Shown here piece after piece: positions 1-64,000 of a DNA stretch of 64,000 nt. The stretch lies in NCBI GenBank assembly GCA_028715985.1, contig JAQUQR010000001.1, positions 189,927 to 253,926 on the forward strand. Reading direction: 5' to 3'. Source of the DNA: Methanocellales archaeon. GTDB lineage: Archaea > Halobacteriota > UBA148. Each line of letters begins with the position of its first letter. The first letter of the stretch is position 1. A program made the translations under genes and the position numbers. The notes below the pieces were generated by a model. That model did not search any database and was not told the origin of the DNA. It saw only the letters and a program-made list of their open reading frames with translations.

Positions 1-106
1 GCCCTATCCTAAAAATCTTTGGATATGAACTATTTTCAGAAATTGTTTAAGATCAAATCTCCTAAAGAGAGTGAGATTTAGATAATCTAGAGATAAGTGC
101 ATCTCC

Positions 107-622
107 TTAATTTTTTGTGAGGGATACCTTTGAAGCTGCCCTTTCTCGTAACTTCTCAAGTCTTTTATGAATGTCGTTCCAGTGACTACCTTCCCAATAA
201 ACTTTTCCACAGCTGTCGCAGATCCAAAAATCAATTCCATCTTCAACCAAATCCTCTGGAATGTAATCCTCCTTCTTCAGCATGCCTAATTCGTTGGACC
301 GAATTTTTCTGGTAAGTGCATTGCATATCGTGCATCTGGTCATCTTTGGTTCCAGGTCGATATCATAGTTAGATGACATCTCTTCCAATTGTTCCATGAT
401 TGAATCGGAGCTGATCAAACAAACTTGGACACCAGCCCTTTCTGCCATCGATCCCAGTGTTTTGTCTCTTGTGACCAATATCCTTTTATGCCCTGCAAAC
501 TGAATTAAAAACTCATCCTCTTTGCTCTCTAAGGCAAAATCGCTCGCGCTGACGGTATCATATCCCAGTAGGCGGAGCCATGTAGTTAATCTACCCAACA
601 TTTGATCTACTATGAATTTCAT
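107..622 (-). CDS. Mut7-C RNase domain protein (DUF82 family)
   Basis: This 171-residue protein has two parts. The N-terminal half is a PIN-like nuclease fold with acidic residues at D6 (FIVDQMLGRL) and D53 (VTRDK). The C-terminal half is a zinc ribbon with C97-x2-C100 and C135-x2-C138. This is the known architecture of the Mut7-C/DUF82 family, which is thought to degrade RNA, though the cellular substrate in archaea is not established. The length fits the family and both acidic and Cys residues are kept, so it is probably functional. It faces away from psmB and has no obvious operon partner inside the window. The ribosome site before the ATG at 622 is weak. Confidence 0.85.
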   Translation of the reverse strand: MKFIVDQMLGRLTTWLRLLGYDTVSASDFALESKEDEFLIQFAGHKRILVTRDKTLGSMAERAGVQVCLISSDSIMEQLEEMSSNYDIDLEPKMTRCTICNALTRKIRSNELGMLKKEDYIPEDLVEDGIDFWICDSCGKVYWEGSHWNDIHKRLEKLRERAASKVSLTKN

Positions 623-943
623 CTTTCGTTCTTGGGTTGTTTCATCCCATCTTTTTGACTTTCCCTTCTGATTTCCAGAGCCACTAGCTCATAACATGGT
701 TTCATTAAAGGCACATAAAATTGTCGTCATCTTAATGCCAACGGTTCCTCTAGTAAAAGTATCATCAGAGTCTCAAAAATACTATCAAGTAGAAAAAATT
801 TCTTAAAAGTGAAAAAGGATGTTATATGTACGAGACCAAACTGACGATTGTAAGAGATGAGTGAGGCGATAGTGTTAAATACGAAGGTAAATAAATGTGA
901 TTTCAGAAAACTGATTTTGTTAATTTTAGTCAGGTGAATAGAT
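623..943. other. Intergenic region before psmB with possible TATA element
   Basis: About 320 bases with no convincing gene on either strand. A TTAAATAC element at 875-882 lies about 65 bases before the psmB start and could be its TATA box. The long minus-strand reading frame that crosses the psmB start is only a shadow of psmB. Confidence 0.4.
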
Positions 944-1573
944 ATGAGCGTTGAACAATACAAAGGTACTACAACGGTTGGACTAGTTTGTGATGATGGC
1001 GTTGTTTTAGCTACTGAAAGACGGGCAACTATGGGTAATTTCATCGCAAGCAAGGATGCCAAAAAAATATATCAGATCGACGATCGAGTGGGCATGACCA
1101 CCGCAGGCATGGTTGGAGATGCACAAACCCTAGCAAGAACTATTGCGGTGGAGTCCAAGCTCTATAAAATACGGAGACAGGAGCCGATGACCATAGGTGC
1201 TATAGTAACGCTGCTATCCAATATACTAAGTGGTAATAGGTATTTTCCATACTACGTACAACTAATCATAGGTGGCGTGGATAAAAAAGGCCCCAATCTA
1301 TATTCATTAGATGCGTTTGGCGGTCAGCTCACAGAAAAAAAGGCTGTTGCAACAGGATCCGGCTCACCGATTGCATACGGTGTCTTAGAGGACAGATATA
1401 TGGATAATATGCCAATAGATGAGGGTGTTACCCTTGCAATACGTGCCTTACATACGTCTATGAAGCGAGACTCAGCTTCTGGTGACGGTATAGATGTGGT
1501 GAAGATCACATCAAAGGGGTATGAAACCGTGGATGAGGCAGATATCTCTAACATAATAAAAGAACTAAAATAG
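944..1573 (+). CDS. psmB: Proteasome beta subunit (catalytic)
   Basis: This is the catalytic subunit of the archaeal 20S proteasome, a threonine protease of the cytosolic alpha7-beta7-beta7-alpha7 particle. The precursor starts with an eight-residue propeptide (MSVEQYKG), and autocleavage would expose T9 in TTTVGL as the nucleophile. The active-site residues of archaeal beta subunits are present: E25 (mature position 17), K41 (mature 33) and the serine of the GSGSP motif near residue 137. The length (209) is normal. The aCPSF1 gene follows after 24 bases on the same strand, so the two are probably co-transcribed. Confidence 0.97.
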
Positions 1574-1597
1574 CCTGTTCTTTTGAAGGAAAATTAA

Positions 1598-3502
1598 ATG
1601 TCAGTAGAAGAAGTTCTCAATGAACTTAAAGTAAGAGTCCAAGAGACGCTTCCTGAGAATATAACCATATCTAACATGGAATTCGAGGGACCTGAACTTG
1701 TCTTATATACAAAAGAGCCCCGAAAAATTGCAGATAGTGGCGACATCCTTCGGGTGCTCGCAAAAGACCTGCGTAAGCGAGTTGTCGTAAGACCGGATCC
1801 CAGCGTTTTAGCCTCAGAAGAAGATGCCATTAAAAAGATTCGAGAGATCATTCCCTTGGAAGCTGGAATTATCAATCAATATTTTGATGCAAGTGTAGGT
1901 GAGGTGATCATCGAGGCAGAAAAACTAGGCTTGGTGATCGGTAGACATGGATCTATGCTTCGGGAAATCACCAAACACATTGGTTGGACTCCTAAGGTAG
2001 TAAGGGCACCGCCAATTGAGTCTTCCATCATCAAAAACATTCGCCAGTATCTACGTTCTGAAAGGGATGCTAGAAAGGTCTTTCTAAGGCAAATTGGTAA
2101 GAAAATCCATCGAGACCTATCGTCTAAAGATTCGTGGATACGTGTTACCACCTTAGGTGGATGTAGGGAGGTCGGCAGAAGTTCGTTCATATTATCCACA
2201 CCAGAGACAAGGGTGTTGATAGATTGTGGCATCAATGTTGGGTCTGAGAATGATGGAACCCCTTATCTATACGTGCCAGAGGCGTGCCCAATCGATCAGA
2301 TAGATGCCGTTGTGATAACGCATGCCCATCTGGATCATGCTGGCTTGGTTCCACTGCTTTTTAAATATGGCTATGAAGGCCCCGTCTATCTGACAGCCCC
2401 TACTAGAGACCTAATGTCATTGCTACACTTGGATTATATCGAAGTTTCTTCTAGGGAAGGAAAGAAAACGCCTTACGAGTCATCGATGATCAGGGAAGGA
2501 TTGAAACATACCATAGCGCTGAACTATGGGGATGTCACTGACATAGCACCTGATGTAAGGTTGACACTTCACAACGCTGGTCATATACTTGGGTCATCGA
2601 TAGTACACTTCCACATCGGTGAAGGCCTATACAATATTGCTTTTACGGGCGACTTCAAGTACGAGCCAACCAGGCTATTCGATCCCGCTGTGAACGACTT
2701 CCCGAGATTGGAAACGTTGATAATGGAGGCTACTTATGGGGGGTCTCAGGATAATCAACCCTCTCGTAGAGATGCAGAACGGGAGTTACACTCCATAATA
2801 AAAAGAACCATTGCCAGGAAAGGCAAAGTGATAATACCAGCCTTCGCTGTGGGCAGAAGCCAGGAAGTCATGATAGTGCTGGAGGAAGCCATCCGAACCG
2901 GCCTCATCGATGAAGTTCCGGTTTACTTAGATGGCATGATCTGGGAGGCCACGGCTATTCACACGACCTATCCAGAGTATCTAAATAATGACCTACAGGA
3001 ATTAATATTTCATAGGGGATTGAACCCATTCTTATCGGATTGCTTTATCCAAGTGGAGCCTGCAAAGCGCCAAGAGATCATTGAGGGTGGACCCTCAGTA
3101 ATACTTGCTACATCAGGCATGCTAAATGGAGGACCTGTCATGGAATACCTTAAGGCATTAGGCCCTGATGAGCTAAACACGCTCGTATTTGTGGGCTATC
3201 AGGCAGAGGGTACGTTAGGAAGAAGAGTCCAGAAGGGGTGGGATGAAGTCCCATTTTCGATAGAAGGAAAGACTGAAACCATTCAGATCAAGTTGGAAGT
3301 GGCGACCGTGGACGGATTTTCCGGCCATTCGGATAGAAGACAGCTAATGGAATATATCAGAAGAATGGTTCCACGTCCGGAAAGAATATTGACTAATCAT
3401 GGCGATGCGAACAATTGCATAGAGCTAGCAAGCGCCATACATAAAAGATATGGAATAGAGACAAGGGCACCAATGAACTTGGAAACGATGCGGTTCGTCT
3501 AA
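1598..3502 (+). CDS. KH/metallo-beta-lactamase/beta-CASP ribonuclease aCPSF1 (FttA-type termination factor)
   Basis: This 634-residue protein is the archaeal homologue of the cleavage/polyadenylation nuclease CPSF73. Residues about 1-140 form KH-type RNA-binding domains ([12 protein letters not shown] is a typical GxxG loop). A metallo-beta-lactamase core follows, with the zinc motif [10 protein letters not shown] near residues 241-250, then the beta-CASP insertion and late motifs ending in NHGD. In archaea this family cleaves nascent RNA 3' ends and promotes transcription termination (aCPSF1/FttA). The start at 1598 follows an AAGGA ribosome site. It sits 24 bases behind psmB, which suggests one transcript for protein turnover and transcript termination. 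Confidence 0.95.
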
Positions 3503-3666
3503 GCAATAAATAGTAACAGATCACAATATTCTAGAACTCTTTTCAAGCGCTTGCGGCATCTAAAATATTTTTTGTAAACATTCATTGCTTATTGGCATTG
3601 AGTGGTATCACGCAGAAACCATCTAAAGAGAAAATGGAGTTTAAGTGGGGGCCCCTACTCATTACA

Positions 3667-4329
3667 TTATTTTTCATTAGATTGTTTTGATGGCAAATTC
3701 TTGAACTCACACAAGTCGACCAACGGACATTCGCCACATATAGGATGTCTCGATCTACAATATTCCCTGCCAAATGCTATTAGCGCACTGTGCGCTGAGC
3801 CCAATTTCCTTGGGGAAATCTGGCTTTCTAAGGCGGCCTTAACCGCTTCATGATCTGCATTTTTTGGAACTAGACCAAGCCTATGGGCTACTCGAAACAC
3901 ATGAGTGTCCACTGGCAGGACATTATGTGCACCTGAGAAGAGAAGCACGCAATCAGCGGTCTTTGGACCTATGCCCTTGATGCTCAACAGGTCCGCACGA
4001 GCGACATCGACATTTTTTTGCACTACCTTATTTAGGTCACCATATTTTTCGGCGATCAACTTTGATATGTCTATGATTCGTTTAGCCTTGATATTATGCA
4101 AACCACCCGGTCTTAATAAAGCTGCAAGTTTGCCTGCGTCAGCTTTAGAAATCTCCTCTGGAGTCTTAAATCTTGAGAAGAGATTCCTTGAGGCAATTTT
4201 CATATTGCGATCATTTGTGTTCTGTGATAGAATCGTCCTGACCAAAACGTGAAAAGCATTATCCTCCTTCCAGGTAAGTTGTCCGTAGATCTCGATCAGC
4301 CGGTCTACAACTTTTTCCGCTTTGGTCAT
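3667..4329 (-). CDS. nth: Endonuclease III (DNA glycosylase/AP lyase)
   Basis: This base-excision repair enzyme removes oxidised pyrimidines and nicks abasic sites. The helix-hairpin-helix carries the catalytic lysine K123 (KGIGPKTADC) and the catalytic aspartate is D141 (PVDTHV). The iron-sulfur cluster ligands C191-x6-C198-x2-C201-x5-C207 have exactly the canonical spacing. The length (220) is normal. It lies 13 bases after the thermosome stop codon and is probably read through from that gene. A GTGATC element before the ATG may act as its ribosome site. Confidence 0.96.
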   Translation of the reverse strand: MTKAEKVVDRLIEIYGQLTWKEDNAFHVLVRTILSQNTNDRNMKIASRNLFSRFKTPEEISKADAGKLAALLRPGGLHNIKAKRIIDISKLIAEKYGDLNKVVQKNVDVARADLLSIKGIGPKTADCVLLFSGAHNVLPVDTHVFRVAHRLGLVPKNADHEAVKAALESQISPRKLGSAHSALIAFGREYCRSRHPICGECPLVDLCEFKNLPSKQSNEK

Positions 4330-4342
4330 GTAGCGTAAGTGA

Positions 4343-5995
4343 TCACATCATTGGTGGCACTCCACCAGGTGGCATCCCTTGTGCCCCCTCTGCCCCTAGA
4401 GGGGTCTCCAGATCCATCCTGTCAGCTGCGATCACATCATCTATCCTTAGAATCATGACCGCTGCCTCCGTTGCAGAGGAAATGGCTTGGGTTCTTACCC
4501 TCAGGGGTTCGACCACACCCGCTTCCATCATGTCGATGACTTTTCCCTTATAAACGTCCAGCCCTGCAGTCTTTTTGCCCTTCTCATGCTGAGCTCGCAG
4601 CGCAACGAGCATGTCTATCGGATCCAGCCCGGCATTCTCTGCGAGCGTTCTTGGAATGGATTCCAAGGCATTTGCAAACTTGGCAACAGCCAGCTGTTCT
4701 TTTCCACTTAAGGATGCACTGTATTCTCTTAGCCTAAGTGCCAATTCTACTTCTGAAGATCCTCCACCAGAGATAATCTTTCCCTCTTCTATTGCTACCC
4801 TTACAACCCTTAGTGCATCTTGCAAAGTCCTCTCAAGTTCATCAACAACTTGCTGGGTTCCACCCCTTAGTAACAAGGATACCGCTTTTGGATTCTCACA
4901 CTCTTTTACAAAAATCATCTTCTGACCAGGGAAATCATCCCTCTCCTCGACTAATCCTGCTTTGCCCAGATCGCTCGCCGTAATGTCATGGACTTTGTTA
5001 ACTATTTTAGCACCGGTTGCCCTTGCCAATTTTTGCAGATAGGTCTTCCTGACTCGTTTGACCGCCATTATTCCAGCCTTGGATAAATAATGTTGCACTA
5101 TTTCATCGATGCCCTTTTGACAGAATAACACGTTTGCTCCACTGTTGGCGATCTTATCAGCCATACCTTTCAGCAGTTTTTCTTCTCCTGCAAGAAAACC
5201 GTGGAGTTGATCCGGCGATTTTATTGATATCCCAACATCGGCCTTAGTGGGCTTTACCTCAAGTGAAGCGTTGATCAGGGCAATCTTTGCATTTTCCACC
5301 TTCTTTGGCATATTTGAGTGCATTCTTCCTTTCTCAATTATAATTCCCTTTATCAGCTCTGAATTGGCGGTATGGCTCCCCGTTCTCTTCTCGATAGAGA
5401 TATCCTTCGCACTCACAACATATTTGCCCTCAACTTTTTGAGCAACCAATAATACAGCCTTCACTGCCAGCTCAGCTAAGCTATCCCTTACTGCATCCTT
5501 TCCGTTCATCGCGGTTATCGCTATCTTTTTAAGAGTACTCTCGTCCTCGGGAGCCAAAGTTGTCGCAATAGAGCCCAAGATTTCTTTTGCCTTTTCTGAA
5601 GCCAGTTGGTAACCAGATGTTATGATCGTCGGATGCACCTCCAGTTCTATCAGCTCTTCAGCCTGCTTCAACAATTCTCCTGCGATAACTACAGCGGCGG
5701 TGGTACCATCCCCGACTTCATTATCTTGGGTCTTAGCCACCTCTACGATAATCTTCGCAGCAGGATGCTGAAGCTCTATCCTTCTCAAGACCGCTGCACC
5801 ATCATTGGTGATCAGGGCGTCATCATTCGGAAACACGAGCATCTTGTCCATTCCCCTGGGACCAAGGGTCGTGCGGATCATGGAAGCAATCGCTTTAGCA
5901 GCAGTGATGTTCCTGTTCTGCGCTTCTCTTCCTTTCGTTACTTCGGATGAATCTGCTAATACCATTATGGGCGTTCCACCCAGTTGTCCTGCCAT
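4343..5995 (-). CDS. Thermosome (group II chaperonin) subunit
   Basis: This 550-residue subunit builds the ATP-driven double-ring folding chamber of archaea. The ATP-binding motif GDGTT lies at residues 95-99, a conserved NDG at 64-66, and the late hinge [12 protein letters not shown] near residues 405-416. The C-terminus is rich in Gly, Met and Pro ([11 protein letters not shown]), as in many thermosomes. A GAGGT ribosome site precedes the ATG by about nine bases and a TATA-like element lies at 6049-6056. The neighbour nth is downstream on the same strand. Only one chaperonin gene is in this window, so the ring composition cannot be judged. Confidence 0.97.
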
Positions 5996-6048
5996 TTATA
6001 ATACCTCTTTATTTTGATTTATAACACCGAATTGATTGTTAGTAGTTC

Positions 6049-6056
6049 TATATAAA
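6049..6056 (-). promoter_or_regulatory. TATA box of the thermosome gene
   Basis: Read on the minus strand the sequence is TTTATATA within an A/T-rich stretch. It lies about 55-60 bases before the thermosome start, which would leave a leader of about 30 bases including the GAGGT ribosome site. No heat-shock operator was recognised. Confidence 0.45.
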
Positions 6057-6128
6057 ATTTACAGTTAGGGGTTCTGGTAAGTCTTCGGGTCATCGCTCTC
6101 CCTGCTAACCGTCGGGTCATAGATTCTA

Positions 6129-6524
6129 TTACCTATGAACAATAGGAATTTCTTTGAACTTCCTCTTTTTCAAGTTCTGCTTACCATCTTTGATTCGTAT
6201 CTCCACATTTTCTTTTTCAATATCTCTCGGTATGCGAACGATCCCTGCACCGTTTGGAACAATCATCCTCTCGTAATAGCACTCTTCCTTATCCCACCAA
6301 GGAAGTGGGTCATCATCATAAAATACCATGCATCTTTCTATATGTTTATTTGGATGTAAAATTCTTATACCCCAATTACTTTCAACGGGTTTCTTTATGG
6401 GTTCCTTCAATCTTTGAAGAACAAAGCTGATGCGACTCTCCCTTCTTCTGAGAATCAGGTCTATGTATAGGGGAATGAATCCGACTACATATATAACAAG
6501 TGCGATAACCTCAAAACTAATCAT
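6129..6524 (-). CDS. Hypothetical membrane-anchored protein
   Basis: The first 25 residues form one hydrophobic segment (FEVIALVIYVVGFIPLYIDL), followed by a basic stretch (RRRESR) that should stay in the cytosol. The remaining roughly 100 residues are soluble and charged, with many Arg, Lys and Glu. No family is recognised. The start codon overlaps the stop codon of the transposase remnant at 6521-6733 by four bases, so the start may have been set by that insertion. Confidence 0.5.
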   Translation of the reverse strand: MISFEVIALVIYVVGFIPLYIDLILRRRESRISFVLQRLKEPIKKPVESNWGIRILHPNKHIERCMVFYDDDPLPWWDKEECYYERMIVPNGAGIVRIPRDIEKENVEIRIKDGKQNLKKRKFKEIPIVHR

Positions 6525-6733
6525 GAGATATCCACATTATTTCTCTTTGATGCATTCTGTATTAATGTTATCCATTTGTTTTTCCCCTCGATCTCAATTC
6601 CACAAGTTTCTGCTGATGTTTCATCATTTAGGGCTTGATGCGGTCTTATGAAATTGTAATTCACAAACCGTTCTTCAAGGAATATCCCAATCGTTTCATC
6701 TTCACTTACTCCCACGATAGAAACCTTTTTCAA
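6521..6733 (-). pseudogene. C-terminal remnant of a DDE transposase
   Basis: The segment with NYNFIRPHQALNDET and GIEIEGKNKW corresponds to the C-terminus of the transposase at 40709-41933 in this window (NFIRPHEALDGDT, GIDLDLGQNKW). The N-terminal SWIM, zinc and DDE parts are missing. The first 20 or so residues before ERFVNYNF do not match and may be flanking DNA. It is a relic of an insertion sequence related to, but clearly diverged from, the copy at 41 kb. Confidence 0.75.
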
Positions 6734-6766
6734 AGCCTAGCCTTCTATTAGGTGGGGGAATTTAAT

Positions 6767-8416
6767 TTGAGGAGCGATTCCATCAAAAAAGGTCTTGAGA
6801 GGGCTCCACACCGGGCCCTGCTTCATGCTTGTGGCTTGACAAGCGAGGATTTTGAAAAGCCCTTTGTTGCGGTCATAAACAGTTATAACGAAATTGTTCC
6901 CGGCCATATCCATCTTCGTAGGCTGGCTGAAGAGGTAAAAAAAGGCATATGCAGTAAAGGAGGGGTGCCGTTTGAGATGGATACGATAGCAATCTGCGAT
7001 GGATTGGCCATGGGCCATGATGGCATGCATTATTCGCTCCCCAGCCGAGAGATAATCGCAGATTCCATAGAGCTATGGGTGCAAGCACATGCGTTAGATG
7101 GCATGGTTCTAATTCCGAGCTGTGATAAAATCGTACCGGGCCACCTGATGGCAGCAGCAAGAGTGAACATTCCGTCGATCGTCCTTACAGGGGGTCCGAT
7201 GAAACCAGGCAAATTTCAGGGAGAGAATGCAGATGTTATAACGGTTTTTGAGGCAGTCAGCAAGGCCGCAGCAGGCATGATGACGCCAGAGGAACTGGGA
7301 TCGCTTGAGAAGGTTGCATGTCCTGGTGCAGGTAGCTGTGCTGGCATGTTCACCGCCAACACCATGGCTTGCGTGACAGAAGCGTTGGGCATGTCGCTTC
7401 CCGGCTGTGCAACAGCGCACGCAGTTGATGATAAAAAAATGGACTTGGCTTTTGAGACCGGGAAACAAGTGATGCAACTGATCGAAAGAGGCATCCAGCC
7501 CCTTGACATCATGACAGAAGATGCTTTTCACAATGCAATCATGGTGGATTTGGCTCTTGGGGGGTCTACCAATACCGCACTTCATTTACCTGCAATCGCA
7601 CATGAAGCAGGCATTGATCTCGGGCTGGATATCTTCGATGAACTGAGCAAAGTCACCCCCCATTTATGCAATATGAGGCCGGGTGGACCGTTTACCATGG
7701 AGGACCTTGATAAAGCCGGTGGCATCCCTGCAGTCATGAAGCGGCTAGAAGGGAAATTATTCAGAAAAGCGCTGACAGTATCGGATAAAACGGTGGGCGA
7801 GAATCTGAAGAACGTTAATGTTGCCAATAACGAGGTCATCAGACCGCTTAACAGACATGTTCATTCAGAAGGTGGAATGGTAATCCTCAAGGGAAATATC
7901 GCACCCAAGGGGGCCATTGTCAAACGTACGGCTGTTAACGAAAACATGTTAGTTCATAGGGGACCTGCTCGTGTTTTTGATAAGGAGGAGGATGCGGTTG
8001 CCGCAATTCTCAATGGATGCATAAAAAAAGGAGATATCGTAGTTATTAGATACGAAGGGCCAAAAGGAGGACCTGGAATGCCAGAGATGCTGGTGCCCAC
8101 ATCAGCCATAGCAGGCATGGGCTTATCAGATTCCGTTGCACTGATAACAGATGGAAGATTCTCCGGAGGTACGCGTGGACCTTGCATTGGCCATATGTCC
8201 CCAGAGGCATTTGAAGGTGGGCCTATAGCCTTTATTAAAAACGAGGATATCATCTCAATAAACCTCCCTGCTAGACTGATTGAAGCTGAGCTTAGTGAGG
8301 GTGAGTTAGAGCAGCGTAGAAAAAAGTGGTCTCAGCCAAAACAAAAACTGAGTGGCTATCTTGCCAGATATGTAAAGCATGTTTCATCTGCGGATGAAGG
8401 TGGGATTTTAAGATAA
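6767..8416 (+). CDS. ilvD: Dihydroxy-acid dehydratase
   Basis: The enzyme dehydrates 2,3-dihydroxy-isovalerate and 2,3-dihydroxy-3-methylvalerate in valine and isoleucine synthesis. Iron-sulfur and metal ligands typical of the family are visible in [11 protein letters not shown] and [18 protein letters not shown], and the C-terminal [11 protein letters not shown] motif is intact. I prefer the TTG start at 6767: it gives the family-like start [16 protein letters not shown] and has an AGGTGG ribosome site 11 bases upstream. The GTG at 6752 would add five residues but would sit inside that ribosome site. The gene stands alone, next to a transposase relic. Confidence 0.95.
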
Positions 8417-8480
8417 TACTCAATTTATGGTCAGATAACAGCCCTCGGCAGAATTTTATCGATCAAAAAATACTCAATTT
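8415..8480 (+). repeat. 12-base direct repeat after ilvD
   Basis: The sequence AATACTCAATTT occurs at 8415-8426 and again at 8469-8480. The first copy spans the ilvD stop codon. The rest of this intergenic region up to about 8690 holds a possible TATA element (TTTTTAAGTA, near 8580) but no gene that I can support. Confidence 0.4.
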
Positions 8481-8691
8481 GTTATTCAGTATTTGTCTTT
8501 AAGTACTCCTTTAGCATATGTCTTTTCTTTATGCATCCCAGAAAACTGCAGGAAATTGAAAAAAGTGTGTCGAAAAAGTTTTTAAGTATTTGGGTCCAGC
8601 AATTAGAGTCTAAACCAAGTGAAACAACCCTCTAGCTCCTTCGTTTTGTTTTGGTGAGAGAAGTTAATCTCAAAAACTCGTCATAAGAAAG

Positions 8692-9403
8692 ATGGATAAA
8701 AAAAGGAATCATAAATGTAAAAGAGGTCTTATCAAAGCAAGGCTATATAGTAAAAACACCAAAATTATCTGAAAAACAGAAAGAGGCGAATAATACGAAA
8801 CGGAAAGTGGGCTGTATGGCAGTAGCACTTCTGATAATCGGAATAGCCCTTATGCTGCCAGTAAACGTTCAAGAAAACTATGGGGCTACTGAAAAGTACA
8901 CCGAAAAAGAGCCCTATGATGCTATCGAGACATATTACGTAAAAGAGCCCTATACAGCATACGTACCGTTAAATTATACCATAGTAGATCATATACACTT
9001 TGACCTTATTCATCGTGCCTTTTACACTCGTGATGATGTTATTTCCCGTAATTGGCTCTCTGGATGCGATGTTTCAGTGATAGTTAAAAATACGGACAAT
9101 GTAGGAGGGGATTTTTGGGTAACATTATATGCGGCAACATCAACAGGGTCATACGAGTGCACAACTGATGCAGTATTTTTAAAAGGCGGGGATAGGCACG
9201 AATTCCTTTGCACATTTCAGGGCGATTACAACTCTTCTACTTATGTAGTGCATCGAGCAACAAAAGAGGTGATTGAATATCGTGATGTACCTAAAGAAAG
9301 AATGGTAACTAAATATCATGATGTGATCAAGGAAAGAACGGTATTAAAAACGAAAATAGTGCAGAAACCCATCTACGAAATCATTCATTCTTTTCTTTCG
9401 TGA
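8692..9403 (+). pseudogene. Hypothetical membrane-anchored secreted protein with an apparent frameshift near its start
   Basis: The uninterrupted frame has only a GTG at 8807, which falls just before the hydrophobic segment (AVALLIIGIALMLPV). The same frame stays open back to 8687 without a start codon. An ATG at 8692 is out of frame by one base, and a run of seven A at 8698-8704 lies between. With one A fewer, the protein would begin MDKKGIINVKEVLSKQ and run straight into the coding frame. The outer part has repeated EPY and KER-type motifs (KEPYDA, KEPYTA, YRDVPKERMV, YHDVIKERTV). The function is unknown. It may be a sequencing error in a homopolymer or a real lesion; starting at the GTG is also possible. 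Confidence 0.55.
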
Positions 9404-9480
9404 TTAATTTACGCATTTAGTGCATCTTTATGATGCCTGATGCCTAAACTAAAGGATATCAGGAAAAGGGGAGAATTGAT

Positions 9481-11307
9481 TTGGAGCAGGCAACACAACT
9501 TCTTCTGACTTTAATTCTTGTTTTAGCAGCAGGAGTTGTGGCTCAAGTCTTTTCAGAAAAATCGAGAGTCCCGAGTATCGTGTTTCTCCTAACTGCCGGT
9601 ATAATACTGGGGCCTGAAATTGCTGGCATCCTGTATCCTAACCAGTTTGGAGTTGGGCTGGAAGTGATAGTCACCCTTTCTGTCATAATAGTGGTGTTTG
9701 AGGGTGGCATCAACCTTGATTTGCACTATCTAAAGGTTGTTTCCAAGAGCATCATGAGATTAATTACTCTGGGAGTGTTCATCACCTTCATATTCAGCGC
9801 GATTGCTGCCTATTCCCTCGTTGCAATCTCATGGCAAATGGCACTACTGTTTGGGGCGATCATAGCGGCAACTGGACCGACAGTCATATCTCCCCTGATG
9901 AAACAAGTTAAAGTACGGAGACGAGTTAGCACACTTTTAGAGGCAGAAGGGGTTTTAAACGATCCGATAAGTGTTATACTTGCTGCTGTAGTGTTCATGG
10001 TCATCATATCCCCAAATGCACCACTTGAGCAGGTTCTTTTCTGGTTCGGCTCGAGAGCTGGAGTTGGAATATTAACTGGGATGATATGCGGTGCAATCAC
10101 AGCGTTTACCCTTAAAAGGCTTGTTACTAAGAGATATGCCCACATTTTCACGATTACCATGGCTCTCGTGACATTTGCGGTAGCAGAGCTAACGATATCT
10201 GAGTGTGGAATCCTGGCGGTAGCAGTAGCTGCGATCACCATTGGAAACTCAGAGATACCGCACAAAGAATCGATCAAGGAGTTCAAAGGGGATCTGGCCC
10301 TCATCGTGTTATCGGTCATATTCATACTACTTGCTGCAATGCTGAGTTTTAAGAGCATAGTTAGCATTGGTTTGGGGGGAGTGCTAACCGCTCTCTCTTT
10401 GATGCTTATAATCAGGCCTGCTGTAGTTTTCGTCTCTACACAAGGCTCTACTTTAACTCGAAATGAAAAAATCTTTGTATCTGGCATCGGCCCTAGGGGC
10501 GTTGTTCCGGCTTCCATGGCGATGTACTTTGCCATAAAGCTTGGAAAATTAGGGGTAAGCGGTAGTGAAGCACTCATGGGATTGGTTTTTATCACCATCG
10601 TTCTAACAATTCTTATACAGGGCACATATGCTAGATATTTGGCTAAAAAATTGGAGGTGATACCCATGGGAATATTAATTGTTGGCGCAGGCGGAGTGGG
10701 ACGATTACTGGCCGAGCGCCTTGAAAAAAGAGGAGAGGACGTTACCTTAATCGATACCAGGGAGTCGAACTGCAAAAGGGCAATGCAACTCGGAATCAAG
10801 GCCATCGTCGGTGATGGGGGTGATGCCGACATCCTAAAAAAGGCTGGAATAGAGCGAGCGAAGTTCCTAGTTGCTGCTACTGACAAAGATGACACCAATC
10901 TGCTCGTATGCCAAGTTTCAAAAAGCAGATTCGGACTTGAAAATCTGGTTGCACGGGTAAACAACCCAGAAAACCTCCAAGCTTTTGAGGATTTAGGCAT
11001 TAACGCTATGAGCCCGATTCTCTCAACAGCTGTGACCCTTGAGGATATGATTAAACGCCCCGAACTATTCTCTTTAATGGAAATAGGCCGAGGCGGGGAT
11101 ATTATAGAAGTCGTCGTGTCAAATCCAAAGATGGCTGGAAAGAAGATTTCTGAACTAAAGCTGCCAAAGGAGTCCTTGATAGTATTGATCAAAGGGAAGG
11201 AAGGTTATTTTGTGCCCCATGGAGATGCGATAGTTCAAATGGGAGATTCAGTCACAATACTCGGAGGGGAAAAAGCTGTGAGAGAGGCTGTAAAGCTTTT
11301 CGATTGA
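9481..11307 (+). CDS. Cation:proton antiporter with C-terminal TrkA-N/TrkA-C regulatory domains
   Basis: Residues about 5-390 form a CPA-type (Na+/H+ or K+/H+ exchanger) domain of roughly 12 membrane segments, with the ATGPTVISPL and NDPISVI motifs seen in NhaP/KefB-like transporters. Residues about 397-515 are a Rossmann TrkA-N domain (GILIVGAGGVGRLLAERL, followed by D in TLIDTRE) that binds NAD or nucleotides. Residues about 525-608 are TrkA-C (RCK-C). The protein therefore probably exchanges monovalent cations under nucleotide control. It starts with TTG at 9481, after an AAAGGGGAG ribosome site. The transported ion cannot be told from sequence alone. Confidence 0.9.
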   Translation: MEQATQLLLTLILVLAAGVVAQVFSEKSRVPSIVFLLTAGIILGPEIAGILYPNQFGVGLEVIVTLSVIIVVFEGGINLDLHYLKVVSKSIMRLITLGVFITFIFSAIAAYSLVAISWQMALLFGAIIAATGPTVISPLMKQVKVRRRVSTLLEAEGVLNDPISVILAAVVFMVIISPNAPLEQVLFWFGSRAGVGILTGMICGAITAFTLKRLVTKRYAHIFTITMALVTFAVAELTISECGILAVAVAAITIGNSEIPHKESIKEFKGDLALIVLSVIFILLAAMLSFKSIVSIGLGGVLTALSLMLIIRPAVVFVSTQGSTLTRNEKIFVSGIGPRGVVPASMAMYFAIKLGKLGVSGSEALMGLVFITIVLTILIQGTYARYLAKKLEVIPMGILIVGAGGVGRLLAERLEKRGEDVTLIDTRESNCKRAMQLGIKAIVGDGGDADILKKAGIERAKFLVAATDKDDTNLLVCQVSKSRFGLENLVARVNNPENLQAFEDLGINAMSPILSTAVTLEDMIKRPELFSLMEIGRGGDIIEVVVSNPKMAGKKISELKLPKESLIVLIKGKEGYFVPHGDAIVQMGDSVTILGGEKAVREAVKLFD

Positions 11308-11439
11308 GCTTGCATTTAATTTAAAAAGGATTTACATATCTATAGTATGGGAAAATGCAGGTGTAGAGCGCGTAGATATATTTCATTTGGGTTGGGTGAG
11401 AGAGCAACATCGAATGATTCTTTAGTTTAGTCCTTTATC

Positions 11440-11943
11440 CTATTTCATGATATCCAACAATGCCACCCTCTCTAAAACAAGCTCTGGGATTTTATCATCG
11501 CCCACGGCATTAATCTCGGCTTCGGTGATATCGAATGTCTTGACAAGCTTTCTCTTCTTGCATTCTGTGTAGTCAAGCACCGGTGCCTCATGGAGGACTG
11601 TTTTCAGCTCAGAGCTTGCACCTGTCGTATCATCGCCTATTATAACGATAGCAACGTAGTTTTTACCTGAGTGAACGCCCATTGACATCGCCTGTTCAAT
11701 CTGGCGCTTTCCGGAAGCATACAACAAAATCTCAAGACCTAAATCCTTTGCGATATTTCTTCCCTCGCGCATGGCCCTACTTGCCTTCTCGACCGCGAAG
11801 AGAATATGATCCCTACTGGCAATCTGGTTTGCATCAATCGCTTGGACGATTACACGATGCTTTTTTGCCACTTCATTTAACATTTTGATGAAAGCTTCAA
11901 CATCGTCAATATCGACAATGCCGCCGATGATTTCGGTATTCAT
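11440..11943 (-). CDS. cgi121: KEOPS complex subunit Cgi121
   Basis: The 167-residue protein resembles the archaeal Cgi121 family. Typical parts are AIDANQIASRDHILFAVEKA near residues 57-75 and the ASGKRQIEQAMSMGV motif near 96-110. In KEOPS, Cgi121 binds Bud32 and helps deliver tRNA for N6-threonylcarbamoyl-adenosine synthesis at position 37. The gene follows hel308 by 34 bases on the same strand, an arrangement known from other archaea. A tRNA t6A methylthiotransferase is encoded at 53299-54516 and would act on the product of this pathway. Confidence 0.88.
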   Translation of the reverse strand: MNTEIIGGIVDIDDVEAFIKMLNEVAKKHRVIVQAIDANQIASRDHILFAVEKASRAMREGRNIAKDLGLEILLYASGKRQIEQAMSMGVHSGKNYVAIVIIGDDTTGASSELKTVLHEAPVLDYTECKKRKLVKTFDITEAEINAVGDDKIPELVLERVALLDIMK

Positions 11944-11977
11944 GCTTTACCTTTTCTTTTGTTTTGTTTATTCTGCC

Positions 11978-14098
11978 CTATTCTAGCTTTTCATCCGCGC
12001 TGACACCCAGTTGCTCCAGAATGTTTATTGCGATTTTATTTCCGACCAGCTCACCAATCTTCTTGGGATCGGCATTTTTGAGTTTATCTAGGTCAGTGAA
12101 GCCTGCATCGTACAATCTGCGGGCTCTGACCCGACCCACACCCCTTAGAGTGACCAGTTTAAGAAGATCCTGATTGATGCCATATTTGATCCGCATCACC
12201 AAGTTCCTCGCATCTTTTGTAAAAGGAAGCTTTAGAAAAGCAGACAGCTCTGCTGTGCTATGCACGAGCCATTCCGCCGTCTCCGTTAACGTACGAATGT
12301 CTCCGGGACCTATGCCGAATCTTGTGGCAATGTCATTTTCCTCTACCTCGTCGATCCAATCCAAGAACATCATTGCGGTTTTAACCTCGGCAAGAAACCA
12401 CTCGTCACCATTTACATAACAGAACTCGCCATTGTGCTCTTCTGCAAAATTCTGTACCCCTATGTAGTCCTTACTTCGCAGGTAGAGTTTTCTCATATCT
12501 GGCGTTCTGCAAACCAGATGGAGCAGTGTAAGCAAAGTCGGGTCTTGTATCGACCTCAGTGCATTGATAATGATCGAAGCGGACAAAGGGTCTATGTACA
12601 GTTTCGAGACCAGTTTTCCCAGTGGAGTGGCATGCAGTTCCCCGTCGGATTCTGTAGACATGCCCTCACTTTCCAAAAATTTCAGCACAGCATCGATCAC
12701 ATGCTCTATGCTCCATCTTTCCTGTTGTGAGCCATAGAACGTTGCTTCTATAAAATCGAATAGTTCACTTCGCGATAGGGCAAATCCAGTTGCAATGGTC
12801 GACAATATGTGTGTGCGAAGGGCATTCTCGGTGCCGAGCTTTGACCAAATTCTCTCTGGATAGGCAAGCACATAATTTTCCATCAGCTCGTTCAACTCAT
12901 CAAGATTTCTTGCGATGAGGACCGATTCGCCATAGGGATCTAAGCCCGGACGGCCTGCTCTGCCACACATTTGCTTTATCTCCAGGACGGGTATTGGCGT
13001 CGATCCAAAGTTGAGATCATACCGTTTGTAATTCCTGATTATCACCCGTCTGGCCGGTAAGTTGAGGCCTGAAGCCAGCGTAGGGGTGCAAGCTATTGCC
13101 TTTACCAAGTTGGATCGAAACCCACTCTCTATAATGCGTCGATGCTCGCTATGCAATCCGGCATGATGAAAGGCCGCTCCTTTTTCGACACAGGAAGCGA
13201 GTTTTTCGCCTAGGTCGGTCTCACCGACCTCCCGAATCTCTCCTGCTAAATTCATCAGCTCATTCAGATCATCAGAATCGATCATATCTTTAATGGCTCT
13301 GCCCACACTTTTGGCCATGCTCTCAGAGTTTCGGCGTGTGTTGGTGAAGATGAGGCATTGTCCACCCTCACTTATGGTATCCATCGAAAGTGCAATGGCC
13401 TCATCTTTGTTCTTCGAAGTGATCTCTTTTTTTGCATTTACAAATTTGATGGCTCGCCCAAAAAGGACGCCTTCTCTTAATTCTACAGGACGCCAGTCGC
13501 TTTGGACAAGCTCTGCGTTTAGCCATCCTGCCAACTCGTCTGCATTCCCTATGGTGGCACTCAGAGCGAGGATTTGTGATCCTGGATTCAACTTCATCAG
13601 TTTCGTCAACGTGATTTCCAGCGTGGGCCCCCTATCAGCGGAGTTGATGAGATGGATCTCGTCGGCAACGATGACCGTGAGATGGGGCATCCAACCTACC
13701 TCATTCCTGAGCAGCGAGTCCGCCTTCTCAGACGTGGCTACGATGATGTCATATGTGCCAAGCCACTCATCTTTTTGATCGAAATCACCTGTTGATATGC
13801 CCACCTTGATTCCCAGCTTTTTGAATTCAGAGAACCTGTCGAATTTTTCTGAGGCAAGTGCCCTAAGCGGTACGATGTAGAGTGCCTTGCCCCCACTCAG
13901 CACTGATTTCAGCATGGCAAATTCTGCCAAGAGCGTCTTGCCTGATGCGGTAGGAATGGCTGCAACCATGTTCTTCCCATCCAGTATGCCGTGTAGAATG
14001 GCATCCGCTTGGGGAGGATACAGCTCATCGAATCCCGCATCTACGTAAAATCGGATTAAGCTCTGGGGTAACTGATCATACAGCTCGCTAATTTTCAT
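11978..14098 (-). CDS. hel308: Hel308 ATP-dependent DNA helicase
   Basis: A 706-residue Ski2-like superfamily 2 helicase that acts at stalled replication forks. Visible motifs in order are Walker A (IPTASGKTLLAEF, near residue 50), DEIH (VADEIHLINS, near 145), SATIGN (near 180), the LNLPARRVIIRN region, and motif VI (QMCGRAGRPGLD, near 370). The C-terminal helix-hairpin-helix (LRGVGRVRARRLYDAGF) matches the autoinhibitory/DNA-binding end of Hel308. No Shine-Dalgarno sequence is evident before the ATG. Cgi121 follows in the same direction. Confidence 0.95.
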   Translation of the reverse strand: MKISELYDQLPQSLIRFYVDAGFDELYPPQADAILHGILDGKNMVAAIPTASGKTLLAEFAMLKSVLSGGKALYIVPLRALASEKFDRFSEFKKLGIKVGISTGDFDQKDEWLGTYDIIVATSEKADSLLRNEVGWMPHLTVIVADEIHLINSADRGPTLEITLTKLMKLNPGSQILALSATIGNADELAGWLNAELVQSDWRPVELREGVLFGRAIKFVNAKKEITSKNKDEAIALSMDTISEGGQCLIFTNTRRNSESMAKSVGRAIKDMIDSDDLNELMNLAGEIREVGETDLGEKLASCVEKGAAFHHAGLHSEHRRIIESGFRSNLVKAIACTPTLASGLNLPARRVIIRNYKRYDLNFGSTPIPVLEIKQMCGRAGRPGLDPYGESVLIARNLDELNELMENYVLAYPERIWSKLGTENALRTHILSTIATGFALSRSELFDFIEATFYGSQQERWSIEHVIDAVLKFLESEGMSTESDGELHATPLGKLVSKLYIDPLSASIIINALRSIQDPTLLTLLHLVCRTPDMRKLYLRSKDYIGVQNFAEEHNGEFCYVNGDEWFLAEVKTAMMFLDWIDEVEENDIATRFGIGPGDIRTLTETAEWLVHSTAELSAFLKLPFTKDARNLVMRIKYGINQDLLKLVTLRGVGRVRARRLYDAGFTDLDKLKNADPKKIGELVGNKIAINILEQLGVSADEKLE

Positions 14099-14135
14099 TG
14101 AAATAAATTAAGGATCGAATCCGAGAAAAGTATTT

Positions 14136-14150
14136 CTCTCTGAAAGAGAG
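14136..14150. promoter_or_regulatory. Short inverted repeat between hel308 and a small plus-strand gene
   Basis: CTCTCT and AGAGAG flank a GAA loop. The element sits between the hel308 start and the plus-strand promoter, beside the A/T-rich sequence TTATATATCG at 14151-14160 that could be a TATA box for the minus strand. A second TATA-like stretch (TTTATAAATAAATAT) at 14166-14180 fits the plus-strand gene at 14210. The repeat may be an operator, but the match is short. Confidence 0.3.
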
Positions 14151-14209
14151 TTATATATCGTAATGTTTATAAATAAATATAATAAAACCAAGTATGGCAA
14201 GGTATATTA

Positions 14210-14386
14210 ATGGATTTCGAAAAACCCATAGCAAAAGTAGCAACCCTAATACTAGCCTTATTAATCCTATTTGTTATTGTAAAATTCATCGGAATAGTCC
14301 TATTCATCCTCATCAGATTTTTAGCGATCGTCTTGATTGTAGCGATTGTCATATGGTTCATATTATCGATCATTAAACATTTGTAA
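14210..14386 (+). CDS. 58-residue hydrophobic membrane protein
   Basis: An ATG at 14210 opens a 58-codon frame that ends at the TAA at 14384. After the start MDFEKPIAKVATL the chain is almost entirely Ile, Leu, Val, Phe and Ala, interrupted only by K25, R36 and a final KHL, so it should form two membrane helices. A TATA-like stretch lies about 35 bases upstream and an AAGGT sequence about seven bases before the ATG. The GNAT gene follows after 21 bases. The pattern of residues is too regular for chance, but no family is recognised. Confidence 0.65.
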   Translation: MDFEKPIAKVATLILALLILFVIVKFIGIVLFILIRFLAIVLIVAIVIWFILSIIKHL

Positions 14387-14407
14387 AAGAAATGTGATGA
14401 ACAGAAT

Positions 14408-14926
14408 ATGAATCTAACAATAAGAAAAGGGGAGGAAAAGGATTATAAAAAGGTCTACGAAGTAAACTGTTTGGCTTTTCAACAAGAAAATGAAAGTAAA
14501 CTGATCGAGAAAATAAGAAAAGGTAAAAACTTTATCCCTGAACTCTCACTTGTGGCTGAGATTGAGGATGAAATTATGGGACATATCCTATTTTCAAGAA
14601 TAAATATCTTTGGCGATTCTGTCTTTGACTCTCTTGCCCTAGCTCCCATGGCGGTTAGCCCTGAGTTTCAGAAAAAAGGAATCGGAAGTAACCTGATTAA
14701 AAAAGGCATAGAAAAAGCGAAAGAACTGGGATTTGACTCTATAATTGTTCTGGGGCATAAAGAGTATTATCCAAAATTTGGATTTCAAAGGGCTTCAAAG
14801 TGGAACATAAAATGTCCTTTTGAGGCTCCTGACGAAGCGTTTATGGCAATTGAATTAACTGAAAGAGCATTTGAAGGCAAGGCAGGAACAGTTAAATATC
14901 CAGATGAATTTATGGAAGCTGAATAA
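14408..14926 (+). CDS. GNAT-family N-acetyltransferase
   Basis: The 172-residue protein has the acetyl-CoA binding motif of the GNAT fold at SPEFQKKGIGSNLIKKGIEKA (about residues 85-105), preceded by a beta strand AEIEDEIMGHILFS. The C-terminal part (GHKEYYPKFGFQRAS) resembles YhbS-like acetyltransferases, whose substrates are mostly unknown. A GTGATGA sequence upstream may be the ribosome site. It lies between the small membrane protein and a lipoprotein gene, all on the same strand and closely spaced. Confidence 0.88.
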   Translation: MNLTIRKGEEKDYKKVYEVNCLAFQQENESKLIEKIRKGKNFIPELSLVAEIEDEIMGHILFSRINIFGDSVFDSLALAPMAVSPEFQKKGIGSNLIKKGIEKAKELGFDSIIVLGHKEYYPKFGFQRASKWNIKCPFEAPDEAFMAIELTERAFEGKAGTVKYPDEFMEAE

Positions 14927-14970
14927 AAACGCAGATGAAGTCTGGAATAAAGTTTGAAAGAGAGCGGAAT

Positions 14971-15417
14971 ATGAAAAGAGTCATCATACCATTAGTATTA
15001 ATCTCAATGTTACTGGTAAGTGGTTGTGTTACGCAACTTTCAGGTCAAGAATTGACTTTTGAAACCATCTCAAAAGGGAGTTCCAGTGACCATGATGAAA
15101 GAAAGGACTATGTGATAAGAGACCTATCCGAATGGGGAACTTTATGGGGCAAAGTGCACTCCAGAGTTTCGCTTACACCACCCCTTCCTAACGTCAACTT
15201 CGAGGATGAAATGGTCATTGCCGTCTTTCAAGGTAGTCACCCTACCGGGGGATATGCCATCGAAATCACACAAATCGTTGAAAAAGAGAGTTCTATAGAG
15301 GTATTTGTTAAAGAGACATCACCTTCACCAGATTCCGTGGTAACCCAGGCATTCACGCAACCTTACCATATTGTCAAAACCAAAAGAGTTGATAAAGACG
15401 TTATATTCATAAGATAG
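14971..15417 (+). CDS. Lipoprotein with PrcB-like C-terminal domain
   Basis: The ATG at 14971 gives a clean lipoprotein signal peptide (MKRVIIPLVLISMLLVSGC) with the lipobox LVSGC. The upstream in-frame ATG at 14935 would put 12 charged residues before it and is less likely. The body contains WGTLW, a basic-acidic stretch and HPTGGYAIEI, a pattern typical of PrcB_C domains. Those domains occur in protease-associated lipoproteins, and the exact role is unknown. It follows the GNAT gene by 44 bases. Confidence 0.8.
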   Translation: MKRVIIPLVLISMLLVSGCVTQLSGQELTFETISKGSSSDHDERKDYVIRDLSEWGTLWGKVHSRVSLTPPLPNVNFEDEMVIAVFQGSHPTGGYAIEITQIVEKESSIEVFVKETSPSPDSVVTQAFTQPYHIVKTKRVDKDVIFIR

Positions 15418-15604
15418 AATTATTTTTATAGGCTGACTTCTCCGAATTGATTCACTGGCTTATTTATGCATCGATAGAAAAAGTTGATATGCATATTTAA
15501 AAGACTTCTTCTGAGAAGATAGTTTCGAAAATTGATTATCTGAAAAATACTCCAATAATAAGACTTATAACCCCTATATATTTACATGCTGATGTTGCGA
15601 TCAT

Positions 15605-16165
15605 ATGTCTCAATATATCCACATCAATCCAGACTGTGATTATAGAGTAGAGTTTCGCAGGATTAAGAATCCCTCTCTCGAATTCAATTCGGGTCAAATG
15701 ACAATCGTTTTGCCAAAGGGAGGCAAGCCAGACGAGGTCATACAGAAATATAACTCCTGGATAGAACGAGTCCATTCAAACATCCAATGCGCTTTAGAAA
15801 TGGCCAAAAAGATGAATTTAGAAAATAGGGCCCAGCCACAATTTAGACAGCTTGTTTGGCAACTCGCAGAGAAATATTCCGTGGACCTCGGTGTCCATTT
15901 CTATAAAATATATTTTAAGAAGATGGATGGGAAGTGGGCTAGTTGTGGCACAGATGGAAATCTCACGTTCAACACCCTAATGAAGCGGTTACCTGAAAAT
16001 TTAATAGAATATGTGGTCTTCCACGAAATTACACACCGCAAAGAAATGAATCATGGTAAACATTTCTGGAGAATTGTATCCGACAAGTACCCTGCTTATG
16101 AGGAGATGGAAATGAATCTATTTGTGTACTGGCTGCTGGTGAAAGAAGGTGCTTCTCAGGATTGA
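15605..16165 (+). CDS. YgjP-like zinc metallopeptidase (DUF45)
   Basis: The C-terminal half holds the zincin motif HEITH (about residues 140-144), followed by a downstream histidine in NHGKHFW, the arrangement of the YgjP/DUF45 family. The preceding segment KKMDGKWASCGTDGNLTFN is also typical. The family is predicted to hydrolyse peptides, but substrates are unknown. A TATATATTT sequence about 30 bases before the ATG points to a leaderless transcript. It stands alone. Confidence 0.88.
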   Translation: MSQYIHINPDCDYRVEFRRIKNPSLEFNSGQMTIVLPKGGKPDEVIQKYNSWIERVHSNIQCALEMAKKMNLENRAQPQFRQLVWQLAEKYSVDLGVHFYKIYFKKMDGKWASCGTDGNLTFNTLMKRLPENLIEYVVFHEITHRKEMNHGKHFWRIVSDKYPAYEEMEMNLFVYWLLVKEGASQD

Positions 16166-16484
16166 AAAATTTACTTATTGGAGTATTCCGCCGCTTGCCC
16201 TAAGTGGGATATGGGAACGTTGAGAGACTAATAAGTTCCCTCAGCTATCACGTCAAATACAACCCCCTGCTTGTCATTCTCGTTAAAATCATGGGATCAA
16301 AATAGGTTTTAGACGCCACCAAAACACTATAGATAGTTGATTACAATAATTAAAAATGGACGGAACTAAGTATAAAAGGAAGCGGGGAAATAAGCCAAGA
16401 GATTTGACATAATAATATTACAAAACTCACCCCCAAAATCCATTAAATCAAACTTAAAGAAACGAAAAAGAGGGCAGTTTAAAA
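16166..16484. other. Intergenic region before the zinc-ribbon gene
   Basis: About 320 bases without a supportable gene. A TATA-like sequence (AAGTATAAAAGG) near 16369-16380 could drive the gene at 16485. A short in-frame stretch (EYSAACPKWDMG) near 16180-16215 looks like a possible gene relic but is too short to assign. Confidence 0.35.
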
Positions 16485-16751
16485 ATGAAAAATTCAAAAG
16501 ATTTAATTTGCCAGAGTTGCGGGATGCCGATGACAAATGAAGAAGACTTCGGAACAAATTCAGACGGCAGTAAAAACAAGGAATATTGCCGATTCTGTTA
16601 CAAAAAAGGAAAGTATACCGATGAAGGCATTACAATGAAGCAGAAAATTGAAAAGAACATAGAGATTGCTAAAAAGATGGGGATGCCAGAAGAGCAGGCA
16701 AAGGAAATGGCAAATGACATCATTCCAAAACTTAAAAGATGGAAAAAATAA
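16485..16751 (+). CDS. Small zinc-ribbon protein
   Basis: The 88-residue protein starts with a zinc ribbon: CQSCGMPM near residues 9-16 and CRFCYKKGKY near 36-45. This matches the putative zinc-ribbon family often found as a stand-alone protein or fused to regulators. The rest is a helical, Lys/Glu-rich tail (MKQKIEKNIEIAKKMGMPEE). The function is unknown; binding of a protein or nucleic acid is likely for such ribbons. Confidence 0.8.
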   Translation: MKNSKDLICQSCGMPMTNEEDFGTNSDGSKNKEYCRFCYKKGKYTDEGITMKQKIEKNIEIAKKMGMPEEQAKEMANDIIPKLKRWKK

Positions 16752-16870
16752 TCAATTGTACGCCGGGAGAGTTCTATAGCTGACAGGTTAAAGTGCTGAG
16801 TATTTTATGGCCTTGAGTTACTCGACTTATTCATGTATGCAATTTTTGAATTTGCTTATTAATAGGTGAA

Positions 16871-16923
16871 TGCGATATTACTATATCGCATCATCAGGAC
16901 ATTTATAGTTTAATTAAACTATA
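16871..16923. promoter_or_regulatory. Cluster of palindromes in a 370-base gene-free region
   Basis: The region 16752-17124 has no gene. It holds an 8-base inverted repeat with a 4-base spacer (TGCGATAT at 16871-16878, ATATCGCA at 16883-16890). A perfect 20-base palindrome follows at 16904-16923 (TATAGTTTAA and its complement). A third half-site, ATATGCGATT, sits directly beside it at 16921-16930. The repeated GCGAT/ATCGC halves suggest an operator for a dimeric regulator. It lies downstream of the minus-strand gene at 17125-18228, so which gene it controls is unclear. Confidence 0.45.
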
Positions 16924-17124
16924 TGCGATTTTAGGTGAGATTTTTCTTACCACAGTTCCCAATTAAAGAACACCCTTATGTGATTGGAATCGCACGAGAC
17001 TTGTACTCATCCACACCATCACCAAATCTAAATCTTTTTTTATTATATAAATATAAGCCCTTATCTTGATACTTGATTATTTATATGTGCGGCATGCCAG
17101 ACAAAATATGTAGAAATGCATAAA

Positions 17125-18228
17125 CTATCTAATATTCTCAAAATCCTTACTTCTACATGCAAGCTTCATTGCGAATGCATAATCTTCGAGCATATTCTTT
17201 GATGCAGAATACTCAGTAATAAAGGAAATTCCATCAAGAACTGATTTAGCCCCTACTATTGATGCGACCATTTTCGTGATTGGTTCGGGATAAGCAATCA
17301 TAAGAAAGCATACAACTCCACCTAGTGTTATTGATAATCCTTTAAATTTCAACTCTTTTTTAATATCTTTGAGTTGTGCATAAAGACGTACAGATTCGTT
17401 ACTTACTTCTTCGACAACTTCTGAAAGAGACAAATCATCCTTATGGCCAGTTAACTTTCTTACAAATTGGGTTATTGCTAGTTGATATCTCCCAAAAGAT
17501 TCCTTTTCATTTTCTCTAATTTTGACAACATCATCTAAAGTTAGCCCGTGAAGTGTCGGAACAAATAGAGTAGGTATTCCATATTGCCAACCAACTCTTT
17601 TATCTGAGAGAAGATGTTTCCATAATTTGCTTGAGCTGTGTGAGTTATATTTTACATAGACATCCCCTAAGTATGATTCCCCAAGCTTGGGGATTACATA
17701 TTCTTGGTAGGGAGTATCTGGCAAACCAGTTTCTCGTGTGAAAGATGAATTATACGTCGCAGTTCGAATTGTTGAGGGCAAGTATAACGCACTATTGCTT
17801 AGTAGTAGTGGTGAAAGACAAAACAAGATCTCCCAAATGGGACCACCCAAAATAGCCTTTTCATTATCCAAATTAAAAGTGAAGCGATTCGAAGATAGAA
17901 GAATTACTGAAGAATAGGAGGCAGCCTTCTTTGCAAAAATATTAATTGCATCTAAATCAATCCGTTCTTTCTGAAAACCCATCTCAAAAATATCGTAATG
18001 ACAACGAAAACCTTTGGCATCTTTATAAAAGTCTCTTAAACGATGCCAGTTATCCATATAATGTTGAAAGATGATACGTTCACATTCCCCTCTGCTTTCT
18101 TTATCCAAATGTCTATTCAACCACTTTAGATATTTCATGCGACTTTCAAAATCCATGTCAACTGGAGATGAAATACCTAGTTCACTGATTTTGGAATATA
18201 GTTTTGTATAAAACTCTGATGGATTCAT
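17125..18228 (-). CDS. Unknown protein with C-terminal membrane region, third gene of the CARF/UPRTase-like block
   Basis: This 367-residue protein matches no family I know. The N-terminal 300 residues look soluble, with a Trp- and Tyr-rich section (RVGWQYGIPTLF). Residues about 270-295 are likely helical. One or two hydrophobic segments follow (ITLGGVVCFLMIAYPEPI and MVASIVGAKSVLDGI). The gene lies 123 bases after the CARF-like gene and has a TATA-like sequence (AAATATATAG) just before the ATG, so it may have its own promoter. The membrane anchor and its position behind two nucleotide-sensor-like genes suggest an effector, but that is inference only. Confidence 0.6.
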   Translation of the reverse strand: MNPSEFYTKLYSKISELGISSPVDMDFESRMKYLKWLNRHLDKESRGECERIIFQHYMDNWHRLRDFYKDAKGFRCHYDIFEMGFQKERIDLDAINIFAKKAASYSSVILLSSNRFTFNLDNEKAILGGPIWEILFCLSPLLLSNSALYLPSTIRTATYNSSFTRETGLPDTPYQEYVIPKLGESYLGDVYVKYNSHSSSKLWKHLLSDKRVGWQYGIPTLFVPTLHGLTLDDVVKIRENEKESFGRYQLAITQFVRKLTGHKDDLSLSEVVEEVSNESVRLYAQLKDIKKELKFKGLSITLGGVVCFLMIAYPEPITKMVASIVGAKSVLDGISFITEYSASKNMLEDYAFAMKLACRSKDFENIR

Positions 18229-18351
18229 TTTACCTATATATTTTTAATTTTAATAATGAATTTCGGCTAACTACTTATATCGGAACTCTATTCTCATATT
18301 TCTCCAAATTGGTGTTATTTTTGTTCTTAGTCATGATATTTCTCTAATAAA

Positions 18352-19080
18352 TTAACCCGATATAACCTCCGCATCATCTTTAATCGGTTTTACCAAACCC
18401 CTTCCACGTTCAGTTAATATAATTGACTTACCCTTTTTAAAATCAACATATCTTTTTTCTTGAAGCTTTCTCACATAATAGCTAAGCTTGGCACACACAG
18501 CTTTGCTCATATCATCTGGCACAAGTATTTTATTCAATTCACCCAAACTAGACACCTTATTCACTGCAAGAGCGTTTAAAATTTCTTTCTCCCATTCACT
18601 AAACTTTATGTCCACTTTCGGTGAGAAAACCTCAACTCTAGTTGCACCAGAAGAGAATGGAGAACCTCCAGAAGGGAGATTATATTTTTCTGGTACAACA
18701 TAATATAACAACGCATTATCATAATCAATTGCAGCTAACGTAAAGGCTACAGCGCATAACTTAGTAGAAGTCGATATATTTAAATAAACTTTCGATGCAT
18801 CCTTTTCCTTTTCTAAAATATCAAGTACGGCATTCTTAGACGATTCAAATTCCGTTGGATCAAAAAATACACTAATTATGTTATTTTTATCAAATGCCAT
18901 TTTATTCAATCTTTCTTTTACTGCATCGGCATGCTTTCGTGCTTCTATTCCCCATGCCCCTTCTTTCTCATCTATCAATAAATAGATTCTATTTGCACTC
19001 AAATTTATAAAGCCATAAACTGCCCTATCTTCTTCAAAACCGATAGGTACGACATGTGTAATTCTTTGTAACATTTTCAC
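18352..19080 (-). CDS. CARF-like domain / winged-helix regulator (HFX_2341-like)
   Basis: The N-terminal roughly 140 residues look like a CARF-type Rossmann fold: IYLLIDEKE as strand and turn, VYLNISTSTKLCAVAFTLAA (residues 98-117) as the ligand loop and helix, and ALLYYVVP as the next strand. Residues about 160-235 form a winged-helix DNA-binding domain (WEKEILNALA, YYVRKLQEKRYVDFKKGKSIILTERGRG). Such CARF-HTH proteins occur in archaea with and without CRISPR, and bind cyclic or linear oligonucleotides or nucleotides. No CRISPR genes are nearby. The start codon is two bases after the UPRTase-like gene and has an AGGTG ribosome site. Confidence 0.75.
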   Translation of the reverse strand: MKMLQRITHVVPIGFEEDRAVYGFINLSANRIYLLIDEKEGAWGIEARKHADAVKERLNKMAFDKNNIISVFFDPTEFESSKNAVLDILEKEKDASKVYLNISTSTKLCAVAFTLAAIDYDNALLYYVVPEKYNLPSGGSPFSSGATRVEVFSPKVDIKFSEWEKEILNALAVNKVSSLGELNKILVPDDMSKAVCAKLSYYVRKLQEKRYVDFKKGKSIILTERGRGLVKPIKDDAEVISG

Positions 19081-19082
19081 AC

Positions 19083-20183
19083 CTATGAACCATATTTATG
19101 GACTTGTTTACGAATCTCATTCGCAGGGATGTGGACTAAATAATCAAAATCTTTGTTTATGATTCTTAGTATCTTTAGTTCATCTAAAATTGGAAGATAG
19201 GATGCTGAAGATATGTTTACTCCTTCTTCTGTCACATAATAGTGGTAAGCATAGGTATCTTTGTATGGATATTTTTTATAGCCTAAAAAACCTCTATTTA
19301 CTAAATCGTCTATAATAAAATCAAAATGTTGTTCAATATCTATATTAATCTGCAAGTCTCGTAATTTTTTGTACCAAATAATTGCTTCTTTTATCCATAA
19401 TCTAGTAGCCCACACAACTCGTCTATCAACTTTATAATCCTCATTTTCGCGTCTTTGAAGCAAGTATATTATGACGCCTTTTAAAACTTCAATATCTCCT
19501 GCTTTTGTCTTTAATAAACGCCGTATATCTTTCTGCATCTGATAAACAGGATAGTCAGCGCCAACTGTTCCAAAAACCTTATCTCCAAAATCAGGGATTA
19601 CCTCTAAAGCATCCTTTAGAAATCCAGTAGCTTGATTTATTTTCTTAGATAAAAATGTATAATTCATGTAACCATCGATATTAAAATCTGTTACTTGTGT
19701 TTGAACTGTTTTCACTCCTATGGTGTTGGCTACAATATGTGAGAATAATACTAAATCAAAAGGAAAATAGTTGCGTAGGTATCTCATTGTTTTTATCGCA
19801 GTATTTCCACGAGCGTTTATGGGATCTGCAAGCCACATAATACTGCTCTCATCAAAATTTGTTCCTTCTATTGATTCTGTATCTAACAGCGAAATTTCGA
19901 CATTATTGTTGTTATTGCCTGTCCTTTCAGAGGTTACATAAATCACATCTGCATTCGGCAACATTTTTTTCATACCGGATGCCATGGGTAACCCATCACG
20001 ATATTTAACATAAATTCTACTAATATCGGGCTTACTTAAAGTGGCAAAATCAAGCATATCTGTGGCAGTATATTCTCCAAGTACTTCTGCTGCTTTGTAT
20101 GCTACGTCTTTGCTGATTGTTTTTTGAATATTAGTATATTCTTCATCAGCTACTGGGTTTAGTAATTTTCTATGGGCAAACAT
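19083..20183 (-). CDS. Uracil-phosphoribosyltransferase-like domain fused to a winged-helix domain
   Basis: Residues about 25-206 follow the uracil phosphoribosyltransferase plan. They include the strand-turn-helix KYRDGLPMASGMKKMLPNADV (60-80), the PRPP-loop equivalent DPINARGNT (120-128), and the terminal base-binding loop IPDFGDKVFGT (196-206, compare the PGLGDAGDRxFGT of true enzymes). Residues about 210-366 look like a winged-helix region (HFDFIIDDLVNRGFLGYKK, HYYVTEEG). True UPRTases are about 210 residues and have no such tail. It may be a uracil/PRPP-sensing regulator or an enzyme-regulator fusion. It leads the minus-strand set and is followed by the CARF-like gene after two bases. 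Confidence 0.7.
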   Translation of the reverse strand: MFAHRKLLNPVADEEYTNIQKTISKDVAYKAAEVLGEYTATDMLDFATLSKPDISRIYVKYRDGLPMASGMKKMLPNADVIYVTSERTGNNNNNVEISLLDTESIEGTNFDESSIMWLADPINARGNTAIKTMRYLRNYFPFDLVLFSHIVANTIGVKTVQTQVTDFNIDGYMNYTFLSKKINQATGFLKDALEVIPDFGDKVFGTVGADYPVYQMQKDIRRLLKTKAGDIEVLKGVIIYLLQRRENEDYKVDRRVVWATRLWIKEAIIWYKKLRDLQINIDIEQHFDFIIDDLVNRGFLGYKKYPYKDTYAYHYYVTEEGVNISSASYLPILDELKILRIINKDFDYLVHIPANEIRKQVHKYGS

Positions 20184-20453
20184 TTTTTAATCTATGTAAG
20201 GTTATTAATCTATTTACCTATAAATCTTTCTATTGGTAAAAAATATAAGTAAAGGGTAAAGTTTTATTTTATGGTAGTAATAGGGTCTGAAGGCATGATG
20301 AAAAAGGCGACAAGTAGACTATGAAATATTCTATAATTATTGTAATACAAAAAATACTAATATCACTGAGACCTATGCCTATGTAAGCAACAAAGATTTG
20401 AACACTATTAAATGTCCACTGGATTTAATGTCAATGAGAGGTGATGCAGAAAA

Positions 20454-20576
20454 ATGATAAAAAATGTGACACAAGAAGAGATATACGACCTTGAGGTCCG
20501 ACCTAATGTCAATATAGGTGTATATACGAATTTGAGTTCGGATGGAGTTATCCGCCGTCCGCCTTTCATGAAGTAG
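20454..20576 (+). CDS. Small ORF (40 residues) with a strong ribosome site, upstream of the dCTP-deaminase-like gene
   Basis: An ATG at 20454 starts MIKNVTQEEIYDLEVRPNV and ends at the TAG at 20574. A perfect GAGGTGAT Shine-Dalgarno sequence lies at 20438-20445, eight bases before the ATG. The next gene starts 28 bases after its stop. The ORF could encode a small partner or act as a leader peptide. Coding is inferred from the ribosome site and position only, since no family is recognisable at this size. The divergent region 20184-20437 upstream holds no other gene that I can support. Confidence 0.45.
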   Translation: MIKNVTQEEIYDLEVRPNVNIGVYTNLSSDGVIRRPPFMK

Positions 20577-20604
20577 TAGGCTGTATAAGGGGGCACCAAT
20601 AGCA

Positions 20605-21411
20605 ATGGTACTCATGACTGATGTTGACATAAAAAAGGCTTTAGGAAAAGATATTGTCATAGAGCCATTTTCAGGTAGATCTCTGACTCCTGTAGGCTAC
20701 GACTTCAGAGTTGGAGACTTTTTATTTTCATTGGAGCATGGCTTGTTAGAACCAAAAGAAGGAGTCTATTTATTACCACCTAAAAGTACCGTTCAAATAA
20801 TGAGCAAAGAATCTCTGTGGGTTTCAAATAGAATAGGTGGCACATTCCATTCCAAAGTCTCCCTTGTCTCAAAGGGTCTATCTCACATCTCCACTACTTT
20901 AGATCCCGGATGGTACGGGCCACTTTTGATCACAGTGAGAAACAATTTAGACAAAGAAATTCCAATCAAAACGATGGACCCATTTGTTACCCTCGTTTTT
21001 TTCAAGGTTTCAACTCCCACAAAGACTCCCCATTTGAAGCCGGAGTTTCGAAGAGACATACTTTGTTCTCAGTTAAATAATCAAACAGAAGCATATATCC
21101 GCAAGGTAAGTACTCTGCTGGATGACAAAAAGATACTTGCTAAATTTGAGAGTAAGGTGAGAGAGGCAAACAGGCCTATGATCTTAAAGGTATTGGAGTC
21201 AGCAAGGAGCAAAGGATGGAGAGAAGTAATAAGCAGCATAGTAGTATGGACGATTTACATAGCTATAGCCGGCCTAGTTGCCCTCCCGATATATTGGGAC
21301 ACGATCAAAGAATTATTTTACAATAGTAGTTATGATTCGAGGGTTTTCGTTGTTCAGATCACAGCTATTGTTTCCTTGGTCTCTCTCATTGTTAACATTA
21401 GGAGGAGATAG
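20605..21411 (+). CDS. dCTP deaminase-like domain fused to two membrane segments; catalytic Glu missing
   Basis: Residues about 1-150 are a trimeric dUTPase/dCTP-deaminase fold (PVGYDFRVGDFL, HSKVSLVSKGLSH, LDPGWYGPLLITVRNN). Aligned on DPGW, the position of the catalytic glutamate of dCTP deaminase (VLEF in the E. coli enzyme) is T110 (LITV), so deamination is unlikely. Residues about 150-200 are helical and charged. Two hydrophobic segments end the protein (about 209-232 and 246-265, with a final NIRRR). Authentic Dcd is about 190-200 residues and soluble. The protein is therefore probably a membrane-bound nucleotide-binding sensor or effector. The dUTPase gene follows 89 bases later. Confidence 0.7.
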   Translation: MVLMTDVDIKKALGKDIVIEPFSGRSLTPVGYDFRVGDFLFSLEHGLLEPKEGVYLLPPKSTVQIMSKESLWVSNRIGGTFHSKVSLVSKGLSHISTTLDPGWYGPLLITVRNNLDKEIPIKTMDPFVTLVFFKVSTPTKTPHLKPEFRRDILCSQLNNQTEAYIRKVSTLLDDKKILAKFESKVREANRPMILKVLESARSKGWREVISSIVVWTIYIAIAGLVALPIYWDTIKELFYNSSYDSRVFVVQITAIVSLVSLIVNIRRR

Positions 21412-21500
21412 TAGAGACCTTATTAATTCACGGATGATCGTTACTTATTGCGCCGTAATGGCTGTAGTACTTTATCTATCAAAACTAAAGGAATATTAAT

Positions 21501-21953
21501 ATGTCAAAAGAAAAAGCTCGCTTTGTAATCAAGATCAAACGATTGGACCCTGCCGCCCAGATCCCTCGATACGAATATTTGAGTGACTCGGGAACAGATA
21601 TCTACGCGGTAGCTGATTGTACGTTGCAACCGTTCGAAAGAAAGGCAATTCCTACAGGTCTCTGTGCTGAAGTGCTTTCTGGCTTCGAGTTGCAAATTCG
21701 GCCAAGGAGCGGACTATCTCTTGAGAGCGGGATAACTGTGCTGAACACTCCTGGAACTATTGATTCTGGCTATAGAGGAGAGATCAAAGTCATATTGATA
21801 AATCTAAGCTCAGAAAAATATCAAATCAAAAAGGGTCAGAAAATCGCCCAGCTAGTGGTTGCTCCTGTTATCCATGCCAACTTCAAAGAAGTAGAGGAAT
21901 TGTCTGAGTCAGAGCGGGGTACTAGAGGGTTCGGGTCTACCGACGTAGTTTAG
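21501..21953 (+). CDS. dut: dUTP diphosphatase
   Basis: This trimeric dUTPase hydrolyses dUTP to dUMP and pyrophosphate, keeping uracil out of DNA. All five family motifs are present in order: SDSGTDIYA (28-36), PRSGLSLE (68-75), GTIDSGYRGE (85-94) with the catalytic D88 and the base-stacking Y91, GQKIAQLVV (112-120), and the C-terminal arm RGTRGFGSTD (139-148). The length (150) is normal, so it should be active. It follows the dCTP-deaminase-like gene on the same strand after an AAAGGA ribosome site. It may be a housekeeping gene rather than part of the block upstream. Confidence 0.93.
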   Translation: MSKEKARFVIKIKRLDPAAQIPRYEYLSDSGTDIYAVADCTLQPFERKAIPTGLCAEVLSGFELQIRPRSGLSLESGITVLNTPGTIDSGYRGEIKVILINLSSEKYQIKKGQKIAQLVVAPVIHANFKEVEELSESERGTRGFGSTDVV

Positions 21954-22047
21954 ATCAAAGCTTTTTTCGTAATTATGGACGTCAATATCGTTTTTTTTAC
22001 AATATCTAATTAATATATATTTAGAGGCACTTAAACCTTTAGTTATA

Positions 22048-22134
22048 CGCCGGGAGAGGGATTTGAACCCTCGTGTCCCAAAGGGACACTGGTTTAGCAA
22101 ACCAGCGCCTTAGACCAGACTTGGCTATCCCGAC
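22048..22134 (-). tRNA. tRNA-Ser (anticodon GCT)
   Basis: The 87-base gene folds into a tRNA with a seven-pair acceptor stem (GTCGGGA with TCCCGGC, one G-T pair). It has an anticodon arm CTGGT-TTGCTAA-ACCAG, a long variable arm (TGTCCC/GGGACA) typical of serine tRNA, and a T arm with GGGTTCAAATCCC. The discriminator base is G. The CCA end is not encoded. It begins 16 bases after the SRP RNA and is likely co-transcribed with it. Confidence 0.95.
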
Positions 22135-22150
22135 TTTCTGCAGGTAGATA

Positions 22151-22463
22151 GTGGGCATGCTTTTCGGTCGCAGCTCTCCCTCCAACCAGTGATCCAAAAA
22201 CCCGTCTCCACCCCGCAACCCCGCGAGCGCCAGTATTCCACGGTGGGTCTGCTCCCTTCCGGACCTGGACCGGTGCCCATGGTTAAGATATGAAGACAAG
22301 CTCTCCAGCCAGCCCTCACACCAAATGCCAACCCCGTAGGACGAGGCTTCACAGTAAAGTTCTTAGATTTAATTGAAGTTAAAACTTCTCCCGCCAAGCT
22401 TCGCCTCTCGCCTATCGACGTTTTCGAGTTACAAGTGACGCCGAGCCACCCAGGCTAGCCCAC
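22151..22463 (-). ncRNA. Archaeal signal recognition particle RNA (7S RNA)
   Basis: The minus strand at 22242-22273 carries the helix 8 hallmark (CCAGGTCCGGAAGGGAGCAG), which binds SRP54. Near the 5' end TGTAACTCGAAAACG and AGGCGAAGC match the looped helices 3 and 4 that bind SRP19-side elements in archaea. The two ends pair as helix 1 (GTGGGC at the 5' end with GCCCAC at the 3' end), which sets the limits to about 22151 and 22463, roughly 310 bases. A TATA-like TTTATTAG lies about 25 bases before the 5' end. Exact ends are uncertain by a few bases. Confidence 0.93.
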
Positions 22464-22580
22464 CAATTCGATATCGAATCTGAAACTAATAAACCTATCG
22501 CACCAAGATTTTGAAAAGTCTCGAAAGTGTTCCATTCCAGAGCAATAAACTTATCATGCTGTATGCGAATAGGTGAAAGG

Positions 22581-22826
22581 ATGATTGAAGAATTGGTTGG
22601 GTACGTGACTGGGAACATGAAGAGAGTGCAAATCATACAGGTCTTGGGAAAAGGGGAACTTGAAGTTGACAAAGTTGCCAGGATAACACATACCCCTGAA
22701 AGATTGGCTGCGAAGACCCTAAAGGACTTAGAAGAAAGAGGGCTGGTCAAGGCTGATGGCAAAAACCAAAAATACACCCTAACAGAAGTTGGTGCTGAAG
22801 TGGAAAACAGGATTAAAAGTTTGTGA
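22581..22826 (+). CDS. Small winged-helix transcriptional regulator
   Basis: The 81-residue protein is almost entirely one winged-helix domain: helix-turn-helix in KRVQIIQVLGKGELEVDKVA and PERLAAKTLKDLEERGLVKA, then the wing KNQKYTLTEVG. The ATG at 22581 follows an AGGTGA ribosome site, while the upstream in-frame ATG at 22527 lacks one. Similar short regulators are common in methanogens and relatives, but their targets are unknown. It is divergent from the SRP RNA and immediately upstream of tRNA-Pro. Confidence 0.8.
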   Translation: MIEELVGYVTGNMKRVQIIQVLGKGELEVDKVARITHTPERLAAKTLKDLEERGLVKADGKNQKYTLTEVGAEVENRIKSL

Positions 22827-22833
22827 CTGACTT

Positions 22834-22907
22834 GGGGCTGTAGGGTAGTCTGGTTATCCTATGAGACTGGGGGTCTCGTGACTGGAGTTCAAATCTCCGC
22901 AGCCCCA
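22834..22907 (+). tRNA. tRNA-Pro (anticodon GGG)
   Basis: The acceptor stem pairs GGGGCTG with CAGCCCC, and the discriminator base is A. The anticodon arm is TGAGA-CTGGGGG-TCTCG with GGG at positions 34-36, and the T arm contains GGAGTTCAAATCTCC. The length is 74 bases without intron or encoded CCA. It starts eight bases after the stop codon of the winged-helix gene. Part of its T arm is duplicated about 1 kb downstream. Confidence 0.93.
22881..22897 (+). repeat. T-arm segment of tRNA-Pro, copy 1 of a 17-base direct repeat
   Basis: The 17 bases ACTGGAGTTCAAATCTC inside tRNA-Pro recur exactly at 23908-23924. The DNA between contains one unknown gene (22931-23674). Archaeal integrases often recombine in tRNA T arms and leave such duplications, so these may be the ends of a small decayed element. 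No integrase gene is present. Confidence 0.5.
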
Positions 22908-22930
22908 TCCAGAAAAGCTTCTAACTCATT

Positions 22931-23674
22931 TCATCCAGGATAATAACATCCTACAGACTCTTTGGGAAGTTCCGGATCCAACAGAAAACCGAGCGTTGAG
23001 CTTAATACTGTGATTGTGGTGGGCCTGGTTATGATCTCTTTTTTCGGGTTTACGGAAAATATCCCGTAGGTGTTGCATAATTCTAAAAGCGGCTCATGCC
23101 TTTTCGGAATGATATTCCCATATTTCTCTTTATTATCCAGATATTCTCTCATCAACTGCCCCAATGTCATTTCATCGAGCTGCGCTCCTTTGGATCTCAT
23201 AAGGGCTAAGAGCCTGTATTCTATTGCACAGACCGCCATCGCTACTGTCGAGTTATTGCATCCTTCTAAATAGCAATGGATTGCCTCATCCAATCTTTTG
23301 GTTTCAGTAGGGCTTAGAACGGAAAGCCTTTCACTTATCTCTTTCTCTGCAACCTGAAAAATATTTTTTACGAAACTTATATTCTCTTCAAACTTACTTC
23401 TCTCAGAAAGATGCGCCGGGTCATTCAACCTTTGAATGCGTCCTCTTAGGGTGTTTTTGTTTTCCTCTAAATGTTTAACTCCAATCATATCGCATATTTC
23501 CACTACTCCTCTCAACAAATCAAATCTTTTCCTATAGTGAGGATAATAACAGAAACCCGGATGGGTTTTATAATAATCGTTAGTGTAATAATTTTTTACC
23601 GTATCCTCCTTCAATCTATCACATAGTTCTATGATGCTTTGTAAAGATTCTATATAATTTATACAGTACTCCAT
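22931..23674 (-). CDS. Hypothetical protein (247 residues)
   Basis: No family is recognised with confidence. The protein is soluble and mostly helical, with a Tyr-rich N-terminus (NYYTNDYYKTHPGFCYYPHYR) and a central section AIHCYLEGCNNSTVAMAVCAIEYRLLALM. That section resembles helical domains found in some DUF4145-like accessory proteins. It stands alone on the minus strand between the tRNA-Pro gene and the second copy of its T-arm repeat, so it may be cargo of a small integrated element. Confidence 0.6.
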   Translation of the reverse strand: MEYCINYIESLQSIIELCDRLKEDTVKNYYTNDYYKTHPGFCYYPHYRKRFDLLRGVVEICDMIGVKHLEENKNTLRGRIQRLNDPAHLSERSKFEENISFVKNIFQVAEKEISERLSVLSPTETKRLDEAIHCYLEGCNNSTVAMAVCAIEYRLLALMRSKGAQLDEMTLGQLMREYLDNKEKYGNIIPKRHEPLLELCNTYGIFSVNPKKEIITRPTTITVLSSTLGFLLDPELPKESVGCYYPG

Positions 23675-23907
23675 GGACTTTTATCGCCTCTTCTAAATTA
23701 TTGTATTAAGCTTTCATTTTATTAATTATTTTTCCTATACTGGTATTAGATTTATAGTACATAAATTCTTAGATGCCTGAAGAACAATGGCCATAGAGAT
23801 ATTCATCAAAATAAAAGAGAACCTGAATCTTGGTTGCAAAAGGCAATTAGTCTTCAACCTTGCGAAGTTTGCGATTCTTGAATTTTGCATAGTTAATCTC
23901 ATCCTTT

Positions 23908-23924
23908 ACTGGAGTTCAAATCTC
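23908..23924 (+). repeat. Copy 2 of the tRNA-Pro T-arm repeat
   Basis: This copy matches 17 bases of tRNA-Pro exactly, but the flanking bases do not form a tRNA: the T stem is no longer paired and no acceptor stem follows. The gene-free region 23675-24002 around it is A/T-rich. A 63-codon reading frame across it has no support. Confidence 0.5.
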
Positions 23925-23971
23925 AGAAGTCTCCTAAAAATACGTCTAATGTCGATTCCGTATTCGTTAGA

Positions 23972-23979
23972 TTTATAAC
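23972..23979 (+). promoter_or_regulatory. TATA box of the mevalonate operon
   Basis: The sequence TTTATAAC is centred about 27 bases before the ATG at 24003. There is no ribosome site in between, so the transcript is probably leaderless and the operon starts with the regulator gene. Confidence 0.55.
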
Positions 23980-24002
23980 CTTTTAGGTTTTTTCCTTATC
24001 AA

Positions 24003-24713
24003 ATGAGTGCTAAAGACATCCGTAGGAGATTGGCAGAGAAAATGGCAGGGGAAATCACACTATCCGAGGACCCCGGTGAAACCCTTAAAAAGTGGCGAAA
24101 AAACTTTGAAATTTCACAGATAGATCTCTCAAAATATCTAGAGATATCTCCCTCTGTCATCAGTGACTATGAGTCTGGAAGGAGGAAGTCCCCTGGTACC
24201 TTGATCGTTGGCAGAATAGTAGATGCATTACTAGAATTAGACTTGAAAAAAGGAGGTAAAAAACTTAGCTCCTATGGGAATATCTTGCGTAGTGGATTCG
24301 ATGCCAATGCAATTTATGACATGTATGAATATTCGACGCCGCTTCTACTTGAGAATTTCGCAGAACTCATCCAGGCCGAGAAGATAGTTGGAAATTTCAA
24401 CAAGGTGATCAACGGCTATACCGTCATAGACAGCATAAAAGCGATTCTGGAATTATCCTCAAATGAATTCTACAGACTTTATGGGTGGTCTACAGAGAGA
24501 GCACTGATTTTCACCAAGCTATCTACCGGTAAATCTCCGATGGTGGCTATCAGGGTAGCTAACCTAAAACCCGGGGCTGTCGTACTCCAAGGACTTAGCA
24601 GATCAGAGATAGATATGACGGCGAGAAAGATAGCAGAAATAGAGCAAATCCCATTAATGAGTACCACACTCCCCATACAACAACTTATCGAAGTTTTGAG
24701 GAGTGGAAAATGA
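24003..24713 (+). CDS. XRE-family helix-turn-helix regulator of the mevalonate operon
   Basis: Residues about 25-80 are an XRE/Cro helix-turn-helix ([34 protein letters not shown]). The remaining 150 residues form a separate domain that ends with a Gly/Leu-rich segment ([18 protein letters not shown]) and may bind an effector. The stop codon overlaps the HMG-CoA synthase start by four bases. Proteins of this kind precede HMG-CoA synthase in many archaea and are presumed to control isoprenoid synthesis. The start follows a TATA box by about 27 bases. Confidence 0.88.
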
Positions 24714-25744
24714 GTATCGGAATCACAAGTTATGGGGTATATATCCCTCGTTACAGGATCAAGGTAGAGGAAATTGCGAGAGTGTGGGGTGATGATCCCG
24801 AAAACATCAAAAGAGGGTTAGGGGTATGTGAAAAATCAGTGCCTGATATGGATGAGGACACTGCGACAATCGCAGTCGAGGCAGCTAGAAACGCCATTCG
24901 TCGCAACAGCATAAATCCTAAAAAAGTGGGGGCGATCTATGTGGGATCAGAGAGTCACCCTTATGCTGTTAAGCCAACCGCGACCATAGTTGCAGAGGCG
25001 ATTGGAGCGACACCTTATTTAACCGTGGCGGATTTCGAGTTCGCTTGCAAAGCTGGCACTGCTGCGATCCAAGCTTGTATGGGTGAAGTTGCTGCCGGGT
25101 TTATCGAGTATGGCATGGCAATTGGGTCAGATGTCTCACAGGCTGCGCCCGGGGACGCTCTTGAATATACGACAGCAGCAGGAGGTGCTGCGTATATCAT
25201 CGGAAAAAAGAACCTCATAGCTGAAATAGAAGACACTTTTTCTTTTACGACTGACACACCGGACTTCTGGCGCCGTGAGGGGATGAGCTATCCACTACAT
25301 GGCGGCAGATTTACTGGCGAGCCAGCGTATTTTAGGCACATCGTTTCCGCGACAAAGGGGTTAATGGAAAAGATCGATGTGAAGCCGGGCGACTACGACT
25401 TTGTGGTATTTCATCAACCTAACGGAAAATTCCCTCTTCGCGTAGCAAAAAAACTTGGATTCACCAAAGAGCAGATTCAACCGGGCTTAGTAGTGCCAAC
25501 GTTAGGCAACACCTACTCTGCTTCGTCCTTGATCGGTCTTGCAGCTGTTTTCGATAAGGCGGAGCCGGGCTCCAGAATACTCATGACATCATTTGGATCT
25601 GGAGCAGGTAGCGATTCATTTAGCATGGTTATCACTGAGGGGATAGAAGAAATGAGAGATAAAGCGCCAACCGTCCAGGAATTATTGAAGGGTGCACTAT
25701 ACTTAGACTATGCACTATATGCAAAGCACAAAGGTGTGATGTAG
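24710..25744 (+). CDS. Hydroxymethylglutaryl-CoA synthase
   Basis: The enzyme condenses acetyl-CoA with acetoacetyl-CoA to HMG-CoA in the mevalonate pathway for archaeal lipids. The catalytic cysteine is C113 ([13 protein letters not shown]), the acid/base glutamate E81 ([10 protein letters not shown]), and a His lies in [11 protein letters not shown]. Length 344 is typical of the archaeal type. It overlaps the regulator upstream by four bases and abuts the thiolase gene directly (no gap). Established work shows that archaeal HMG-CoA synthase and thiolase form a complex held by a DUF35 protein, which is encoded two genes downstream. Confidence 0.97.
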
Positions 25745-26914
25745 GTGAGAGAGGTTGCGATCATTGGGGTGGGATGCACAAATTTCGGTGAGATGTGGGA
25801 TCGATCCTTTCGGGATATCTTCGTCGAAGCAGGGCTGAGCGCACTGGAGGATGCATCCGTCGAGGGAGAGGAAATCGATGCCCTTTTTGTGGGAAACATG
25901 AGCGCAGGCAAATTCGTCGACCAGGAGCACATAGGTGCCCTAATAGCGGACTACTCAGGACTGGCCTCGCTACATATGCCCTCCATTCGCTTAGAGGCGG
26001 CCTGCGCCTCGGGCGGAGTTGCATTATCGCAGGGAGTGCTTGCGGTCGCTTCTGGATACCATGATATCGTAGTGGCAGGGGGCGCGGAAAAGATGACTGA
26101 TGTGGGGACAGGAGGGGCAATAGATGCGCTCGCTTCGGCTGCTGACAGAGAATGGGAAGTGCTTATGGGCGCGACTTTTCCGGGCTTATATGCAATGATG
26201 GCGAGAATGCACATGCACAAATACAGCACGACGAGAGAGCAACTTGCCATGGTGGCGGTGAAAAACCACCTTAACGCGACGATGAATCCAAAAGCGCAAT
26301 ATCGTGGAGAAATATCGGTTGAGGATGTCATGGGCTCTTCTCTTGTCGCAGACCCTCTTAGAATTCTGGATTGCTCGCCCATAACAGACGGTGCAGCAGC
26401 TGTAGTGCTTGCACCAGCTGAGATTGCAAAAAAGTACACCGATTCTCCGGTGTACATAAAGGCATCAACACAGGCGACTGATACCATATCCCTCCATGAT
26501 CGACGAGACATTACTACGTTAGATGCAACAGTATATGCGGCCAAAAAAGCATATAAAATAGCATCCATCAGGCCGAGCGATATAGACTTGGCAGAAGTGC
26601 ATGATTGTTTCACGATAGCTGAAATTTGCGCGATAGAGGACCTTGGCTTCGTTCCAAAAGGCAATGGTGGACCTGCCACCGAAGATGGCTTGACAGCTTT
26701 GGATGGAAAAATTCCGGTGAACCCCTCTGGAGGCTTAAAGGCATGCGGACACCCGGTTGGAGCGACAGGCATAAAACAAGCAGTTGAGGTAGTCCTTCAG
26801 TTAAGAGGAGAGGCTGGCAAGCGGCAAGTTAGTGGCGCAGAGGTGGGTCTAACGCACAACGTTGGTGGAACCGGTGGAACAGCAGTGGTGCATATACTGA
26901 GCATAAACAGGTGA
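25745..26914 (+). CDS. Acetyl-CoA C-acetyltransferase (archaeal thiolase)
   Basis: This 389-residue thiolase makes acetoacetyl-CoA from two acetyl-CoA. The nucleophilic cysteine is C87 ([11 protein letters not shown]). The other active-site parts are [10 protein letters not shown] and CGHPVGATG near residues 280 and 335. It starts with GTG immediately after the HMG-CoA synthase stop, so translation is probably coupled. In archaea it is channelled to HMG-CoA synthase in a shared complex. Confidence 0.96.
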
Positions 26915-26918
26915 TCAT

Positions 26919-27311
26919 ATGGCAGTCCCACGATTTTGGAGAAAGATACTTGCAAGGTATAACTTGATAGGAACCAAGTGCTTGACATGCGAGAAATGCT
27001 ACTTTCCGCCACGTACAACGTGTCCGGCTTGTAGAAGGGCGGGTAAGATAAAGACGCACAAGTTCGAAGGCATCGGCGAAGTCGTCACTTATACCATAAT
27101 CCATTCTGCTTCAGAAGGTTTTGATAGACAAACCCCTTATGTGCTTGCGATAATCCGGTTGGATGAGGGGCCATGCATGACAGCTCAGATAGTCTGTGAC
27201 CCTGATGAGATCGAAATCGGCATGAAGGTGCAATCCATTTTTAGAAAAATAGCTGAGGAAGGTCCAGATGGAGTTATTTGCTACGGCACAAAGTTCATGC
27301 CAAAGAGGTAA
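26919..27311 (+). CDS. DUF35 OB-fold/zinc-ribbon bridging protein
   Basis: The 130-residue protein has a rubredoxin-like zinc ribbon (CLTCEKCYFPPRTTCPAC, about residues 22-39), followed by an OB-fold (GIGEVVTYTIIHSA, VLAIIRLDEGPCMTAQIV). In archaea this protein bridges thiolase and HMG-CoA synthase and provides a shared CoA-binding path. It lies four bases after the thiolase stop codon and six before HMG-CoA reductase, in the expected place. Confidence 0.94.
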   Translation: MAVPRFWRKILARYNLIGTKCLTCEKCYFPPRTTCPACRRAGKIKTHKFEGIGEVVTYTIIHSASEGFDRQTPYVLAIIRLDEGPCMTAQIVCDPDEIEIGMKVQSIFRKIAEEGPDGVICYGTKFMPKR

Positions 27312-27316
27312 TTTGA

Positions 27317-28588
27317 ATGAAAAAAACGTCAAGGATTTCCGGTTTATATAAACTCAGTCCCCAGGAAAGGTTAGAAAAGGTGAAGGAATTCGCCGACTTG
27401 GATGAAGAATCGGTTGAAAATATCAGGAAAAGTGGTGCACTGAGTATCGATCAAGCAGATAAAATGATCGAGAACGTAATTGGAGTCATGGAACTTCCTT
27501 TGGGGATTGCTACAAACTTCGTCATCAATGGAAAAGACCGCCTCATACCAATGGCGATAGAAGAGCCCTCTGTCATCGCGGCTGCCAGCAATGGTGCCAA
27601 AATGGCGAGGGATAAGGGAGGGTTTACAGCCAACACCACAGAGCAGATAATGATCGGACAGATTCAACTGATTTGCGAGGACCTAGAGGGGGCAAAAAAT
27701 TCCATCTTGGGTGCAAGAAAAAAAATCTTGGATATAGCGAACGAGCAAAATCCCATCCTATTCAAACTTGGCGGCGGAGCCAAAGACATCGAGGTAAGGA
27801 TCATTGAAACTTCTACAGGCAAAATGGTAATCACTCATTTGCTTGTGGATTGCAGAGATGCCATGGGGGCCAATACGGTCAATACGATGTGCGAGGCGGT
27901 GGCACCCCTCCTTGAGCGACTGACATCCGGCAGGGCGTATCTCCGGATAGTGTCCAACCTGGCAGACCAGCGATTGGCAAGGTCAAAAGCAGTTTTTTCC
28001 AAAAAGGCACTAGGGGGAGATGATGCCGTTGATGCTATCCTCCAGGCCTATTATTTTGCCGCTGCAGATCCGTATCGATGCGCAACCCACAATAAGGGCA
28101 TAATGAATGGCGTTACTGCAGTAGCCTTAGCGACTGGCAATGATGCCAGAGCCTTAGAAGCGGGCGCGCACGCATATGCATCTCTCTCTGGCAAATATGG
28201 TCCCCTGACAACATATGAAAAAAATGAAGATGGAGATCTGGTTGGGACGATAGAATTGCCACTTGCAGTTGGCCTAGTTGGCGGCGCAACCAAGGTGCAT
28301 CCAGTAGCTATTGCTAACTTGAGGATTCTCGGGGTTAAAACCGCCTCGGAGCTGGCAGAGGTCATGGCATCGGTGGGCTTGGCACAAAATCTTGCTGCTC
28401 TACGCGCTTTAGCGACAGAAGGGATACAGAGAGGTCACATGTCTCTGCATGCAAAAAACATTGCAGTCATGGCAGGCTCAACCGGCGATATGGTGGATAA
28501 GGTCGCAAGCGCTCTGGTTAGAGAAGGACAAATAAGATTGGACAGGGCCAAAGAGCTTCTAGAAGAGCTGTCAGAGGGTAAGGAATGA
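27317..28588 (+). CDS. HMG-CoA reductase, class II (bacterial type)
   Basis: This enzyme reduces HMG-CoA to mevalonate. The sequence matches class II enzymes rather than the class I form common in archaea: ENVIGVMELPLGIATNFVING near residue 52, EEPSVIAAASNGAKMAR near 80, and DAMGANTVNTMCE near 185. Length 423 also fits class II (about 430). Class II reductases are known in Archaeoglobus and some other archaea and are attributed to transfer from bacteria. The gene overlaps panB by four bases. Confidence 0.95.
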   Translation: MKKTSRISGLYKLSPQERLEKVKEFADLDEESVENIRKSGALSIDQADKMIENVIGVMELPLGIATNFVINGKDRLIPMAIEEPSVIAAASNGAKMARDKGGFTANTTEQIMIGQIQLICEDLEGAKNSILGARKKILDIANEQNPILFKLGGGAKDIEVRIIETSTGKMVITHLLVDCRDAMGANTVNTMCEAVAPLLERLTSGRAYLRIVSNLADQRLARSKAVFSKKALGGDDAVDAILQAYYFAAADPYRCATHNKGIMNGVTAVALATGNDARALEAGAHAYASLSGKYGPLTTYEKNEDGDLVGTIELPLAVGLVGGATKVHPVAIANLRILGVKTASELAEVMASVGLAQNLAALRALATEGIQRGHMSLHAKNIAVMAGSTGDMVDKVASALVREGQIRLDRAKELLEELSEGKE

Positions 28589-29382
28589 AAATAGATAAAA
28601 TCTTGGTGCCAAGACTGATGGAGATGAAAGGATCCGGAAAAAAAATTACCATGCTTACTGCCTATGATTATCCACTAGCGCAGATATTGGATGAAGCCGG
28701 AATCGATATCTTGTTGGTGGGAGACTCCCTGGGGAACGTGATATTGGGCTATGAGAGCACCATTCCCGTGACGATGGAAGATATCATCCATCACACAAAA
28801 GCGGTTTCCAGGGGCGTAAAGAATGCTTTGGTTGTTGGCGATCTGCCCTTCCTGTCATACTTCAGCGCAGAAGAGGCTTTGAGAAATTCCGGCAGATTGA
28901 TTCAAGCGGGTGCTGAAGCCGTTAAATTAGAGGGCGGCTCTGCATTCGAGGACAAAATAAGAGCGCTGACCGAAGCAGGCATCCCTGTCATGGGGCACAT
29001 TGGCTTGACGCCTCAATCCCTGCATCAGATGGGTGGATATAAAGTTCAGGGCAAGACCCCCGAAGCTGCAAAAAAGATACTGGATGATGCAAAAGCTGTT
29101 GAAAGGGCAGGAGCCTTTTCAATCATACTGGAAGGAATGCCCTCAAACCTGGCAAAAAATATCACTGAGGAACTAAAGGTGCCCACCATTGGCATTGGCG
29201 CAGGGCCTCACTGTGACGGACAGGTCTTGGTAACCCACGATCTCCTGGGGTTTTATGACTTCGCTCCAAGATTCGTGAAGAGATATGCAAATTTGAGAAC
29301 CGTTATTTTAGAGGCATCCAGAAAATATAAAGAAGAGGTGGAGGAGGGAGCGTTTCCCACAGATCAGTATAGTTATGATTGA
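28585..29382 (+). CDS. panB: 3-methyl-2-oxobutanoate hydroxymethyltransferase
   Basis: PanB adds a hydroxymethyl group from methylene-tetrahydropterin to ketoisovalerate, the first step to pantothenate and so to coenzyme A. Metal-binding residues are D47 (LLVGDSLGN), D86 (VVGDLPF) and the glutamate of KLEGGS. GIGAGPHCDGQVLV near residue 205 is also typical. Length 265 is normal. It shares a four-base overlap with the HMG-CoA reductase gene and ends the operon, linking CoA supply to CoA-dependent lipid synthesis. Confidence 0.96.
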   Translation: MKIDKILVPRLMEMKGSGKKITMLTAYDYPLAQILDEAGIDILLVGDSLGNVILGYESTIPVTMEDIIHHTKAVSRGVKNALVVGDLPFLSYFSAEEALRNSGRLIQAGAEAVKLEGGSAFEDKIRALTEAGIPVMGHIGLTPQSLHQMGGYKVQGKTPEAAKKILDDAKAVERAGAFSIILEGMPSNLAKNITEELKVPTIGIGAGPHCDGQVLVTHDLLGFYDFAPRFVKRYANLRTVILEASRKYKEEVEEGAFPTDQYSYD

Positions 29383-29409
29383 ACCACTGATCAGTATAGC
29401 TATGATTAA
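29361..29409 (+). repeat. Partial duplication of the panB 3' end
   Basis: The final panB codons (GATCAGTATAGTTATGATTG) are repeated after six bases as GATCAGTATAGCTATGATTA, so the residues DQYSYD appear twice, once past the stop codon. It marks the point where the archaeal operon ends and the A/T-rich segment starts. It may be a scar of a rearrangement. Confidence 0.5.
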
Positions 29410-29530
29410 AATCTAACTGATCATCCCTAGAGCAGGGGTAATCAGATCAATAATCAGGTCATCTTTTTATTATGGAAAATTCGTTGAGCTGGCGCAGACA
29501 AAGTCTTTAAGATAGGATATAAATTATTAA

Positions 29531-30154
29531 ATGGTAAGAAAAATGGAAAAGAAAGTGGCAGTCCTGCTAATAACAATGTTAACAGTGGGATTAGTAGTAG
29601 GCTATGCAATTGGTGGATTGGTAGACCAAACCACAGAAGCTGTTCCAGAAACACCTCCAGAAACAACGGTTTCCCCAGAAACAACAAAACAATTACAGAC
29701 CTTACAATCTCAGGTAGATGACAAAGAAAAGCAAGTTAATGAACTTCTGCGGCAAGTCAGCGCTCTCCAAAAACAAGTAGAAAGTCTACAACAACAAGTA
29801 GCCGATAAAGATGAAAAGATTTCTGAACTAGAATCTCAAATTACAACACCAACAACTCCAGTTAATGGTCCGGCTCCGACGGAAAAACCAGAAGTAAAAG
29901 GCATGGAATTAAAAGTATTGAATTCCACGATTTCACCTAATGGTGTGGTAAAAGGAGAAGTTCAAAGTGTAGGATCAGAAAAAATAAAAACAGCCGTTAT
30001 AACGGTAAAGTTCTATGATGCCGAGGGGAAAAGCGTAGATACTAGAAAGGCCTATATTAATGACATTGATCCTGGGGAGACTAGAGAGTTTCGTACTTTG
30101 CTTGGCATTAATGCCACAAGATACGAAATCTACGAAATTGAGTACCGGAGTTAA
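29531..30154 (+). CDS. Membrane-anchored coiled-coil protein with FxLYD-like domain
   Basis: The protein has an N-terminal membrane helix (VAVLLITMLTVGLVVGYAIGG), a Thr/Pro/Glu-rich linker, and a coiled coil of regular heptads (residues about 55-105, QVDDKEKQVNELLRQV). It ends in a beta-rich FxLYD-like domain (residues about 125-205, GEVQSVGSEKIKTAVITVKF, DIDPGETREFRTLLG). Such domains are extracytoplasmic and of unknown function. The start could also be the second ATG (MEKKVAVLL), five codons further on. A clear hairpin-plus-T-run follows the stop codon. Confidence 0.75.
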   Translation: MVRKMEKKVAVLLITMLTVGLVVGYAIGGLVDQTTEAVPETPPETTVSPETTKQLQTLQSQVDDKEKQVNELLRQVSALQKQVESLQQQVADKDEKISELESQITTPTTPVNGPAPTEKPEVKGMELKVLNSTISPNGVVKGEVQSVGSEKIKTAVITVKFYDAEGKSVDTRKAYINDIDPGETREFRTLLGINATRYEIYEIEYRS

Positions 30155-30188
30155 AAAGAAGAATGATTCTTTTTACCTCCTTTTTTTT
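30153..30188 (+). terminator. Hairpin and T-run after the FxLYD gene
   Basis: AAAAAGAA (30153-30160) pairs with TTCTTTTT (30167-30174) around a six-base loop, and eight T follow at 30181-30188. It resembles a bacterial intrinsic terminator, although T-rich ends also stop archaeal RNA polymerase. Confidence 0.6.
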
Positions 30189-30212
30189 ATTGTGTTTTTT
30201 TAAAAATTTTTG

Positions 30213-30221
30213 TGTTATAAT
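30213..30221 (+). promoter_or_regulatory. Bacterial-type extended -10 sequence
   Basis: TGTTATAAT matches the extended -10 consensus of the bacterial housekeeping sigma factor. It lies about 95 bases before the ATG at 30316 in a very A/T-rich leader. A similar TATAAT occurs at 30302-30307. Because A/T-rich DNA gives such matches by chance, the evidence is supportive only together with the bacterial-looking gene that follows. Confidence 0.35.
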
Positions 30222-30315
30222 AAAAGAAAACTGAACCCTTTTAAAGATCTTTAATCTATCTGTATTAAATAATATTGCCTTTAATAAAAGTTTGATTGTT
30301 TTATAATTAATTTAT

Positions 30316-30770
30316 ATGAATAAAATAAACGAAACAATCTTTAAAAACAAAAAAAATTTAGTTTTAACAATTGTTTTGGGTTTAATTTTAACCTTAATGC
30401 CTTTGTCTTTTGTTAATGCCGTTGATCTTCCTGGTTGGTTTACAGATCCACTTACGGGCACATTGGAATGGCTTGGGAGTCATTTACTTGCTGGATTCGA
30501 GGTAATTGTTTTTGGGGCTATAGCAGTGGCAATAGGGTTTGGGGTGTTTCTTTCTGGTGTTCTTTCGGCCGCAGCTGCTGGGGCAATGACCTGGATGGTT
30601 ACAAATTGTGCAAATATTCCGATTATCGATGCTGTAATAGTAGAAAAGGGTTGGACTTTCCTACGAGACTTTATTAATATGTTTTTTGTTTTGATTTTGG
30701 TTTTTATTGGTTTGGCAACTATTTTAAGTGCTCTTTTAAGTACAATTGCCTTGAGCAATCTAAGAACGCC
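30316..30770 (+). pseudogene. 5' fragment of a Patescibacteria-like membrane protein, cut off at a junction
   Basis: The fragment has a signal peptide (LILTLMPLSFVNA, cleavage before VDLP) and two to three membrane segments. It also has the motif GWTFLRDFINMFFVLILVFI (about residues 113-132), which I know from multi-pass membrane proteins of Patescibacteria (CPR) linked to secretion or conjugation. The match breaks off after LATIL (near 30725-30740). The frame then runs on into DNA antisense to pyrI until 31062 and is not coding there. Base composition is far more A/T-rich than that of the flanking archaeal genes. It could be a transferred relic or a chimeric join of two genomes. Confidence 0.6.
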
Positions 30771-30831
30771 CAAGACCGACAATCACGATGTATGCGCCCA
30801 TATCAGATTAGGTGAAACCAAAAGTCATTCA

Positions 30832-31296
30832 TCACAAAAGATGCTCTGCGATGTCCTCAGAGATCGTTCTCTCACAATAGACGCACCTCAGCCTTATTTG
30901 ACTCTGAGACTTGTCAATGGTGAACTTGGATATTACCGGCTCGTGTGTGTTCGAGATGCAATTCGGGTTAGCACACCTCACGACACCAGCGACAGCATCT
31001 GGCAAAATTACCTTGTCTTTTTTGGATACCTTATAGTCGCGTATGATATTGATGGTGGCTAAAGGCGCAATCAGAGCAATCTTGTCCACTTCATGCGGCT
31101 TTAGCTCTCGATCCTCAACTTTTACGATGTCTTTTGTAGGCATCTTCTTGGACTGCACATTCATAACTGCGCTGACTACGGCATCGGAGGTACCGACGAT
31201 GCCAAGTATCTTAAGCACGTTTAATGCTTGGCCAGGTGCGATGTGATCTATTACGGTACCGTTTCGGATAGGATGGACGCGCAGCTCTCTTTTCAT
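30832..31296 (-). CDS. pyrI: Aspartate carbamoyltransferase regulatory subunit
   Basis: PyrI carries the allosteric nucleotide-binding domain (residues about 1-100, VIDHIAPGQALNVLKILGI) and a zinc domain with C-x4-C (CANPNC) and C-x2-C (CVYC) that contacts the catalytic subunit. Length 154 is normal. The start overlaps the pyrB stop by four bases. Its 3' end lies about 60-100 bases from the junction with the A/T-rich bacterial-looking segment, and the gene itself is complete. Confidence 0.96.
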   Translation of the reverse strand: MKRELRVHPIRNGTVIDHIAPGQALNVLKILGIVGTSDAVVSAVMNVQSKKMPTKDIVKVEDRELKPHEVDKIALIAPLATINIIRDYKVSKKDKVILPDAVAGVVRCANPNCISNTHEPVISKFTIDKSQSQIRLRCVYCERTISEDIAEHLL

Positions 31297-32213
31297 ACAT
31301 CACACCCCAGCACCAAGGACAAAACTGCCATCCTGACTGGAACGCCATAAAAAGCTTGCTTGAAATATTTAGCATGCTTCGTAGAATCCACCTCCGTGTC
31401 TATCTCGTCCACTCGTGGGAGAGGGTGCATGATTATCATATCTTCTTTGCAATTTTTCAGGGATTTTAAAGAAATTCGATAGCTTCCTGCAACCTTTTGG
31501 TACTCGCTCAGGTCTGGGAACCTTTCCTTTTGTATACGCGTGACATAGACGACGTCAGCATCCTCCATAACCTCTTCCAATTTGGTGGTTTCATAGACAT
31601 CTATTCCGCTTTTGGTCAGATCCTCTTTGATGTCACCTGGTATGCACAGCTGTTCCGGTGAAACCAAAGATATTTTAGCACCATATAAAGACAGGGCATA
31701 AACGAGTGAGTGAACGGTCCGACCGTATTTAAGATCGCCAATTAGCGCTATGTTCAGGTTGCGAAGATGGCTCTCTCGTTTGATAGTGTAGAGATCGAGC
31801 AATGTCTGGGTTGGATGATGACCTGCACCATCGCCAGCATTTATGATGGGAACGTCTGACATCTCTGCTGACATCCTTGTAGAGCCTTCTTTTGGATGAC
31901 GTAGAACTATGACATCCGCGTATTCCCCGACTACCCGGATAGTATCTGCCAGCATCTCACCTTTTGCCGCCGAACTGGCCTCGGTAGAGACCATGTTGAT
32001 GGTCTCCCCGCCCAGTCGCTTCATAGCGGTCTCAAAAGAAAGTCTGGTGCGGGTAGAGGGCTCATAGAACAACATCGCCAAAATCTTACCAGCTAATATG
32101 TCCGAGCTCCTTTCCGAAGCAAATGTCTCAAGCGCTTCAGCCCTTTGAAGGATATGATCGATTTCCGCTCGGGAGAAATCCCTCATCGAAATGATGTGTT
32201 TTTTGGCAAACAT
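31293..32213 (-). CDS. pyrB: Aspartate carbamoyltransferase catalytic subunit
   Basis: The enzyme makes carbamoyl-aspartate, the committed step of pyrimidine synthesis. Carbamoyl-phosphate-binding motif FYEPSTRTRLSFE, the HPTQTLLDLYTI segment and late HPLPRVDEI are all present. I place the start at 32213 (MFAKKHIISMRDFSR), which matches the family. The longer frame from 32279 would add 22 non-conserved residues. It is followed by pyrI with a four-base overlap, the usual archaeal order. Confidence 0.96.
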   Translation of the reverse strand: MFAKKHIISMRDFSRAEIDHILQRAEALETFASERSSDILAGKILAMLFYEPSTRTRLSFETAMKRLGGETINMVSTEASSAAKGEMLADTIRVVGEYADVIVLRHPKEGSTRMSAEMSDVPIINAGDGAGHHPTQTLLDLYTIKRESHLRNLNIALIGDLKYGRTVHSLVYALSLYGAKISLVSPEQLCIPGDIKEDLTKSGIDVYETTKLEEVMEDADVVYVTRIQKERFPDLSEYQKVAGSYRISLKSLKNCKEDMIIMHPLPRVDEIDTEVDSTKHAKYFKQAFYGVPVRMAVLSLVLGCDV

Positions 32214-32494
32214 CGAATTAATTATGTTTAAGGACGCCTTAAAATTATTTATTGGAAGTTGAGAGAGAAATAGAGACAATTTAACAGGAATGACTAAAAT
32301 AAAAGAGGGGTATCACACTTAGGGTTCACCGGTCTTTTTGAGGATACATCTACAAAACTTCCTACTAAAAAATAAACGGTAATAGAGGCCTAGCCAGAAT
32401 TGCCCATCCGGTGCTAAACTCAATTTATTTTAAGCGGATTTACGGTACAATCCTCATGATTTATATGCCGATACATTATATTACTCCTCACTCA

Positions 32495-33742
32495 ATGGGG
32501 ATAAAGACATTGAACGAAACCGAAAAGGGTAAATTGAAGATCGAATGGGCAAGAAAGCATATGCCCGTTTTAGAGTACATACGAGGTCAATTCGAGAGGG
32601 AAAAGCCCCTTAGAGGGCATATAATCGGAATGGCACTCCATGTCGAGGCTAAAACAGCTGTCCTAGTCGAGACGTTAGTTTTGGGCGGTGCAGAAGTCGC
32701 TATTACAGGCTGCAATCCACTAAGCACCCAAGATGATGTAGCTCTTGCGTTAAATCAGCAAAAAAATGTCGAATGCTATGCAAAGCATGATTGCCCTACA
32801 AAGGAGTATTATGAGGCAATAGATAAAGTGCTTGATCACAATCCAGATATCACAATCGACGATGGGGCAGATCTCATTTTCAAACTTCATACCGATCGCC
32901 GCGAGCTACTGCCCCACATCATCGGAGCATGCGAGGAGACGACCACAGGAGTCCATCGTCTAAGAGCAATGCAAGCCGATGGCAAACTGGAGTTTCCAGT
33001 AATCGCTATAAACGATGCTAGGGCGAAATTTTTATTTGACAATCGTTATGGCACCGGACAATCCACCCTGGATGGCATCATCCGTACCACGAATCTGCTA
33101 ATCGCTGGTAAAAATGTCGTCATAGCAGGCTATGGTTGGTGTGGTAGAGGCGTTGCCATGAGGGCTAAAGGTCATGGTGCAAATGTCCTAATAACAGAGG
33201 TCGATCCCGTACGGGCATTAGAAGCCCAGATGGATGGATACAGAGTAATGCCAATGGATAAAGCCGCAAGTATTGGAGACTTGTTCATCACCACGACAGG
33301 GAACAAGGATGTCATCACCAAAGAACATTTTAGATCTATGAAGGATGGCGCCATTTTAGCCAATTCAGGTCATTTCAACCTGGAGATCAATGTAGATCAC
33401 ATAAATGAGATCGCAAAAAGCATCAGAGAAGTTCGGGCAAATATAGATGAATATGATCTTGGAGACAAGAAAATCTATTTGCTCTCAAAAGGGAGATTAG
33501 TAAATCTCGCTAGTGGCGATGGACATCCCATAGAGGTCATGGACATGAGCTTTTCGTTACAAGCACTTTGCGTTCGATATATTGTAGAGCATTCTCATGG
33601 AATGAAAAGCCAAGTTTATGATGTGCCCCAGGAGATAGATGAGTTGGTTGCCAGATTGAAACTAAAGTCGATGCAAATCGATATCGATCAAATGAGTGCT
33701 GAGCAAAAAGAGTATGTCAGTGGATGGAAACAGGGCACTTAA
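32495..33742 (+). CDS. ahcY: Adenosylhomocysteinase
   Basis: The enzyme reversibly splits S-adenosylhomocysteine into adenosine and homocysteine and so removes the inhibitor of methyltransferases. Visible features are the substrate residues around GMALHVEAKTAVLVE and CNPLSTQDDVA, the DDGADL motif, and the NAD-binding Rossmann loop GYGWCGRGVAMRAKG near residue 215. The start at ATG 32495 gives the usual N-terminus (MGIKTLNETEKGK). A TTTATAT element about 32 bases upstream suggests an almost leaderless transcript. Earlier in-frame ATGs exist at 32411 and 32456 but lack support. Confidence 0.95.
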   Translation: MGIKTLNETEKGKLKIEWARKHMPVLEYIRGQFEREKPLRGHIIGMALHVEAKTAVLVETLVLGGAEVAITGCNPLSTQDDVALALNQQKNVECYAKHDCPTKEYYEAIDKVLDHNPDITIDDGADLIFKLHTDRRELLPHIIGACEETTTGVHRLRAMQADGKLEFPVIAINDARAKFLFDNRYGTGQSTLDGIIRTTNLLIAGKNVVIAGYGWCGRGVAMRAKGHGANVLITEVDPVRALEAQMDGYRVMPMDKAASIGDLFITTTGNKDVITKEHFRSMKDGAILANSGHFNLEINVDHINEIAKSIREVRANIDEYDLGDKKIYLLSKGRLVNLASGDGHPIEVMDMSFSLQALCVRYIVEHSHGMKSQVYDVPQEIDELVARLKLKSMQIDIDQMSAEQKEYVSGWKQGT

Positions 33743-33839
33743 CTAAAGGGCACTTAACTAATCTAGCATTAAATTATTCTTCTAAGGCAAAAAAATCCAA
33801 CAGGAAGGTCGGAGGCTATCACAGATAAGTTAAGCATAT

Positions 33840-34241
33840 TCATGTAAAGTGGAGCCGTATCTCGCCTGGGTCCATTTTATCTCTAAGCCATTTTTTCAAC
33901 CGCTCTTTTGTCCAAGTTCTAGTGTGGGGAATAAGTAAAATAAAACCCAGTGCGTCTGTCAATACTCCAGGCGTGATGAGCAGAATTCCACCTGCTAGTA
34001 TTAGCACCCCGTCAAACATTTGATTTGTCGGCAGGATGCCAGCCCTCAGATCTGTTTTCACCTTTCTAAGAACCGATAAACCTTGCCATTTAGCCAGAAA
34101 TGCGCCTACGATACCAGTGAACATGACGAGCCCAATTACGTTCAATGTCCCGATTCTCTGGCTAATTTCGATAAGTAGAAATAGTTCCGTAATCGGTGTC
34201 AGAATGAAGATTAATATCAGTTTACCCAACATTTTCAACAC
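33840..34241 (-). CDS. fxsA: FxsA-family membrane protein
   Basis: The 133-residue protein has four hydrophobic stretches (LGKLILIFILTPITELFLL, IGLVMFTGIVGAFLA, GVLILAGGILLITPGVLTDALGFILLIP) with the TPGVLTD motif that defines FxsA proteins. Their function is poorly known; the E. coli member suppresses phage exclusion when overproduced. The gene overlaps the 3' end of the upstream metal-dependent hydrolase gene by 20 bases, so the two are translated together. Confidence 0.9.
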   Translation of the reverse strand: MLKMLGKLILIFILTPITELFLLIEISQRIGTLNVIGLVMFTGIVGAFLAKWQGLSVLRKVKTDLRAGILPTNQMFDGVLILAGGILLITPGVLTDALGFILLIPHTRTWTKERLKKWLRDKMDPGEIRLHFT

Positions 34242-34767
34242 ATCTTTTACTATAAAACTTGTAAACTAAAACAGCTATGCCCAACATGAAAACTCCAAAC
34301 TCGACGCTGTTGCTAAACTGAACATATTCTTTAAGAGGTAATAAATAATCTATGGTAGCTGGTGCGATTTCGTGAATCGTGGTAGCCGTTGTTTCCGTTA
34401 CCTCTGCCCCTGTTATTGGATCTATCGTCGTCGTTTTCACGATCTCCAGCCCAAACTCGGCATCAATCATAAAATTTCGGATGGATAATGGATAAAAAGG
34501 TATGATCCCCATATCGAAGATGTCCAAGAAAAGGTGGCTGCCAAGATATACGATAGCGATTGCTATTTTTTGGGATTTGGTTTTGAGATAAATCATAAGC
34601 AAGCACACAGGAATGAAGATGTTGTGAAGTGTCCCTCTGTGCACTAAAAAGTAGTCTAAGTCTGGAAATACCGAGACCGGCAGCAGCATTAAGATAGATC
34701 GGATATCATCATAAAAGATTAATAACATTAGCATTGGAAGTATTATATGCATACTGGCATTCGCCAT
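34222..34767 (-). CDS. Membrane-bound metal-dependent hydrolase-like protein (YdjM/DUF457 type)
   Basis: The 181-residue protein has several membrane helices and the acidic/histidine motifs of the YdjM family: PDLDYFLVHRGTLHN (about residues 35-49) and GSHLFLDIFDMG (about 76-87). These residues probably bind a metal at the membrane face. Substrates are unknown. An insert of about 40 residues between the third and last helices contains a Thr-rich section (TTTIDPITGAEVTETTATT). It overlaps fxsA. Confidence 0.8.
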   Translation of the reverse strand: MANASMHIILPMLMLLIFYDDIRSILMLLPVSVFPDLDYFLVHRGTLHNIFIPVCLLMIYLKTKSQKIAIAIVYLGSHLFLDIFDMGIIPFYPLSIRNFMIDAEFGLEIVKTTTIDPITGAEVTETTATTIHEIAPATIDYLLPLKEYVQFSNSVEFGVFMLGIAVLVYKFYSKRCVENVG

Positions 34768-34792
34768 ATTCCAAATCCTCTCCGAATTATTT

Positions 34793-35296
34793 TCAATAAA
34801 CAGTAACGCTTTTAACCGAAGGTAATTTCATCATTGCATTTATAAGGTCGCCAGAAGCCTTTTCATTGGTTATGATCGTTAGTTTGGGATCTTCCGTGAA
34901 ATAGGGATCGTCTGTTACAGCCTGTCGAATGCTGATCCCCTGCTCTGCTATCAGAGATGCAACATCGCCAAGTATACCTGTTTGCTGGGCATCTTGCGGG
35001 ATTATGATCATGACACTAAGGCCAAGTAAGGGTGCAACTTCCTTCAGAAAAGTTATTGAATGGAGGTTCTGAAAGACCCTGCTGAGTTTGTCGTCCTCCA
35101 GGATGGCCCTAGTAGTTGCATTGATGACCCTTCGATCTACACCAATCTCCTTTGCTATTTGCGTATGAGGTATTTCTATGGTGCCGGAGACAACCTTCCC
35201 CTCTGAATTGATCTGGAAACCCCTCTCAAGAAGAAGACGAATTACTTTTTCCTGCGCCGGGAAATGGCTGAACTTTTTTATGATTTCCGTCCACAT
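34793..35296 (-). CDS. Regulator with N-terminal DNA-binding region and C-terminal ACT domain
   Basis: The ATG at 35296 (MWTEIIKKFS) follows a GGGG ribosome-like site and gives 167 residues. The first 80 residues include a helix-turn-helix-like stretch (HTQIAKEIGVDRRVINATTRAIL). The last 80 residues form an ACT domain (GILGDVASLIAEQGISIRQ) that normally binds amino acids. Similar proteins are widespread in euryarchaea and are thought to control amino acid genes. The longer frame from 35422 is unlikely to be coding at its start. Confidence 0.83.
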   Translation of the reverse strand: MWTEIIKKFSHFPAQEKVIRLLLERGFQINSEGKVVSGTIEIPHTQIAKEIGVDRRVINATTRAILEDDKLSRVFQNLHSITFLKEVAPLLGLSVMIIIPQDAQQTGILGDVASLIAEQGISIRQAVTDDPYFTEDPKLTIITNEKASGDLINAMMKLPSVKSVTVY

Positions 35297-35482
35297 GATA
35301 AAAACCCCAAGTTCTATAGACACTGTTAACTTATTGGGCATAAATAAACGTTTCAGTTGAAAACCGTAGTTCCGAGTTTCAATCTCTGGCGGACACGAAC
35401 GAGTTAAGATACAACCTAACAAGGAGAACCTTTAATCCTATCTATGCCTTTCGCAGATATTTGGATTTGCTGATTGAACGTT

Positions 35483-38218
35483 TTACGTAGATGTCTCTTC
35501 AACAACCGTAATCTCCTCATCCGTTAACCCATATAATTCATAAACCAATTTGTCAATCTCGGCGTCTGTTTTCCTTATCTCTTCTTCGATTTTGTATTTC
35601 TCATCCGTTCGTTTATCTTTGAGTTCATTGAGGCGTTTGTTGAGTGAGAGCATCTCATCAACGAGTTTAATGAATGACGATTTTTGAGATTCTGGAATTT
35701 GTTTGATTGGTAAACTCCTGATTTGTGGAGGGCCCACCCTCATGTAGCCCCCACTTAAAGATAATGATTTGAATAAATTTGCGTAAACAAAAGTCATCAA
35801 TTTGCTATTTAAAGTTGCTAAAATCAACTTGAGATCAATCTTATTTGATGTTACGATCGTAGTAGATTTCCCAGCCAGATAATTACCAAAGTCCAAAAAA
35901 CATTCTAATCTTTTAACCATACCGGCGATAATTATTTTACTTTGCAAAGCTTCTTCGTACCGCTTATTTGAGAATTTCTTTAAATTTTCCTTTAGAATAA
36001 TTGGTCTTTTATAAGAAGCTTTAATATATCCTGTTTTGCGGAAGTCCCATAAGGAAGAGTATCTATCAATAGTCCCAGTATTAATAAACTTGAAATATAT
36101 TTTTTGATTTGATAATTCTTCGATTAATTCTTTTAGTTCATACGCTTCTGACACCGTCGCAGCACCAGATACATCTGCCAATTCACTTAAAAATGATGAA
36201 TTGGATAAAATTTTGTCGATGATCTTCTCGCCAGATTCTTCAAAAATATATGCCCATGTATTTTGTGGTGTTTTCTTTAAATATTCTTGTTCTATTTTCT
36301 TGCTGAAAATTGTTTTTGTGCTATCGTTGTCAACCCCCATTAACTCAGCAGAAAATTTATTTTTCCTTGGAGTTTCTTTTTGTATTATAATGACTATTGG
36401 ATAAACACTCGCTTGAAAGACTGAAATTGTTGAGTAGTCTCTTATTGCTATAATTTTGTATTTTTGTAGAAGTTTTCTAATTTCTATTGCGTAATCGGCC
36501 GATAATAGTTTATTTGGAACAATCATTCCAAAGAAACCACCATTTTTTAATAACTTCAGCCCTTTTTCTATAAAGATGCAAAAGATGTCCCAATTTCCTT
36601 TAGAAGTGGAATAAATTTTACTATATGCTTCTCTTAGTTCTGGTTGGGTTCTTGTCATTTCTTCTGAATCAATATAAGGTGGATTCCCAATCACAACATC
36701 AAATCCACCCTCTTCCATTATTTCTGAAAATTCCTCTTCCCATTTGAAGGCTCTATCTCCTGCTACATCTGGGTCATCGATTAGGGAATTACCGCATTTG
36801 ATGCTTTCCTGTAATAAGGGCAATCTCTGTTTTTTCTCTGCAATCTTCAGCAAAAGATTTAGGCGCGCAATCTCCACAGCCTTTGGGTCTAAGTCAACGC
36901 CAAAAATGTTGTTTTTCAGAATTTTGACTTTTCTAGTGAATGGTGCACCTGTTTCGGTGTCCAGCTCCGTTTGATCATATTTATTTTTCTTTGACCAGTA
37001 TTCGTTTAAGACATCAAAGGATTTAATCAGAAAAGAGCCGCTACCACAAGCAGGATCGAGAATCTTGATGTTCTCGACATCCAGCTTTTTATCTTTTAAT
37101 AGCTCGCCTAGTGTGTTTCTAACGATGTAGTCAACGATGTAAGTAGGCGTATAATAAATGCCCTGCTCTTTTCTGTGCGCTTTTTTCGCCTCTAATTTTG
37201 CCCTCTTTGGGGTCTTCTTTAACAAGTGCCCCAAATATTGCTCGTAGATAGTACCCAGAACGTCAGCGTCAATTGCAGAAAAATCATAAGGAATGCCCAT
37301 ATCTTTGGTTTTGTGTAAGCCATAGATGATATCGCTTAAAACTTCGTCGTTTATCTCCAAATCATCGCATAAATGCTTTCTGAATAATTCGCTATCGTAT
37401 GTATCATTGAAATATACAAAACGCTCCCGAACTCTTTTGACTAATGCACCTTTCCCCTTGTCCGCCCATTCTCGCAAATCTGACATCAAGACCTTCGGTT
37501 CAAGTTCCCGATCTTCACAACTTCTGATGAATATCAACCTGTCCAGAATTCTTTGCACCGACTCGTCAAGGTCTTCTTCTGTAAGGTGTTTATCTGGATT
37601 CAGTTTTAAGATGTCTTTGGAAAGCAACTCTCTCCATCTGGTGAAGTCGTCCAAAAGCTGTTTGTCAACAGGGACTTTCCTCAGTTTTTTACCCCACTTT
37701 TCAGCCTCTTTGTCCAGCAGCCCCTGCTCTAAACTTTCTCTGGACAACAGCCATAACTGATCGAACCGCTCTAGATATTGCCGATAACTCAGCGAGAAAA
37801 GCATGCATTGTAATGGATACGTACTTTTAACCTCGGCGTTAAATACCTTAATCCCCTCAAAATCCGTGAGAACAGCCCAAAAGACGGTTTTATACCATGC
37901 GTAGTTAATTGCTTGATTTGCCCACTTTGGCAGGTCTAAATCGACCTTTAATGATTTGGCTTCCACGAATAACTTAGGCATTCCGTTGATTCTAAAAGCA
38001 TAATCAACCCGTCCCTTAGATGCCTTTTCTTCGGCAGTTACCTCATCGGCTTTTTTGTTGTAAACATCCCAACCTAATGCTTCAAAAAGAGGAAGAATGA
38101 AATCTTTTTTAGTCATCTCTTCGTTGTATTGCTTTATCTTTCCTTCTGCGTTAATCCTCTCGTATTTTTCAATTAACTTACTGATTTCTTTCTTTGATTG
38201 CTCTTTTGTGTAGGGCAT
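35483..38218 (-). CDS. Type IIG restriction-modification enzyme (nuclease, methyltransferase and target recognition in one chain)
   Basis: This 911-residue protein has an N-terminal PD-(D/E)XK nuclease region with D72 (GRVDYAF) and an ExK in FVEAKSL (about residues 83-89). A helical connector follows, then an N6-adenine methyltransferase domain with motif I DPACGSGSF near residue 388 and motif IV NPPY near 509. The C-terminal roughly 270 residues act as target recognition domain, resembling the TaqI-like specificity domain (IRSLPIKQIPESQK). All catalytic motifs look intact. No separate specificity or methylase gene is nearby, so it should cut and methylate on its own. It begins an accessory island. 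Confidence 0.88.
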   Translation of the reverse strand: MPYTKEQSKKEISKLIEKYERINAEGKIKQYNEEMTKKDFILPLFEALGWDVYNKKADEVTAEEKASKGRVDYAFRINGMPKLFVEAKSLKVDLDLPKWANQAINYAWYKTVFWAVLTDFEGIKVFNAEVKSTYPLQCMLFSLSYRQYLERFDQLWLLSRESLEQGLLDKEAEKWGKKLRKVPVDKQLLDDFTRWRELLSKDILKLNPDKHLTEEDLDESVQRILDRLIFIRSCEDRELEPKVLMSDLREWADKGKGALVKRVRERFVYFNDTYDSELFRKHLCDDLEINDEVLSDIIYGLHKTKDMGIPYDFSAIDADVLGTIYEQYLGHLLKKTPKRAKLEAKKAHRKEQGIYYTPTYIVDYIVRNTLGELLKDKKLDVENIKILDPACGSGSFLIKSFDVLNEYWSKKNKYDQTELDTETGAPFTRKVKILKNNIFGVDLDPKAVEIARLNLLLKIAEKKQRLPLLQESIKCGNSLIDDPDVAGDRAFKWEEEFSEIMEEGGFDVVIGNPPYIDSEEMTRTQPELREAYSKIYSTSKGNWDIFCIFIEKGLKLLKNGGFFGMIVPNKLLSADYAIEIRKLLQKYKIIAIRDYSTISVFQASVYPIVIIIQKETPRKNKFSAELMGVDNDSTKTIFSKKIEQEYLKKTPQNTWAYIFEESGEKIIDKILSNSSFLSELADVSGAATVSEAYELKELIEELSNQKIYFKFINTGTIDRYSSLWDFRKTGYIKASYKRPIILKENLKKFSNKRYEEALQSKIIIAGMVKRLECFLDFGNYLAGKSTTIVTSNKIDLKLILATLNSKLMTFVYANLFKSLSLSGGYMRVGPPQIRSLPIKQIPESQKSSFIKLVDEMLSLNKRLNELKDKRTDEKYKIEEEIRKTDAEIDKLVYELYGLTDEEITVVEETST

Positions 38219-38382
38219 TTATTTCTCTCTTTGAGATTTTATGTTTTTATCTACTATCTTCAACCCCTTAAATATACATTGCCAAAAATATCGCCCTAAT
38301 TCCCAAAAACAAATGATATAGGGGCAGGGAATCGTAGATAATAGAATAGATTAGACAATAGACCCCCAGATTTAAATAGAAA

Positions 38383-38427
38383 CAACCGAAGTTTTCTATC
38401 AGATTAAGACCCCGAAATCTTCGGTTG
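38383..38427. repeat. Inverted repeat with CAACCGAAG arms
   Basis: CAACCGAAG at 38383-38391 and its complement CTTCGGTTG at 38419-38427 are separated by 27 bases. The same core appears at 38961-38977 and 42262-42278. The structure could form a hairpin in RNA or be a mobile-element end. Confidence 0.5.
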
Positions 38428-38459
38428 ATAGGGCTAAAACCGTCCGAAATTCACCGCAT

Positions 38460-38897
38460 TTAGTTTTCTGGTTCTTCTTCCTCAGTTTCGTTTTCAGAAG
38501 GTTTCTCTGGGGTGACTTTTATTAACTCTTCAACTTCCTCCTCAAACTTTGAAGGTTGAATTTTGATGAGCCACCCACTATTTTCAGGGTCACTATTGAT
38601 TAATTGAGGCTTACTTTTTAGATCACGATTGAAATCAGTTATTGTTCCTGAGATAGGCATAAATAAACCACCTGCAAGAGTCCCCATATATCCGGCAAAA
38701 GAGGCCCCTTTGACAAGGTAAGTCCCTATGGGTTTAATTGTTATGGTTCTTATTCCATGAACTTCTGCACCCACGGGAGTAAAACCCATTCTCAGGTTTC
38801 CATCCTCCACTTTCAGCCAGTAATACTCATCACCAGAATAGTAAAGCTCTTCTGGGGCTTCACCTTCTTCTGGGATATCTTTTTTCTCTGCCTCCAT
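38460..38897 (-). CDS. Glycine cleavage H-protein-like protein without the lipoyl lysine
   Basis: The ATG at 38897 follows a strong GAGGTG ribosome site and gives 145 residues. The central 90 residues follow the H-protein fold: YYWLKVEDGNLRMGFTPVG, IKPIGTYLVKG, the hairpin AGYMGTLAGGLFMPISG (69-84), and INSDPENSGWLIKI. In true H-proteins the lipoylated lysine lies 11 residues before the final G of PVSG; here that position is T73. It therefore cannot be lipoylated in the normal way. The acidic tail (EEEEPEN) is also unusual. No glycine cleavage genes are nearby. Its role is unknown, perhaps a scaffold for other lipoyl proteins. Confidence 0.75.
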   Translation of the reverse strand: MEAEKKDIPEEGEAPEELYYSGDEYYWLKVEDGNLRMGFTPVGAEVHGIRTITIKPIGTYLVKGASFAGYMGTLAGGLFMPISGTITDFNRDLKSKPQLINSDPENSGWLIKIQPSKFEEEVEELIKVTPEKPSENETEEEEPEN

Positions 38898-38960
38898 TGT
38901 CAAACACCTCATTTTTGTATGGAGATTGATGTATTTAAAATTTTTCAATTTCGGTACTGG

Positions 38961-38977
38961 TGAATCCTTCGGTTGGT
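38961..38977 (+). repeat. 17-base repeat, inverted copy at 42262-42278
   Basis: TGAATCCTTCGGTTGGT here occurs exactly, in opposite orientation, at 42262-42278. Degenerate relatives follow directly (CGGTTGGTGAAAATTG and GCGGTTGATGAA at 39002-39029). The pair brackets a 3.3 kb stretch that includes the HicA-like gene, the unknown gene, the zinc ribbon and the broken insertion sequence. Confidence 0.55.
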
Positions 38978-39067
38978 TTCAATTTTTCACCGTTGAAATT
39001 ACGGTTGGTGAAAATTGCGGTTGATGAAGAATAGTAATTTTCTTGATAAAAAATTTCTTATAAAAAA

Positions 39068-39349
39068 TTATATTCTGCCTTTTTCAGCTAAAAGTTTTGT
39101 ATATCCATCTTTGTCTAAAGGGCAATCAATAAGTAGCTCTAATTCTTGTTTTGATAGGCATAAATGGTTTTTCATTTTACTTAAAAGACTGTCATTGTAC
39201 TCTGTTTTGGACCCATGTGAAATAAATGTGTATATCGATGTTCTCTTTCTACCTACATATAAAGTATATTTTTTATGATGTGACCCGTTCTCCTTAAATC
39301 CCTTTTTATTTAATGCTTTTTCAATCTCATGTGGTTTGTAAGATGTCAA
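39068..39349 (-). CDS. HicA-like toxin candidate
   Basis: The 93-residue protein resembles the small double-stranded-RNA-binding fold of HicA. It begins EIEKALNKKGFKENGSHHKKYTLY and has a His (H24 or H25) in the usual place of the catalytic histidine, followed by SIYTFISHG and LSKMKNHLCLSKQEL. HicA cleaves mRNA. No HicB antitoxin is directly beside it; the unknown gene upstream (39444-40394) is larger than HicB and dissimilar. It could be a stand-alone or degenerate toxin. The annotation rests on short motifs. Confidence 0.55.
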   Translation of the reverse strand: MTSYKPHEIEKALNKKGFKENGSHHKKYTLYVGRKRTSIYTFISHGSKTEYNDSLLSKMKNHLCLSKQELELLIDCPLDKDGYTKLLAEKGRI

Positions 39350-39443
39350 TTAATCCCCCCTACTTAATTAAAGATAATAGATATTTTCCAAAGTTTATAG
39401 CGTCATCACTTAATTCTTCTTCTCTAGCAAAAACATAGTCGTT

Positions 39444-40394
39444 CTATATATCTTTCAGTTCTTCCTTAATCTCGTTTAGACCATCTTTAATGTTCTTAGC
39501 AATAACTAAAAGTTTTAATTCATCGTTTGATAGGATATATTGCTCACTCTCAAATTCAATTTTAATAGATAGTGGTTGTTTGAACTCTACTAATTTATTA
39601 TCCAATAAAAAATTCGGAATTGGAATTGCGTTTATTTCTTCAATTGCGTTTTCATCTTTAATTTCAAAAATATGTTGTTTATTTACAACCGACATTAAAC
39701 CTCTCACTTGAACTAAACCCCCAATATGCTGGATTACATAATCTTCAATCTCTGGTGAGTATTTTCCTTTAATTATATCTTCTGGTGTATCTATCTCAAA
39801 TTGACGTTTGTGATCAACTCTAAACTCAATTATTCGTCCTTGCATTTCTTTTTCATATTCTTCTATCGGATGAGATAATAAGAATTTAATTATTGGTTTT
39901 CTGTTTGGATGAAAGTCACGTTTTCTTTGTTTATATGCAAATGAGATGTTATATTTTGCAGTCTCTTCAGGCCAAATTTGATCCAATTCTCTAACTATTC
40001 TATTCAATCTTTTAGGACTGTCAATGATTTTTAATAAGTCCTCCTCAGGTTCATCTTCAATAGATATTGTTTCTATTATTTCATTTGTTTTTTCGAGTGC
40101 TTTTTCGCCACAAGTATCCAAGCCTAATAAACCCATTTGGGATTTAGATAATTGCAATTCTGCAGACATACTTCCCAATGCTATATTTGAAAATACTAAA
40201 CTACATTCCTCTTTTACATCGGACGGAAAATCTCCTTTAGGTCTGAATGGATTACCCTTTAGATGATCGCTGACACTATAGAGGATATTTTGAATTCTTT
40301 GAAAAACATCTACTGCCAAAGTCACAGGGACTTTCTTATCATCTTTTGTTTTTATTTCAATTTTTATTGTTTTCTTTTGAGTTGGCATATTCAC
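39444..40394 (-). CDS. Hypothetical protein (316 residues)
   Basis: No known family is recognised. The protein begins with a beta-rich basic segment (KKTIKIEIKTKDDKKVPVT). It continues with mixed helical sections, and has a late beta-rich half (YVIQHIGGLVQVRGLMSVV, LSIKIEFESEQYILS). It has no membrane segment or signal peptide. It is in the same direction as the HicA-like gene, 94 bases upstream, within an accessory island. A defence or mobile-element role is possible but not shown. Confidence 0.6.
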   Translation of the reverse strand: MNMPTQKKTIKIEIKTKDDKKVPVTLAVDVFQRIQNILYSVSDHLKGNPFRPKGDFPSDVKEECSLVFSNIALGSMSAELQLSKSQMGLLGLDTCGEKALEKTNEIIETISIEDEPEEDLLKIIDSPKRLNRIVRELDQIWPEETAKYNISFAYKQRKRDFHPNRKPIIKFLLSHPIEEYEKEMQGRIIEFRVDHKRQFEIDTPEDIIKGKYSPEIEDYVIQHIGGLVQVRGLMSVVNKQHIFEIKDENAIEEINAIPIPNFLLDNKLVEFKQPLSIKIEFESEQYILSNDELKLLVIAKNIKDGLNEIKEELKDI

Positions 40395-40442
40395 TTATCC
40401 TTATTATACCACTATAGTCTAGTGTATATTATATCTTTTTCT

Positions 40443-40601
40443 TCAAGATTTGGAGTTAATAAAAATTATTTCTCTCTTTGGCACATCCCAATAGGCTGAT
40501 TTACACTTAGGGCATTGCCTTGGTTTCTTACGAGGTATCCACTCATGCCCACAACGCTCACATCTATAACCCTTTACTGTAATCTCTATTTCTGCCACCA
40601 T
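40443..40601 (-). CDS. 52-residue zinc-ribbon protein
   Basis: An ATG at 40601 opens a 52-codon frame: MVAEIEITVKGYRCERCGHEW, then CPKCKS, ending IIFINSKS. The two CxxC pairs (C14/C17 and C30/C33) form a classical zinc ribbon. The residues RGxxW and YWDVP around the ribbon match small archaeal zinc-ribbon proteins of unknown role. The gene is divergent from the transposase and shares a palindrome-rich control region with it. It is too short to be picked up by length-filtered gene callers. Confidence 0.75.
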   Translation of the reverse strand: MVAEIEITVKGYRCERCGHEWIPRKKPRQCPKCKSAYWDVPKREIIFINSKS

Positions 40602-40708
40602 TACTTATGTAAGTAAACTTATATGATATAAGGTTTTCTAAGAAAGGTTTATATACCATTACTTATCTAAGTATACTTAGCAAAGTAAGTAATAAGAGGT
40701 GAATAAAA
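40602..40708. promoter_or_regulatory. Divergent control region with a 14-base palindrome
   Basis: The perfect palindrome CTAAGTATACTTAG lies at 40667-40680. Copies of TTACTTA and AAGTAA flank it (for example ATTACTTATGTAAGTAAAC near 40600 and AAGTAAGTAAT near 40685). A TATA element (TTTATATACC, about 40649-40658) and a GAGGTGA ribosome site at 40697-40703 serve the transposase. It may be an operator or the terminal repeat region of the insertion sequence. Confidence 0.5.
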
Positions 40709-41933
40709 ATGGATACAAAAACGATGGATACACAAATCCAAGACCACCGACTGCTAAGGGGTCAAAACATGGTAGAAAATGGCTTTGAGCCAACGGTATT
40801 GAGTGAAGGCGTTTTTAACGTGCCCTCTCGCACCAATGAGGAGATTTACACTGTCATGAATTCGATTGATGGTTGGACATGCTCATGTCCAGACCACTTC
40901 TATCGAAGGGTCACATGTAAACACATATATGCAATTCAATTCTGGCTAGAATTAAGAGAAACGATGTATCACCCAGACAGCGAGATGATGAAGAGCCTAG
41001 AGATTCCAGAAGTCCTTGAGATGCCTAACACCTGTGTATATTGCCATTCAGCTAATTTGATTAAGTATGGCACACGCAAAACCAAGATGGGACATAAAAC
41101 TCGCTACCTGTGCCATGTTTGCGGTAGGACTTTCAGCTTTGAGGATGGATACACAGGCTTCAATAACATGAAGTTCAGCCCTGAGATAATCACCTTATCT
41201 TTGGACTTATTTTTTAAGGGGACTTCGACCCGTAAGATAGCAGATCATCTTAAGCAGTTCAAAGGGATAGATACTGACCACAGCACTATAAGCAAATGGC
41301 TGAAGAAATACACGGACATCATTGAGGACTACGTTTCAACCCTCAAGCCAGAGGTATCAAATGTCTGGCATACGGATGAAATGCAAATCAAAGTCAAAGA
41401 CGGTGTGCGAAAACAAGACGGTTATAAGTGGAATTGGCTCTGGAATGTCATGGATTCTGAAACACGGTTTTTGCTTACTAACTTAATCACTAAGAAGCGG
41501 AATATCAAAGAGGCTAGTAAGCTTTTTCAAAGGAGCTAAAAGATAAGCCAATAAAAAGCCTGAATTCGTTGTAACCGATGGGTTTCAAGCATATCAAAGA
41601 GCGTTTAAAAAAGAATTCTATACTCGCAAAAGAGAGACTAAACATGTCCGTTGTGCCAGTCTGAGAGATAAAAGGATAAACAACAAGGTCGAAAGATTTC
41701 ACTCTACGGTAAGGGAAAGGGAAAGGATAATGAGGGGACTGGAAAACGCTGAATCCGCACAGGTTTTGATGAACGGTTTCAAGCACTACTACAACTTCAT
41801 CAGACCCCATGAAGCACTAGACGGAGATACACCAGCATTGAGAGCTGGGATTGACTTGGATTTAGGACAGAATAAGTGGAAAGGATTGATAGAGATGGCG
41901 GTTGAGCACCGTGTTAGAAACGGTGCTCAGTAA
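40709..41933 (+). pseudogene. SWIM zinc-finger/DDE transposase, broken by frameshifts
   Basis: The 5' part (to 41539) has a SWIM zinc finger (CSCPDHFYRRVTCKH, about residues 54-68), a second zinc ribbon (CVYCHSAN, CHVCGRTF), a helix-turn-helix, and the first acidic catalytic residue (WHTDEMQIKV). The 3' part carries VTDGFQAYQRAF with the second Asp, ERFHSTVRERE with the catalytic Glu, and NFIRPHEALDGDT. Between them the reading frame changes twice within an A-rich stretch at 41539-41565. The element is IS240/IS6-like in its DDE domain. It cannot make an intact enzyme unless the shifts are sequence errors or programmed. Confidence 0.85.
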
Positions 41934-41941
41934 TATTATTA

Positions 41942-42195
41942 ATGGATAAAAACCAACCCTTTTTGATAGGGGGATACGATATAAAGTTGAAGATAACCCG
42001 AGGGATGAATTTTTTGGTCGTTGTAGTAAGTGTAATAGATTAGCCTTCTTAGCAAAAGTGATTGATGTGAAAACAGGTGAAACTCTGTGGCGATGTAGTA
42101 GGCATATAGAATATTTACATGACCCCGACTCTAGAAAAGTTGCCAGTAGATTAGTGTATAAAAATACTCAGAAGATGAAGGAAGAACTTCGTTAA
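41942..42195 (+). pseudogene. Broken gene for a small Cys-containing protein behind the insertion sequence
   Basis: The frame ending at 42195 reads PRDEFFGRCSKCNRLAF, then ETLWRCSRHIEYLHD, then MKEELR. This looks like a real zinc-binding protein: CSKC followed by CSRH would form a CxxC...CxxH finger. No start codon exists in that frame upstream. An ATG at 41942 (MDKNQPFLIGG) is one frame away, with short A, T and G runs between. Either the 5' end was removed when the insertion sequence landed, or there is a frameshift. Confidence 0.5.
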
Positions 42196-42240
42196 TTTTT
42201 ACTTTTTGTTTTACCAACCGACAGATTCACCAATCGACAG

Positions 42241-42825
42241 TCAACACTGAGATTTTTGAACACCAACCGAAGGATTCAACGGTACCCTATTTTGATTTAA
42301 ATAAATAATCAAATCTTTCAATTGCTGATGTAGTTTATCCATTAGAACAACAAACTTAAAATTTCCTTTTTTTAAATTTAGAGAGATACCTTCTATTATA
42401 CCATTTACCTCTTCTTCATCTAAACCGAAGAATTCTTCTATTCTTCGATTTAAATTGATATTAAGTTTTTTATTAAGAAAAGAATTAATCTGACTAATAA
42501 AATCTTCAAAGTTGTAATTTTTCCATAATGAAGCTCCGTAATCCAAAACTTGTGCAACCACTAATCGCTTATCTGGATTTTTATATAATTTTATTTCAAC
42601 TAAATAAATGTTCCCTTCACTATCAATACCTAATGCGTCTACAGGACCACTATTTGTTGAAAACTCTCTGCATAAAACTAAAAGTTGAATATTTTCTTTA
42701 ATGTCGTATAACGGTATGCTTTCAGGATTTTCGTAAATAAACTTTTGTAAATAATCTTCTTTTTCAAAGTCAGATTTCTCTATCTTTTTTGCTTCTTTTC
42801 CATTTTTTGTGATTATGATTGCCAT
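42241..42825 (-). CDS. PD-(D/E)XK nuclease-like protein (NucS/DUF91-type), C-terminally truncated
   Basis: The 194-residue protein holds a nuclease core with D64 (GPVDALGID) and the ExK motif in YLVEIKLYK, followed by QVLDYGASLWKN, as in the DUF91/NucS-related family. The first 180 residues look normal. The last 15 residues after IIYLNQN (from 42288 on) are encoded by the dispersed CAACCGAAG repeat, and family members I know continue with a further domain. The protein is therefore cut short by a repeat insertion. It may retain DNA binding. Neighbours are the broken insertion sequence and a toxin-antitoxin pair. Confidence 0.75.
   Translation of the reverse strand: MAIIITKNGKEAKKIEKSDFEKEDYLQKFIYENPESIPLYDIKENIQLLVLCREFSTNSGPVDALGIDSEGNIYLVEIKLYKNPDKRLVVAQVLDYGASLWKNYNFEDFISQINSFLNKKLNINLNRRIEEFFGLDEEEVNGIIEGISLNLKKGNFKFVVLMDKLHQQLKDLIIYLNQNRVPLNPSVGVQKSQC
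42262..42278 (-). repeat. Inverted copy of the 17-base repeat at 38961-38977
   Basis: ACCAACCGAAGGATTCA here is the exact complement of 38961-38977. It encodes part of the foreign tail of the nuclease-like protein. Related short motifs (ACCAACCGACAGATTCACC) lie at 42212-42230. Confidence 0.55.
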
Positions 42826-43289
42826 AATAATTTGCCATAATAACTATTAGTTACTTTCTGTTATTTAAAAAGACTACGTTTTAAACAACCACAACTTTTC
42901 GTCTTGGAAAAAATTTGGATAAACTAAAGCGTAATCGTTTATCCTATGTTAGACAGAACTTTCAGTAGAAAATTTGGTTTTCTTTTTTGTGGTTGGATAT
43001 ACGAAGTTTTTCCTTTTTATTTAGGCGACAATCTGCTATTTAGGGGGTGGTTAAGGGTATCAAAGTCCGCTTTAACTTTACATTTTTTGCCTTTAGCATC
43101 GTTGCACTAAAATTTCGTCTTCCCTTCGGTCAGAGAGCATAACAGCGATTTAACGGTTCTACTCGGTTGTACATCGCTCCACTCAAATCGGCTTCATCGA
43201 CTTCGTTAAATCGCATACGTTGATTTGGGCGTGAACTGAAGAAAATTATTTATACTATAGTGAACTATTATGCGCTATGGTGTTGTGTC
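42826..43289. other. Gene-free region with two long inverted repeats
   Basis: No gene is supported here. GGATAAAC (42917-42924) pairs with GTTTATCC (42937-42944). GCGATTTAACG (43145-43155) pairs with CGTTAAATCGC (43204-43214) over a 48-base spacer. The latter could close a structured RNA that contains a small CTCGG-rich section. A TATA-like TTTATACT at 43249-43256 serves the antitoxin gene. Confidence 0.4.
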
Positions 43290-43508
43290 ATGACAACTTC
43301 CATTCAAATAAGTGAAGACCTGCAAAAAGAACTTATTAAAATGAAATTTTTTGACAAAGAAACCTATGAGGAAGTAATCTGGGGTCTGCTGGAAGATTCT
43401 CAAGAGCTAAGCGAACAGACAAAAATGGAGATAGAACAGGCTAGGGCTGAGATCAAGGCAGGCAAGTCCTGTACATTGAGGGAAGTCAAGAAAGAGCTGG
43501 GATTATGA
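43290..43508 (+). CDS. RelB-like antitoxin
   Basis: The start at ATG 43290 (MTTSIQISEDLQKELI) has a GGTG ribosome site seven bases upstream. The alternative frame start at 43260 adds ten unlikely residues. The N-terminus is a short ribbon-helix-helix-like DNA-binding segment, and the C-terminus is helical and acidic (SEQTKMEIEQARAEIKAG). It overlaps the downstream toxin by four bases, the usual toxin-antitoxin layout. It should bind the toxin and repress the pair. Confidence 0.8.
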   Translation: MTTSIQISEDLQKELIKMKFFDKETYEEVIWGLLEDSQELSEQTKMEIEQARAEIKAGKSCTLREVKKELGL

Positions 43509-43759
43509 TCTATGGTATCATTTTCTCAGACAAGGCGCTTGAGCAGCTCCAAAAAATGGAAAGAAATGCTCAAGAGAGAATAATTGCGGCCCTAGAAAGG
43601 ATTAGAATAAGGCCTGAGAAATACGTGACTAAACTCGTTGGAGATCCGGGGTACAAGTTGCGTGTGGGAAATTATAGGATCATAATGGATATCGATAATA
43701 AAGAACTCCAGATTCTGGTTTTAAAAGTGGGGCACAGGAAGAACATATATGGCAGATAG
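43505..43759 (+). CDS. RelE/ParE-family toxin
   Basis: The 84-residue protein matches RelE-type toxins: FSDKALEQLQKMERNAQERII, RPEKYVTKLVGDPGYKLRVGNYRIIMDID, VLKVGHRKNIYGR. The C-terminal basic residues (H77, R78, K79) lie where RelE toxins contact mRNA. Its GTG/ATG start overlaps the antitoxin stop codon. Its presence in an island with a restriction enzyme and IS debris is typical of such pairs. Confidence 0.88.
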   Translation: MIYGIIFSDKALEQLQKMERNAQERIIAALERIRIRPEKYVTKLVGDPGYKLRVGNYRIIMDIDNKELQILVLKVGHRKNIYGR

Positions 43760-43929
43760 GCGCCCAAATCAAACTCTCTCGAATTCTGGTGCTAACACAC
43801 TCGGATAACACGCTGATATCCCTCCATCTCCCTTCGGGATGCCCCGCTCTATCGTGATCGGCAACGTAGCATATCCGAGAAACGTTGTACTATACAATAC
43901 AACACATCGAACGTCCCACTAAACCAAAA

Positions 43930-44376
43930 CTACTCCTTTTCTTTGACGTACTTTACCCCTTCGGGCTCTTCATATTTTGTTCTGATAACGATGGTGTTGG
44001 ACATCCTATTAAAGAGACGTAGTTTGCTATTGGGCATTGCCAACCAGCCGATAAGACAATCCAATGGCAGAATAAAGGCCTTGCCAAAACTTTCTAATGC
44101 GGCAACTCCGAAACCTATCTTCTCCCCTTTCCGATCTGTAACTTTTAGGTTCAATGCCATTTTTCCCACAGATTGGCCCTTATATCCTTCAAACAAAGTC
44201 CAATAGGCAAAAATCAATACACTGCTAACTCCGAAACTTTTCATGTTGATAGGGTCAAAGTCCCAAGGAAATCCTAAAGAAGTTGTAACGATGTTTGAAA
44301 AAGCGCTCACCAACAGTATATCAATAACCCACGCCCAGAATCTGCTTCCCCACTTAGCCAAATGTATCGTCTCCAT
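43930..44376 (-). CDS. RDD-family membrane protein
   Basis: The start at 44376 (METIHLAKWGSRF) has a clear AAGGTGA site just upstream; the ATG at 44412 is further out and lacks one. The protein has the RDD layout: an Arg and Asp in SRFWAWVIDILLVSAF (first helix), a second helix VLIFAYWTLFEG, then GQSVGKMALNLKVTD. RDD proteins are membrane proteins of uncertain function, some linked to transport. No partner is nearby. Confidence 0.87.
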   Translation of the reverse strand: METIHLAKWGSRFWAWVIDILLVSAFSNIVTTSLGFPWDFDPINMKSFGVSSVLIFAYWTLFEGYKGQSVGKMALNLKVTDRKGEKIGFGVAALESFGKAFILPLDCLIGWLAMPNSKLRLFNRMSNTIVIRTKYEEPEGVKYVKEKE

Positions 44377-44515
44377 TTCCTCACCTTTTTCTACAGATAA
44401 CTTACTTTTCACTCTTTTTATTTAAATAATCACCAAAGTCTGTTAAATGGTTATATATATGTATGCTACTTGTTTTTATACTGTAAACGTATGTATATTC
44501 GCATTGGATAATGAT

Positions 44516-45631
44516 ATGGTCATGGATTCCAAGATAGAGCAAAAGATCAAAGCTTTAGAAGACGAAATTTTCAAGACACAGAAGAATAAGGCTACTGAAC
44601 ACCATATCGGTAAGCTCAAGTCTAAAATTGCAAGACTTAAAGAAGAAGCAGAGAAAAGACAAAGCAAAGGCCCTAAAGGCAAAGGGTTTTCGATTAAGAA
44701 ATCTGGTGATGCTGTCGTGGGCCTCGTAGGTTTTCCAAACACCGGCAAAAGCACTCTTTTAAATCAATTAACCGGGGCTTCTAGTAAAATAGGCGATTAC
44801 GATTTCACCACATTGGAAGCAATTCCTGGTGTAATGAAATATAAAGGGGCAGATATTCAGTTTTTGGATTTACCGGGTCTTATTACAGGTGCATCAAAAG
44901 GTAAGGGTCGGGGAAAAGAAGTTTTGTCTGCTATTCGAAATGTTGATTTGTTATTGTTAATGGTCGATGTGCGGTACTTAGGACATCTTGAAATAATTGA
45001 GAAAGAATTATATGATGCTGGTTTGCGGTTAAATCAAAATAGCCCAGGTGTTTTTACTACAAGAAAAGATAGTGGCGGAATTAAAGTAAATTCTACGACT
45101 GCCCTTACACATCTAAATGAAGATACTATAAAATCGATTGCCTCCGAGTTTGTGACGAGTGCAGACATCATTATACGTGAGGACATTTCTGAGGACCAAT
45201 TAATCGATTCCTTTTCTAAAAACAGAGCATATATGCAAGCCGTGGTCGTTATAAATAAAAAAGACCTTGTAATCAAGGAAATTTTGGATGAAAATATAAA
45301 AAAAATAAGGGCGAAAGGTCTGGACGTATTAACAATATCTGCTAAAAATGGTGATGGCTTGGATGAACTTAGAGAAGCCATCTTTTCTCGACTGAAAATA
45401 GTCAGGATATATTTGAAACCTAGTGGGGGGGAAGCCGATTATGATAAACCTTTGATATTGAAAGAAGATGACCTAGTAGAGGATGCTTGTAAAAAGCTTC
45501 ATCGCGATTTTCGGGAGAAATTTAGATATGCGTTGATTTGGGGCTCTTCTGCAAAACATGCTGGTCAAAAGGTTGGATTAGACCATACATTAAAAGATGA
45601 GGACGTTTTGACAATAATCATATGGAAATAA
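44516..45631 (+). CDS. DRG-family translation-associated GTPase
   Basis: I place the start at ATG 44516 (MVMDSKIEQKI). The N-terminal 50 residues are a charged helical region, followed by a GTPase core with G1 GFPNTGKSTLL, G3 DLPGLI, and G4 NKKDLV. The C-terminal roughly 80 residues are a TGS domain (RIYLKPSGGEADYDKPLIL). This is the domain order of DRG proteins, which bind ribosomes or polysomes in archaea and eukaryotes. A TATA-like TTTTTATA lies about 40 bases before the start. Length is normal for the family. Confidence 0.94.
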   Translation: MVMDSKIEQKIKALEDEIFKTQKNKATEHHIGKLKSKIARLKEEAEKRQSKGPKGKGFSIKKSGDAVVGLVGFPNTGKSTLLNQLTGASSKIGDYDFTTLEAIPGVMKYKGADIQFLDLPGLITGASKGKGRGKEVLSAIRNVDLLLLMVDVRYLGHLEIIEKELYDAGLRLNQNSPGVFTTRKDSGGIKVNSTTALTHLNEDTIKSIASEFVTSADIIIREDISEDQLIDSFSKNRAYMQAVVVINKKDLVIKEILDENIKKIRAKGLDVLTISAKNGDGLDELREAIFSRLKIVRIYLKPSGGEADYDKPLILKEDDLVEDACKKLHRDFREKFRYALIWGSSAKHAGQKVGLDHTLKDEDVLTIIIWK

Positions 45632-45825
45632 TTTTTGAGCAAGCATTCAGGAATGTAGGGATAAAATAATGGAATTAAAGTTCATTTTATAAGGCACAGT
45701 TTTGCTATATTGCATCTTTAAATACGTTTGGTTGCCCTCTTTTTTCAAATCTAATATGTGGGATTGGGGCTGGATTTTAGATGACCAAAGTATATTTATG
45801 ATGAGAAATGTATAACTGCATAACA

Positions 45826-46710
45826 ATGGTGGAAGATACTGGCAGCATAATAAGTGACGGATTTGACAAATGGCAGAAGAATTTGAACATCTGTCTTCCA
45901 TTTGTGTTTGATTTGGTAATATCCTCTGCATTGGCACTTATAATCTTAGGCAGCGCTATCTTAGCGACGATTCCGTCATTTGTTCCGTATCTCACCAATC
46001 CGCCTGATGAAATATCACCCCATCTTATTTCACAGCTTCTACCTCAAATACTTCGAAGCCTGAGCATAATTATAGCTGCTATTATCATTACCATAATCTT
46101 AGGGTTACTGGTGAGTTCGTTTTTCACCGCAGGCGCAATTGGCATGGCTAAAGAGGCTATAAAAAGTGGTCAAACGAATCTATCGGACATGAAAGATTAC
46201 GGAAGCAGAAAATTCATAGATATTTTCTTTGCTAACCTAATCATTGGTTTGATAGCTTTTGCAGGTGTTATTTTCATTATTCCTGGTGTTTTATCTTTTT
46301 GGGATGTGATTATATCTGGAATAAACCTACCCCTGGCTGAGGTTTTACCGTTAGTGACACTATTTGGATTGGGATTTTTGGCTATGGGTATTTATGTTAT
46401 GATTATTAGTATAATTTTTGCCCCATCACGGTATGCCATTGTTATAGAAGACCTTAGAGCAGTAGAAGGCGTGAAAAAAGGTTTTAGGTTTTTTATGGAC
46501 AACAAAGTTGATGTCTTTTTGATCTGGCTTATCGTGTTTGCGATAACGGCAGTTTCAACTTTTGTTAATTCTATACCCTACGTTGGATGGATAATCGGCA
46601 CGGCTATATCAGTTATCATAATTTCCCCCTTGGCAGTCATATGGTGGAGCAGATTATACCTTAATACTTCAATAAGTATCGGATCAGATGAATTAGTTAA
46701 GCAGACTTAG
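45826..46710 (+). CDS. Multi-pass membrane protein (DUF7847-like)
   Basis: The ATG at 45826 lies about 30 bases after a TATATTTAT element, which suggests a leaderless start. The 294-residue protein has about six membrane helices. It begins SIISDGFDKWQKNLNICLPF and has a long loop between the first two helices. An amphipathic section EDLRAVEGVKKGFRFFM comes before the fifth. The family is common in archaea and its function is unknown. The gene stands between the GTPase and a DUF4389 protein. Confidence 0.78.
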   Translation: MVEDTGSIISDGFDKWQKNLNICLPFVFDLVISSALALIILGSAILATIPSFVPYLTNPPDEISPHLISQLLPQILRSLSIIIAAIIITIILGLLVSSFFTAGAIGMAKEAIKSGQTNLSDMKDYGSRKFIDIFFANLIIGLIAFAGVIFIIPGVLSFWDVIISGINLPLAEVLPLVTLFGLGFLAMGIYVMIISIIFAPSRYAIVIEDLRAVEGVKKGFRFFMDNKVDVFLIWLIVFAITAVSTFVNSIPYVGWIIGTAISVIIISPLAVIWWSRLYLNTSISIGSDELVKQT

Positions 46711-46835
46711 ATACCCTAATGTATGAAGATCTCATCCAAAGGTTCGTGGGATGCCCCCAAATTTTATTTGGTGGTGAAGCGGTTGCATCTGCGTGCATAT
46801 GGATGAGCAAATAAAATTAAAGGAGGTGACGGATC

Positions 46836-47183
46836 ATGGTTGGAGAATCTGGTGAATTGAAACAGCTATTTGTTTACGAGCGCGATGCAAGTCGATTAGA
46901 GCTTTTCATTAGGATCGTTTATTCGATTGCTATTTACATCGTATTAGTGGTGTACGGATTTATCGCTGAGATATGCCTGGCTATCCAGTGGTTTGTGATA
47001 TTGATACTCGGTCGCAGAAGCGAGGGATTAGCCCTCTTCATTAAAGGCTACCTTGAATATGTTGTGCATGTGATAGGCTATTTTTACTGGATGACTGACA
47101 AGCGACCAGGGATAATGCCAAAGAAGAGTGAGATATACGAAAGAGAATATATGAACCTCTCCAAAGAACACACCGAACAATAA
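46836..47183 (+). CDS. DUF4389 membrane protein
   Basis: A perfect GGAGGTGA ribosome site precedes the ATG by about seven bases. The 115-residue protein has two membrane helices (LFIRIVYSIAIYIVLVVYGF and LAIQWFVILILG), then the conserved EYVVHVIGYFYWMTDKRPG, as in DUF4389. The function is unknown. The gene-free stretch 47184-47468 after it has no visible element besides A/T-rich sequence. Confidence 0.88.
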   Translation: MVGESGELKQLFVYERDASRLELFIRIVYSIAIYIVLVVYGFIAEICLAIQWFVILILGRRSEGLALFIKGYLEYVVHVIGYFYWMTDKRPGIMPKKSEIYEREYMNLSKEHTEQ

Positions 47184-47468
47184 ATAGCTATAGATAGCCA
47201 TTGAGTGAAATTGGACAAAAGGAATAACATTGGCGATAAAAAGTAAGGTTAGTGGATATGCTGTGGGACGGTTTCACATCAGATGATTTCCGATCATTTT
47301 ATGTATGTTGTGTTAACGCTTTTAATCTGGCGCGTTATAAAATTCACAAATCGATTCCATCTAAGATAAGTCAAAATTAAGCATTTGTTCTGGATTTTTG
47401 ATACAAGCAAGTAATGAATGGGAAAACCTTAACCTGTCTGGTAACCATATGATATGTTTTGAGGCACC

Positions 47469-48728
47469 ATGAAAAAGTGGTTTTTGCTAATCTTTCTGAT
47501 GCTGCTTTTGACGTCAAGCATTGCGGGTGCAGCTACTGAGAAGGTATATGTCATTGAGATCGAGGGTATGGTAACCGCAGGCACCGCTCTTCGTGTGGAG
47601 AACGGGATAAAGGATGCATCGCGTATTGGCGCATCTGCGATTTTGATCAAGCTCGATACACCTGGTGGGCTGGTAGATGCGACGATGGATATAGTGAAGT
47701 CCATAGACAACTCCCCCATCCAGGTTATAACCTATGTATCGCCCGAGGGTGCTATCGCTGCATCGGCAGGGACCTATATCCTGCTTTCAGGGGATGTGGC
47801 AGTGATGTCGCCTGGAACTACGTGTGGTGCTTGCATGCCTGTGACATCAGATCCAATGGGAGAGACCAAGCCTGCCGATAATAAAACGATAAATTTTCTG
47901 ACAGCCTATATGAAGGGCATAGCTGAAGAAAATGGTAGACCGGTTGATATCGCGGAGAGATTCGTCACTGAGAATTTGGCTATAACTTCTAATGAAGCGC
48001 TGGAAAAAGGCATTGTGGACATAATTGCGGAAGACGTTCCTGACCTACTTGATCAAATGAACATGACGGGTGCTGAAATATATACTCAGGAAGGGGAGCT
48101 ACGTGACGGTATCATCGATCTGCTCAGCAATCCCCAAATAGCCTTCATATTACTTCTAGTGGGAATATATGGAATTATGTTTGGTTTCATGTCGCCTGGA
48201 ACATATGTGCCAGAGACAATAGGTGCCATCTGCCTCATCTTGGCATTGTATGGTCTTGGAACATTTGAAGTAGGTGTATTTGGCATAATCCTAATCATCG
48301 CTGCAGTTACACTATTCATCGCAGAGATGCTCACGCCCACTTATGGTATCTTGACTTTTGGCGGCGTCGTTTGCCTCGTACTGGGGGCGCTAATGCTACC
48401 ACAAGAGCCTTTACTTTCAGAAGTATGGTTCAGAACGTTCCGATTGGTAGTGATTGGCATGGCCAGTGCCTCTGCAGCGTTTTTCATATTTGGAGTTGGT
48501 GCGGTGATAAAAACGAGGAGAATGAAGCCTACCACTGGCTCAGAAGGACTGATCGGGTTGACATGTGAGGCATATTCTGATATAGACCCCGTAGGCCTCG
48601 TTAAGATAAAGGGAGAGATATGGAGAGCGGAATCCAAGGATGGGATAAAGAGCGGGGAAAAAGCGAAAATCGTAGATCGCAGGGGATTAACTTTAATATT
48701 GAGAAAAGTCAATGGTGAAAGTGATTGA
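47469..48728 (+). CDS. NfeD/ClpP-class membrane serine protease
   Basis: The 419-residue protein starts with a signal peptide ([17 protein letters not shown]). A ClpP-like protease domain follows (about residues 25-230), with nucleophile S99 in AASAGTYI and K139 in ADNKTINFL, which correspond to the catalytic serine and lysine of the Pyrococcus PH1510 protease. Four membrane segments follow, then an OB-fold NfeD tail ([14 protein letters not shown]). In Pyrococcus this protease cuts the C-terminal segment of its partner stomatin, and the slipin gene overlaps or abuts it here as well. Confidence 0.94.
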
Positions 48729-48729
48729 A

Positions 48730-49494
48730 ATGCCTGGGCTCGAAGTAGTAACATATGGTATCGTACTTTTATTGCTGTTGTTTTTGTCCTCAGCTATCAA
48801 GATCGTGAAAGAATATGAGAGGGGGGTAATATTCAGGCTGGGCAGACTCGTGGGTGCAAGAGGTCCTGGGCTGTTTTTCGTCATACCCATATTTGAGGCG
48901 ATGGTTAGGACAGACCTAAGAACGGTAACTTTCGATGTTCCACCTCAGGAAGTGATCACAAAGGACAACGTCACAACAAGGGTAAATGCGGTTGTATATT
49001 ACAGGATAATGGACCCAGAGAAGGCTGTAACAGAAGTGGAGAGCTATCATTATGCGACCTCCCAGATGGCGGTGACAACGTTGAGAGGCGTGATAGGTCA
49101 AACTGAGCTGGATGAATTACTATCAGAGAGGGAGAAGCTAAACAAGCGATTACAGACCATCGTCGATGAGGCGACGGATCCATGGGGAATCAAGGTCACC
49201 GCTGTCGAGATAAAAGATGTAGAGTTGCCCCAAGAAATGAGAAGAGCGATGGCATCTCAGGCAGAGGCAGAGCGAAACAGAAGGGCGAGGGTAACCCATG
49301 CCGAAGGAGAGATGCAGGCTGCCCAAAAAGTGGCAGAAGCAGCTAAAATTCTGAGTGAACAAGAAGGGGGCTTGTTCATCCGAACTTTGCAGACTATAGC
49401 AGATGCCACATCAGAAAAGGCGACCACAGTTGTTATCCCATTGCCAATAGAGCTCATGAAGGCCCTGGGGCCTAAAAATAAAAAAGAAAAATGA
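48730..49494 (+). CDS. Slipin/stomatin-like SPFH protein
   Basis: The ATG at 48730 follows the GGTGA at 48715 at a good distance and follows the protease stop codon directly; a start at 48712 would overlap it. The protein has one N-terminal membrane helix ([15 protein letters not shown]). Its SPFH domain includes [22 protein letters not shown] and [20 protein letters not shown], and is followed by a long coiled coil ([22 protein letters not shown]). Stomatins form ring-shaped membrane assemblies. It is the predicted substrate and partner of the NfeD protease. Confidence 0.94.
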
Positions 49495-49500
49495 ACTCAA

Positions 49501-50247
49501 TTACAATCTCGCTATCGTGATAAATCCGGTGTGTCCAACTGCGCGTGTGCTCGGCCGAGTTCGTCCTTTTGCGAAGTTTATCTCTCTCTCCATGCATTCG
49601 AGGGTTCGGACCTCTGAGAAGTCTTTTCCCATCGCCTCTCTTATGTCTTTGCTTTGTTCAAAGAAAGGAGAGTATGTTACCAAGAAGCCACTTGGCTTCA
49701 ACATATTTTTTGTAAAGGGTACCACCTGAGATGCATCCATCATATCCAATGTAATGACATCGAACTTTTCCTTTAGGTGTGGGGCTTCCGATAGGATGTC
49801 TCCATGTCTCACTTCGACGTTTTTTAGTCCAGTAGCACAGATGTTTTTTCTGGCGATTTTGACAAACTCAGCGTTCTTCTCATAGGTAATCACCTTGCTT
49901 GCGATGCTGCCCAGATAGATGGCGAGTATACCGGAGCCGGTCCCTGCATCGAGCACCTCATCCTCTTTGCTAAGACCCGTGTAAGCGATGATGATTCCGA
50001 TATCTTTTGGTATCATCGGTGCCCCTACGCGCTTGCAATGTCTGAAAAAGTCTATAGTCCTAGGCTTTTGGATCACGAAACCATGACCTAAATGTGTAAC
50101 GACGGAATCCCCATATCCCCTTCCCATCAGCTCTTTCAGCCGAACGATGCCAAGGTCCGTGTGCAATTCCCCCTCTGAAACTTCTACTAAAAACTCCCGC
50201 TTTTTACCTTTGAGTAATACTATATCTCCAGTTAACACAGCCATCAC
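49501..50247 (-). CDS. trmI: tRNA (adenine-N1) methyltransferase TrmI
   Basis: This 248-residue enzyme methylates A57/A58 of archaeal tRNA. A short N-terminal beta domain is followed by the S-adenosylmethionine site DAGTGSGILAIYLGS (about residues 100-114), the acidic partner in ITYEKNAEF, and the motif DVITLDMMDASQ. Basic and aromatic elements near the C-terminus (FAKGRTRPSTRAVGHTGF) are typical. It overlaps the NAC gene by four bases on the same strand. Confidence 0.94.
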   Translation of the reverse strand: MMAVLTGDIVLLKGKKREFLVEVSEGELHTDLGIVRLKELMGRGYGDSVVTHLGHGFVIQKPRTIDFFRHCKRVGAPMIPKDIGIIIAYTGLSKEDEVLDAGTGSGILAIYLGSIASKVITYEKNAEFVKIARKNICATGLKNVEVRHGDILSEAPHLKEKFDVITLDMMDASQVVPFTKNMLKPSGFLVTYSPFFEQSKDIREAMGKDFSEVRTLECMEREINFAKGRTRPSTRAVGHTGFITIARL

Positions 50248-50585
50248 TTTTTTAAGTTCATTATCGCTTCTGCCAGATCTCCTTTGACCTCTTTTAACGC
50301 AGCTTTGGCTTCCGTCTCACTGACGCCCGTCTGCTCGATCACAAGCTGAACATCAGCCTCAGGTATTTCCTCGCGAGGATGCTCTTCTGGTGTCCCAGCT
50401 ATTTGGTAGGTTTTTACCCCCCTGGCGTCCATGATCGTGACATCTGCATCACGGAAAACAATTTCACTATCCGCAGTTCGAATGATGACCTCTTCTACGC
50501 CCTCAATTTCCTTTATGTCGATCCCCATTTGTTTCATCATTTGTTTCAATTTTTGCGGGTTCATCCCTCTCATTCCTGGAAACAT
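50244..50585 (-). CDS. Nascent polypeptide-associated complex protein
   Basis: The ATG at 50585 (MFPGMRGMNPQKLKQMM) has a perfect AGGTGAT site upstream; the longer frame from 50666 is not likely. The protein has the NAC domain (EEVIIRTADSEIVFRDADVTIMDARG, shown here in part) near residues 25-80. A C-terminal UBA domain follows (VQLVIEQTGVSETEAKAALKE). NAC shields nascent chains at the ribosome. Length 113 is normal for archaea. It overlaps trmI by four bases, so both are translated together. Confidence 0.95.
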   Translation of the reverse strand: MFPGMRGMNPQKLKQMMKQMGIDIKEIEGVEEVIIRTADSEIVFRDADVTIMDARGVKTYQIAGTPEEHPREEIPEADVQLVIEQTGVSETEAKAALKEVKGDLAEAIMNLKK

Positions 50586-50704
50586 GATATCACCTTTTTT
50601 ATTTCTATATCGCTTACATATGCATGGTATATATGGTATGGTATATGTTATGTAAAAACAAAACATAAACCTTATAGGGTTTCCAGATGGGAGATTGTAA
50701 TGTA

Positions 50705-52147
50705 ATGTCTATGTCTATGATCGAAGCAATCACATCACGGCAGATGAATGCAATAGACCTTAATGCGGCTTATCTTGGCATTTCGCGTTTAGAGCTAATG
50801 GAAAATGCAGGCAGAGCAATCGCATCTACGGTAAGGGAGCGACTTACCAAGGGCAATGTTACGATATTTGCTGGAAGGGGTAACAATGGAGGGGACGCAC
50901 TTGTCGCTGCCCGCTATCTTGAGGGATTTAACGTCCATGTGATCCTGCTTGGCCGTGCTGGAGAGATAAAGTCCAAAGAGGCAAAGATACATTGGGACAA
51001 ACTACAAAACACTGGAATAGCTCTAAGGGAGACACGCAGCCCAGACGATATTGATGATGCTTGCATAGTGAATTCGGACGTTATCATCGATGCAATATTT
51101 GGCACAGGTGTTCATGGAAAAATTAGAGAGCTGGAGTCTACCACGATCGATTTAATCAATTCTTCCAGCGCTTTTGTGATTTCGGTGGATGTGCCAAGTG
51201 GAATGGACCCAGATACTGGCATGGGCGAGAAAATGGTTCATCCGGATGTAATCCTTACCTTCCATAAGATGAAGAGGGGGCTATTAAACGCTCCAAATGT
51301 GAAGGTTGTAGACATCGGCATTCCAAAAGATGCGGAATTGTTTGCAGGACCCGGAGACCTTCGACTGCTTAAAACGAGAGATGCCCACAGTCATAAAGGA
51401 GATAATGGGCGCATATTGGTCATAGGTGGTGGCGTATACAGTGGTGCTCCTGCATTGGCTGCATTAGCAGCGCTTCGAACGGGAGCAGATATTGTAACAG
51501 TTGCCGCACCTCTTAGTGTTGCAGACATCATCGCATCCTTCTCGCCAAACCTAATCGTCTCGCCCCTTACGTCCGACGTCCTAGTCCTTGGGGATGTACC
51601 GATCATAAACGAATTGATATTAAGGCATGACGTTGTGGTGATTGGAATGGGATTGGGCAGGAGCGAGTTGACACAAGGGGCGATCAGAGCTGTCATCCCT
51701 TTGTGTAAAAAGATTGTGGTCGATGCAGATGCTTTGAGTGCATTAGAGTTTCCATTGAAAGGGGGTATTATAACCCCCCATGCAGGGGAGTTCAAATCAT
51801 TGTGCAGGGCAGAGAACCTAAAGGGCAGGAAGAAATCTGATCTGGTCAAGAAATTTGCTCAGGAAAAAAAAGTCGTAGTACTGTTAAAAGGGAAAACAGA
51901 CCTAATATCGGATGGAACCTCTCTGAAAATGAACAGAACCGGTAATGCGGGTATGACCGTCGGTGGAACGGGTGATGTGCTGGCAGGCCTCGTGGGAGCA
52001 ATATATGCTAAAAATAATGCATTGGAAGCGGCTGTCGCAGGAGCTTTCATAAATGGCAGGGCAGGAGACATTGCATTTGAGAAGTACGGATTTGGGCTAT
52101 TGGCGACGGATGTAATAGAAAATATCCCAAAGGCAATGGGGGATTGA
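50705..52147 (+). CDS. nnr: Bifunctional NAD(P)HX epimerase/dehydratase
   Basis: The protein repairs damaged hydrated NADH and NADPH. The N-terminal half (about residues 1-215) is the epimerase, with GRGNNGGDALVAARYL and SVDVPSGMDPDTG. The C-terminal half (about 225-480) is the ADP/ATP-dependent dehydratase, with VVIGMGLGRS and the ATP-binding GNAGMTVGGTGDVLAGL. I chose ATG 50705 because a GGGAG sequence lies 11 bases upstream. ATG 50687, 50711 or 50717 are possible too. It is followed by moaC on the same strand with almost no gap. Confidence 0.92.
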   Translation: MSMSMIEAITSRQMNAIDLNAAYLGISRLELMENAGRAIASTVRERLTKGNVTIFAGRGNNGGDALVAARYLEGFNVHVILLGRAGEIKSKEAKIHWDKLQNTGIALRETRSPDDIDDACIVNSDVIIDAIFGTGVHGKIRELESTTIDLINSSSAFVISVDVPSGMDPDTGMGEKMVHPDVILTFHKMKRGLLNAPNVKVVDIGIPKDAELFAGPGDLRLLKTRDAHSHKGDNGRILVIGGGVYSGAPALAALAALRTGADIVTVAAPLSVADIIASFSPNLIVSPLTSDVLVLGDVPIINELILRHDVVVIGMGLGRSELTQGAIRAVIPLCKKIVVDADALSALEFPLKGGIITPHAGEFKSLCRAENLKGRKKSDLVKKFAQEKKVVVLLKGKTDLISDGTSLKMNRTGNAGMTVGGTGDVLAGLVGAIYAKNNALEAAVAGAFINGRAGDIAFEKYGFGLLATDVIENIPKAMGD

Positions 52148-52152
52148 TACAT

Positions 52153-52620
52153 ATGGAATTTACACACGTTAAGGGTGAAAAGGTAAAGATGGTGGATATA
52201 AGTGATAAGAAGGTAGTTGCCAGATATGCAATTGCGACTGGTAAGATCAAACTCCGTACCTCTACAATCCAGGCTATAAAAGATGGCGTAGTTGAAAAGG
52301 GAAACGTTCTAGCCACTGCCAGAATTGCAACGATACAGGCTGTCAAGCGAACACCTGAGATCATCCCGATGTGTCATCAAATCCCTATAACAAGCATAGA
52401 TGTAGACTTTGAGATAGAGGATCCCTATATCCAAGCTACCGTGGGAGTGAAATCCGTAGGAAAGACCGGTGTGGAAATGGAGGCACTCCACGGGGTCAGC
52501 GTTGCACTGCTCACGATCTGGGATATGGTAAAGTCAGCAGAAAAGGATGAAACTGGGAATTATCCGTTTACGATTATCGAGGACATTTCTGTGATAAAAA
52601 AGGCAAAGAATGAGATATGA
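52153..52620 (+). CDS. moaC: Cyclic pyranopterin monophosphate synthase MoaC
   Basis: MoaC converts the MoaA product to cyclic pyranopterin monophosphate in molybdenum/tungsten cofactor synthesis. Active-site motifs MCHQIP and VEMEALHGVSVALLTIWDM are intact near residues 73-78 and 107-125. The ATG at 52153 is preferred to the TTG at 52144 and matches the family. No other moa genes are close by. It overlaps the following methyltransferase by 11 bases. Confidence 0.95.
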   Translation: MEFTHVKGEKVKMVDISDKKVVARYAIATGKIKLRTSTIQAIKDGVVEKGNVLATARIATIQAVKRTPEIIPMCHQIPITSIDVDFEIEDPYIQATVGVKSVGKTGVEMEALHGVSVALLTIWDMVKSAEKDETGNYPFTIIEDISVIKKAKNEI

Positions 52621-53302
52621 TGTAGTGCTCGTCGAACCAAAATATGAAGGCAACGTTGGCTCAGTCGCGAGAGTGATGAAAAATTTCGGCTTCACAGACC
52701 TGGTGTTGGTCAATCCATCCGAATTGGGCGATCTCTCCCGGGCCATGGCATCCCACGCCATCGATATCCTGGATAACTGCAAAATCGCTTGCTCATTTGA
52801 AGAAGCTGTCGCAACTTCGGATCTAATAGTGGGTACGACTGGAACTGCTGGAACGTCGGATGATGAGCACATCAGGATGCCGTTTTACGCTCCAGCGGAG
52901 TTAAAAGAGAAGTTGGATAAGAAGGTGGGAGTTATATCTCTGGTTTTTGGTAGAGAGGATGCAGGATTGAGCAACGAGGAACTCAAGCAATGTGATATGA
53001 TCCTAAAAATCCCCACCAGCGATGAATACCCGGTTATGAATTTGTCCCATGCTGTAGCCGTGATACTTTACGAATTGAGCGGCATTCCCCCGGGAAAAAT
53101 CAACTTGGCCAAGCACGATGACTTGGAGAGGTTATATGCGCATTGTGGATCTGTCTTGGAGCAAGTGGGCTATCCTGAGCATAAGTGTGCTAAGACGCTA
53201 TTGATGCTACGTCGTATCCTTGGGAGGGCGATACTGACGGGAAGGGAGGTACAAACCCTTAGAGGCATATTGCGGAAAATTGAATGGCGGATCAATAGAT
53301 GA
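52610..53302 (+). CDS. TrmJ-type SpoU (SPOUT) RNA methyltransferase
   Basis: This 230-residue SPOUT methyltransferase shows the N-terminal DVVLVEPKYEGNVGSVARVMKNFG, which is typical of TrmJ-like 2'-O-methyltransferases. The trefoil-knot motifs SLVFGREDAGLSNEE and MNLSHAVAVILYEL follow. In archaea the family methylates tRNA position 32 or related sites; the exact target here is not certain. It is flanked by overlapping genes for moaC and a tRNA methylthiotransferase. Confidence 0.9.
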   Translation: MRYDVVLVEPKYEGNVGSVARVMKNFGFTDLVLVNPSELGDLSRAMASHAIDILDNCKIACSFEEAVATSDLIVGTTGTAGTSDDEHIRMPFYAPAELKEKLDKKVGVISLVFGREDAGLSNEELKQCDMILKIPTSDEYPVMNLSHAVAVILYELSGIPPGKINLAKHDDLERLYAHCGSVLEQVGYPEHKCAKTLLMLRRILGRAILTGREVQTLRGILRKIEWRINR

Positions 53303-54516
53303 AGGCATATATTGAGACATACGGATGTACAGCCAATAAAAGCGATTCCCAGCGTATTAAAACCCTCCTGCTTCAAAACAACTACGAGATAGCCGATAGC
53401 ATTGAGAGCTCAGATATAATAGTCGTGAATACGTGTACAGTTACAGATAGGACAGAGCGCAGAATGATCAAGCGTCTTAGGGAGCTAAAAAAAGAAAAAA
53501 CGATCGTTGCAGGTTGTTTGCCCGCAGCTCAGCCCGATCTCGTTTCAGGTTGGAAAACGATCACCCCCAGGTCCATACCCTCTCTGGCAAGTATATTGGG
53601 GGAGCAGTCTCCAGCAAAAAACGAAATTTGCCCGGGAGATGTGACAGCCCTTGTTTCTATCTCAGAGGGCTGTGTTGGGCACTGTTCATATTGCATCGTG
53701 AAACAGGCAAGGGGTGACCTAAAGAGCTATCCTCCAAAGACGATCGTCAACTCGGTAAAAGGATTGGTGGAAGCGGGAGCGAAAGAGATACTGATTACCT
53801 CACAAGATACTGCTGCCTACGGACTGGATATCGGGGTTGGCTTACCAGATTTGTTGAATCATATCACGGGAATAGATGGCGACTTTTATATCCGAGTGGG
53901 AATGATGAATCCCCTTACTACGACAAAAATCCTCGATGACCTCGTGGATTCATTTGACGATCCCAAGGTATTTAAGTTCCTGCATCTGCCCGTCCAATCT
54001 GGCTCAGATCGTATATTGAAAAGCATGAACAGGGGCTACTCGGTTTCTGATTATGTTAAAATAGTGGATACATTCCGTGAGCGGTTTCCAGGTATTACAC
54101 TTTCCACTGACTTCATCGTGGGCTATCCAGGCGAAAGTGCAGAGGACTTTGGAAGAACTGTGTTATTGCTGGAAGAAACCAAACCCACAAAAGTAAACAT
54201 TACCAGATTCTCCCCTAGGCCAAATACGCCTGCAGCAAGTCTGCCTGATACACTTGAGAGGACCAAAAAGGAGAGATCAAGAGTACTCACAAAAGCCCAT
54301 CATAAGATCGCATATGAACTTCACAGGTCGCTTGTTGGCTTGCTTACAGAAGTAATTGTGACTGAAAAAGGAAAGGATGGCTCGGTGATAGCGCGAGACT
54401 CCTCCTATAGAAACATAGTAATCCAAGAGAACTTGATGCTTGGCGAAAAACATCCTGTTAGGATAGTGGGTGCGAGAACAAACTATCTGATAGGGGAATT
54501 GTTAAGGTATACTTAA
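53299..54516 (+). CDS. tRNA t6A37 methylthiotransferase (MtaB/e-MtaB type)
   Basis: This radical SAM enzyme converts t6A37 to 2-methylthio-t6A in tRNA. The N-terminal cluster ligands are C10, C46 and C73 (YGCTAN, NTCTVT, AGCLPA). The radical SAM cluster is C125-x3-C129-x2-C132 (CVGHCSYC). A TRAM domain follows near residue 345 (LTEVIVTEKGKDGSVI). Length 405 is typical of the archaeal type. It overlaps the methyltransferase gene by four bases. Its substrate comes from the KEOPS pathway, whose Cgi121 subunit is encoded at 11440-11943. Confidence 0.94.
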   Translation: MKAYIETYGCTANKSDSQRIKTLLLQNNYEIADSIESSDIIVVNTCTVTDRTERRMIKRLRELKKEKTIVAGCLPAAQPDLVSGWKTITPRSIPSLASILGEQSPAKNEICPGDVTALVSISEGCVGHCSYCIVKQARGDLKSYPPKTIVNSVKGLVEAGAKEILITSQDTAAYGLDIGVGLPDLLNHITGIDGDFYIRVGMMNPLTTTKILDDLVDSFDDPKVFKFLHLPVQSGSDRILKSMNRGYSVSDYVKIVDTFRERFPGITLSTDFIVGYPGESAEDFGRTVLLLEETKPTKVNITRFSPRPNTPAASLPDTLERTKKERSRVLTKAHHKIAYELHRSLVGLLTEVIVTEKGKDGSVIARDSSYRNIVIQENLMLGEKHPVRIVGARTNYLIGELLRYT

Positions 54517-55044
54517 TATTTAGCCCTACCCAATCTTTTTGTACTCTCTCGCTTTTTCTTTGTGAAATTCCTTTTAAGCGTTGGTGATCGCTAAATCTGA
54601 CGAAACGGAAATCACTTCTCAGCAGTTGAATGAATGTCTTGTCAGGTAGAATACCTAGAGTTCAAATCCATCTTTTCTGTAGGCTTTGTGTTCTTCGATT
54701 AAGGATGAGGTCAGATATATGTATATGCCCAGCCCTTTCTGAAGTTCAGATAACGTTGGATAACGCAACAGCTCTCAAGACCGATTCACATCCAAGCTAT
54801 CGCATTTAGTCTTGAATCCTTTATTTATTGTATGAACTTCAAAAACAACTTCTGGAAGCGTGGAAAGATGAGCTTTTCAGCTACAATGTCTTCTACTCCT
54901 CCTTGCATTTGTCTCCCAATTTCAGGAAGTATGGTGTTGATTTGTAAATATCATCAGAAGGTTGTAAGGATGAAAACAGAACCAATTAGACGTTAACTTT
55001 AATATTTGAAGAGATGCATGTTTTAGCTCAGTGGGGACAAAAGC
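54517..55044. other. 528-base gene-free region
   Basis: I see no supportable gene on either strand. A T-arm-like AGAGTTCAAATCC at 54658-54670 has no surrounding tRNA fold. A TATA-like TTTATTTATTG lies near 54820. The ribosome site for the next gene (GTGGGGA) is at 55031-55037. The region may hold a decayed gene. Confidence 0.4.
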
Positions 55045-55617
55045 ATGAAACGAAAAATTGTCTTGATTTTAGTGTTTAGCTTACTAACTACAACGTTTTC
55101 AGGATGTGTTCAAGAGGAGACAGTCACGCCAACCCAAACCCCCACCCTAGCACCAAGACCAATACCAGCGACCACACCAACTCCAACACCAAGACAAACA
55201 CCAGTCCCAACGCCAACACCAACACCTGCACCTACTCCCTCACCAACACCAACTTCTACGCCCACATCCACACAAAAATCCTGGCATAATGTTACCACCA
55301 TCTCAGGAAAAGGGAACCTTAGAACAGAATCATTTATGATTAACGAGGACGAATGGCGAATTCGTTGGAGTTTTACAATAGATCCCTTGTGCCCAGCATA
55401 TGGACGTTTCTATTTTACCATATATCCAGAAGGCCAGTACATCGAGGCAGGAAGATACGTATCTCATATAGACAATATAACGACGGTACCCCATGCCATT
55501 GCCGCTAATAATAAGATATACAGCGGTACCACATACGTCCACACAGGTCATGATACCTTCTACTTGAATATGGAATCGAGTTTTGCATGGGAGCTCCAAA
55601 TAGAAGAATATGGTTAA
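55045..55617 (+). CDS. Lipoprotein with a Thr/Pro repeat linker
   Basis: A signal peptide with lipobox (LLTTTFSGC) at residues 1-20 anchors the protein. Residues about 27-78 are a low-complexity Thr-Pro linker (PTPTPRQTP, PTPTPTPAP), which is built from repeats of CCAACNCC-type codons at 55150-55260. The last roughly 110 residues are a beta-rich extracytoplasmic domain (ISGKGNLRTESFMI, YVSHIDNITTVPH), with no known family. The function is unknown. Confidence 0.78.
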   Translation: MKRKIVLILVFSLLTTTFSGCVQEETVTPTQTPTLAPRPIPATTPTPTPRQTPVPTPTPTPAPTPSPTPTSTPTSTQKSWHNVTTISGKGNLRTESFMINEDEWRIRWSFTIDPLCPAYGRFYFTIYPEGQYIEAGRYVSHIDNITTVPHAIAANNKIYSGTTYVHTGHDTFYLNMESSFAWELQIEEYG

Positions 55618-55655
55618 TTACATAAAAAAAAAGCACTCACAAAATAGATTTATTC

Positions 55656-56420
55656 ATGAGGATACCTAATATTCAACGAGTTGAAGAGAGCAATAATGTG
55701 ATCAAGTATTATGACTGCCACTGCCATGTTGATCTTCTAGAAGAGTCCGTTCTGCAAGAATGCAGGAGTTTATGCATCAATATAGTGGCGGTCTCCACTG
55801 ACATAAAGTCCTATGACAGGACCTCGGCATTAAGGTCCGGGGGTTTGACTCTAGCCAAACAATTTCTAGGTTACCATCCTGATAGTATAACACCTGACAA
55901 TCTTCCATATGTGAAACGAGTCCTGGATCTTGTCAATGGAAATAAAGTAGAAGGGCTGGGGGAAATAGGTCTTGATTTAAGCCCTGATTTTAGGCAATAT
56001 AAAGACTTGCAAGAAAAAATATTTGGCCAGTTCCTCGAAATCGCGGAAGCAAAAAATCTGCCAGTAAACATCCATTCCAGAAAAGCACAGCCCCAAGTTC
56101 TGGAAATATTAAAAAATTATAGAGTTAAACCCCTCCTTCACTGGTTTTGCGGTAGCAAAAAACAACTCCAAGAAGCTGTTGATCTTGGTTGTTATATTGG
56201 ATTTACCCCAGCATGCTTAAAGTCGAATAGATATGATAAGCTGATTAAAACAACCCCCATTGAGTGTATCCTGACTGAAAGCGATGCACCTGTCTATGGG
56301 ATGTCGCCCAAGGACATGCCTATGCTAATAGAGAGGATAGCCAGTTTAAAGGAAATCTCCCCAAGAGAAGTAGCAGATGCCGTCAAAACAAGTTATTTAA
56401 AATGGATCGGAGAGGTTTAA
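55656..56420 (+). CDS. TatD-family metal-dependent hydrolase
   Basis: The TIM-barrel hydrolase has all metal ligands of the TatD/DNase family: H22 and H24 (DCHCHVD), the glutamate of GLGEIGLD, the histidine of VNIHSRKA, the histidine of LLHWFCG, and the aspartate of LTESDAPV. Length 254 is normal. Family members are nucleases or deacylases. It stands alone with the start at ATG 55656. Confidence 0.92.
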   Translation: MRIPNIQRVEESNNVIKYYDCHCHVDLLEESVLQECRSLCINIVAVSTDIKSYDRTSALRSGGLTLAKQFLGYHPDSITPDNLPYVKRVLDLVNGNKVEGLGEIGLDLSPDFRQYKDLQEKIFGQFLEIAEAKNLPVNIHSRKAQPQVLEILKNYRVKPLLHWFCGSKKQLQEAVDLGCYIGFTPACLKSNRYDKLIKTTPIECILTESDAPVYGMSPKDMPMLIERIASLKEISPREVADAVKTSYLKWIGEV

Positions 56421-56610
56421 CTCTCTTGTTTTCTCTCTTCTCGTCTCTTCTCGTCTTTACTCAACATATACATCAATATCAACAACCTCTAAAGTCAACG
56501 ACACCGGAATAAATTCCGAGGCATCCATTTCTAGAATATGAAGAATTATTTTAAAAACTTTTCGATTTTTTTTATAAGACACTATATTATTCGTTTTTGT
56601 CTGGACAAAT

Positions 56611-57078
56611 CTATTTTTTAAGCTCTCCTAAGGCTTTTTTGAAGGCCTTATCTACAATATCCCCGTCACAAATTTTTCTTAGCTCCTTACAATATTCGTT
56701 ATAACATTGCAAGGCGTTATCCGCTTCCTTTTTAGCATTATCTGTTTGCGTATTGTCTAAATTTTTACTATTTGCAGCGTTATAAGTCTCGATTATGAGC
56801 TTCTTGTTAGTGATACAGTAATTAATAATGTCGATATTTGAGCGAATGAGCTCGTTTTGGACTGTTTTACTTCTTAGATTAGTGATTGAATTTCCCACTA
56901 CCAAAGTACCAAAGAGTATGGCCAGTATTTGGAGAAGTTGAGTATCGTTTCCCAGGAACTTATTAAAAAATCTCAACACAAGGATACAAAAAATAGCACC
57001 AATCAAAATTATATTCATCACCCAGGATGGAATTTCCTCAAAGTGCTCCTTAAACCACTTCTTACACATCTTCATCAC
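56611..57078 (-). CDS. Small hypothetical membrane protein
   Basis: The 155-residue protein has two membrane helices (VMNIILIGAIFCILVLRFF and LLQILAILFGTLVVGNSI) in the first half. The second half is a soluble helical region (NAKKEADNALQCYNEYCKEL). No family is recognised. It lies next to a decayed IS200/IS605 transposase, so it may belong to an acquired piece. Confidence 0.65.
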   Translation of the reverse strand: MMKMCKKWFKEHFEEIPSWVMNIILIGAIFCILVLRFFNKFLGNDTQLLQILAILFGTLVVGNSITNLRSKTVQNELIRSNIDIINYCITNKKLIIETYNAANSKNLDNTQTDNAKKEADNALQCYNEYCKELRKICDGDIVDKAFKKALGELKK

Positions 57079-57145
57079 CCTCCATGTATGACGATGTTTT
57101 AGTAACTGTTTTTGAACGTTTTTTCTTTTTCTTCATTTGCTACCA

Positions 57146-57400
57146 CTACAGTATAGCTTCATCTCTCTCATAGTTATAATCCTTCTGTTTCGATATATAC
57201 CTCTCCATTACCTCCCATCCATGTCCCACCGAACCATGATAACAACTTGGAGCCCATAAGTGACCCGATCATCACCTTTTAAGATGTTGAAATTTATCCC
57301 TCAATAGATTATTACCTCTTCCTTTTATCCACTTCGCCATCCAGCTAATGGAATATTTCGGGGGATGTTTGATGAACAAATAAAGTACTAATCAAGAATA
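57146..57400 (-). pseudogene. Remnant of IS200/IS605 transposase TnpA
   Basis: On the minus strand, translation gives two pieces in different frames. The first (about 57400-57278) reads LFIKHPPKYSISWMAKWIKG, then RGNNLLRDKFQHLKR, which matches the TnpA middle part (LFISxPPKYSxS, KGRSSR). After a stop and frameshift, the second (about 57272-57146) reads SGHLWAPSCYHGSVGHGWEV and then MERYISKQK, the TnpA C-terminus with its conserved Tyr. The N-terminal HUH part is missing. Confidence 0.75.
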
Positions 57401-57519
57401 AAGTCAGTAGAAATATTTTTTATTGCATTGATTGATATCAACCTTGCTTTAACCAAAAATATTTGAGCTCACCTCAATATTTAACGTTGATTGCGTATAA
57501 TAGGGGTATAGGTGAAAAG

Positions 57520-59370
57520 ATGCAACTATTGCTCATCCATTCAGATTACATCGAATATGAGGTCCAAAAAGATACTCCTGTGGCAGAGAAGATCGAGGAT
57601 GAACGCAAAAAAGGGCGTATGGAGGAAGTTCTGGTAGCATTCATCGCTGTAGAGAAAGTGGACGAGACCGACCCCCTAGATGTGGCGAACCAGGCTGCGG
57701 AGGAAATCAAGAAAGTTGCCAACCAAGTAAAAGCCGAGCGTGTTCTGGTGTACCCCTACGCACATCTGAGTTCTGACCTATCATCACCAAAGGTTGCAGT
57801 TGAGGTTCTTCAGAGAACAGAGGAGAAGTTAAAATCTTACTTGGAGGTCGCGCGCGCTCCGTTTGGTTGGTATAAGTCCTTCAAAATCAGTTGTAAGGGA
57901 CATCCTCTTTCTGAGCTTTCCAGAACCATTCGACCTGCCACTGAGAAGGAAACCAAAGCTTTGAAAGCCGAGAAGGCAAAATCCTATTGGTATGTCCTGA
58001 CACCCGAGGGCGAACTCATCACTCCGGATAAATTTGATTTCTCTAAACATAAAAAGTTGGAAAAGTTTGTAAATTACGAGATCTCGAAAGTCAGAGCAGT
58101 GGACAAAACCCCTCCCCATGTGGAATTGATGCGCCGTTTTGAGTTAGCAGACTATGAACCCGCTTCTGATCCGGGCAACATGCGTTTTTATCCGAAGGGG
58201 CGTCTCATGAAAAAATTATTGGAAGCTTACGTAACCACAAAATTGCTGGACTATGGTGCCATGGAGGTGGAGACTCCGATCATGTATGACGTGGAGCATC
58301 CCACCCTGAAAAATTATTTGGAGCGGTTCCCAGCACGCCAATATTCGTTGGACTCTGATAAAAGGCAATTGTTCTTAAGGTTTGCAGCTTGCTTCGGTCA
58401 GTTTTTGATGAATAGCGATATGACGATTTCATACAAAAATTTGCCACTGAAGATGTTTGAGCTGACAAAATACAGCTTCAGGAAAGAACAAAGGGGCGAA
58501 CTTGTTGGCCTGCGTCGCCTTCGTGCCTTCACCATGCCGGACCTACACACCATATGCATGAACATGGCCCAAGCCATGGACGAGTTCAAAAAGCAGTACA
58601 GAATGAGCATGGACGTCCTAGGAGACATAGGGCTAAGCACCAGCGATTATGAGGTCGGCATTAGATTCACAAAGGCATTTTATGATGACAACAGGGAGTT
58701 TATCCTCAGCTTGGTCAGGATCGTAAATAAGCCCGTATTGATCGAGATGTGGGATCAGCGCTTCTTCTATTTTGTACTCAAGTTCGAGTTCAACTTCGTA
58801 GATGCGTTAGATAAGGCAGGCGCGTTATCCACGGTGCAAATAGATGTGGAGAATGCAGAGCGCTATGATATTTCTTATACCGGTGCAGACAATTTGGAGA
58901 GCAGGCCAGTCATCCTTCATTGCTCTCCGAGCGGAGCCATAGAGAGATGCATTTATGCATTATTGGAGAAGGCACACATGGATGCCCAGTTAGGGAAATT
59001 GCCGACGTTGCCCATCTGGCTGTCGCCGACACAGGTTCGAATAGTACCAATAGCTGACAGACATATGGCGAGGGCAGAAGACGTTGCGAAACTCCTAGAG
59101 AAAGAAAACATCCGGGTCGATTTGGACGATCGAGACGAAACATTGGGAAAGAAGATCCGTGATGCTGGAAAAGAGTGGATCCCCTATGTCGTAGTCATAG
59201 GCGATGAGGAGGTTGCAAAGGGAACATTGAGCGTGACTGCCAGGGCTGACTTTAAAAAAGAGTTGAGCCCATCTGAGCTGATTGCATTGATAGAAGAACA
59301 GATTGGCGGGCTATCCAAAGGATCACTTCCATTGCCAATGAGATTGTCTGCTAGGCCGAGGTTTGTCTAG
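57520..59370 (+). CDS. thrS: Threonyl-tRNA synthetase (archaeal type)
   Basis: The start at ATG 57520 ([15 protein letters not shown]) has an AGGTGA site upstream; the frame from 57463 would add 19 residues. The N-terminal roughly 140 residues are the archaeal editing domain, which is related to D-aminoacyl-tRNA deacylase. The class II catalytic core follows (motif 2 [22 protein letters not shown], shown in part; motif 3 late in [12 protein letters not shown]). An anticodon-binding domain ends the chain ([19 protein letters not shown]). Length is normal. It lies upstream of a tRNA cluster. Confidence 0.96.
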
Positions 59371-59418
59371 TTTGTTTAAATTTTAAAATTTGTGAAAACG
59401 CGTTCTATGCTTTATAAA

Positions 59419-59524
59419 TGGGGCCGGTAGGATTTGAACCCACGATCGGCGGGTATCCCCCTTTTTATCAACCTTTTTTAGTTGATCTGGAGCCCGCTGC
59501 TCTACCAGACTAAGCCACAGCCCC
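59419..59524 (-). tRNA. tRNA-Trp (anticodon CCA) with intron
   Basis: The gene folds with acceptor stem GGGGCTG/CGGCCCC and discriminator A. The anticodon arm is GCGGG-CTCCAG then, after the intron, A-CCCGC, giving CCA at positions 34-36. The intron is about 32 bases between positions 37 and 38, and contains complementary ATCAAC and GTTGAT that could form the splicing bulge-helix-bulge. Total length is 106 bases. It is the last of three tRNAs on this strand. Confidence 0.9.
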
Positions 59525-59595
59525 ATCAAGGAGTGACTGCGCATCTCTCCTCATCGTCTTTCTTGGAATTTCGAAAGGAGCAGAGCCCTTTCAGA

Positions 59596-59696
59596 TAGTC
59601 CCGGACGGATTCGAACCGTCGTCGCAGGCTTTCTTCGACTTTTTTATTGCGAATGGCCCCAAAGGCCTACAGGATTGACCACTACCCTACGGGACT
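59596..59696 (-). tRNA. tRNA-Gln (anticodon TTG) with intron
   Basis: The acceptor stem AGTCCCG/CGGGACT and discriminator A fit archaeal tRNA-Gln. The anticodon arm reads TAGGC-CTTTGG, then after the intron A-GCCTG, so TTG is at 34-36. The intron, about 28 bases (GGCCATTCGC to CGAAGAA), sits at the standard position after base 37. Total length is 101 bases. It is the middle gene of the cluster. Confidence 0.9.
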
Positions 59697-59722
59697 GTCA
59701 GCAAACCTTAAAAAAGTTTGCA

Positions 59723-59796
59723 TGGGCCCGATGCGATTCGAACGCATGATCTTCGCCGTGTAAAGGCGACGTCATAACCAACTAGACCACGGGCCC
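59723..59796 (-). tRNA. tRNA-Val (anticodon TAC)
   Basis: The acceptor stem is GGGCCCG with CGGGCCC and the discriminator is A. The anticodon arm TCGCC-TTTACAC-GGCGA gives TAC, and the T arm has GCGTTCGAATCGC. Length is 74 bases without intron. It is the first of the three genes in the direction of transcription. Confidence 0.94.
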
Positions 59797-59963
59797 GAAG
59801 GAGGATTCATTTATCCTTAGAATTTCTTTCTAAGAAACCTTGGTATTCCTTTTTTCATAGTATCCTGTCGTTAGTAACATATTAGTCTATCGTAAGGCTT
59901 AACTAACTGTTCTTTCTATATGCTAGTAAGGAGCATAATCACTTCGGAGGTTTTCACCAAAAA

Positions 59964-60272
59964 ATGAGTTCAGAAATGTGTGCTGTTTGCGGCTTACCAA
60001 GCGAGCTTTGTATCTGCGAGGAAGTGGCAAAAGAGCAACAGAGAATAGCGATAAAGGTGAATAAGCGAAGGTATGGGAAGGAAGTCACAATTATCGAGGG
60101 CCTGGACCCTCATGACATTGACATTGATGAACTTTCTAGTCATTTAAAGTCGAAGCTTGCATGCGGTGGAACGACTAAACAAGGGCAAATAGAGCTCCAG
60201 GGAAATCACAAAGATAGGGTGAGAAATATACTCATAGAAAGGGGTTTCAACGCCGAACAGATAAGGTCATGA
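59964..60272 (+). CDS. SUI1/aIF1 translation initiation factor
   Basis: The 102-residue protein has an N-terminal [15 protein letters not shown] segment that may bind zinc. The SUI1 domain follows, with [36 protein letters not shown] and [14 protein letters not shown]. aIF1 checks start-codon pairing on the small ribosomal subunit. A GGAGGT ribosome site lies about 14 bases upstream. Length is normal. Confidence 0.95.
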
Positions 60273-60539
60273 TCCGAAAAGTTCTGCTATCCTCCTTTTA
60301 AAATCTCAGATTACTGTGATGGTCAAGTACACCTTATCTAGCTTACGTTGCATTCTATTGTTACTCAGATCACCCTTTTGCCCCGGTTAAAATAGGGTAA
60401 AAAGCTAAAACGTGACATCGTTGCATTTTGTACTTGGGTCCCCATCCTCAAAACATGTTCAGTGCATCACCCTTGGGTGCTGTGAAGAATAATAGTAAGC
60501 ACCACCCACTATCATTGCCACTAAGAACTTTTTTCGTTT

Positions 60540-61346
60540 TTACTCGGCTTTTGGATATGATCCCAATACTCTGAGCATGCCTGCTTTCCTCTCGATAGCT
60601 TTCAAAGCCTCATGGACTTTTTCATCTCTAATATGCCCCTCTAGGTCAATATAGAATAAATAATCGCCAAGTGCTTTCTTCGTTGGCCTGGACTCGATCT
60701 TTGTCAGGTTGATGTTTCTGGAGGCAAACTCGCCTAACATCTTATATAGTGCTCCAGGTCGGTCTTCTTGCAGATAAACGACTACGGAAGTTTTGTCCTG
60801 GGAGGTTGGCTCTGGAGTTATCTTTCCGATTACGACGAATCGTGTGTAATTCTCCTTTTGGTTTTGTAAATCTCGCAAGAGTATATTCAGACCATACTTG
60901 GTCGCAGATTTCTCCGAGGCGATGGCTGCCGTTTCTTTGGACTCAGACGCCCGTTTGGCGGCAAGTGCGGTGCTCGTCATCTCTATCATTTCAATATCCC
61001 CAAAGCGATTTTTGATGGAATGCCTGCACTGCGCCAATGCCTGGGGATGTGAAAGGATGGCTCTGATATCCGAGATATCCCCCTTTGCCAATAGACAATG
61101 TCGAATTGGAACGACCACTTCGCCGGCAATCTTAACATCCTGTTCAAGTAGTGCATCGAGGTTCATACCAATTGACCCTTCGAGAGAATTTTCTATGGGA
61201 ACCACTCCGTAATCCACATCTTCATCGACTACAGCCTTTACAACATCGGAAACACTCTCAAAGTATCGCAGCTCTGCCGTAGGGTCCCACTTGTTTGCAG
61301 CTTTTTCTGAAAATGTTCCTTCCGGTCCCAGCAGTCCGAGGATCAT
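60540..61346 (-). CDS. pheA: Prephenate dehydratase with ACT domain
   Basis: The enzyme converts prephenate to phenylpyruvate for phenylalanine synthesis. Residues about 1-180 are the catalytic domain (LGPEGTFSEKAA, VVPIENSLEGSIG, then ENYTRFVVIGK). Residues about 190-268 are an ACT domain with ESRPTKKALGDYLFYIDLEGH, the usual phenylalanine-binding ESRP motif. Feedback control by phenylalanine is likely. It is divergent from trpE, so both aromatic routes share an intergenic control region of about 110 bases. Confidence 0.95.
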   Translation of the reverse strand: MILGLLGPEGTFSEKAANKWDPTAELRYFESVSDVVKAVVDEDVDYGVVPIENSLEGSIGMNLDALLEQDVKIAGEVVVPIRHCLLAKGDISDIRAILSHPQALAQCRHSIKNRFGDIEMIEMTSTALAAKRASESKETAAIASEKSATKYGLNILLRDLQNQKENYTRFVVIGKITPEPTSQDKTSVVVYLQEDRPGALYKMLGEFASRNINLTKIESRPTKKALGDYLFYIDLEGHIRDEKVHEALKAIERKAGMLRVLGSYPKAE

Positions 61347-61409
61347 GATTGTTTTTACGATATGAATATCTATATAAATAAACGCAATCCCTTATTTGAG
61401 AGTTATTAA

Positions 61410-61440
61410 TGTACATATCTATACACAAAAGTATTATATA
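61410..61440. promoter_or_regulatory. Candidate TRP-box and TATA box between pheA and trpE
   Basis: TGTACA at 61410-61415 matches the core of the TRP box bound by the tryptophan regulator TrpY in Methanothermobacter. A TATA-like ATTATATA lies at 61433-61440, about 25 bases before the trpE start, so the trpE transcript would be nearly leaderless. A single six-base match is weak evidence. Confidence 0.35.
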
Positions 61441-61458
61441 GTACTTTAAAGATTGTTT

Positions 61459-62844
61459 ATGGCTATGGTGGATTACTTGGACTTTGAAGAAAAGGTACTG
61501 ACAAATAGTGTCAGGCGCATAGATGTCCATTTCGATCCCTTAAAAGTTTACTCCGCGATAAGGGAGTTCTCCGGCGGTAAGAGCTTCCTTTTAGAGTCAG
61601 TTGAAGGGGGGGCGAGGACTGCAAGGTACTCTTTCATTGGCTTCGATCCAATCTTTGAATTTAGGTCAAAGGGCAAAACAATAGAGGTAAATGGTGAAAG
61701 CTCCAAAGTAGATAATCCCTATAAAGAACTGGAGAGGATTTTCAAGCGCTTTAGATGCGGGAGAATAGACATATTGCCGTTCTCCGGTGGCATGGTCGGC
61801 TTCTTCTCATACGATATTGTGAGGTTTTTTGAGAAAATTCCTGATTTGCTTGGAGATGACCTGAATTACCCAGATGCCCATTTTATCATCCCAGCTCATA
61901 TTTTGTGTTTTGATCACGTCAAAAGGGATGCTTTCCTCATCTCCTATGCTCGTGAGGCAGAAAAGATCGAACAAATGGTTAAAAAGGGGGCTGATATAGG
62001 GATAGGGGAACTTTCCCTGTCTTCCACTAAAAGTAATATTAGGAGGGATAAGTTTGAAAATAATGTGGTAAAGGCGAAGGAGTACATCGAGGACGGAGAC
62101 ATATTCCAGGTCGTCCTTTCAAGAAGATTGACGGGAACGTATGAGGGCGATCTCCTGCATTCCTACAGGATTCTGCGTGAGATCAATCCATCTCCGTACA
62201 TGTTCTATCTGGATTTTGGTGATGCTAAGGTTGCCGGGTCCTCGCCAGAGATGTTGGTCAGACTCAGGGATGAAGAGCTAATGCTCAGGCCGCTAGCTGG
62301 AACACGCCCAAGGGGCGTGGATGTGGAGGAAGATGAAAAATTGAAATTGAACATGTTGCTGGATGCCAAGGAAAGAGCAGAACATATAATGCTGGTCGAC
62401 TTGGGAAGAAATGATCTCGGGAGAGTTGCCGAGTACGGAAGTGTCAAGGTCAATGATCTCTGCAGCGTGGAAAAATACTCGCATGTCCAGCACATCGTTT
62501 CAAACATCACGGCTAGGCTAAAAAAAGACAAGAGTGCTTTTGATGCCCTTCGTGCCACATTCCCAGCGGGAACTGTCTCCGGTGCGCCGAAGATCAGAGC
62601 CATGGAGATAATCGAAGAATTGGAGAAGAGCAAGAGAGGCCCATATGCGGGCGCTGTAGGCTATTTCGATTTCTCAGGGAACATGGATTTTGCAATAACG
62701 ATCAGAACCATGTTTGCGCTTGGAAAGAAAGCCCACTTTCAGGCTGGTGCAGGCATCGTTGCAGAATCGGATCCGGAGAGGGAGTTTTACGAGACGAAGC
62801 ATAAGCTGGGATCCTTGGTTAAATCGGTGGAGGAGAACCAATGA
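61459..62844 (+). CDS. trpE: Anthranilate synthase component I
   Basis: The enzyme makes anthranilate from chorismate. The start is ATG 61459 or 61465, after a TATA box; the TTG at 61453 is unlikely. The tryptophan-binding motif LLESVEGGARTARYS (an LLES-x10-S type) is intact near residues 32-46, so feedback inhibition by tryptophan is expected. Chorismate-site motifs PLAGTRPRG, GRNDLGRVAE and FPAGTVSGAPKIRAME are present. It overlaps trpG by four bases. Confidence 0.96.
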   Translation: MAMVDYLDFEEKVLTNSVRRIDVHFDPLKVYSAIREFSGGKSFLLESVEGGARTARYSFIGFDPIFEFRSKGKTIEVNGESSKVDNPYKELERIFKRFRCGRIDILPFSGGMVGFFSYDIVRFFEKIPDLLGDDLNYPDAHFIIPAHILCFDHVKRDAFLISYAREAEKIEQMVKKGADIGIGELSLSSTKSNIRRDKFENNVVKAKEYIEDGDIFQVVLSRRLTGTYEGDLLHSYRILREINPSPYMFYLDFGDAKVAGSSPEMLVRLRDEELMLRPLAGTRPRGVDVEEDEKLKLNMLLDAKERAEHIMLVDLGRNDLGRVAEYGSVKVNDLCSVEKYSHVQHIVSNITARLKKDKSAFDALRATFPAGTVSGAPKIRAMEIIEELEKSKRGPYAGAVGYFDFSGNMDFAITIRTMFALGKKAHFQAGAGIVAESDPEREFYETKHKLGSLVKSVEENQ

Positions 62845-63419
62845 CCCTCGACAAACAGAAAGTCCTTGTTATTGACAACTATGACTCCTTCGTCTATAAT
62901 TTAGTGCAATATGTTGGAGAGCTTGGAGCGAGAATCTCTGTCCTGAGGAACGATGTTGATATTGAACAAGTAGAACAAATAAACCCAGACAAGGTAGTGA
63001 TATCTCCCGGTCCTGGAAGGCCAGAAAATTCCGGTGTCTCTCTGCAAGTCATCAAAAAACTTGGAGGCAGCACTCCCGTTTTGGGTGTCTGTCTTGGCCA
63101 TCAAGCCATCGGGTACGTTTTTGGGGCGAAGGTGGTACATGCTAAGAGGATAATGCATGGAAAAACATCCGAGGTCCATCACGATGGAGAAGGGGTTTTT
63201 CAAAACATCAAAAACCCCATCTGTGCTACGAGATATCACTCCTTGATAGTCTCACATGAAAACTTTCCCACTTGCCTAAAAATTTCCGCCAAGACGAATC
63301 AGGAGGAGATCATGGGCATTCGCCATCAAGATTATCCAATAGAAGGCGTTCAATTCCATCCAGAGTCGATTTTAACCGATGACGGCAAGAAAATCATCAG
63401 AAACTTCTTGGAGATGTGA
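62841..63419 (+). CDS. trpG: Anthranilate synthase component II (glutamine amidotransferase)
   Basis: This class I glutamine amidotransferase supplies ammonia to TrpE. The catalytic cysteine is in VLGVCLGHQAIG near residue 84, and the His-Glu pair is in VQFHPESI near residues 172-176. The N-terminus VIDNYDSFVYNLVQYVGELG is typical. Length 192 is normal. It overlaps trpE by four bases and precedes trpD by six. Confidence 0.97.
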   Translation: MTLDKQKVLVIDNYDSFVYNLVQYVGELGARISVLRNDVDIEQVEQINPDKVVISPGPGRPENSGVSLQVIKKLGGSTPVLGVCLGHQAIGYVFGAKVVHAKRIMHGKTSEVHHDGEGVFQNIKNPICATRYHSLIVSHENFPTCLKISAKTNQEEIMGIRHQDYPIEGVQFHPESILTDDGKKIIRNFLEM

Positions 63420-63425
63420 ACATAC

Positions 63426-64000
63426 ATGATCGAGAGGGCTATTTCAAAGGTTATCGGGCGTGAGGACCTTAGCGAAGAAGAAGCCAGAAAGACAATGGAA
63501 GAGATAATGTCCGGGAGGGCTACCAATGCTCAGATAGCGGCTTTTTTGACAGGTCTGAGGCTAAAAGGGGAAAGGGTTGAAGAGATAACGGCTTTTGCAC
63601 GAGTCATGAGAGAATTTTGCTCGAGGATAGAGCCCAAAGTCAAGGGAATTCTCGTGGATACCTGCGGAACGGGCGGAGATAAAATAAAGACTTTCAACAT
63701 AAGCACCGCTTCAGCTCTAGTGGCTGCCGGAGCGGGAATACCCATAGCAAAACATGGCAACAGGTCTGTGACCAGCAAGTGCGGAAGTGCTGATGTGTTG
63801 GAAATGTGTGGCGTGAATATAGGACTGGAGCCTAAAAATGTTGAGAAATGCATTGAGCGCATAGGGTTTGGTTTCATGTTTGCCCCGGTGTTTCATGGCG
63901 CAATGAAATATGCAACCCCTGTGCGAAAAGAGATTGGAATCAGAACAGTCTTCAACGTACTTGGTCCGCTGACTAATCCTGCCGGGGCTGGGGCGCAAGT
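63426..64000 (+). CDS. trpD: Anthranilate phosphoribosyltransferase (partial, runs off the right edge)
   Basis: An ATG at 63426 opens a frame that continues to the window end, giving the first 191 residues. It matches Trp[16 protein letters not shown], the PRPP-binding motif [19 protein letters not shown] near residues 78-96, [19 protein letters not shown] near 118-136, and [16 protein letters not shown] at the edge. It transfers phosphoribose to anthranilate. It is the third gene of a trpEGD operon and completes the early tryptophan pathway. Confidence 0.95.

Follow-up and report, generated by a model that had tools for sequence, protein, structure and literature searches.

A tRNA-Ser island of a Methanocellales archaeon carries two separable mobile modules, a putative regulator pair and a DCD-like membrane protein with a dUTPase

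Five genes on an island at tRNA-Ser

We analyzed a window of 64,000 nucleotides from a Methanocellales archaeon (contig JAQUQR010000001.1). The five open reading frames considered here, which an initial annotation made from the sequence alone had placed at the same coordinates and on the same strands, all lie in an AT-rich 5.3-kb segment with tRNA-Ser at one boundary and a repeated copy of the 3' end of that tRNA at the other. The features of this segment, in window coordinates, are as follows.

16756 to 16771, plus strand: left 16-bp direct repeat TTGTACGCCGGGAGAG, putative attL (15/16 identical to 22043 to 22058)
17125 to 18228, minus strand: 367-aa protein, family unassigned, possible weak C-terminal membrane hairpin (hydropathy)
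18352 to 19080, minus strand: CARF (HFX_2341_N)-winged-helix regulator, 242 aa, GTG start, module 1 (Pfam, NCBIfam, and PADLOC matches)
19083 to 20183, minus strand: UPRTase-like 366-aa protein with a C-terminal extension of ~140 aa, module 1 (Pfam, NCBIfam)
20184 to 20249, minus strand: module 1 promoter/leader, BRE/TATA-like GAAAgATTTATA (conserved in L065, see below)
20605 to 21411, plus strand: DCD-2TM, a 268-aa protein with a DCD-like domain and a pair of membrane segments at the C terminus, module 2 (profile search, hydropathy)
21501 to 21953, plus strand: dUTPase with each of its five motifs recognizable, module 2 (NCBIfam)
22043 to 22058, plus strand: right 16-bp direct repeat, putative attR, overlapping the tRNA 3' end (repeat match)
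22048 to 22134, minus strand: tRNA-Ser(GCT), insertion target (ARAGORN; island-free in relatives L046 and L060)

The pairing of the two repeats at 15 of 16 positions had 0 matches in shuffled sequence, and the GC content of the island is 35.4% versus 41.8% for the window. In a same-genus genome with flanks ~89 to 99% identical, the tRNA-Ser gene is accompanied by 288 bp where the window has ~5.9 kb, and relative L060 has the same tRNA-Ser and lacks the right end of the island. The att-like repeat of the tRNA 3' end, together with the relative whose site is empty, identifies the region as a small tRNA-Ser island gained by horizontal transfer. It carries no integrase, the sole Phage_integrase match of the genome being on another contig, and no recognized defense gene was found on the archaeal island itself.

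The insertion site is variable, since in another genome of the genus (L056:1-4700) the slot is occupied by transporter, rhodanese/MBL-fold, and YeeE-like (sulfur) genes. Just outside the left repeat lies a zinc-ribbon-like gene of 88 aa (16485 to 16751), which is missing at the slot of the sister genome and broken by stops in another relative.

The regulator pair and the orphan gene

The 242-aa protein was initially described as a CARF-like domain fused to a winged helix, and the profile searches agree. It matches HFX_2341_N (PF19810; E = 2e−20; 73.7 bits, above the cut-off) and PADLOC CARF3, and the Csa3 model spans its residues 10 to 224 (E = 1e−5), the winged-helix part being weak when taken alone. 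The order of domains and the HFX_2341_N match are shared with HFX_2341/Crr and Csa3 (PMC11434293, PMC4012209). The island regulator differs from these in being mobile, in being paired with a UPRTase-like gene, and in scoring far below the cut-off of the HFX_2341 NCBIfam equivalog (22.6 bits versus 500).

Two bases away, as first reported, lies the gene of the 366-aa protein, which has a UPRTase domain at about residues 62 to 206 (Pfam E = 4.5e−8, above the cut-off; NCBIfam E = 1.8e−10). Its score against the uracil phosphoribosyltransferase equivalog is 40.9 bits versus a cut-off of 114, and the catalytic PRPP motif DPMLATG reads DPINARG, a change that makes a regulatory pocket likelier than an enzyme. 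The UPRTase half of the proposed UPRTase/winged-helix fusion therefore stands, but the winged helix is doubtful: the best match of the C terminus (HTH_34, E = 0.15) was obtained with the homologue only, and AlphaFold gave pLDDT values of 32 and 39 for the protein and its C terminus, respectively. PurR of Bacillus is an earlier case of a PRT domain serving purely as a sensor, and it likewise combines a PRT-fold pocket, here apparently turned regulator, with an extra domain (PMC8789054). PurR uses another PRT domain and has its DNA-binding domain at the N terminus, whereas the island protein has a UPRTase-type domain and a C-terminal extension with putative DNA binding.

Among 84,980 species genomes, scanned with a sensitivity limited to close relatives, one relative of the UPRTase-like protein was recovered, in a Methanosarcinales MAG (L065), where the CARF gene again lies behind the UPRT gene. 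The 393 other genomes of the phylum gave just two distant partial matches (24 to 26% identical), no UPRTase-like homologues were found in viral contigs, plasmids, or phages, and no CARF-like homologues were found in viral contigs. Relatives of the CARF protein were present in 27 of 394 genomes, with no UPRT, DCD, or 367-aa gene within flanks of ~1.5 kb.

The window and L065 share a 1.9-kb cassette with 83% DNA identity, which runs from 66 bp before the UPRT start to 5 bp past the CARF stop. Outside it the genes are unrelated: a 449-aa gene lies downstream in L065, and no DCD, dUTPase, or 367-aa gene was found beside the pair. By BLAST, the leader homology covers these 66 bp ahead of the ATG, and it reaches a little farther in a global alignment; at the upstream edge of the leader, the hexamer TTTACC is directly repeated at a distance of 20 bp. 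The CARF proteins are 87 to 88% identical and the UPRTase-like ones 71%, both genes being under purifying selection (dN/dS of 0.15 and 0.32, respectively). Three stretches aligned to the PRPP- and base-binding motifs of UPRTases, picked after viewing the alignment, are identical at 60 of 62 positions, versus 258 of 366 overall (P = 2e−8). In L065, a repeated stretch of 177 nt (75% identical) from the beginning of a thymidylate-synthase-like gene lies on either side of the cassette, whose GC content is 36% versus 46% for the contig, so here as well it appears to be an insertion. Module 1 would be a pair of regulators that moves together with its promoter and lands beside different genes, with two predicted pockets, one of the PRT type (for a pyrimidine base, a nucleotide, or PRPP) and one of the CARF type.

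The 367-aa gene is an orphan beside the two modules. Its product had no Pfam, PADLOC, or PHROG match and no homologue among 374 other genomes of the phylum. The case for a membrane protein, as it was first called, is weak, since hydropathy gives one marginal peak near residues 295 to 313 (mean 1.72) and another within the putative globular part. Kinship with the 449-aa gene that occupies the corresponding place in L065 was considered and rejected, the two being unrelated by BLAST and hhalign.

The DCD-like membrane protein, its dUTPase, and a sister family

The domain structure initially given for module 2 was borne out. The 268-aa protein carries a DCD domain (PF22769, E = 2.4e−8, 34.7 bits versus a cut-off of 27; phmmer to PDB 8y1w, E = 5e−17) and two clear membrane segments (residues 208 to 226 and 247 to 265), and the gene that follows encodes a canonical dUTPase (NCBIfam E = 1.5e−51). 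The likening to the dCTP deaminases of antiphage defense was not: the protein scores 52.1 bits versus a cut-off of 92.8 for the dCTP deaminase NCBIfam equivalog, and it retains neither the catalytic Glu nor RSSxxR, which makes it unlikely to be a deaminase. The defense enzyme AvcD is of the zinc-dependent cytidine deaminase type; no such catalytic domain was found in DCD-2TM, which is of the DCD/dUTPase type and matches no PADLOC model. AvcID resembles module 2 in linking deoxycytidine/deoxyuridine nucleotides to phage defense, but AvcD is catalytically active as a deoxycytidylate deaminase and is paired with an RNA antitoxin, whereas DCD-2TM lacks the deaminase residues and has two membrane segments (PMC10511110). 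Just upstream of the DCD gene, a 40-codon plus-strand open reading frame (MIKNVTQEEIYDLEV..., 20454 to 20576) may be a small gene or a remnant.

In two plasmids of Bacillota (L116 and L117), from Peribacillus and from Priestia megaterium (pFDU301C), a DCD-2TM gene is directly followed by a dUTPase gene, without the regulators of module 1. Their proteins form a clade with that of the window (support 99/99; three loci), marked by the signature TFHS[KR]VS[IL]VSKG[FL][GS]HISTTLDPxWxGPLL. A SIR2 gene that matches PADLOC PDC-S25 immediately precedes the Peribacillus pair, upstream of it, and the Priestia pair has a BnzB-like gene and a type I restriction gene nearby. No member of this clade was found in phage records, and matches in viral contigs span 36 to 60 residues only.

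A second DCD-2TM clade (support 100/99) is paired with a MazG-like pyrophosphatase, an assignment below the Pfam cut-off, and with an FMN-barrel protein. Long branches were flagged by the tree program, so we rely on the compactness of the clades and not on how they join. This cassette directly follows GajA/GajB (Gabija) in a Rhizobium beringeri plasmid (L119), and a CBASS-type phospholipase and a CD-NTase in a Sinorhizobium SM11 plasmid (L118), neighbors not seen with the cassette of RU11/001. In Priestia a DUF4062 gene (PDC-S60) is close by. The cassette also occurs in three viral contigs and in prophage settings; none was found at the DNA level in Escherichia coli genomes.

Every protein of both clades lacks the deaminase Glu and RSSxxR. 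All 13 viral DCDs recovered keep the Glu and an RSSxxR-type motif and have no membrane segment. A free-standing DCD-like protein of the host (141 aa) keeps the RSSxxR-type motif and also lacks the Glu, so the loss of the Glu alone is no proof of a sensor role.

Several related genes were observed elsewhere. Five membrane-anchored DCD-like proteins of other archaea are just 19 to 24% identical to DCD-2TM over the full length. Such genes lie by a SIR2-TPR gene (L048:464-4618), a thymidylate-kinase-like gene (L049:2381-3790), and a deoxynucleoside kinase gene (L050:2767-4400). In L051:3391-4644 and L052:6359-7610, a guanylate-kinase-like domain is fused to a DCD domain that is followed by one membrane segment at the C terminus, in one reading frame in the former and split over two in the latter, with an HD-domain gene (a possible dNTPase) nearby. 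A Rhizobium plasmid has a DCD-TM gene near a uracil-DNA glycosylase gene (L121:3538-5693). In another genome of the archaeal phylum, a decayed stretch of 41 residues shares 63% identity with the DCD of the window (L047:6711-6833), which suggests past transfer.

Interpretation of the two modules

The five genes are real, yet they form two separable mobile modules on one island. Our overall reading, an island with an orphan gene, a regulator pair (module 1), and a module 2 that is most likely antiphage, seems to us about evenly poised between right and wrong. The island, the boundaries and recurrence of the modules, the loss of motifs, and the defense neighbors are observed, and from these we infer the ligand, the gating, the antiphage activity, and the direction of regulation. 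A pyrophosphatase partner in both clades, lost catalytic residues, two membrane segments, and defense neighbors together fit a nucleotide-gated membrane effector. The DCD domain, with its deamination residues lost, would be a probably trimeric sensor of pyrimidine deoxynucleotides on a membrane anchor. A rise of the ligand during infection, plausibly dUTP or a related dNTP, would trigger the two membrane segments, which could then damage or silence the cell, and the co-encoded dUTPase would act as an off-switch by preventing the ligand from building up in healthy cells. The MazG-like pyrophosphatase and the FMN-barrel protein would take the place of the dUTPase in the second clade. We tentatively propose, with rather less confidence than we give the overall reading, that DCD-2TM is a new family of membrane effectors of archaea and bacteria, gated by a pyrimidine deoxynucleotide and switched off by a (d)NTP pyrophosphatase, in a cyclase-free defense reading the dNTP pool.

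Two-TM effectors of CBASS and Pycsar also join a nucleotide-binding domain to membrane segments. Module 2 differs in having no cyclase, a DCD/dUTPase barrel as its putative sensor, and a pyrophosphatase as partner. The dUTPase-Stl system of SaPIs also ties a dUTPase to a small island with nucleotide-related regulation (PMC4914113), but no Stl-like gene was recognized here, and the dUTPase is encoded by the island and paired with DCD-2TM. If the proposal is right, shifts in dUTP or related nucleotides induced by phages would be sensed directly by a former enzyme domain coupled to membrane segments, and neither a cyclase nor a second messenger would be needed. In DefensePredictor, dUTPase and MazG appear as predicted, untested defense domains (PMC13092281), and the Priestia, Peribacillus, and rhizobial plasmid loci would be clonable material for that role.

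The dUTPase is a common cargo gene, which counts against an antiphage reading, and module 2 could instead be nucleotide-pool housekeeping, in which a membrane-tethered DCD-type dUTP/dCTP hydrolase and the dUTPase shield the DNA of the element from uracil. The intact dUTPase, the only trimeric one seen in the genome (an indirect argument), the free-standing Glu-less protein of the host, and the (d)NMP or nucleoside kinases adjoining other archaeal membrane-anchored DCDs all agree with this. DCD-2TM has also lost the RSSxxR that enzymes keep, a membrane anchor has no obvious use in pool cleaning, and the bacterial neighbors include defense systems, so we regard housekeeping as unlikely. We give still less credence to the single pyrimidine-stress system of the initial annotation, in which the regulators control the divergent DCD-2TM/dUTPase pair. 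The divergent genes do share a 421-bp intergenic region, and all five lie within the att-like repeats. However, each pair occurs elsewhere without the other, and the three promoters share only 8- to 10-mers of chance size, with no common operator. The UPRT/CARF homologues of L065, which sit without a deaminase-like gene, are the kind of neighborhood that the initial annotation had itself named as speaking against its proposal; its nucleotide-related regulators and a possible link to defense survive, the single five-gene system does not.

The CARF regulator could also act outside the island. No cas genes lie within it, as initially noted, nor does the CARF gene adjoin cas10 or a type III locus, as a type III accessory would. 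The genome, however, encodes type I-B Cas1b, Cas3, Cas5b, and Cas7 on another contig, so that the argument drawn from a lack of CRISPR fails beyond the locus. Overexpression of HFX_2341, the founder of the family, reportedly represses type I-B cas genes (PMC11434293), and with such genes in the host, an effect in trans is possible: the island regulator would tune host CRISPR immunity in favor of the island. HFX_2341 is only a distant relative (the 22.6 bits given above), its effect may be indirect, and the island regulator moves together with the UPRTase-like gene (n = 2), so we find this improbable, if slightly less so than the single system. Elsewhere in the genome (contig C2:6414-6626, L098), a second cas1 gene is represented by a fragment that an internal stop interrupts.
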